Virus record (IMG/VR): IMGVR_UViG_3300034160_000033
Coordinates: 1 to 35,137 of that record
Direction: 5' to 3' (one strand)
Length of the DNA stretch: 35,137 nt
DNA from: a virus
Shown: positions 1-35,137 of the stretch, piece by piece
Position numbering within the stretch: position 1 is the first letter of the stretch
How the letters are laid out: each line of letters begins with the position of its first letter
Translations under genes and position numbers: made by a program
Notes under the pieces: model-generated
Seen by the model: only the letters and a program-made list of their open reading frames with translations
The model's database searches: none
What the model was told of the DNA's origin: nothing

Positions 1-6318: not shown

Positions 6319-6392
6319 GCTAGTATAGCTCAATGGTAGAGCAAGCCCCTTATAAGGGCTCGATGCAGGTTCGACTCCTGCTACTAGCACCA
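6319..6392 (+). tRNA. tRNA-Ile (anticodon UAU), CCA encoded
   Basis: 74 nt: acceptor GCTAGTA/TACTAGC, D stem GCTC/GAGC, anticodon stem AGCCC/GGGCT around CTTATAA, T arm GCAGG/CCTGC around TTCGACT, then A-CCA. U33 is present. Anticodon TAT reads AUA directly. Most bacteria instead use a CAU tRNA modified with lysidine for AUA, so a UAU isoacceptor is uncommon. It should help translate the AT-rich genes of the phage. Confidence 0.93.
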
Positions 6393-6436
6393 ATAGGAAT
6401 ACGCTTTGTCTCAGAGCCTATTCAACTGGAGTAATC

Positions 6437-6643
6437 ATGACGCCTCAAGAATTCATTATTGGTACTCTTACTGCGATAAAGGGCAACGATACAACACGAG
6501 CCCGTAAAGCATTCTCCAAATTAACCACAGAACAAATGCACCAACCACGTGAAAATGAGAATACTTCAGCAGAAATCCTCAAAACACTTGAAGAGCACGA
6601 TGCAATGATAGATGCAGCAATTGCATGGGTGAAAAGTGTATGA
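6437..6643 (+). CDS. Small AT-rich hypothetical protein, 68 aa
   Basis: ATG 6437 has GGAG eight bases upstream and ends TGA, overlapping the methyltransferase start (ATGA at 6640). The product is helical, with a basic N-terminal third, an acidic middle and a C-terminal amphipathic helix. Its composition is visibly more AT-rich than the large genes on either side. Function unknown; one of a series of such insert-like genes. Confidence 0.75.
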   Translation: MTPQEFIIGTLTAIKGNDTTRARKAFSKLTTEQMHQPRENENTSAEILKTLEEHDAMIDAAIAWVKSV

Positions 6644-8148
6644 GCACTCAGATCGAAAACCGTATCCGCCTCATCCCCCTCACAGACATCACGTTCCCAG
6701 CCGAGCGCCAACGCCAGCAAATAGACCCCAAGACCCTGCTCCCTCTTGCCTTCTCCATCGCGGAACACGGCCTGATTCAGAACATCGGACTCAAAGAGGA
6801 GTCCAACGAGCTTCTCTTTGGAGGCCGACGCTACCACGCGGGATTGCTCTGCTGTGCAGTGCATAATGAGCAAGAGCATCCGCTGCTGCTCAGCTACACA
6901 GCCGAAGAGCTTGCCGCACTCCGCGTTGCTCTTGCTCGGCATCCGCAGTACGACGATTGGACAAAACTCCCAACACGCCTTGTCAAAGGCACCAGTGCGC
7001 TTAGCGCGGAAGCACTTGAGTTCCTCGAAAATGCTTGCCGTGACGACCTGAATTGGCAAGAGAAGGCCGCCGCTTGTACTGCAATTCACCGCAACGCAAT
7101 ACGAGCAGCACAGACCCGCAGTGAAATCTGGACTGACACTGACACCGCACGAATCCTTGGCATCAGCAAAGGCTATCTAAGCGAGCTGCTTGCCCCTCAG
7201 CGCAAGCTTGCCAACATTACCGACCCCGTGGTACGTGAACGCGCGGCAGCGGCAATCAAAGATTCGGCCTCTGCACGAAGCGCGGCCAACGCAGTTGAGA
7301 CTGTGGCGACAAGGCACGGAGAGACTACACAGTCCTGTATTGGGGGTCTCCGCGTCCAGGTTGATCCGACTAAGGTCAAGCCCGCAACAGAGCTTCTTAA
7401 GTCGACGACTGAGTCTCTTGGCGAGCGCAGCATTCTCTGCGCGAACTTTCATGAGTGGGCTGCGGCTTACAGAGGACCACAGTTCAACTTCGTGCACTGC
7501 GACTTCCCATACGGGGTTGAGTTCAATCAAAGTGTGGGACAAAATACCTCTGCGGCCACACGCCAGGTGGGTGAGTACGATGATGGGGAGGAAGTCTATT
7601 GGGCATTGCTTGCTACGCTGCTGCGTAATCGCAAGACACTGCTCGCAGACTCTGCGCATATCATGTTCTGGCTCAGCATTGGTATGAGCAAATTGAGCAC
7701 TCCTTCGACCTCAATGCTGGACGCGACACGGCAAGTAATCTTAGCCTCGTGGCCCGACGCCAACATCTCCAGCGTGTTTCTTATCTGGCATTGCTCTGAC
7801 AACTCCAGCCTCATGCCAGATCCTAAACGTGCACCACGCCGCAGCTATGAGATTGCCCTGCACATCACGCTCGGCGACCGCTTCCTTGCCAAAGGCAAGG
7901 CCGCCAGCTTCGCTTATCCACGGAACAGCGATGACAAAGTACATCGCTCACAAAAGCACGCGGCAGTGTTGGCCCACTTCTTTGAGATGTTTGTAGATTC
8001 GTCCACGCTTATGCTTGATCCGACATGCGGGTCTGGTAGCAGTGTGCTGACCGCTCACAAGCTGGGTGCTAAGCAGGTGCTTGGCTTAGAGCTCGACCCA
8101 GAAATGCGCGCGAGCGCTGTCAAGATGTTTAATGAGGCAATGAAATGA
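6640..8148 (+). CDS. ParB-domain DNA methyltransferase fusion, 502 aa
   Basis: ATG 6640 overlaps the preceding stop; an upstream ATG at 6625 adds only five residues. Residues about 1-65 match the ParB/Spo0J N-terminal domain (a SIAEHGLIQN-type motif and the GGRRYHA box). An HTH (ARILGISKGYLSELL) lies near 170. The C-terminal half is an amino-methyltransferase: DFPYG near 288 takes the place of the usual D/N-PP-Y catalytic box, and DPTCGSGS (about 461) is the SAM-binding motif. The order (catalytic box before SAM motif) is that of beta-class N4/N6 enzymes. It probably protects phage DNA from host restriction or marks it for replication. The ParB part may supply DNA binding or nicking. Confidence 0.88.
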   Translation: MSTQIENRIRLIPLTDITFPAERQRQQIDPKTLLPLAFSIAEHGLIQNIGLKEESNELLFGGRRYHAGLLCCAVHNEQEHPLLLSYTAEELAALRVALARHPQYDDWTKLPTRLVKGTSALSAEALEFLENACRDDLNWQEKAAACTAIHRNAIRAAQTRSEIWTDTDTARILGISKGYLSELLAPQRKLANITDPVVRERAAAAIKDSASARSAANAVETVATRHGETTQSCIGGLRVQVDPTKVKPATELLKSTTESLGERSILCANFHEWAAAYRGPQFNFVHCDFPYGVEFNQSVGQNTSAATRQVGEYDDGEEVYWALLATLLRNRKTLLADSAHIMFWLSIGMSKLSTPSTSMLDATRQVILASWPDANISSVFLIWHCSDNSSLMPDPKRAPRRSYEIALHITLGDRFLAKGKAASFAYPRNSDDKVHRSQKHAAVLAHFFEMFVDSSTLMLDPTCGSGSSVLTAHKLGAKQVLGLELDPEMRASAVKMFNEAMK

Positions 8149-8309
8149 ATATCGGTGTAGCAACTACAAAAACTATTGTTCTAAAGCTATCGGAAGAGGA
8201 GGCGGAAATGCTTAAAGCATTTGTGCAAAATCCTCCTACTTCTGCTAGCGCAGAAGTTCGTGTTTTCCTCTCTAGTCTTTTTGCTGCCTTACGGGAGGCG
8301 CTCTTATGA
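8145..8309 (+). CDS. Tiny ribbon-helix-helix-like protein, 54 aa
   Basis: It overlaps the methyltransferase stop at its start (ATGA) and the next gene's start at its end (ATGA at 8306). The pattern TKTIVLKLSEEE, helix, PTSASAE and second helix resembles a minimal CopG-type ribbon-helix-helix domain. It also aligns by eye with residues 8-45 of the gene at 2313, sharing a KLS/RLS strand end, a Leu-rich helix and an SASxE turn. It may be a small transcriptional regulator. It is AT-rich relative to its neighbours. Confidence 0.65.
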   Translation: MNIGVATTKTIVLKLSEEEAEMLKAFVQNPPTSASAEVRVFLSSLFAALREALL

Positions 8310-8911
8310 TTCTCCCATTCGACACCGAAACTACTGGTCTGCCATCCAAGTCGCAACCCCTCAACCATCCATCCCAGCCACACCTGGTGAGCTGTTCTGC
8401 GCTCCAAGTCGAGTCCTCGGGCCGCATTGCTCAAAGCATGAGCAAGATGGTAGTGCCACAAGGCTGGGAGTGGGACGACTCGGAGACGAGCAACGACGGC
8501 GCGTTTCGAGTGCACCAGCTAACCGTTGCGCAGTGCAGCGTATACGGACGCACCGAAAAGGAAGTGCTCGATGAGCTGCTTCACCTCTGGTACGGGCAAG
8601 CAGCAAACAGTCCCGCGACGCTAGTCGCTCACAACTTAGACTTCGATCGACAGCTTATTGCCATTGCCATTGCGCGATACTATCCTGGCGAAGCCGCGTT
8701 GCTTGCTGCTTGGCTCGAGTCATCAGGCGTTTGTACCATGAAAGGAAACAAGGAGCGCGTCGATGCACGCACCGTCAAAGGCACAAAGAAGTATCCGAAT
8801 CTGAAAGAGACTTACAAGTTCTTCATGGGCGAAGAGCTCGACAATCACCATTCTGCGAATGCGGACTGCGTGGCGTGCTTCCAAATCTATTGTGTAATGC
8901 AGGAGTGCTGA
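8306..8911 (+). CDS. DnaQ-like 3'-5' exonuclease, 201 aa
   Basis: The DEDD fold motifs are all present: Exo I is PFDTETTGL (Asp6, Glu8), Exo II is HNLDFD (about 109-114) and Exo III is HHSANAD (about 181-187), giving the DEDDh subtype. The polymerase genes at 10797 and 12159 carry their own (split) exonuclease domain, so this is a second, separate exonuclease. It may act in proofreading, mismatch or end processing, or host DNA turnover. GC-rich core-type codons. It is coupled to small genes on both sides. Confidence 0.87.
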   Translation: MILPFDTETTGLPSKSQPLNHPSQPHLVSCSALQVESSGRIAQSMSKMVVPQGWEWDDSETSNDGAFRVHQLTVAQCSVYGRTEKEVLDELLHLWYGQAANSPATLVAHNLDFDRQLIAIAIARYYPGEAALLAAWLESSGVCTMKGNKERVDARTVKGTKKYPNLKETYKFFMGEELDNHHSANADCVACFQIYCVMQEC

Positions 8912-8912
8912 G

Positions 8913-9107
8913 ATGACTAAAGCAAAGTTTACTTGGGGAGACATAAAGAAAATTGCAACACATTTGAATATTCCAGACGAAGCACCTGTTCGTTTTCTTC
9001 CAGGATATATGGAACATACTTATGGGGAATCTGAGCAATCTGGTCTGGTAACTAATGTACGTTACGAGAATCACGAACTTGTTCTCAAAGACACAGACTG
9101 GAGCTAA
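8913..9107 (+). CDS. Small AT-rich hypothetical protein, 64 aa
   Basis: ATG 8913 follows the exonuclease stop by one base, and the TAA stop lies two bases before the ligase start. The N-terminus reads like a short helix (TWGDIKKIATHL) and the rest is beta-like, with a Gly-Glu-rich centre. Its AT content contrasts with the ligase and exonuclease. Unknown; an anti-host or modulating peptide is possible but unsupported. Confidence 0.72.
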   Translation: MTKAKFTWGDIKKIATHLNIPDEAPVRFLPGYMEHTYGESEQSGLVTNVRYENHELVLKDTDWS

Positions 9108-9109
9108 CC

Positions 9110-10084
9110 ATGCCAGCATTCCGTCCCATGAAAGGTGAGCTTGCTCCCGCGGACTTGTCCAAGCTGCGCTACCCGCTGATCGCATCTGAGAAAATTGACG
9201 GGTGGCGCTGCCTCGTGGCTGACATCAACTGGGCGCGAGCCAACATCCCCTGTGAGCCCAAGCATCGCCCCTACTTTGACGCGGCCCAGCACTGCATTGC
9301 GCTCAGCGCATCGAACAAGCCCATTTCAAACCGCTACGTGCAACGGATGCTGGACAGGCCAGAGCTGGCTGGGTGTGATGGGGAGTTAATTGCGAGCGAG
9401 AAGTTCAATGAGACTAGCTCCGCGTTCGCGAGCTTTGGTGGCGAGCCAAGCTTCGCCTTTCATATCTTCGATCGGTTCGACGAGCCAAATCTTCCATTCA
9501 GTTCACGGCTTTTTTCTTTGTACGGAAAAAAGCTCCCTGACTGCGGAGATAACGTCAATCTTATCTGGCATTCACAATGTACACTTGAATTTGCATTGGC
9601 ACTTGATAGTTACATAGAGCGTAAGCTATCACTGAATGCTGAAGGCGTCATCGTCCGCGACCCAGCCGGCCTCTACAAGTATGGTCGCAGTACCGTGCGC
9701 CAGCAATGGATGCTCAAGATTAAAAACTTCCAGGACGCGGAAGCAGTCGTGGTCGGCTGGGAAGAATTAATGCACAACGAGAACGAACCTGAAGTGAGTC
9801 AGATGGGACTGCAAAAGCGTAGCCATCATCAGGCAGGAAAGATTCTTGGTGGGAAGCTGGGGGCGCTCGTTTGTATCTCTACTCAGTACACAGGGTTGAC
9901 AGGCACAGGTCCGCGCTTCAAGATCGGCACCGGCTTTGACGATCAGACTCGGTGCTTGCTGTGGGCGATGCGTAAGTCGCTTCCCGGCAAGATTGTAAAA
10001 TACAAGTCAATGACTCATGGCGTGCTCGAGGCGCCGCGGCATCCGGTGTTTCTCGGGTTTCGAGCGGAGGACTACAGTGCATAA
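9110..10084 (+). CDS. ATP-dependent DNA ligase, 324 aa
   Basis: Motif I is EKIDGWR with the AMP-accepting Lys at residue 28. A GELIA box (motif III region) lies near residue 86, EGVIVRDP (motif IV) near 180, and MLKIKN (motif V) near 203. The C-terminal third is an OB-fold with GTGFDD and APRHPVFLGFRAED. The length is close to that of minimal T7/Chlorella-virus-type ligases, without an added DNA-binding domain. It seals nicks during replication and recombination using ATP. It sits among the replication enzymes and overlaps the next gene by 8 bases. Confidence 0.93.
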   Translation: MPAFRPMKGELAPADLSKLRYPLIASEKIDGWRCLVADINWARANIPCEPKHRPYFDAAQHCIALSASNKPISNRYVQRMLDRPELAGCDGELIASEKFNETSSAFASFGGEPSFAFHIFDRFDEPNLPFSSRLFSLYGKKLPDCGDNVNLIWHSQCTLEFALALDSYIERKLSLNAEGVIVRDPAGLYKYGRSTVRQQWMLKIKNFQDAEAVVVGWEELMHNENEPEVSQMGLQKRSHHQAGKILGGKLGALVCISTQYTGLTGTGPRFKIGTGFDDQTRCLLWAMRKSLPGKIVKYKSMTHGVLEAPRHPVFLGFRAEDYSA

Positions 10085-10340
10085 AGTTACAACGCTTTTC
10101 ACACTTACCACAACCACAGATTTATATAGCTCCTTTAACCGAGCTGCAATAACAGTAGTCCTGGCAAAGGCACTTGGAGATATTCCAAGACATATTCATA
10201 ATGTTGGCCAGCGAGCACCGGTGCAAATCACTAACAGTGGTGTGATGCGTCGAATTTCTGGTAGATATGAAATTGAAATTGCAAATGCTGCAACATCGCA
10301 ACAAGAAGCAATTATTCTTGCGATGGAGAACTTTATATGA
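10077..10340 (+). CDS. Small AT-rich hypothetical protein, GTG start, 87 aa
   Basis: The start is taken as GTG 10077 because GGAGGA lies five bases upstream; the in-frame ATG at 10017 is deep in the ligase gene. It ends ATGA-overlapping the gene at 10337. It has a Thr-rich N-terminus, two helical stretches and a beta-like end. AT-rich compared with the ligase. No motif recognised. Confidence 0.72.
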   Translation: MHKVTTLFTLTTTTDLYSSFNRAAITVVLAKALGDIPRHIHNVGQRAPVQITNSGVMRRISGRYEIEIANAATSQQEAIILAMENFI

Positions 10341-10579
10341 CCGAACTTCAAGAAGCCCAAGACGCATTCGAGTGCCAGCAAATGACCCACTTTCAGGCCA
10401 CCCACGACTGGACTACGCCGCTCGAAGAGACCACTGTTGTGCTCCGTGTAGATGGTCGCGCTCATTGTGAGCTGTGCGGGCAAGAGTATAGACGGCATCC
10501 CTTGGAGACTCGAGTGCGGGATCAGAACGAGTTTCCGTTCCTGAATCGTGGGTGTGACGGAAGCTTGTTAAAGCTGTAA
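10337..10579 (+). CDS. Small putative zinc-binding protein, 80 aa
   Basis: It starts in an ATGA overlap. The C-terminal half holds CELCG (about residues 47-51) and a further Cys in GCDG near residue 73, with His residues nearby. This suggests a single metal site. The N-terminal half is acidic and helical. It could be a small adaptor or nucleic-acid-binding protein; the family is not recognised. Confidence 0.68.
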   Translation: MTELQEAQDAFECQQMTHFQATHDWTTPLEETTVVLRVDGRAHCELCGQEYRRHPLETRVRDQNEFPFLNRGCDGSLLKL

Positions 10580-10608
10580 GAATGATTGTCTAATCAAAGG
10601 TAATTATT

Positions 10609-10797
10609 ATGGCTAAGCCAAAGAAAGAAAAGAGTTGGACAGACGAACAAGTCCTAACCATAGTAAAGGCTAATCAACTTGTTGACGTAAACCCTTTCCG
10701 CCCATCAAAATTTGGCAATATTTGTTTTCGTTTAGCTACAGAAGGTAAGTTACAGCATAAGAAATTCAGAGCTAACTGGCATAGATTCTATCTGTAA
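10609..10797 (+). CDS. Small basic AT-rich protein, 62 aa
   Basis: The last base of its stop (10797) is the first base of the polymerase-part ATG (TAATG). The product is strongly basic, beginning MAKPKKEK. The stretch TDEQVLTIVKANQ could be one helix of a small DNA-binding fold. AT-rich. Function unknown; it immediately precedes the UDG-exonuclease gene and is probably translated with it. Confidence 0.72.
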   Translation: MAKPKKEKSWTDEQVLTIVKANQLVDVNPFRPSKFGNICFRLATEGKLQHKKFRANWHRFYL

Positions 10798-11891
10798 TGA
10801 GTACTAATACCAAAATCGTCCTTATCGGTGAAGCCCACGGCGAGCACGAGGCCCGAATCGGTACTCCGTTCGTCGGTCCTGCGGGACAGGAACTCTACCG
10901 ACTCCTATCTGACGCTCGCTTCCCAATCGCACCTCTTCGCAACAACTACGTCTCCCCAATCTCCCTCCACTTCGCTTGGTCCCACACTGACATCACCCTA
11001 CTCAACGTCTTCAACTCCCGCCCGGCCGAGAACAACATTGAATCCTACTACGGTACTCGACGCGATAACATTGATACAGGAATCCCTAGCCGACGTTTCG
11101 GAAGCTCTACAAAATGGGTTCTCGCAGAGCGAGCTCACGACGTTCAGCAACTCCACAATGATCTGCTGCGTCTACGTCCCAATCTCATTGTCCCCCTTGG
11201 GGCCACAGCGACTTGGGCGCTTGGAATGGGAGCTGGTATAGGAAAGCTGCGCGGCTTTGTGCACCAGACTCAATGGGGCAAGGCGCTGCCGACTTACCAC
11301 CCCGCGGCTGTGCTTCGCAACTGGTCACTCCGTGTGCCCACGCTGTTTGATCTTTACAAGGCGCGGCGTGAGATGGAATTTGCGGAGACCCGCTTGGTCG
11401 AGCGTGAGATATGGACCGAACCCACTATCGCTGACCTCTGGCAGTGGTGGAGAGCCTATGGCAAATATAGCAAGCTGCTTGGCTTTGATATCGAAACCCT
11501 TAAAGCACAGCAAGTGACTGAGGTTGGTTTTGCCGCGGACAGCACCCATGCACTACATATTCCATTCTGCATCGAGCACAGGCAAGGTAATAGCAAGACT
11601 TACCAGAGTTGGTGGCCTGACACTAAGACGGAAGTCGCGGCCTGGAAGTTCGTCAAGCATGTTTGCGAGTCGCCAGTACCCAAGATTGGACAGAACGGTT
11701 GCCAATATGACTGCTTCTGGATGGCAAAGGAACTTGGCATTGTTGTGACCAACTACGTTGACGATACAATGCAAATGGCTCACGCGCTCTGGCCTGAGAT
11801 GGGCAAGAGCCTTTATGATCTGGGTGCCCTCTTTCTCGATGAGGCATCCTGGAAGAACATCAGAAAAGACCACGGGAAAGATAATGAGTAA
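10797..11891 (+). CDS. DNA polymerase N-terminal half: UDG-like domain plus partial 3'-5' exonuclease, 364 aa
   Basis: Residues 1-190 match the uracil-DNA glycosylase superfamily (family 4 type): GEAHGEHE (11-18), GTPFVGPAG, and PTYHPAAVLR (about 165-174). No Cys occurs in this domain, so the 4Fe-4S cluster of typical family 4 enzymes is absent. Residues about 225-364 are the start of a polymerase-type exonuclease, with Exo I GFDIETL (about 229) and Exo II NGCQYD (about 301). Exo III is missing here and appears at the start of the gene at 12159. A UDG-like domain fused to PolA is known from phage SPO1. This gene therefore encodes the front of a split polymerase. Confidence 0.87.
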   Translation: MSTNTKIVLIGEAHGEHEARIGTPFVGPAGQELYRLLSDARFPIAPLRNNYVSPISLHFAWSHTDITLLNVFNSRPAENNIESYYGTRRDNIDTGIPSRRFGSSTKWVLAERAHDVQQLHNDLLRLRPNLIVPLGATATWALGMGAGIGKLRGFVHQTQWGKALPTYHPAAVLRNWSLRVPTLFDLYKARREMEFAETRLVEREIWTEPTIADLWQWWRAYGKYSKLLGFDIETLKAQQVTEVGFAADSTHALHIPFCIEHRQGNSKTYQSWWPDTKTEVAAWKFVKHVCESPVPKIGQNGCQYDCFWMAKELGIVVTNYVDDTMQMAHALWPEMGKSLYDLGALFLDEASWKNIRKDHGKDNE

Positions 11892-12159
11892 AATATTACC
11901 AACCCCAATCCCAGAAAACGTTCTTGCTTTCCTCCAAAAGCGGCTCGTTCGTCAAGTTCGTAAAGCTGTCCTTGACAAGATTGTCGCAGAGAAACTTGCG
12001 GAGGTTGAGCAAGAGTTGCGTGCAAGATTGCAACCTGAAGTTGAACAGCTTACTATCGATATGATTAGAGTGGCTGACGATATCCTCAACAGACGCTTTC
12101 AATTACTGGTTGCTTGGAATCATACAATTACAAAAACAGAAGATATTGGTACGCTCTAA
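11884..12159 (+). CDS. Small helical protein encoded between the two polymerase parts, 91 aa
   Basis: ATG 11884 (with GGGAAAG four bases upstream) overlaps the previous gene by 8 bases. The TAA shares its last base with the ATG of the polymerase gene. The product is mostly one long charged helix (many Glu, Arg, Leu and Val at coiled-coil spacing, residues about 15-75). It is AT-rich. No homing-endonuclease or intein motif is seen. It separates Exo II from Exo III of one exonuclease fold. It may be a structural bridge between the halves or an unrelated insertion. Confidence 0.75.
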   Translation: MSKILPTPIPENVLAFLQKRLVRQVRKAVLDKIVAEKLAEVEQELRARLQPEVEQLTIDMIRVADDILNRRFQLLVAWNHTITKTEDIGTL

Positions 12160-14006
12160 TGCGCATCATCCGCACCACAGACCCGCGGCCTACTGACACA
12201 CTTGGCCAGCTCGCATTATACAATGCGATGGACGTACTCACGCTCCAGGAAATCCGCGATGGCCTTCGCTCTGAGATGCGCCCAGACCACCTACGCATCT
12301 ATGAGTTCGAGATGGATTTGCAGTCCGCCTTACTGCAAATGGCATTTGCGGGAATCTCTGTTGATACGCAGAAGCGAGACGAGCTTGTTCATACAACGCA
12401 AGCCGAAAAGGCGCGGCTTGAGGGTCTCATCCACCAACTTTGTGAGGCCATCGGCTACTATGAGTTCTACCGAAACATCAACACAATTCGCTTTAGCAAT
12501 GCTACGAATTTGGCAGCAGGCCAATTGCCGTGCACTTGGGCTGACTGGACTTCTGCCTCACTTGCAGAGCGCAAAGCATGGAAACAGGCCGCAGGCGCCG
12601 AAGCAACCGAGCGATTCCAAAAAAGCCTAAAGGATTTAAGCGCGCCATTCAATCCAAACAGCTCCGCACAAAAGATGCGATTGCTGTACCACTTCTTCGG
12701 CATCGACACGAACGAGATTTCTGCTAATGACTATCCAGACTTTCTCCCACCTTGGGGGCGTACCAAAGGACTCAAGGAAATTCGCACTCGCTCTGCCAGC
12801 AACGAATATACCCCCGGCGTGGATCGTGATTGCCTTGAGAAACTTGCGGCAAGAGCCGGAGACGATACAGGCGAAGCCGCTTATTGGGCGCTACCTTTTA
12901 TCAACCTCTGCACGGCTCACGCCGACGCAGCCAAGACACTTCAATTCCTCAACTGCAAACTAGACGTGGGATGGTTCTATAGTTCCTTTGGCGCTGTCAC
13001 AGAAACAGGACGACTAAGCAGCAAGAAGTCTGCGTTCGGCAATCGAGGCTGGAACAGCCAGAACGTCACGCCACCACTGCGAATCATCTTCACAACCCCC
13101 ACTGGCTACAAAGCCGCGACCCCAGACTATGAGCAGATCGAATCTCGCATGGTCGCGGCACGATGCTTTATGCAGTTCAGCGCAATCCGCTATATGGCAG
13201 CTACAGAATGTGGAGACTTACACTCACTAGCCTGCGCTACTACTTGGGATCATCTTCCTTGGCCAGAGGATTTTACAATTGACTGGACAATTAAGCATGG
13301 CCCGTTTCCAAAAGATATGATAAAGGCGGCTAAAGCTTTAGCTAAGCATGAACTTTATCGCGGTAAGTCTTATCGTGATTGCTCTAAGACAATGGGACAT
13401 GCCAAAAATTACTGGGGTAAGGCTAAAGAAGTGTCTAAACGCTCACATATTCCATTACAATATGTTGAGCATTACTATGAAGTTAATGACGCAATGTTTC
13501 CTGAGATTGGGCTCTGGCACGCCTGGATCATTGAGCAGGTACAAGTCAACCAAGAGTACTCCACAATCTTCGGTCGCCCGCGCAGATTCTTCGGCAGGCC
13601 ATCTGATGACTCGACGATTCGTGAGGCAATCGCCCACGATGGGCAGAGTCCAGCCGCGGACTACACAAACCTCGGGCTTTTGCAGATTCACAAAGCCGCG
13701 CTGCGCGGAGAACTTCCAGTGGATTTGTTCTTGCAGAAACATGACGAAATCGGTGTGCGCTACCGCATAGAAGACGAAGTCCTTGTCACCGCTGCAATGA
13801 CCAAGATTATGGAACAGCACTTCTTGCTGACTGCGCCTAACGGCTCTACGCGAGATTGGTATGTGCCTGTGGAAATGCAAGTAGGGTGGAATCTGGGGCA
13901 TAGCAATGACGCGAATCCAGATGGCCTCGTTGTCTGGCGTGGCAGCGACTCGCGCACGCGGCAACGTGATCCGTTTAGCTTGGCTTTTTTGAGAGGTGCA
14001 CAATGA
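12159..14006 (+). CDS. DNA polymerase I family C-terminal part: Exo III plus polymerase domain, 615 aa
   Basis: Start 12159 is chosen from the TAATG overlap; ATG 12114 would add 15 residues. No strong ribosome site is visible, so reinitiation after the 11884 gene is likely. Residue 21 onward, YNAMD, is Exo III of the exonuclease. Polymerase motifs are intact: A, PDYEQIESR (about 322); B, R-x3-K-x3-H in RDCSKTMGHAKNYWG (about 406); C, HDE (about 528). The motif B position normally Phe or Tyr (E. coli 762) is His. The polymerase should be active. Proofreading would need association with the product of 10797. Bases about 13200-13500 are AT-rich against the rest of the gene. Confidence 0.92.
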   Translation: MRIIRTTDPRPTDTLGQLALYNAMDVLTLQEIRDGLRSEMRPDHLRIYEFEMDLQSALLQMAFAGISVDTQKRDELVHTTQAEKARLEGLIHQLCEAIGYYEFYRNINTIRFSNATNLAAGQLPCTWADWTSASLAERKAWKQAAGAEATERFQKSLKDLSAPFNPNSSAQKMRLLYHFFGIDTNEISANDYPDFLPPWGRTKGLKEIRTRSASNEYTPGVDRDCLEKLAARAGDDTGEAAYWALPFINLCTAHADAAKTLQFLNCKLDVGWFYSSFGAVTETGRLSSKKSAFGNRGWNSQNVTPPLRIIFTTPTGYKAATPDYEQIESRMVAARCFMQFSAIRYMAATECGDLHSLACATTWDHLPWPEDFTIDWTIKHGPFPKDMIKAAKALAKHELYRGKSYRDCSKTMGHAKNYWGKAKEVSKRSHIPLQYVEHYYEVNDAMFPEIGLWHAWIIEQVQVNQEYSTIFGRPRRFFGRPSDDSTIREAIAHDGQSPAADYTNLGLLQIHKAALRGELPVDLFLQKHDEIGVRYRIEDEVLVTAAMTKIMEQHFLLTAPNGSTRDWYVPVEMQVGWNLGHSNDANPDGLVVWRGSDSRTRQRDPFSLAFLRGAQ

Positions 14007-14185
14007 CTTTACCTGGTATATACTTAATTTGCTCACCATGTAAAGATGACATAAGGGTTGGGTTTATTCATAGAGAGCAAATAGAACTCTATTCTGAACT
14101 TGAGGATGACCTAACGATTTTTCTACAAGAACACTTAGAACATGAAGTTAAATTTACTCTAACTACACCAAAGTGGGAATCTTAA
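14003..14185 (+). CDS. Small AT-rich hypothetical protein, 60 aa
   Basis: ATGA overlap with the polymerase stop. It is acidic (many Glu and Asp), with a beta-like N-terminus containing a CSPC pair (about residues 10-13) and a helical second half. AT-rich. No family recognised. It was probably acquired at a gene junction like the other small genes. Confidence 0.7.
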   Translation: MTLPGIYLICSPCKDDIRVGFIHREQIELYSELEDDLTIFLQEHLEHEVKFTLTTPKWES

Positions 14186-14195
14186 GAGAAACATA

Positions 14196-14279
14196 ATGAG
14201 TAACGAATCTCTAGCTGCTATTATGTTTACCACCTTTGGTATTCTACTAGGACTTATTCTCGCAAAAGTATTAGGTTGA
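14196..14279 (+). CDS. Putative 27-aa single-pass membrane peptide
   Basis: ATG 14196 (AGAGAAACATA upstream) to TGA 14279, lying between two confident genes and filling the gap exactly. After a short polar N-terminus comes about 18 hydrophobic residues (IMFTTFGILLGLILAKVL), enough to span a membrane once. It could be a holin-like or host-membrane-acting peptide. The size makes coding uncertain, but the spacing and ribosome site support it. Confidence 0.5.
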   Translation: MSNESLAAIMFTTFGILLGLILAKVLG

Positions 14280-14286
14280 TTTTAAC

Positions 14287-15579
14287 ATGGCTCGTGCCAC
14301 ACCAGACCTCATCGACGCCGGGCTCGCTCTCATGGAGCGGATGCCCGCTCCGCCTAACTTCAAAGTGGCAGGAATGCTAAGCATAATAAGCTCTCTTCTC
14401 GGGCGGCGATGCTGGATCGACACAGAGGCAGAGCTTCCAAGAGCATATCCGAATCTTTATGTGCTGCTGGTGGCATCGCCGGGAGTTGGGAAGGACAACA
14501 TCATCAAGTACTGCACCCAGCTTCTTGTCGAACTCCAAGAGTTCGTCGGTACCCAGCGCCACATCGTCTCGTTTAGTGGCACAAGCGTCAGCCCCAAGGC
14601 AATCTACGATATTCTCGGCTCGTCCGATAGTGAGCAAACCTTCCGCTACGAGAGCCGCATTCACAGCTTCCGCTCGCTGACATTCCACGTCGCAGAGATG
14701 AGCACGATTATGGTTGACTACAACCAGACGCTGATCGGGGTGCTTAATGAGTTGTACAATTGTTCGCCAATGGCCTCCGATCGCATCCGCGGCCAAGAGG
14801 TAATGATCCCAAATCCTCATGTCTCGATGCTGGTGGGTAACCAACCCGCGACACTCTTTGAGGTACTCCCAGAAAAAGCCTTTCATATGGGCTTCACATC
14901 TCGGTTAAATATCTTTCAGGCTTCGCAGAAAATAACTCGCCGTCTATTCAACATCGAAGTCCCCGCGGGCCACGAGACTGATCGCAAGGAACTCCGCGCC
15001 AAGATTCTTGCTGACATGCAAGACGTGACGCTTATGAGTGGGCCTTTCAGACTCACGCACGCTGTAGGGGAGTGGTTCAATGACTTTGAGGCGGACCGCC
15101 CACACGAAGTCCCTGGTTCTAAGTGGGCTGGCTACAACGAGCGTCGCATTCTGCATATTCAAAAATTCGCCATGATCTGCTCTGCCGCGGAGCGCTCCGA
15201 TCGTGTGCTAGAGGTTCGCCACGCGGAACGCGCACTGCAGATCATGCGAGACTACGAAAAGAAACTACCCAATCTGTTCGATGGGGTTGTCAGTAGTCGC
15301 GGCTACAGTGCCAGCTATGATAGGTTCCATCAAATTGTAGAGCAAATGGCAACACCCATCATAGTGAAAGAGAACGGAGTAGAAAGGCTGTCGCACTATG
15401 AAATCCGTCATATGACCCTGGCAATGGAAATTGCTAAGACCCATCCGATCCACGAGAAAGAGGCGCTAATGAAAGAACTGATTCAAAGCGGTCTGCTTAT
15501 TGTGAAGCAGATCAAAATAAACGATCAACCCGCAGTGCCTGTTGTGCCGCGGACCTATGTTGTACAGGTGAGCATATGA
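14287..15579 (+). CDS. P-loop ATPase, DUF3987-like, probable replication helicase, 430 aa
   Basis: A Walker A loop lies near residues 63-70 (ASPGVGKD), with Asp where Ser or Thr normally follows the Lys. A hydrophobic strand ending FHVAEMS (about 135) may supply the Walker B acid, and LVGNQPATL (about 185) fits a sensor Asn. The overall layout resembles the DUF3987 group of phage and plasmid primase-helicase-associated ATPases. No primase domain is attached and no other replicative helicase is seen in the window, so this is the best candidate. The C-terminal 100 residues are winged-helix-like. It directly follows the polymerase cluster. Confidence 0.72.
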   Translation: MARATPDLIDAGLALMERMPAPPNFKVAGMLSIISSLLGRRCWIDTEAELPRAYPNLYVLLVASPGVGKDNIIKYCTQLLVELQEFVGTQRHIVSFSGTSVSPKAIYDILGSSDSEQTFRYESRIHSFRSLTFHVAEMSTIMVDYNQTLIGVLNELYNCSPMASDRIRGQEVMIPNPHVSMLVGNQPATLFEVLPEKAFHMGFTSRLNIFQASQKITRRLFNIEVPAGHETDRKELRAKILADMQDVTLMSGPFRLTHAVGEWFNDFEADRPHEVPGSKWAGYNERRILHIQKFAMICSAAERSDRVLEVRHAERALQIMRDYEKKLPNLFDGVVSSRGYSASYDRFHQIVEQMATPIIVKENGVERLSHYEIRHMTLAMEIAKTHPIHEKEALMKELIQSGLLIVKQIKINDQPAVPVVPRTYVVQVSI

Positions 15580-15866
15580 ATGATCCGGCTTGTAGAGCAG
15601 AAGAATCTGTCGTTGCCAGCTTTCCACCCTTTACCCACAGCGGCTCGAAGTACCTTCGATCCGTGCAACTCACAACCGACGACCGTATTGACATCTATGC
15701 GGTGCTGGAAGCATTTGACGTGCGCTGTCCTGCGCGACAGCACGCAATCAAGAAGCTGTTGCAAGCTGGCCTTCGCGAAAAAGGCGATGCGATCCAAGAC
15801 CTGACTGAGGCGCGTGACGCCGTGCTTCGCGCAATCGAACTACAAGCAGCAAGAGATGCAAAGTGA
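15576..15866 (+). CDS. Conserved phage protein, 96 aa, unknown
   Basis: ATGA overlap with the ATPase gene. A short N-terminal strand region (SGSKYLRSV) is followed by IDIYAVLEAFDV and CPARQHAIKKLLQAG, a pattern I recall from small conserved hypothetical proteins of many phages. The C-terminal 30 residues form a helix. The function is not established, although the basic helix around ARQHAIKK could contact nucleic acid. Confidence 0.78.
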   Translation: MNDPACRAEESVVASFPPFTHSGSKYLRSVQLTTDDRIDIYAVLEAFDVRCPARQHAIKKLLQAGLREKGDAIQDLTEARDAVLRAIELQAARDAK

Positions 15867-16060
15867 CTAAAATTAGCTGTCGTGACAACACCTGCCAGGT
15901 GCGGGAGCAATGCAAGCACTGGAAGCTACGCAATTCACAATCCACAACAGAGGATAACATCCACCATGCGATGACCCTTCGGCCTCTTTGGCAATGCCCA
16001 AACATTCCATGCTCACATGCGGAGATGACTGATGACTACATACCAATTGAAACAGATTAA
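15863..16060 (+). CDS. Cys-rich small protein, GTG start, 65 aa
   Basis: The GTG at 15863 overlaps the previous TGA (GTGA). Five Cys in the pattern C-x4-C-x5-C at the N-terminus and C-x4-C near residue 45-50 suggest metal binding. The last ten residues (DDYIPIETD) are encoded by a sequence repeated at the end of the next gene. It overlaps the next gene by 29 bases. Confidence 0.6.
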   Translation: MTKISCRDNTCQVREQCKHWKLRNSQSTTEDNIHHAMTLRPLWQCPNIPCSHAEMTDDYIPIETD

Positions 16061-16228
16061 CGTCACCGTGGTTACTCAATACTACGGTCATGTAATTCAT
16101 GCTGGAGGAAATACGACTTATAGAACTGTGGAACTGCAGCTGACACCAGAACAAACTGTTGCGCTTCAGCTGCGTGACGAAGAAGCATATGGCACCGTTA
16201 TTGTGGAGACTATTGATGACTACATACC
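16030..16228 (+). repeat. Direct repeat at two consecutive gene junctions
   Basis: TGATGACTACATACC occurs at 16030-16044 and again at 16214-16228, followed in each copy by a related TTGAxAC. In one frame it encodes DDYIP at the end of the upstream gene, and in another MTTY at the start of the downstream gene. The copies are 184 bases apart and bracket one small gene. Confidence 0.85.
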
Positions 16229-16244
16229 CGTTGACACCTTGTGA
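16032..16244 (+). CDS. Small hypothetical protein, 70 aa
   Basis: ATG 16032 (GGAGATGACTG upstream) starts inside the preceding gene. Alternating strands (residues 5-30 and 55-66) suggest a small beta-rich protein. Its C-terminus DDYIPVDTL repeats that of the preceding gene because both gene ends lie in copies of one 15-base repeat. Function unknown. Confidence 0.62.
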   Translation: MTTYQLKQINVTVVTQYYGHVIHAGGNTTYRTVELQLTPEQTVALQLRDEEAYGTVIVETIDDYIPVDTL

Positions 16245-16446
16245 AATCTGGTGCGGGAGCAACAGAGAGTTTGCACTTCCGTGTGTCCTTTTTGTCTCCC
16301 TTGCTATTAAAGATAAGATTCCAAATGCGGAATTTTGTAGAGCGCACTCAACCCCACAAGATGAAACCTGCATACGACGGTTGGTGCTGAGAGACGATGA
16401 ACAAGTTCGTGAAGATGAACAACTCTGGAAGCGCAACGATGAATGA
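16216..16446 (+). CDS. Small hypothetical protein with Cys pairs, 76 aa
   Basis: ATG 16216 lies in the second copy of the 15-base repeat, so the product begins MTTY like its neighbour. CEIWC (about 9-13) and further Cys near residues 23, 41 and 52 could bind metal or form disulfides. The C-terminus is acidic and charged. It overlaps the ThyX start by 8 bases. Moderately supported as coding. Confidence 0.55.
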   Translation: MTTYPLTPCEIWCGSNREFALPCVLFVSLAIKDKIPNAEFCRAHSTPQDETCIRRLVLRDDEQVREDEQLWKRNDE

Positions 16447-17170
16447 GATCAGAGTATTAGATCATGGGTGGGTGCGGCTGTTGAACGTGGCGGGGCCAAC
16501 GAGACGAGCAGGAAAATGGGATGATGTTTCTAGCCACTTTAGTGAATTTGATGCCGATGACACCGACCCCGCGAACAGCGCTCGGATGAGCTTCGGCCAA
16601 CGCGACTCGGGCCGTACCCGCGAGCAGGACCTGCAACTCGTCGAGTACTTGCTGCGCAACCACCATACAACGCCAATCGAGATGATCGAGACGTGGTGGG
16701 AAATGAAGCTGCCCATCTTTGTAGCGCGGCAACTGGTGCGGCACAGGACTGTGAGCATCAATGAAGTCAGTGCACGGTATGTGGCGCTGCCGGAGGAGTG
16801 GTACATTCCAGCAGATGCTCAAGTCGGTGGCAAAGCAGCAACCAACAAACAAGGTAGAGGAGAACCTATTGAACCTGCAACAATCGCGGTGTTTCAGCAT
16901 ACGCTTAACAAATCCTGTGCTGAAAGTTATCACCACTATCAGAATGCTCTCCGTGATGGGATCGCCCCCGAGGTCGCTCGCAACTTCCTCCACGTCAACC
17001 ACTACACGCAGTGGCTGTGGAAGCAAAACCTCCACAACCTCTTCCACATGCTGAAGTTGCGCCTGCACCCGCACGCACAGTGGGAGACGCAACAGTACGC
17101 GCAAGCCGTGCTGACGCTGCTTCGCACGGCATTGCCTGACCTTACCAAAATTTGGGAGGATCTTCAATGA
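16439..17170 (+). CDS. thyX: Flavin-dependent thymidylate synthase, 243 aa
   Basis: The signature RHRxxSxNExSxRY is present as RHRTVSINEVSARY, so the FAD- and dUMP-binding core is intact. The start 16439 gives the usual ThyX N-terminus (IRVLDHGWVRLL); ATG 16397 would add 14 residues. The enzyme makes dTMP from dUMP using methylenetetrahydrofolate, FAD and NADPH. With the dCTP-deaminase relative at 20861 it supplies thymidine nucleotides for phage DNA. Its C-terminal helices (HVNHYTQW, LFHMLKLRLHPHAQWE) also fit the family. Confidence 0.95.
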   Translation: MNEIRVLDHGWVRLLNVAGPTRRAGKWDDVSSHFSEFDADDTDPANSARMSFGQRDSGRTREQDLQLVEYLLRNHHTTPIEMIETWWEMKLPIFVARQLVRHRTVSINEVSARYVALPEEWYIPADAQVGGKAATNKQGRGEPIEPATIAVFQHTLNKSCAESYHHYQNALRDGIAPEVARNFLHVNHYTQWLWKQNLHNLFHMLKLRLHPHAQWETQQYAQAVLTLLRTALPDLTKIWEDLQ

Positions 17171-17604
17171 AACGTAATTCTGACAACACCGTAAACCGTA
17201 AAAACTGGCCTACGCTTGAAGAAATAGAAAAATATGTACCTGCTGGGACAGGCGGCTCTTTTGAGGTCCGCTGCAAGCACGCCTTGCGAGAACTGCATGC
17301 TTTAGCAGATGTGCTTGATGCACAAGTTTCAGCTGGGGGCTTGCCAGCAAGATGTGCTGAGCTTGAAAAAGCATTATCTTACTACGCAGACGAATGCAGA
17401 TATAGGTGGTGGGGTGAGGACCGACAACATTGGCTGTTTGAGCCGCTTACTTGGGGAGGTATCCACTTCCATCAAGAGCCTCGGAAAGATGCAAATGAGC
17501 GCCCATGGGCATTAGCGCACGATGCTCTCTTTAAGAAAAAGACTCATGAATATAACCTATATACTAATGATTCTACTTGGGGTGAACATAATGTACCAAA
17601 ATAA
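17167..17604 (+). CDS. Hypothetical protein, 145 aa
   Basis: ATG 17167 has GGAGGA eight bases upstream and overlaps the ThyX stop. A helical N-terminal half with a Gly-rich loop (PAGTGGS) is followed by a Trp-rich region (YRWWGEDRQHWLFEPLTWGG, about 81-100) and a polar tail. More AT-rich than ThyX. No family recognised. The Trp-rich middle may form a compact domain. Confidence 0.75.
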   Translation: MKRNSDNTVNRKNWPTLEEIEKYVPAGTGGSFEVRCKHALRELHALADVLDAQVSAGGLPARCAELEKALSYYADECRYRWWGEDRQHWLFEPLTWGGIHFHQEPRKDANERPWALAHDALFKKKTHEYNLYTNDSTWGEHNVPK

Positions 17605-17779
17605 GTCTCAGCGAGTTCGCGCAGCACAGGAAACCAACCTCGATAAAGCCCTAGGCCCGCAGCGCAGTGCGCCATGTGACACCCGTCGCCGTATTGAGTA
17701 TCTCAAAGAAGACCTCCAGTTTCGCAAACAGGACAACCTCAAATGGCCAATCATCAAAGAGGCTCGCAATGCTGATTAG
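17591..17779 (+). CDS. Small basic protein, 62 aa
   Basis: ATG 17591 overlaps the previous gene by 14 bases. It is rich in Arg, Lys and Gln with a central helix (RRIEYLKEDLQFRKQ), possibly coiled. It is followed by an overlapping membrane-protein gene at 17769. An in-frame ATG at 17522 is less likely, as it is deep in the upstream gene. Function unknown. Confidence 0.6.
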   Translation: MYQNKSQRVRAAQETNLDKALGPQRSAPCDTRRRIEYLKEDLQFRKQDNLKWPIIKEARNAD

Positions 17780-17987
17780 CGCAATTGCCGTACTGCTTAC
17801 AGCACTGTGGGTTGCTCGTCCGCGAAACCGCGGCCATGTTGGAGATCGCAGTGCGACAGTAGAGCAGCAAACAACAAGAGCCCTGATTCACGTCATACGC
17901 GCAAGGCACTGTCTTGCGCATGGTCACCGTGCCGCGGCCTTCGCTTGCTGCCAAGCAGCCGAACACATTGAGAGGAGAATGAAATGA
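17769..17987 (+). CDS. Small protein with N-terminal membrane anchor, 72 aa
   Basis: ATG 17769 lies in the end of the previous gene. Residues 2-16 (LISAIAVLLTALWVA) are a hydrophobic segment followed by Arg residues, giving a likely N-out or signal-anchor topology. The rest is helical and Cys/His-containing (CCQAAEH). It could be a membrane-associated accessory protein. The upstream in-frame start at 17667 would bury the hydrophobic segment and is rejected. Confidence 0.6.
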   Translation: MLISAIAVLLTALWVARPRNRGHVGDRSATVEQQTTRALIHVIRARHCLAHGHRAAAFACCQAAEHIERRMK

Positions 17988-18370
17988 CCAACATCAACGA
18001 CCTTGATCCGCTTGAAGCAGTGCCCTCGCCGGAACGTGTGCTGGACCTTGATGCAGCCGCGACAGCATTCAGCCGCGACGCGGCACTGACGGTCAGGCAG
18101 GAGCGCGATCTGCTCTGGTTGGTGACCGCAGTCTGGATGGCGGGACAAGAGGACGCCCAACAAAAGCTTACTTTCCATGACGCGCTGCGCATTGCCTGTG
18201 GCTGCACAGACTATGGTGGCGGGCATCGTGATCCAGCCTCGCAGGAAATATACCAGCATGGTATCAGTACTGTGGTAGCTGCGTTAACGGCGGCAGAGAA
18301 TAATGGACTTACGGATATGCAAACTAGGGTATTGCACGCCATAGGTGCACAGGAGCCTCGTGATGTTTGA
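17984..18370 (+). CDS. Hypothetical protein, 128 aa
   Basis: It starts in an ATGA overlap with the membrane-anchored protein and ends 8 bases inside the next gene. Mostly helical, Ala-rich and acidic, with CGC near residue 72 and an HRDP loop. No recognised domain. GC-rich codon use like the core genes. Confidence 0.75.
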   Translation: MTNINDLDPLEAVPSPERVLDLDAAATAFSRDAALTVRQERDLLWLVTAVWMAGQEDAQQKLTFHDALRIACGCTDYGGGHRDPASQEIYQHGISTVVAALTAAENNGLTDMQTRVLHAIGAQEPRDV

Positions 18371-18770
18371 CGACACCATTGTTGGCTCACGCTGGCGCGG
18401 CCGACCCGAACGAGACTACGTGCCACCAGGGGGAATGCGCAACACAGAGGATGAGGTGCTCGTAGGCAGCGGCTCAAGTACCGCGCCCCAAGATGCTGGT
18501 CCTGTAGCCCCTGTGAGTAGTCCGACTGAGGGGCGCCCTGTTACAAAGGCGCGGAGGGCCAACTCCACGCCCAAGCAGCGAGCTCCTTATAATCGCGGCT
18601 ATGTCTCAGCGTCTGTTGCACCGCGGCTAACCTGCAACGACTGCGGTAGTCCGAAGCTGAAGTGCATGGACTCGCGTCCCGCGCGAGAGGGTAGGCTCCG
18701 TCGCTACAAGTGCCTGAAGTGCGGCGGGTTGGTACACACGATTGAGCAGAAAGTCGAGACTGGCAAATGA
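18363..18770 (+). CDS. NrdR-like zinc-ribbon protein, 135 aa
   Basis: The first 85 residues are Pro-, Gly- and Ser-rich and probably disordered. The C-terminal 45 residues (about 90-128) have CNDCGSP, then CMDSR, RRYKCLKCGG and HTIEQ. This is the order of the NrdR zinc ribbon (C-x2-CG, DSR, RRR-x-C-x2-C, F-x-TxE). The ATP-cone domain of true NrdR is absent. It may bind DNA near nucleotide-metabolism genes, or reuse the ribbon for another purpose. The start is ATG 18363; the 18345 start lies within the preceding gene. Confidence 0.7.
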   Translation: MFDDTIVGSRWRGRPERDYVPPGGMRNTEDEVLVGSGSSTAPQDAGPVAPVSSPTEGRPVTKARRANSTPKQRAPYNRGYVSASVAPRLTCNDCGSPKLKCMDSRPAREGRLRRYKCLKCGGLVHTIEQKVETGK

Positions 18771-19156
18771 AAGCACCCTACATTTTCACGGGCTCAGCCG
18801 ACACCAAAGCGCAGATCGCCAAGCTGCTGGCGCTGATTGACGAGCTTGATCAGGGAGCACCGCTGTCAGCCTGGAACGGCGACATGATGCTCCACGTCAT
18901 GATCTCCGGACGTAACGGTACCGCACCAGACGATGTTGGCGGGTACTTTGTTGTGCGTGGCAATCAAGTCTTTCTCACAAGAAAGGCGCTCTCGTGCCTG
19001 TATGCTGACGCGCGCCGCGTAACAGTGACTACCGCACCCGGCCAGCCGATGTTCTTCTGTCGCAACTACTTCTCGGACGAGGATGTTGACAAGGAGGTCA
19101 GGCTTAACTATGGTGAGCAGGTGGATGGTACGCCACACAGTTGGGTGGGTGACTAG
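18767..19156 (+). CDS. Hypothetical protein, 129 aa
   Basis: ATGA overlap with the zinc-ribbon gene; it is the last gene before a 264-base noncoding gap. Alpha/beta composition, with MLHVMISGRNG (about 42-52) and VGGYFVVRGNQVFLTRKAL (about 57-75) suggesting a small enzyme or binding domain. No motif recognised. Confidence 0.75.
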   Translation: MKAPYIFTGSADTKAQIAKLLALIDELDQGAPLSAWNGDMMLHVMISGRNGTAPDDVGGYFVVRGNQVFLTRKALSCLYADARRVTVTTAPGQPMFFCRNYFSDEDVDKEVRLNYGEQVDGTPHSWVGD

Positions 19157-19420
19157 GCCGCACGGGGCCATGGTTGGGTAGACGGACTATGACCCCGCGC
19201 AGGACCGCTTACAGGGGTTGGTGGGTGGCCTGGGTGGGGTCACGGATCGACCCTCTTATTCCTTAAGGTAGCATGTTCCGTGCCAAGTGCCTAATTCCTT
19301 AATTAAATCAAAGGGTTAGGCGATTTTCGGACTTCCACCTATGCAAGTTCGACCCCTCCTTGACGAAAGCCTTTCACCCATGATAGACTACCCTATGTTG
19401 GATGCAACACCAAGGTCCCA
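19157..19420. other. Noncoding region: candidate origin or control region
   Basis: No gene fits. It contains four G-tracts at 19214-19239 with loops of 5, 6 and 1 bases, a G-quadruplex-type pattern. There are two copies of ATTCCTTAA (19258-19266, 19294-19302), the second followed by AT-rich TTAAATCAAA. A sigma70 promoter lies at 19360-19389, and GGACTATGACCCC at 19184-19196 resembles sequence near other promoters. The next gene encodes a winged-helix protein. Together these suggest a replication origin or major control region, not proven. Confidence 0.45.
19360..19389 (+). promoter_or_regulatory. Sigma70 promoter P3, extended -10
   Basis: TTGACG (19360-19365) and TGATAGACT (hexamer TAGACT 19384-19389) are 18 bases apart, with a TGn extension. 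Start near 19396 leaves a 25-base leader before ATG 19421 and drives the 19421-22184 operon. Confidence 0.75.
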
Positions 19421-19891
19421 ATGAGTCGATTCTTAAACCTACAAGACGAGGATGTTATATTCCTCACAGAAGGTCTGTGCTTACAGGCCAGACGCAAAGT
19501 AGTATTTTTCGGAAGGTATTCAATAGTGTATCACAAGATCGAAAAGGTTATTAACGACAAGGCACCAGAGGCGTTTCGTACAGCCTCAGTACTTCGATGG
19601 GATGTTAAGCACAGGAACGAAGTACTGTTTATTCAAGGAGCTTTGGCAAAGGAGCTGAATGTGTCCGTGCCGACAGTAAGCAGACATTTGAAACTGCTTC
19701 GAGACATTGGCATTCTAGTTCCAAATCCGAAGGCACCTAACTCAGCTTGGCTTATTCACCCACTGTTCGCTTGGTATGGTGGAGCGAAAGAGAAAGAAAA
19801 GTATTGGGATTCGCTACCAGCAGAGCATCCATTCAAACAAGTCGCCGTTGAGTTAGAGCCCGACACTGATATTGGGGATAATGATGAGTGA
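19421..19891 (+). CDS. Winged helix-turn-helix protein, RepL-like, 156 aa
   Basis: The HTH reads LAKELNVSVPTVSRHLKLL (about residues 76-94), followed by the wing region DIGILVPNP. The preceding 70 residues form the helical N-domain. The tail WLIHPLFAWYGG is reminiscent of the C-terminal box of RepL-type plasmid replication proteins. It may be the initiator binding the upstream noncoding region, or a transcriptional regulator of the operon. First gene after the promoter at 19360; AAGG precedes the ATG. Confidence 0.65.
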   Translation: MSRFLNLQDEDVIFLTEGLCLQARRKVVFFGRYSIVYHKIEKVINDKAPEAFRTASVLRWDVKHRNEVLFIQGALAKELNVSVPTVSRHLKLLRDIGILVPNPKAPNSAWLIHPLFAWYGGAKEKEKYWDSLPAEHPFKQVAVELEPDTDIGDNDE

Positions 19892-20420
19892 TTACGAAAA
19901 CTGTCCATACTGTAACACAATCCTTAATGAGGAACTTAGGGCTAGATATTCCAATAATGATAAAGTTTGGGAATGCCCAAAGTGTAAGGCGAATGTTACA
20001 AAACAACATAAAGAAGAAGCCCCTTCTGGTTATGCGGCCAGTACAGAAATACGAAGAAAACGTCAGTATATTTATACTTGCTGTTTTGAGCAAGCAGATA
20101 TAAAATCACTGCTGCTTAAAGAGTACCTTATTCAAACCTATGGTACTACAAAAATCACAGCACTAGATGATGAGCAAATCAATGATTGTGCTACCGCATT
20201 CGATTATCTAAACACACAATATCAACAATTTATGCAGGATGAGATAGAACAACTTAGATTACAAGGATTGAGTATTGCAGCAAAAAGAATGCAAATAGAA
20301 AATCTAAGAGCTAAAAATCTCTTCGGGTGTTTACCAGAAGAAGTAAAAGCTGCCTTACTTCGTAATAATAGAACCAAGGGTAAAATAACTAATCTATTAA
20401 ATGCGGATTCTGCGCCATGA
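19884..20420 (+). CDS. AT-rich zinc-ribbon and helical protein, 178 aa
   Basis: ATG 19884 is taken because GGGG lies 7 bases upstream and it overlaps the previous stop. CPYC (about 6-9) and CPKC (about 33-36) form an N-terminal zinc ribbon. The remaining 120 residues are helical and charged, with a long Gln/Arg/Leu helix (EIEQLRLQGLSIAAKRMQ, about 121-138). About one-third GC in the sampled lines, clearly foreign to its neighbours. No family recognised. Confidence 0.72.
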   Translation: MSDYENCPYCNTILNEELRARYSNNDKVWECPKCKANVTKQHKEEAPSGYAASTEIRRKRQYIYTCCFEQADIKSLLLKEYLIQTYGTTKITALDDEQINDCATAFDYLNTQYQQFMQDEIEQLRLQGLSIAAKRMQIENLRAKNLFGCLPEEVKAALLRNNRTKGKITNLLNADSAP

Positions 20421-20439
20421 TTAACTAACACCTGTTCGC

Positions 20440-20469
20440 GGCGTGGGCTCCGGTTGGGGCTACGCCATT
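20440..20469 (+). promoter_or_regulatory. Hairpin in the 20421-20501 gap
   Basis: GGCGT (20440-20444) pairs with ACGCC (20462-20466), followed by ATTTCC. A weak terminator or processing element between an AT-rich gene and the next gene; there is no good promoter in the gap. Confidence 0.35.
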
Positions 20470-20501
20470 TCCAAAACCGATTTCATCAATAGGTTCTCAC
20501 A

Positions 20502-20864
20502 ATGAGCAAACTAGCCAACTCCCTATTCACAGTCCCAACAAACAAACTCTGCCCAAGCTATGAGCTATGTCCTGTTACTATCAATGAGCAATGGACAGAA
20601 GACACAATCACCGGATCATATCGCCGTATCTACAACCTTTGTGCTCAGTTTAGTGTGTCAATTGCAGTACTTGAGGGTGATACATCTGGTATTGACGAGG
20701 CCATCAAACGCGGCAAGCGTGAGATTCTTGAGGGTGTCTTTGGTGAGTTTCGCACAGACCTCTACAAGTTGTCACGCTTAATTAGCTCGCAGCAATTGCG
20801 AGAAGCGCAGATGCTAATCGAGCAAATCATTTCTAACATGTACAACCCCGGAGCTCACTCATGA
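20502..20864 (+). CDS. Hypothetical protein, 120 aa
   Basis: ATG 20502, ending ATGA-overlapping the dCTP-deaminase-like gene. The N-terminal 40 residues contain Cys pairs (CPSYELC); the rest is helical, with a charged middle (KRGKREILEGVF) and a helix ending REAQMLIEQIISNM. Function unknown; coupled to a nucleotide-metabolism gene. Confidence 0.72.
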   Translation: MSKLANSLFTVPTNKLCPSYELCPVTINEQWTEDTITGSYRRIYNLCAQFSVSIAVLEGDTSGIDEAIKRGKREILEGVFGEFRTDLYKLSRLISSQQLREAQMLIEQIISNMYNPGAHS

Positions 20865-21484
20865 GCCTTCTCACCTACACCGATCTGATCTCCCTCGTCG
20901 CCGGTGGCATCCTGACAGGTGTCAAGCCGGAACACATCAACGCAGCGTCAATCGACCTCACCCTTGGTGCAGTGCTTCACAGAGAAACACCAGCAAACTT
21001 TGCCAATAATTATTGGCTAGACCCGATCGACCTTGCCGCAAAGCAGTCCATTCACACTCACGAGTTCGTCATGGACGAGTCTGGCTACGTGCTCGAACCG
21101 GGCGAGTTCGTGCTCGCCTCCAGCGAGCAGGTGTTTAACTTACCCGCGGGACAAGAGCCAGAAGTGTCTCCTGACGATGTTCGTCAAACCAAGCTTTACT
21201 TTTGTCCGGCTATCGCAGCCGAGTACAAACTCAAGTCCACCCTGGCGCGGAATGCGCTGGGCCACCTTCTAGCTGGCTGGTGCGATCCTGGGTGGAATGG
21301 CAGCGTGCTAACGCTTGAGCTTAAAAACGAGAGTCGTTATCATAGACTGCTGCTGCGGCCTGGGATGAAAATCGGCCAAGTCGTACTCTGGTCAGGTACA
21401 CCAGTTCCTTCGGAGGCCAGCTACGCAGTCCGTGGTCAGTACAATAATGACCCGGCAACCACGGCAGCAAAAGGATTAAAATGA
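20861..21484 (+). CDS. dCTP deaminase / dUTPase family protein, 207 aa
   Basis: Family hallmarks in order: INAASIDLTLG (about 27-37), LEPGEFVLASS (about 77-87), KSTLARNALG (about 126-135), then DPGWNGSVLTLELKN (about 142-156) with the catalytic-type Glu, LRPGMKIGQVVLW, and YAVRGQYNND near the C-terminus. This trimeric fold includes dCTP deaminases, bifunctional dCTP deaminase-dUTPases and dUTPases. Deaminating dCTP yields dUTP/dUMP, the substrate of ThyX at 16439. Which activity applies cannot be told from motifs alone. Confidence 0.87.
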   Translation: MSLLTYTDLISLVAGGILTGVKPEHINAASIDLTLGAVLHRETPANFANNYWLDPIDLAAKQSIHTHEFVMDESGYVLEPGEFVLASSEQVFNLPAGQEPEVSPDDVRQTKLYFCPAIAAEYKLKSTLARNALGHLLAGWCDPGWNGSVLTLELKNESRYHRLLLRPGMKIGQVVLWSGTPVPSEASYAVRGQYNNDPATTAAKGLK

Positions 21485-21705
21485 GCACTAAAATCCCGTG
21501 GTACAAGCCGTGCAGCACTGCGCAGTTTTGGCAGTATATGCGCAGTATTAAGTTCGTTCGATTATCACTACATACAGGAGCAATAGGACAAACTTTGTTC
21601 TATTGTGCCCACCCACCAGAAGAAGACCCAACACACTTTAGCCGAGTTAGAACAGAGATTCTAACAGCACTAAGTTTTGATGCTCAAGGTAATCGTATGT
21701 CTTGA
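21481..21705 (+). CDS. Small hypothetical protein, 74 aa
   Basis: ATGA overlap with the deaminase-family gene. Basic, aromatic N-terminal half (WYKPCS, FWQYMRS) and a helical C-terminal half. AT-rich second half. No family recognised. Confidence 0.68.
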   Translation: MSTKIPWYKPCSTAQFWQYMRSIKFVRLSLHTGAIGQTLFYCAHPPEEDPTHFSRVRTEILTALSFDAQGNRMS

Positions 21706-21731
21706 TAGCAACGTTTTAGGAGTTGCTTTAG

Positions 21732-21878
21732 ATGAAGCGTAAACTAGGCGACTTCATTGTTGCCTTCATAGTCATAACCCTAACTGCTAGTCTTGGCTGG
21801 ATTCTTAAAGATGCCAACCGTCGACCGCACCAACCAGCCACGGCCTGCACCTGTGCCCAAGAAACCACCACCAGATGA
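21732..21878 (+). CDS. Small single-pass membrane protein, 48 aa
   Basis: ATG 21732 with a site in TAGGAGTTGCTTTAG upstream. A short basic N-terminus (MKRK) is followed by about 18 hydrophobic residues (FIVAFIVITLTASLGWIL), then a soluble tail with CTC. The positive-inside rule puts the tail outside the cytoplasm. A Pro-rich ORF overlaps it in another frame (21811-21894), an arrangement that recalls spanin gene pairs, though neither product fits one well. Confidence 0.62.
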   Translation: MKRKLGDFIVAFIVITLTASLGWILKDANRRPHQPATACTCAQETTTR

Positions 21879-21894
21879 TGAGGACTCAGAATGA
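21811..21894 (+). CDS. Possible nested Pro-rich peptide, 27 aa
   Basis: The ORF begins within the membrane-protein gene in the +1 frame and ends in an ATGA overlap with the gene at 21891. About a third of the residues are Pro, followed by an acidic end. There is no lipobox Cys, so it is not a typical Rz1. The neat end overlap is its main support. Confidence 0.33.
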   Translation: MPTVDRTNQPRPAPVPKKPPPDDEDSE

Positions 21895-22184
21895 ACACCT
21901 ACGGCCCCAAAGACTATTCCACCTACGCAACCAGCTTTTGGCAACACCTATCCCGTTGGTTGGATCGAGAACGCGAGCTTATCTGCCTTCGCAACGTGGT
22001 CGGTATGATGAGTGAAGGACGGCGAGCTGACGCAAAAGAGTACCACGAAATGCAAGCAGCGCAGACCAAACTTCAAGCAGCGCTGAACACTAGCAAACAG
22101 CGCGTGCTGGAACTTGAAGAGAAGCTCTCACGGGTTTCTAACTTCCCAAAACACGTCAATCGTGACGGCACTCCAGACTACTAA
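21891..22184 (+). CDS. Coiled-coil hypothetical protein, 97 aa
   Basis: ATG 21891 has GAGGA seven bases upstream. After an aromatic N-terminus the region about 25-85 is a long amphipathic helix (QAAQTKLQAALN, QRVLELEEKLSRV) with coiled-coil character. Last gene of the plus-strand arm, ending 13 bases before the convergent terminator. No membrane segment. Function unknown. Confidence 0.75.
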   Translation: MNTYGPKDYSTYATSFWQHLSRWLDRERELICLRNVVGMMSEGRRADAKEYHEMQAAQTKLQAALNTSKQRVLELEEKLSRVSNFPKHVNRDGTPDY

Positions 22185-22191
22185 GCCGCGC

Positions 22192-22215
22192 AAAAAAGAG
22201 CCCCTCTCGGGGCTC
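22192..22215 (-). terminator. Intrinsic terminator of the structural operon
   Basis: On the minus strand GAGCCCC-GAGA-GGGGCTC is followed by TTTTTT. The stem is 7 bp with a 4-base loop. It lies about 105 bases past the stop of the giant gene. On the plus strand the hairpin has no T-run after it, so it should stop mainly minus-strand transcripts. The remainder of the 22216-22320 gap shows no further feature. Confidence 0.88.
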
Positions 22216-22320
22216 AACCTCCAAAACCCAAACATTGTCAACCTGAGCCCGCCCGCAGTGGTGCTTTGTACCCAGGCCGCGGCAGAGCAGACTACGAATC
22301 CGCTCCGCGTTGCCTGGGCA

Positions 22321-25300
22321 TTATTGAACTCGCTTGTCGAAGCTCCCATTAAACCGCTGCATGATCTGCTTCATTTGCCCGCGCAGCACAGCCGCCTGTT
22401 CCCCTCGCCCTTGGCTCTGTGCAAGTGTGCTTCGCTTTCGCAAACTCCTCAACTGCTTCTCCGCCTCTTTAGCATGAGGCACTAGTCCCAGCAGTGCGGC
22501 GCTTTCAGCGCGTACTTCACGCGCCTTTTCCCTATCTGCATACGGCCCCTCAGTATAAGCTTTGAGTCGATGCTCTAGTGTCATTACCTGGCTGACTCTG
22601 TCATGGTACATTGCAGAGTCCATTGCGCTGCTTGGCCCGGTGCTGAACTTCCTTAGTACCGGCAGCCTACTCGGCTCAAACTCCTTTGCGGGATCAGTCA
22701 GATTAATCGCAATTCCAGCAGAGTCCGCCACCAGCTTTCCTGTGGCCCCGAAAATTTGGCTTGCCCAAGCGTCAAACGTCGTAGGACTAAAGTTTGCCCA
22801 ACCAGGTGTAACCTTGTCGCCACCTGTCAGCGCGTTAAGCCCCTCAGCCACAGCTTTACTGATTGGGTTAGTGGAGCCCCAGAACAGTTGACTGTCAGGT
22901 TTGACCTCTCCCGGAAACACCGAGGGTCGCATCGGCCGCTCACCTGTCCAGTCTTTGTTCTCCGCGATTGCAATCGCAGGCCGCAACAGGGTCGGCGTGA
23001 TCATCTGTGCCAGCGTTCCACCCTCGATCGGATTGAATGCGCCCAGCGTAGTCTGTACCAGGTCCCCAGCCGCACCTCCGGCTGTCCACCCGCGAGGCTG
23101 CCGCCACATCATACTGAGCTGTTGCCCTAACCGCCACAACACATTGTAACCCCATGGTGCAGGAAGCTTCACAAACTCAGGGCCAACTCCCGTCGGGTTT
23201 GCAAAGATCAGGTTCCGCCGCTTCGTGTCCTTTTGAATCTTGTCCCAATCATCACTGCTCGCGGCATTGAGCATGTCCACCAAAGCGCTGAATGCCACGA
23301 TGCCGAGGGCAATCTTCTGCACCTTCCGATTCTTAATCATTGCGTGCAGCAGCCTGGCACTACCCTGAATGCCGGCGTTAGCAAACATGAACAGAGAGTT
23401 GATCGCCACACCACCCGAGCCGCGTCTGTCGAAGTTCACCGTCAAGTCCTTGGCAATCTCCGCAGCTCGCGCATCGCTAACAGCTTGGTTGCCCCTGCTA
23501 TTCTTTATCTCGACGAGCGCCTTGAACGTGCTTAATCGGATTGCGTTTTCCGCAATCGTATTATAGTCTTCAATCCAACGCTTCGCATTATGCGCATACT
23601 TACGGAAGCTGGCCCGATCTTTCAGATTGTTAATCTGCGCATCGAGATCCTTGGCTTGATCAGCCGCACGTTCATAATAGCTCATCCAGCCACTTGGAAC
23701 CCCCGCGGCCTCATACCGCTTCACGATGCCAATCATCGAGTGACCAAATATATCAGCTTCGAATTTCCCAGTTACAGGGTCTGTGCGCTGCACCAAATTC
23801 TTATTCAGAGTACGATCCCTGTAGATTTCTCTGAGGGCGCCCCACACTCCGGGCAACTCCTTCACCACGTTATTCCGAATCGCGTCCGCTTCACTGTCCG
23901 ACATATTGATCTGGGCTTCCAAGAAGTCTCTGATCTGGTTCGTCAGGAAGAACTCAGGATTCAGACTCGTATTCAGCTGAGCCATCATCCGTGTCACGTA
24001 GGCGAAGCCCATCAGCACAGGTCCGAGCGCGGGCTCGTCTTCGGCCCGTGCCGCAGTAGCAATCTCCCTTGCCATTTCGTTATCTGGAGCCATCTCAATT
24101 ATCCATGGCTCGCCATCCGTAAGAACTGCAATCTCGTTCGGACTTGTGTCGTCAGTGAAACCTGCCTCAAGGAAGCCATCAGCGTCCAAGTGCTTAGTCT
24201 GCTTCTTCTTAATCACTCGCCAGAACTTCGGATCAGGATAAGCCTCCACCATTGCTTTGAGCACGTTCTTGGCTTTGTTGTTCTCGCCCTGAGCAATTGC
24301 CCGAACTGCGGTCTGCACCGTATTCGAGAACACGTCCACCGCGGGCTTGGGAGAGAACTCGCGCAGCTTTCCCGCGCCGCCTGCTCCACCACCCCGCTTA
24401 GGCTTAAGGTCCTCGTAGCCTTCACGTCGCAATGTAGCATAGTGCTGATGTGCGCCGAACCACTTATCATGCATCTCTTGCGTGAGCAGTCCATCGTTAA
24501 GACGATCCGCCAGCGAGACACGATTCATCGCGTCAAAGATAGAGAACAGGTTCTGCATGTCCGCGTCGGTGTTCCACTTTGCAAGCTCCTTTTGTGCTTC
24601 TGCATCCGTCATGCCCGAGGGTTTCTCATCGAAGTCTGTGAACCGCATTACAAGCTCAGGATCGATAGACGTTGGATGCAATGGGGTAGCCTGCCCGGCA
24701 TTAAGCGCTGCCACAAGCTGAGCGTCCCGCGCGGCCCATTGACGAGCCAAGGCGTGCATGGCAATCTGTCGTGCGAGCTTGTCCACCCGCTGTACTTGCG
24801 TACCATTCGTCAGTGTCACTGTGCTCTGAGTCTGCTTCTTTACTCGCTCAATATCATGATTCAGCGCCTTTCGTTGTACCGGGTCACTCATTGAATTTTT
24901 GAAATGATTCAGCCAAAGCTTCGCCGTAAGCCTGCGCCCACGATCGTTCGTCTCCTCCGCAGTGTGTGCATAGGTAGCTTTGTCTAGCGTCTTGATGTAC
25001 CATTCGCGCCGCGCCGCGATCTGCTGCATCGGCGTGACGTAGGTCAGCCAAAGAGCGTCAGTTCGCATCTTAACCTTGCTGCGGATTTTGTTCTGCGCAA
25101 CATAGTAGGACTGCTCAGCAGTAATCGGTGCAGCACCGCGTGCAACTTCTTGTGCGCTGACTTGCTCCTCCCGTCGCTTCTGTGGATAAAATCTGTCCTG
25201 TAGCCAGATACGGAACTGATGAGCTTTGCCTAGGTCGCTAGGTGTAGAACCGAGGAAGTAGTCCTGCGCGGCGTTGAACGTGTCTGCGACCATGCCATAG

Positions 25301-28300
25301 CGCACCTGTGACAGGTCTCCCGCAGGAGCGCGGCCCACAGTGTAAATGTTGCGGTCGTTGAAAACGACGAGATTCGTGGAGAGGCCCGGAGAGTAATCAA
25401 AGTGTACTCCAGTATTTTTCCATCTATTAAGTGTCTGTAAAACCTTACTATTATTTTTTACAGCATCTATATTTAATGCTGCATCAATACTGCCAGCTTC
25501 TTGTACAGCGATAAGAGCACCACTAACTCCTAGCTCAAGTTTAGGAGTAAATATCTTACCAGTCTTATCAAGCAGTACTTTATTTATATTTTTACGACTC
25601 GGCTCATCCCAATGCTCCATCCCTTTGATCCCAATCGAGTCGAGGAACATGGACGCGGCACGGCTGGAAACGCGACCATATTGTTGCCATTGATCTGCTA
25701 CTCCTTGTTTTTCAACCGCAACCATACGCTGATACAACTCTTGTCCGGTTATTTCTTCCCAATTTTCAGGCAAAGCCACATCACCAATACCAGGAATCGT
25801 TAAGCGAGCAGAACCTTTTCCATGTATTGATGGGACTTCAATGGGACCAAGATCTGAATCATCTTCAAAAGTATACCACTCAAGTTGTTTTTCGATCGCA
25901 TCCTTCACCCCCTGTGGCTGCTCACTCAGCGGCTTGTCCCAGTGCATTGTTTCGTCAGGACGCACGTTGACATCGACGCGATGGAGTTGGGAACCCCGTA
26001 CTTGGATAGAATTCTTATTTTTCTGTAACCAAGTAATAGCCTCTTTATTATCCCAATTTTCTAATGCTGTTATAGCTCGCTGTAATAATTCATTTTTATC
26101 CTGTGTATACGCAGAAGCAGCAAATACCTCAGCTAGTGCTCGACCTTTTGGTGACTGATCAGATAAATCTAAAGCATCAATTAGTGCAACATCGTCAACA
26201 AATATACCTTCTTGTTTACGCACCATCTCCCGATAGTGTTCCCCAATCCCTTTCCGCTTTGCAACATAGTGTCCCCAGCTGTACCACTGATCCCCCGCAC
26301 CACTACTCATATATTGGGAGTCAAACTTCCTAAACGCATCCGCAGACCCGTGCCAATGCCCACTCAGCTCCAGCCGCGCCGCGCCATACGCTAGGTCCAC
26401 CACATCTTGTGCAGTCAGCTTGTCAATGTTCGCTACACGCAGCCGCCGCAGCGCACGCTTGAACGCGGACCAGAGCGTTCTGAACCACCGCCCCACGGCC
26501 GTGTCCGCTTGCAGCGCAGTCGGATCAATCCCACGCTTTACAGATTCCTCTACGAAGTAGGCAATCAGCTCTGCATCTTGGTCCGCCTCAGGCGTCTTGG
26601 CACTTTCAACCCGCTGCAGCGCAGCCTTCGCGGCCTGCACCTCAACTGCATCGCGGCTATGCGTAGCCCACGCCTTGATCTGGCGTACCAACGTAGCAAG
26701 TTGCACCTTAGTCAGCACGCTCTCCAACCCAATGTGTGCGCCGAGCTCATGCAAGAGCGCGGCCATCTCGCCCCCGGCGGGAATCCGCGAGGCGATCAGC
26801 GTTGCATGCAGCTTCCCATTGCGAGACTCTACCCAGCCATAGGCGCCACGGCCAGACGAGCCACCCAGGCGTTCTGCAGGAATACCTGCGACGGCAGCTT
26901 CCTCAGGCGTCGCAAAGATGTGAACGCGCCAGTTGTCGGTGGTGCCGAGAATGGACTGTGCTGCAGACTGGAGGGCTTCACGAGTTGATGCACCTTGGCC
27001 CTGCTGCTCCGCATAGAGGGGCATCCCGCGCTGCGCTTCCGTGCGCATGGTGGGAGTAAGGTCGAGGGACCAAACTTTTTGCATACTATCTATTGGGGAT
27101 ACTCCACGAATAATTCCTTGATCATCCTGTGGCTGTACTAATGTAGGAATTTCCGTTACCCCAACCTTCCCACCAAACTTCTTCGCCCACTTGCTGACTT
27201 CGTTTGGTAGAAGCTTGTCATAGAAACCGCGCATCCCTTCGCCGCCAACCTTGAGATCAAGACCACGAAGCGATCCGGATTCTTCTGTAGTATCCGCAAG
27301 TTTTTGAGCTATTTCTTTCCCAAGGCTTGCCGCTGCTTCCTCCATGTTTCCACCGAGTACAACCTTTCTACCTTTCATTGCCGACCAAAGCAGTCTATCT
27401 CCGGTTCCAGTCCAGTCAACAGAGTCAATCTGCTTACTCAAATCATACCGTTCCGCCTGTACCTCCCCCGGTGCCCAGGCCACTCGATCAAACCCATTAT
27501 CCGCAGCCCACTTAATCGCGCGCTTCATCCCGAGCATGGCCCAGGTGGAGGTGGATTTCATGGGGGCGGTGGGTACTCCACCAGTTTTACTCAATTCTAA
27601 CTCATATTCATCAAGTGTTATTTCATTCCGTTCTAGTTTCAAGCTTAAAAGATTTCTACGGTTTTTGGCTTCTTCGCTATTTAGCAAATACCCATTCTTC
27701 CTTCCCTCCTGATGCCAGTCACTCTGCACTTCCTCAACAAACAGCACGCGCTTACCGTTCACATCCGTCCGCTCGTTAAAGCGAAGGTGACCGAGGACGT
27801 TGGGCTCATTCCAGTGGGATGATCTATATACAGATTCACCTACTATTGGTGCCTGGCCAATAGCAAAATTAAGGCTGTCGTCTATTTCTTCTTGTTCTTC
27901 TGGAGATAAATCATCGAAACTAACATCAAATACTCGTAGCGCCTCTGCATCACGCGCTTCCTGTTTTTCATTAGGGTTAAGAACTCGTGCTTTTTTTCCT
28001 AATGGAATCGTAATCAACAGCTCCCGATAGTTGCTGCCACCTGGGACTTGGTACTTGGCGAACTTTGTAGTAGTTTCTTTCTCCATTCCCCGCAAAATAG
28101 CATTTGCTTCTTCCTCTGTAGCTATTCCACTCTGAATATTCTCACCTTCTGCCTCATCCCAAATAGCCCAAGTACCATTATCTTCGTCCTCAACAACCTC
28201 GGCACTGTGCCCTTGTGGTAAAAGAGCGTTAGTTCCATGAACAACCTCCTCCACCCTCACTCCGCCACCCTTGGCAAACTGCTCCAGCTCTGCCTTCGTA

Positions 28301-30567
28301 ACTTGCTCCTGCCCCTGCAGCCAATCCACCAGCCCCATGTCCTCCATTTCCTCAACTTTAACGCCAGGCAGCTTCCCTACCAGCTTGCCTCCAAGCTCCT
28401 GCCGCGTGAGCATGTTCAACCATTGCTGGCCGCTGGCGCGTGGCTGGCGCAATGACTGAATCGCTTCAAGAGTGGTGGAGCGCCAGTTGGGCTCCCCATA
28501 CTTCACATCGCCACTTGGCTGTACAACCCCCAGCTTTCTTCCTGCTGCTGCCTTTTGCACACCCTCCAGTGTCGTCGCATCAGGGTGGGCTACGCCAGCC
28601 TTTGGTTCCGTGAACATCGTGTTCTGTAGATATGCCGCGGCCAAGTTTCGATCCAGCGCGGCCTGCGTCTTCGGATTACCCTGCTTCGCCGCGAAGAACT
28701 CCGCGGCCTTCGGCGGAAGCGCCTTCAGCATCTCCGAGCGCTGCACATCCGTTACACCAAAGTCCTTGTTTGCTCTAAGTTGCGCAACAAGCGAAGCGTG
28801 CTCAGTAGAGCCTCCCGCCGCGGCCCATGCTTGCAGTGGAGCAATGACGGACTGAGGTAGTACCGGCAAAGGCGTGACGTTATCTGTGTGGGGCGCTAGT
28901 TCGTCCGATGAATCTTGACCCCTCTGAGTTAGATCGCCTTGTGTTGCGCTAAGTTCTCCTTCCACTGCTCCTGGCTGAGCCGCCCCAATTCCTTTTGCCC
29001 CTGCATCCGCTGCAGCAACGCCTGGTGTCCCAACGCCTCCGGGCTGTTCCGAGGCGGTACGCAACACAAATTCTTCGTCTCTAATCTGCTCTGCTTCTGC
29101 CCGAGTAGGCACAGCTTCTGCCACAACCCCTGTAGGTGTGACCACATCCCAAGTCCCAGCTTCATTAGGTTGAACATTGATTATCTCTGCTTGCTCGTTA
29201 GTCGTTCCTGTCGCCGCTCTTTGCGCTCCCGCTGCCGTTTGCGCTGCTTGGCTTTGCTCCGCATCTTGTGCCTCCAGGGGTTTAATATACTGCTTAACTC
29301 CACCTTCAGTAGTGAACTTCTGCATGAGCCATTTTCTATCCTTAGAAACAAAAGTCTCATATACTTGATTCTGATCTTCTTGCCTGTGCTGTGGCAGCCA
29401 ATCCTTGCTATCCGGCGCAGGTTGCCCAATGATAGTCTCCATTGGAGCGAGCTTGCTCGTGGCAGGTAGAGCAATCCCCAGGTCCTCCGCGCTGGGCTCC
29501 TTCGGTGTGTTCAGTACCCGCACCGCACCAGCACCTGCACCAGGAATCATCCCCGTCAGGAACGCTGGCGCCATGGAGTTCTTCAACTGACTCCATTCCT
29601 CCGGCGTCTTCGGCACCGGATTCGTCCAGTCAGAATTCTCCTTCGCATAACGTTCTGCGCTTTGTTGAATCAGTTGTTGCACACCCTCTTGCACACCCTC
29701 GACCGCGCCGCCTGCTAAGGCCGCACCACCAACACGAGCAGCCTTTACAAGTTTGGATTGCGCCGCCAGCTCCTTCGCCCGCGCAGCTAATTCAGGATCA
29801 GTCTTAAGAAGCTGCTTAAGCGGCCCCTTGAACCAATCTTCGGCTCCGAGTGCTTTGCCAAAAGCATGGAATGGAATGATCTCTGTTGCGCCAGAAATCC
29901 CACCAGCTATTACTGCGGGTGCAAATGCCTTCTCAGGTCCAATCGTGGGATCAGTTGCCATCTGCCCATAAAAGCTGCCTTGCTCTGCGCCAATCCCAGC
30001 TGTGCCAACCCCGGCCGTGATTCCCGTCACTTGCCTCTTTGCCAAACTCTCAATCGCAGCCTTGCCCGCAGCACGAGTCGCCGCATCCGCCACTACCGTC
30101 TGTCCCGCGCGCTTTGCAGTCAACTCTGCCGCGATATTCACAACCTCCTTCGCGGCCAAATCTTTAATGGCCGCGCCTGCAGTCAGCTTAGCAATGCCCC
30201 CGCCAATGCCGCCAGTCAGTGCAAACGCTCCAAGCTGTGCCAGCCCCTTTGGCACCTGATTAGCCGCATAGTCACCAAGGCGGCTCAGTCCACCAGGTTC
30301 CGAGAACTTAATGTCCTCAACCTTTGGCACCGTGGGTTTCATCCAGCCGCTCTGCGCCTCTTCCATGTTTTGCTGATAACCTGCAAGCGCCTCGTCCCGC
30401 GCGTCAGTCGCCCCAATCGCCTGCGCTCCAAGCGCATACAGCCCTTGTCCGAGTCCTTTTGTCTCCTTCTCAAACGAGCCGAGCGACTTCCGCCACTCAG
30501 GCACAGGAGTATCCGTTGCAGTTTGCAACAGATAGTTAGCATTCGGATCAAGGGTAATAGGTTTCAT
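22321..30567 (-). CDS. Giant polyvalent internal-virion-type protein, 2748 aa
   Basis: The start is ATG at 30567, overlapping the previous stop (ATGA). Residues about 100-310 contain Gly/Ala-rich hydrophobic stretches that could insert in membranes. Residues about 780-1170 contain a domain seen in phage polyvalent proteins (EEVQSDWHQEGR, AWAPGEVQAERY). HELGAH (about 1273), with a downstream Glu, resembles a zincin-like peptidase variant, not a standard HExxH. Residues about 1400-1742, from WHGSADAFRKFD to TNLVVFNDRNI, match the polyvalent-protein ADP-ribosyltransferase pattern. Residues about 2185-2400 (TRMMAQLNTSLNPEFFLTNQ) fit LPD38. Such proteins are packaged and ejected with DNA to act on the new host. 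Last gene of the structural operon. The two mid-protein domains are AT-rich. Confidence 0.85.
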   Translation of the reverse strand: MKPITLDPNANYLLQTATDTPVPEWRKSLGSFEKETKGLGQGLYALGAQAIGATDARDEALAGYQQNMEEAQSGWMKPTVPKVEDIKFSEPGGLSRLGDYAANQVPKGLAQLGAFALTGGIGGGIAKLTAGAAIKDLAAKEVVNIAAELTAKRAGQTVVADAATRAAGKAAIESLAKRQVTGITAGVGTAGIGAEQGSFYGQMATDPTIGPEKAFAPAVIAGGISGATEIIPFHAFGKALGAEDWFKGPLKQLLKTDPELAARAKELAAQSKLVKAARVGGAALAGGAVEGVQEGVQQLIQQSAERYAKENSDWTNPVPKTPEEWSQLKNSMAPAFLTGMIPGAGAGAVRVLNTPKEPSAEDLGIALPATSKLAPMETIIGQPAPDSKDWLPQHRQEDQNQVYETFVSKDRKWLMQKFTTEGGVKQYIKPLEAQDAEQSQAAQTAAGAQRAATGTTNEQAEIINVQPNEAGTWDVVTPTGVVAEAVPTRAEAEQIRDEEFVLRTASEQPGGVGTPGVAAADAGAKGIGAAQPGAVEGELSATQGDLTQRGQDSSDELAPHTDNVTPLPVLPQSVIAPLQAWAAAGGSTEHASLVAQLRANKDFGVTDVQRSEMLKALPPKAAEFFAAKQGNPKTQAALDRNLAAAYLQNTMFTEPKAGVAHPDATTLEGVQKAAAGRKLGVVQPSGDVKYGEPNWRSTTLEAIQSLRQPRASGQQWLNMLTRQELGGKLVGKLPGVKVEEMEDMGLVDWLQGQEQVTKAELEQFAKGGGVRVEEVVHGTNALLPQGHSAEVVEDEDNGTWAIWDEAEGENIQSGIATEEEANAILRGMEKETTTKFAKYQVPGGSNYRELLITIPLGKKARVLNPNEKQEARDAEALRVFDVSFDDLSPEEQEEIDDSLNFAIGQAPIVGESVYRSSHWNEPNVLGHLRFNERTDVNGKRVLFVEEVQSDWHQEGRKNGYLLNSEEAKNRRNLLSLKLERNEITLDEYELELSKTGGVPTAPMKSTSTWAMLGMKRAIKWAADNGFDRVAWAPGEVQAERYDLSKQIDSVDWTGTGDRLLWSAMKGRKVVLGGNMEEAAASLGKEIAQKLADTTEESGSLRGLDLKVGGEGMRGFYDKLLPNEVSKWAKKFGGKVGVTEIPTLVQPQDDQGIIRGVSPIDSMQKVWSLDLTPTMRTEAQRGMPLYAEQQGQGASTREALQSAAQSILGTTDNWRVHIFATPEEAAVAGIPAERLGGSSGRGAYGWVESRNGKLHATLIASRIPAGGEMAALLHELGAHIGLESVLTKVQLATLVRQIKAWATHSRDAVEVQAAKAALQRVESAKTPEADQDAELIAYFVEESVKRGIDPTALQADTAVGRWFRTLWSAFKRALRRLRVANIDKLTAQDVVDLAYGAARLELSGHWHGSADAFRKFDSQYMSSGAGDQWYSWGHYVAKRKGIGEHYREMVRKQEGIFVDDVALIDALDLSDQSPKGRALAEVFAASAYTQDKNELLQRAITALENWDNKEAITWLQKNKNSIQVRGSQLHRVDVNVRPDETMHWDKPLSEQPQGVKDAIEKQLEWYTFEDDSDLGPIEVPSIHGKGSARLTIPGIGDVALPENWEEITGQELYQRMVAVEKQGVADQWQQYGRVSSRAASMFLDSIGIKGMEHWDEPSRKNINKVLLDKTGKIFTPKLELGVSGALIAVQEAGSIDAALNIDAVKNNSKVLQTLNRWKNTGVHFDYSPGLSTNLVVFNDRNIYTVGRAPAGDLSQVRYGMVADTFNAAQDYFLGSTPSDLGKAHQFRIWLQDRFYPQKRREEQVSAQEVARGAAPITAEQSYYVAQNKIRSKVKMRTDALWLTYVTPMQQIAARREWYIKTLDKATYAHTAEETNDRGRRLTAKLWLNHFKNSMSDPVQRKALNHDIERVKKQTQSTVTLTNGTQVQRVDKLARQIAMHALARQWAARDAQLVAALNAGQATPLHPTSIDPELVMRFTDFDEKPSGMTDAEAQKELAKWNTDADMQNLFSIFDAMNRVSLADRLNDGLLTQEMHDKWFGAHQHYATLRREGYEDLKPKRGGGAGGAGKLREFSPKPAVDVFSNTVQTAVRAIAQGENNKAKNVLKAMVEAYPDPKFWRVIKKKQTKHLDADGFLEAGFTDDTSPNEIAVLTDGEPWIIEMAPDNEMAREIATAARAEDEPALGPVLMGFAYVTRMMAQLNTSLNPEFFLTNQIRDFLEAQINMSDSEADAIRNNVVKELPGVWGALREIYRDRTLNKNLVQRTDPVTGKFEADIFGHSMIGIVKRYEAAGVPSGWMSYYERAADQAKDLDAQINNLKDRASFRKYAHNAKRWIEDYNTIAENAIRLSTFKALVEIKNSRGNQAVSDARAAEIAKDLTVNFDRRGSGGVAINSLFMFANAGIQGSARLLHAMIKNRKVQKIALGIVAFSALVDMLNAASSDDWDKIQKDTKRRNLIFANPTGVGPEFVKLPAPWGYNVLWRLGQQLSMMWRQPRGWTAGGAAGDLVQTTLGAFNPIEGGTLAQMITPTLLRPAIAIAENKDWTGERPMRPSVFPGEVKPDSQLFWGSTNPISKAVAEGLNALTGGDKVTPGWANFSPTTFDAWASQIFGATGKLVADSAGIAINLTDPAKEFEPSRLPVLRKFSTGPSSAMDSAMYHDRVSQVMTLEHRLKAYTEGPYADREKAREVRAESAALLGLVPHAKEAEKQLRSLRKRSTLAQSQGRGEQAAVLRGQMKQIMQRFNGSFDKRVQ

Positions 30568-30761
30568 TTGCAGCTCTTCTGCAGCTTACTCAGCGAAGTA
30601 GTCTTGGGCGCAGGGCGCTTCTCATTTCTCATCGACGCTTTGCCACGATTGATTCCGGCAACCTCAGCCGCAACAGCCGGCGTATACTGCTTTCCACCCT
30701 TTACCATTTTGGTCTGTGCGTCAAGTTTTGCCAGGTTGTCTTGAAGTGTTCTCTTAGCCAC
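30564..30761 (-). CDS. Small basic virion-region protein, 65 aa
   Basis: Overlaps both neighbours (8 bases with the upstream gene, 4 with the giant gene). Strongly basic (many Lys and Arg), helical at the N-terminus and probably disordered at the C-terminus (KRPAPKTTS). It could bind DNA inside the capsid or assist the ejection proteins. Family not recognised. Confidence 0.7.
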   Translation of the reverse strand: MAKRTLQDNLAKLDAQTKMVKGGKQYTPAVAAEVAGINRGKASMRNEKRPAPKTTSLSKLQKSCK

Positions 30762-32376
30762 GACTTGCTCCTAATGCGCGGGATTGAATGTAGTCGATTG
30801 CCTCTTGACGCTTCTTAGCAACTGCATCAGCCCCCCAGCTACTAAAAAACTTCTGGAACATATTTTGCGTCTGTTGTTCATGCGTGCCACCAGCAAGAGC
30901 AACAAGCTCCGCTTCTGTAAGCGCAGACCCATTAATCATAACAGGGGTTTTTTCGGTGCTGCTACTCAGCACCTGCATTGTTCCAGCAAGGTTTTGCAAT
31001 GCGAAGTTGCCACCAAGGCCGCGCTTCTTTGCCGCGGCTGCATACATTGGAAAGCTGTCAGAGAACGCAGCAAGTTGTGGCTGCTGTGGCCACGATTTCA
31101 TTATGGCTTCTGTCTCTGCGTCCATATCTTTGTTTTGCAAGCGGGCCTCTGCATTCGCAGCTGATTCTGCCTGGCGCTCTTCTGCACGAGCTCGAAGTCT
31201 GAGATCAGCTTGCTTAAAGCCTAAGTCGGCTTGGTCTTTGGCCGCGCCTCGCTGGAAGTTCAAAGCTCCTAAAACATCCTGGAACGATTGACCATCCTTG
31301 CGTCCGCTTTGTTTCTGCTCTGCCGCTGCTAACCCAGCGGCTATTGTCATTCCATCGGGAGCATTCTTTTGCCCTTTTTCAGCTGCACGCTCTTGCTGCA
31401 TTATCAAATTGCGTACCATCTTATAACCAGGAAAACCAACCTTACCAGAAGCATAATCCTCTAGCGCATCCGTCCATGGTGTTTCCTTCTCAGGATCATC
31501 GGCCTTTTCTGGTGTCCAATCTGCTGATCTTCCATCACGCAAGTTCGTAATCTGCCTATTGGTCTCATGCAACGCGGCCGTTTCCGCATTGATTGCCTCT
31601 GCGCCGCGAGCCTGTTGTGCCGTCTTTGACCCCTCAAACGCTTGTGCATCAGCGCGGGCTTGCGCGATTTGCGCATCAGTGGGCATTACGCCGCGTGCCG
31701 AACCTGAATTGAGTTCTTGTGGAAGCACGTCAGTCGACCGCGCCATAAAGTTCGGCGTCGCGGCAATTGCAGGCTGACTAGGCGCAGTCTTTGACACCAC
31801 ATTGCCTTGAGTCACAGGTGTTGGGATTGCTGGTTGAGTAGCTGTAGCCGGAATACCCAGCGCCCCCTCAACAAGAGGTGTTCCTACCGCCACAGCTCCT
31901 TTTGGTATAGCAGTTACAATATCTGTACCGCTGCCAATGGCTGAACGAAAAGATTCGCCAGCGTGCCTTGCTGCAGTAAAGACTGGGTTTTCTGTGCTAG
32001 CCACTCGCGCAGTACCCGGTGCATTTTCCGTACTTGCAGTCCACGCTCCGCGATCTCCAAGGTCTTGTCTAAGCTGTGCGTCGTTCAGACTAATCGGTCC
32101 GCCCATCCAACCCTGAGATTGCCGCACTTGCGCTGGTGCAAGCGGAACATTTGATGGGTCAGGCGCCTGCAGCGACATTATCTCCTTAGCAACCGGCACA
32201 GAAGTTCCAATCGGAATATTCATCTGCGTGACAGGAGCGTTTCTCGTAGCCATAAACGCGTCACTGATCTGCGGATCATCCGCTTGTGGCTCTCGCCCAA
32301 ACACCGCACGCTGCCGCTGAGCAGCACGCACCGCGTCAACATTTACCACTGGCTTCCACGCACTATAAGTTGCCAT
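30754..32376 (-). CDS. Internal-virion-like helical protein, 540 aa
   Basis: Starts two bases after the previous gene's stop, with a GTGAG site. The N-terminal half is Pro-, Ala- and Thr-rich and low in structure. Residues about 225-275 and 365-420 are long Gln/Ala/Arg helices (AKDQADLGFKQADLRLRA), as in the ejection proteins of podoviruses. No enzyme motif seen. Its place directly before the polyvalent protein supports a role inside the virion. Confidence 0.72.
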   Translation of the reverse strand: MATYSAWKPVVNVDAVRAAQRQRAVFGREPQADDPQISDAFMATRNAPVTQMNIPIGTSVPVAKEIMSLQAPDPSNVPLAPAQVRQSQGWMGGPISLNDAQLRQDLGDRGAWTASTENAPGTARVASTENPVFTAARHAGESFRSAIGSGTDIVTAIPKGAVAVGTPLVEGALGIPATATQPAIPTPVTQGNVVSKTAPSQPAIAATPNFMARSTDVLPQELNSGSARGVMPTDAQIAQARADAQAFEGSKTAQQARGAEAINAETAALHETNRQITNLRDGRSADWTPEKADDPEKETPWTDALEDYASGKVGFPGYKMVRNLIMQQERAAEKGQKNAPDGMTIAAGLAAAEQKQSGRKDGQSFQDVLGALNFQRGAAKDQADLGFKQADLRLRARAEERQAESAANAEARLQNKDMDAETEAIMKSWPQQPQLAAFSDSFPMYAAAAKKRGLGGNFALQNLAGTMQVLSSSTEKTPVMINGSALTEAELVALAGGTHEQQTQNMFQKFFSSWGADAVAKKRQEAIDYIQSRALGASRG

Positions 32377-32378
32377 GA

Positions 32379-34280
32379 TTATCTCACAGGTCTCGATTGT
32401 TTAACGCCGCCCAGACTAGCCTCACTTACGGACCAAGAACCTGGAGCTTTTATTTCCACAGTCCACGATTCCCCGAGTAGGGCCTCTGCAAGACCCACGG
32501 TTCTGTAAGACTCAAGCAGCGGGTCTTCGACTCCAACGTCGTAAACACTCACAACATCCACTACTTGCCGATTTGCGTCACGGAGTGCACCAGTCACAAC
32601 AAGTTGTACGGGTTGCGTAGCGGCAAGCAGCAAGTTCGCGCTGCCAACAACGGTCGCAGTGTCAGCAAGTGTGAGTCTGCCTGTTTTAATTGAAGCAATA
32701 GCACCCTCTTCGAGTGGGCCTGAGAGTGTCTCCAGGCCGTCAGCGGACAGGCCGTAGAGGGTGTCTCCGTGCGTCACTGCCGCGTGCCAGGGAACGCTGT
32801 ACTCGGTGATAGCGAGCGATTCAGCGTTGATGACGAACACCGAATGCCCAACGGTATCTATTTCATCGCTGCTGACCACACCGCTGAAAATCTCTGCCAG
32901 CGTTCCATCGCCATCTACATTCAGTATTAAGGCAACCTGTCCCTGACCAGATATCTCCGCCAGCGTGCCGTCGCCATCCATGTTGAATCTTAAGCTCATC
33001 TCCCCCGCTGCGGTTATTTCCGCCAGCGTGCCGAACCCAACGATTGAATGTCTCTGAACCAGTTGCCCGGTCGCAGTGATCTCCGCCAGCATTCCGGTGT
33101 CTCCGGATGTGGCGAAAATCTCCGCAAGGGTTCCGTTGCCGAAGAACTCAAACACGCTGTCGGACGTGGCAATGATCTCTGCCAGCGTGCCATCGCCGTT
33201 CATCACGAATACGTTGTCGGAAGTGGAGACAATCTCTGCCAGCGTCCCATCGCCGACCATCTCAAACACAGAAACAACCGGCACCCAGGCGTAGATGCTG
33301 GCATTGGTCCTGACTATTGCGTCTTCCCAATTCGCAATACGCGATTGGATGGAGGCATCGGTGGAAATCTCAGCCGGAATTGTTACCGGGATGCGCGTGA
33401 ATATGCTCGCATCGGTAGAAATCTCATGCTTGGCGGCGCTGCATAGAGAAGATGGGCAATTCTGATTGTCATTAAGCGTCGGACGGCCCCAGATTTGGAC
33501 CGTGATGGGGGCGTATTGCAGGTCTGGGCGGCACTCAGACCAAGAATACTGGCCGTCCCATACGCTTTCAAAGAGCCGTAGTGTAATCCCTTTGCCCGTT
33601 GGAACAGAAACACCAGAAGAACCATAGTATGCTTCAAAATTGACCGGGGTTTGGAGCGTCATTAAGCCCCATTCTTCCGACCCGTTATCAAACCAAGTGG
33701 CGTCTTCTGCGTATCCAGAAAATACGTTGTAAGCTGTCTCCGCCCCACCGGCTACGCCGATCTTAATCTTCGCATCGCTCATGCGCGTTTGAGTCGCGCC
33801 TGAATACCATTCCCACGTTGGGACTGCGCCAGTCCCCAGCGGGGCATCAATTGGTGAACCAAAAATATAGCAATCTAACCCGGTGCCTACTGGTCCGTCC
33901 GCCTTCAATATGATCTTAGTAAGAGTGAACGCTATACCGTCATTAAGCCAAGAAAGCTTGCTATTAAACGGAGAGTAATACGGGTCGTCAGTTCCGCAGC
34001 TAAATAGTGTATGTGGATTAGCAGGGAACGGAGCGGTGTCAGACCGCTTGACTTCTGTGGTGGGGGCGTAGTCTATCCACGGTCTGCCCCCATTCTGGCC
34101 GCATTCGCTTCCACCGACGTTCGGGCAAGTGCTGGCATAAAGGTTATAACCCGCGTTGTCCGAGTCCCAAACGAACTCATGGATCAGCGCGTCCCCGCAG
34201 TAGTTCTCAACATCCATCCGCCCCGCGCAATCGACTTTGCGCAGTTCGGTAAATCCTTCTGGTAGATACTGGATGCTCAT
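32379..34280 (-). CDS. Structural protein with GTLAEI repeats, 633 aa
   Basis: ATG 34280 overlaps the previous stop. The N-terminal 300 residues are beta-rich with many Trp, Gly and several Cys, like a surface or tail protein. Residues about 315-345 hold copies of an STDASI motif, and 341-467 hold seven GTLAEI-type repeats. The C-terminal 150 residues look like a beta-sandwich. It may be a tail, decoration or receptor-contact protein; no family is named. Position between SPRY-like and internal-virion-like genes supports a virion role. Confidence 0.72.
   Translation of the reverse strand: MSIQYLPEGFTELRKVDCAGRMDVENYCGDALIHEFVWDSDNAGYNLYASTCPNVGGSECGQNGGRPWIDYAPTTEVKRSDTAPFPANPHTLFSCGTDDPYYSPFNSKLSWLNDGIAFTLTKIILKADGPVGTGLDCYIFGSPIDAPLGTGAVPTWEWYSGATQTRMSDAKIKIGVAGGAETAYNVFSGYAEDATWFDNGSEEWGLMTLQTPVNFEAYYGSSGVSVPTGKGITLRLFESVWDGQYSWSECRPDLQYAPITVQIWGRPTLNDNQNCPSSLCSAAKHEISTDASIFTRIPVTIPAEISTDASIQSRIANWEDAIVRTNASIYAWVPVVSVFEMVGDGTLAEIVSTSDNVFVMNGDGTLAEIIATSDSVFEFFGNGTLAEIFATSGDTGMLAEITATGQLVQRHSIVGFGTLAEITAAGEMSLRFNMDGDGTLAEISGQGQVALILNVDGDGTLAEIFSGVVSSDEIDTVGHSVFVINAESLAITEYSVPWHAAVTHGDTLYGLSADGLETLSGPLEEGAIASIKTGRLTLADTATVVGSANLLLAATQPVQLVVTGALRDANRQVVDVVSVYDVGVEDPLLESYRTVGLAEALLGESWTVEIKAPGSWSVSEASLGGVKQSRPVR
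32885..33260 (-). repeat. Seven coding repeats of GDGTLAEI type
   Basis: Repeat units begin near 32890, 32953, 33016, 33079, 33118, 33175 and 33232. Their spacings are 63, 63, 63, 39, 57 and 57 bases, all multiples of three. They encode variants of GDGTLAEI separated by 13, 19 or 21 residues. Two period classes meet at a short unit. Confidence 0.88.
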
Positions 34281-35128
34281 GCGAAGTCGTTAATCCTGAA
34301 TGTTCCGGTGGAGTTCAGCGTGCACACGGCCGGGACAAGGAAAGCGCCGAAGAAACTCAGCGTCTGCGTGGCGCCAACCTGCACACCGCCGATCCAGAAG
34401 CCAACCTCGCACGTGGCCGCCGCAGTTACCTCAACAGCAACGCCGATGCGATCTGGCTTAGTCGCCGCTCCAAGGTCAGTAATGGTCCCGCTATTGGCGA
34501 TATGGAATGCCCCGCTCTCGTAGTACAGCAAGCAGCCTGGATTCTCCTCAACCCCTGGCCGTAGCAGCGTCGTCACGTCGCACGGCACCACGCCGAAGCC
34601 GCCAAGCGTTGTGCCATCGGCGCCGTCAACCGTGAACTCCCAATAAAACTTGCAGCCGATCTTCTGGTTGATCCCCCAGCGGTAGACCGCGACCCCTGGG
34701 TCCGCGTTGGCTGCGTTCACCCGCGTCTCGTAGTACGACACGGTGATGTTGTCGCCTCGCGGATCGCGCGCCCAAGTTTGCTCAGGAGGAACAAACACCG
34801 GCGGTATTGGTGGGGATTCCGGGCCGCCGGGCGGTTCTCCAGGCCCGCCACTATCGGCTGGCGCCTCGGCCGCGCCGATCTCTATCCGCAGTGCGTGCCC
34901 GTAGCTGTCAAAGGAATAGACCTGCTGCCCACTTTGGACGTTCCAACTACCAATTCCTGGTATCGAGAAGGAGTCACCGATCCTCATTGGTGGGATGAAA
35001 TTCCAGCGCGCCCCGCGAAAGTAGACACCACCGCCGCCGACAACCAGTCCGCTGTCTTGCGTTAGTTCAATCGGATACGGGCTTGCCGAATTGAACTTGC
35101 CGTAGAATGACCAAGTGATCGCGGCCAT
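34277..35128 (-). CDS. SPRY-like structural protein, 283 aa
   Basis: A beta-rich N-terminal domain (1-92) is joined by a Pro/Gly linker (about 93-115) to a second domain (about 150-275). That domain shows the SPRY/concanavalin pattern: KFYWEFTVDG, GGFGVVP, LLYYESGAFH, DRIGVAVEVTA and EVGFWIGGVQVG. SPRY-like domains bind ligands and are common in phage tail or capsid surface proteins. The start at 35128 is close to the window end, so upstream neighbours are not visible. GC-rich. Confidence 0.78.
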   Translation of the reverse strand: MAAITWSFYGKFNSASPYPIELTQDSGLVVGGGGVYFRGARWNFIPPMRIGDSFSIPGIGSWNVQSGQQVYSFDSYGHALRIEIGAAEAPADSGGPGEPPGGPESPPIPPVFVPPEQTWARDPRGDNITVSYYETRVNAANADPGVAVYRWGINQKIGCKFYWEFTVDGADGTTLGGFGVVPCDVTTLLRPGVEENPGCLLYYESGAFHIANSGTITDLGAATKPDRIGVAVEVTAAATCEVGFWIGGVQVGATQTLSFFGAFLVPAVCTLNSTGTFRINDFA

Positions 35129-35137
35129 CAGAGTGCG

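What the first reader, a model, noticed from the sequence alone, without database searches (positions are those of the whole stretch)
10797..14006. DNA polymerase split inside its proofreading domain, with a third gene between the halves
Seen: Exo I and Exo II lie in the 10797 gene, while Exo III and motifs A, B and C lie in the 12159 gene. The two are in the same reading frame, with 270 bases from the first stop to the second ATG. An overlapping 91-codon helical ORF in another frame fills that space. Known: phage PolAs carry the three Exo motifs in one chain. Inference: the halves must assemble to proofread, and the middle protein might bridge them. Alternatively, an insertion (perhaps an intron-like element) separated a once-continuous gene. 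The second half has no clear ribosome site, which suggests coupled translation.
Basis: partly seen in the sequence, partly recalled or inferred. Interest (0 to 1): 0.78.

Follow-up and report, generated by a model that had tools for sequence, protein, structure and literature searches.

The report
Phage DNA polymerase with split proofreading site
A virus of bacteria, together with a whole lineage of its relatives, makes its DNA-copying enzyme as two separate proteins whose proofreading centre can only be complete when they come together; the gap between the two genes holds unrelated passenger genes that differ from virus to virus.

Summary
Gene 10797-11891 encodes a uracil-DNA-glycosylase-like domain plus the Exo I/Exo II half of the proofreading domain. 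Gene 12159-14006 encodes the Exo III helix plus polymerase motifs A, B and C. The same split, at the same alignment column, occurs in cultured Caulobacter phage Kuura (not described as split) and in 163 split loci, 127 of them non-redundant. They form one clade (SH-aLRT 100) beside a sister group that is mostly one-chain. The five proofreading residues are invariant apart from one D to E. Both new ends are conserved: a 'WK...TxK(R/K)(D/E)(E/D)' tail and an 'MxIIxT' head. The two halves are co-inherited (r=0.78). The middle gene is not part of the enzyme: it differs in the near relatives, is absent in 19 of 127 loci, and the window's version has no detectable relatives. The gap (-4 to 4,643 nt) carries passengers: nucleotide-metabolism, HNH and MazG genes. 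The intron, sequencing-error and bridge readings are not supported. Most likely this is an ancient gene fission that left a two-subunit family A replicase whose proofreading site is assembled from two chains. Assembly and exonuclease activity are inferred, not shown.

The parts
10797..11891 (+). N subunit gene: UDG-like domain plus Exo I/II half of the 3'-5' exonuclease
   Evidence: PF03167 6e-20; PF01612 1.7e-4 (just under cutoff); phrog_17 positions 479-799; AlphaFold2 pLDDT 93.9
10803..11351 (+). UDG-superfamily domain (aa 3-185)
   Evidence: 1l9g, 1ui0
11487..11495 (+). Exo I D231-x-E233 codons
   Evidence: invariant in all aligned loci
11694..11711 (+). Exo II N300..D305 codons
   Evidence: D in 66 of 67, E in one
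11850..11888 (+). Conserved W352-K353 and the new C-terminal tail of the N subunit (...KDHGKDNE)
   Evidence: family consensus WK + 12-15 aa ending T-x-K-(R/K)-(D/E)-(E/D)
11884..12159 (+). Passenger ORF, 91 aa helical orphan; overlaps the first gene by 8 nt and the second by TAATG
   Evidence: no relatives in phages or IMG/VR; not shared with the nearest relatives
12157..12161 (+). TAATG stop-start overlap: probable translational coupling of the C subunit
   Evidence: sequence; stop within 20 nt of the C start in 93 of 127 loci
12159..14006 (+). C subunit gene: Exo III helix plus family A polymerase
   Evidence: PF00476 4e-16; phrog_17 positions 805-1237; AlphaFold2 pLDDT 89.5, best PDB matches Bst/Taq PolA
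12159..12218 (+). Conserved new N-terminal head (MRIIRT...)
   Evidence: position 4 is I in 86 and position 6 is T in 90 of 127
12219..12233 (+). Exo III Y21...D25, on the first helix (14-37) of the C subunit
   Evidence: Y and D invariant; helix
13125..13127 (+). Motif A Asp323
13374..13418 (+). Motif B (R406 to G420)
13740..13745 (+). Motif C His528-Asp529

Best explanation
The replicative family A DNA polymerase of this phage lineage is a stable two-chain enzyme produced by one ancient gene fission. The N subunit carries a UDG-like domain and the beta-sheet core of the 3'-5' exonuclease with Exo I and Exo II. The C subunit carries the last exonuclease helix with Exo III, followed by thumb, palm and fingers. 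The chains are translated separately from one operon, the second probably by termination-reinitiation, and come together so that the Exo III helix docks on the exonuclease core and completes the proofreading site. The conserved tail of N and head of C replace the old linker loop and may help the docking. The space between the genes is a tolerated insertion site where passenger genes come and go; the 91-aa ORF is one of them. Shown: separate ORFs, a conserved single-origin split, conserved active-site residues and termini, co-inheritance, dispensable middle gene. Inferred: physical assembly, exonuclease activity, coupling, and the direction (fission rather than fusion).
For: Same split column in Kuura. 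All N-query loci that could be evaluated and resemble the window are split, as are 75 of 75 evaluable loci found with a C-half query; 163 split loci, 127 non-redundant. One clade, support 100, one change. Exo D/E/D/Y/D conserved in both chains. New termini conserved: K at -4 in 103 of 127, acidic -2 in 113 and -1 in 99; linker 17 aa in one-chain relatives against 14+22 aa in split ones. N and C distances correlate (r=0.775, permutation maximum 0.136). Each half folds confidently (pLDDT 93.9 and 89.5), with the Exo III residues on the first helix of the C chain; the C profile begins at Klenow chain position about 169. Precedent: split gp43A/43B of Aeromonas phage 25 co-purify and have DNA polymerase activity (PMC2988022).
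Against: No complex was modelled and no biochemistry exists. The N-subunit tail is predicted disordered alone (358-364 below pLDDT 50). The window also encodes a DnaQ-like exonuclease at 8306-8911 that could proofread in its place, though only the window's subclade has it nearby. Part of the N-C distance correlation is shared phylogeny.
Confidence: 0.82

Rival explanations
1. The split polymerase works without proofreading in cis: the C chain polymerises alone, the N chain is an independent uracil-recognition or nuclease factor, and a DnaQ-like exonuclease proofreads.
For: The N subunit folds well on its own; DnaQ-like protein at 8306-8911 in the window.
Against: Exo I, II and III residues are invariant in both chains over 67 aligned loci; neither chain has a complete exonuclease site; only 4 of 127 non-redundant loci have the DnaQ-like gene within the fetched flank.
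Confidence: 0.12
2. The gene is interrupted by a self-splicing intron, or by an intein acting in trans, and one fused polymerase is made.
For: Introns are known in phage polymerase genes, and this was suggested for the split polymerase of OM43 phages MEP401/402 (PMC10580990). Inteins occur elsewhere in this polymerase in relatives.
Against: No Rfam intron hit; unrelated gap contents of any length and frame, and 19 loci with gaps of 9 nt or less, too short for any intron; both halves have conserved new termini; no intein blocks at the split ends.
Confidence: 0.03
3. The middle protein is a structural bridge or regulator that holds the halves together.
For: It is helical and lies between the two genes with overlapping stop/start signals.
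Against: Orphan; the relative at 67% identity has two unrelated ORFs there; 19 of 127 loci have no middle gene.
Confidence: 0.02
4. Sequencing or assembly error, or decay to a pseudogene.
For: A metagenomic contig with no sequenced twin.
Against: 127 non-redundant split loci, a cultured phage with the same split, and intact catalytic residues.
Confidence: 0.01

Closest known systems
One-chain UDG-Exo-PolA phage polymerases (phrog_17; Microcystis phage Mel-JY34, MW202489, vir526; PaBG gp205; phiLo polymerase, PDB 9qhs)
   Same: Same domain order UDG-Exo-Pol and same motifs; sister clade in the tree
   Different: One polypeptide; Exo II and Exo III joined by a 17-aa linker
Split gene 43 (gp43A/43B) of Aeromonas phages 25 and 44RR, family B
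   Same: Phage replicative polymerase made as two chains from adjacent genes, a variable space that may hold a homing endonuclease; the chains co-purify and have polymerase activity (PMC2988022)
   Different: Family B, not homologous; the paper passages read do not place the split inside a proofreading site, and the case rests on a few T4-like phages
MEP401/MEP402 OM43 phages (Zobellviridae-related)
   Same: Family A polymerase in two ORFs with a small unknown ORF between, in most members of the group (PMC10580990)
   Different: Split inside the polymerase domain, not the exonuclease; the authors leave an intron open
Caulobacter phage Kuura genes 029 and 026
   Same: Same split, same column, two unrelated small genes between
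   Different: Annotated 'hypothetical protein' and 'DNA polymerase'; the split was not mentioned in the passages read of PMC9959647
MIJ3 jumbo phage PolB with split intein
   Same: Polymerase gene in two ORFs with a gene between (PMC6892783)
   Different: Restored by protein splicing; no intein blocks at our split

Membership tests
Family A DNA polymerase (PF00476) | Palm/fingers with motifs A, B and C | tested here: met
   4e-16 above cutoff; residues present; Bst/Taq fold
DnaQ/PolA-type 3'-5' exonuclease (PF01612) | DxE, NxxxD and YxxxD motifs in one domain | tested here: inconclusive
   All residues present but divided over two chains; N half alone 21.9 bits against a cutoff of 23.6; activity untested
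UDG superfamily (PF03167), family 4-like | Fold and GEAxG...HP motifs | tested here: met
   6e-20; G11, E12, H168 and P169 at least 90% conserved; closest fold 1l9g/1ui0
UDG superfamily (PF03167), family 4-like | Glycosylase activity and iron-sulphur cysteines | not testable with these tools
   Activity cannot be tested; the cysteines were not examined systematically
phrog_17 UDG-Exo-Pol polymerase | UDG, Exo and Pol in one polypeptide | tested here: not met
   Domains match in order but lie in two genes
Group I/II intron-interrupted gene | Intron RNA structure joining the two exons | tested here: not met
   No Rfam hit at gathering or E-value threshold; gaps too short in 19 loci
Split intein (trans-splicing) | Intein N and C fragments at the inner ends | tested here: not met
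   Inner ends are a 11-19 aa tail and a head of about 22 aa without intein blocks
Split phage polymerase of the gp43A/43B type | Two separately made chains that form an active enzyme | not testable with these tools
   Separate genes shown; complex formation needs biochemistry

The most novel reading that the evidence does not exclude
A whole phage lineage keeps its proofreading site divided between two chains because the division is useful: the exonuclease/uracil-sensing subunit can associate and dissociate, so proofreading (and uracil recognition) can be switched, with the conserved acidic tail and 'MxIIxT' head as the docking elements, while the intergenic space serves as a maintained landing site for homing endonucleases and nucleotide-metabolism genes.
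Probability: 0.2. Interest if true: 0.82.

Novelty: new variant of a known kind. Interest (0 to 1): 0.64.

Why it matters
Split phage polymerases are known, but as isolated cases cut elsewhere. Here a cut through the proofreading active site itself is fixed across a large, mostly uncultured lineage that has one cultured member (Kuura). This gives a natural fragment-complementation system for a PolA exonuclease, a case of subunit birth by gene fission with recognisable new termini, and a warning for annotation: the N subunit is easily missed or called hypothetical. It also makes directly testable whether a divided polymerase can gate proofreading.

Tried and rejected
Single-sequence searches with the C half found only Kuura in the phage collection and nothing in IMG/VR; alignments were needed. 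Intron search in Rfam: nothing above threshold; sub-threshold hits are chance. Bridge: P0003 searched in phages and IMG/VR, no relatives; its weak Ribosomal_S17e hit is below cutoff and ignored. Readthrough or frameshift: six in-frame stops and uniform frames across loci. The relation of phiLo polymerase (9qhs) to a publication could not be established in the library. Complex prediction and coevolution between chains were not run.

Full report
Observation. The window (a 35,137-base virus record) encodes on its + strand a 364-aa protein (10797-11891) and a 615-aa protein (12159-14006), with a 91-aa ORF (11884-12159) between them. The first matches the UDG superfamily and the start of the PolA 3'-5' exonuclease, the second family A DNA polymerase. 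They match consecutive stretches of one phage polymerase family, phrog_17 479-799 and 805-1237.

The split is not local. In phages, Caulobacter phage Kuura has the two halves as genes 029 and 026 with two unrelated small genes between, and the split falls at the same alignment column (483/484) as in the window. One-chain relatives exist: Mel-JY34, MW202489 and vir526. An N-half alignment brought 80 IMG/VR loci; all in which both halves could be seen are split at this place. A one-chain query brought 80 others, mostly one-chain. A C-half query brought loci of which 75 of 75 evaluable are split with the N half upstream on the same strand. In all, 163 split loci and 127 non-redundant ones. On a tree of 111 proteins the split at Exo II/III needs one change and its 60 rows form one group with SH-aLRT 100. 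This is a quick tree; the root and so the direction are not inferred. Since cellular PolA, the outgroup and the sister clade are one-chain, fission is the likely direction (inference).

It is under selection. Over 67 aligned split loci (one of them, ctLwi270, split elsewhere) Exo I D and E, Exo III Y and D are invariant and Exo II D is kept in 66 with one E. The cut created ends that are themselves conserved: the N subunit ends in WK plus 11-19 residues with K at -4 (103 of 127), D/E at -2 (113) and D/E at -1 (99); the C subunit begins MxIIxT (I at position 4 in 86, T at position 6 in 90). One-chain relatives have a 17-residue linker between WK and the Exo III YN; the split ones have 14 plus 22. 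N and C distances correlate over 115 loci (r=0.775, highest of 1000 permutations 0.136), part of which is shared descent.

Structure. With alignments of relatives, AlphaFold2 folds the N subunit at pLDDT 93.9, only the last seven residues being disordered; its best matches are family 4 UDGs, the one-chain phiLo polymerase (9qhs) and Klenow. The C subunit reaches 89.5 and matches Bst and Taq PolA. Y21 and D25 of Exo III lie on its first helix (14-37), and its profile begins at Klenow chain position about 169. So the exonuclease sheet is in one chain and its last helix in the other. The complex was not modelled.

The middle gene. P0003 has no relative in phages or IMG/VR. The nearest relative (67% N identity) has two unrelated ORFs there, others a zinc-ribbon or deaminase-like protein (judged by eye), and 19 of 127 loci have gaps of 9 nt or less, with overlaps such as TAATG or ATGA. 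Gaps run from -4 to 4,643 nt, median 442. Of 98 passenger proteins scanned, 27 match DUF7768, 17 DUF1937, 10 HNH_3, 7 DUF4406 (families overlap), and single ones dNMP kinase, RNase H, MazG, LAGLIDADG and the anti-CBASS protein Acb1. The gap is therefore a tolerated insertion site with homing endonucleases among its guests. A bridge is excluded as a general requirement.

Mechanism. The best-supported reading is a two-subunit replicase with a composite proofreading site. Separate chains, single origin, kept catalytic residues and conserved new termini are shown. Assembly, exonuclease activity and coupled translation (TAATG here; a stop within 20 nt of the start in 93 of 127 loci) are inferred. 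The precedent is gp43A/43B of Aeromonas phage 25, which co-purify and have polymerase activity (PMC2988022). A complication is a DnaQ-like exonuclease gene at 8306-8911, found near the polymerase only in the window's subclade.

What is known. Split polymerases are known in T4-like Aeromonas phages and in OM43 phages MEP401/402, where a small ORF separates the parts of a family A polymerase cut inside the polymerase domain and an intron was left open (PMC10580990). The Kuura paper reports a DNA polymerase, and no mention of the split was seen in the passages read. A survey of Caudoviricetes polymerases returned no passage on UDG or on split polymerases for the terms searched (PMC11348598). I found no account of a split inside the proofreading site; the library is open-access only. 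I rate it a new variant of a known kind.

Limits. Loci were gathered by similarity, so rare re-fused members may be missed. Metagenomic contigs dominate; hosts are unknown (weak hints from MAGs labelled Acidobacteria, Terriglobia and Phycisphaerae).

Noticed in passing
L009 5001-7703, L017 7229-9937, L011 4989-7754: Intein-like in-frame inserts of about 270-300 aa in the C subunit of close relatives: at motif B (GHG|CLT...GN|SNY) in L009 and L017, and at NxQN before motif A in L011. Pfam gave no intein hit; called from the end motifs.
   Followed up: partly
window 13194-13500: AT-rich patch in the polymerase gene (GC3 0.27-0.37 against 0.5-0.7 around it) lying over the motif-B intein site of relatives; the residue after the site is Lys instead of Ser and identity to L011 dips to 0.47. 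Possibly a recombined segment that removes the insertion target.
   Followed up: partly
L005 (Vibrio phage VS-ABTNL-3), L135, L141, L163, L164, L165, L168: In the sister clade the polymerase is split just before motif A, at least four times independently, some with an ORF between; L143-L146 and L149 have a large in-frame insert at motif B.
   Followed up: partly
L006 2987-3137 (ctLwi270, MW202554): Exo|Pol split with an unannotated NrdR-like zinc-ribbon reading frame between the halves.
   Followed up: no
L148 679-3383, L169 5995-8666: UDG domain separated from the exonuclease-polymerase by about 240 nt.
   Followed up: no
window 8306-8911: DnaQ-like exonuclease (DTETTG, HNLDFD, HHSANAD) besides the polymerase's own exonuclease; seen nearby only in the window's subclade.
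   Followed up: partly
gaps between the halves in L022, L051, L081, L033, L008 and others: Recurring passengers between the halves: DUF7768/DUF1937/DUF4406 (deoxyribosyltransferase-like), HNH, MazG, RNase H, dNMP kinase, one Acb1.
   Followed up: partly
window 22321-30567 (-): 2,748-aa protein matching large phage proteins of unknown function (phrog_14770, 6e-89).
   Followed up: no
window 3940-4015, 6319-6392, 16397-17170, 20861-21484: tRNA-Thr, tRNA-Ile, ThyX and a dCTP deaminase-like protein.
   Followed up: no
OQ067476 (L002) 3889-4998: Kuura_029 is annotated hypothetical but is the UDG-Exo subunit of its polymerase.
   Followed up: yes
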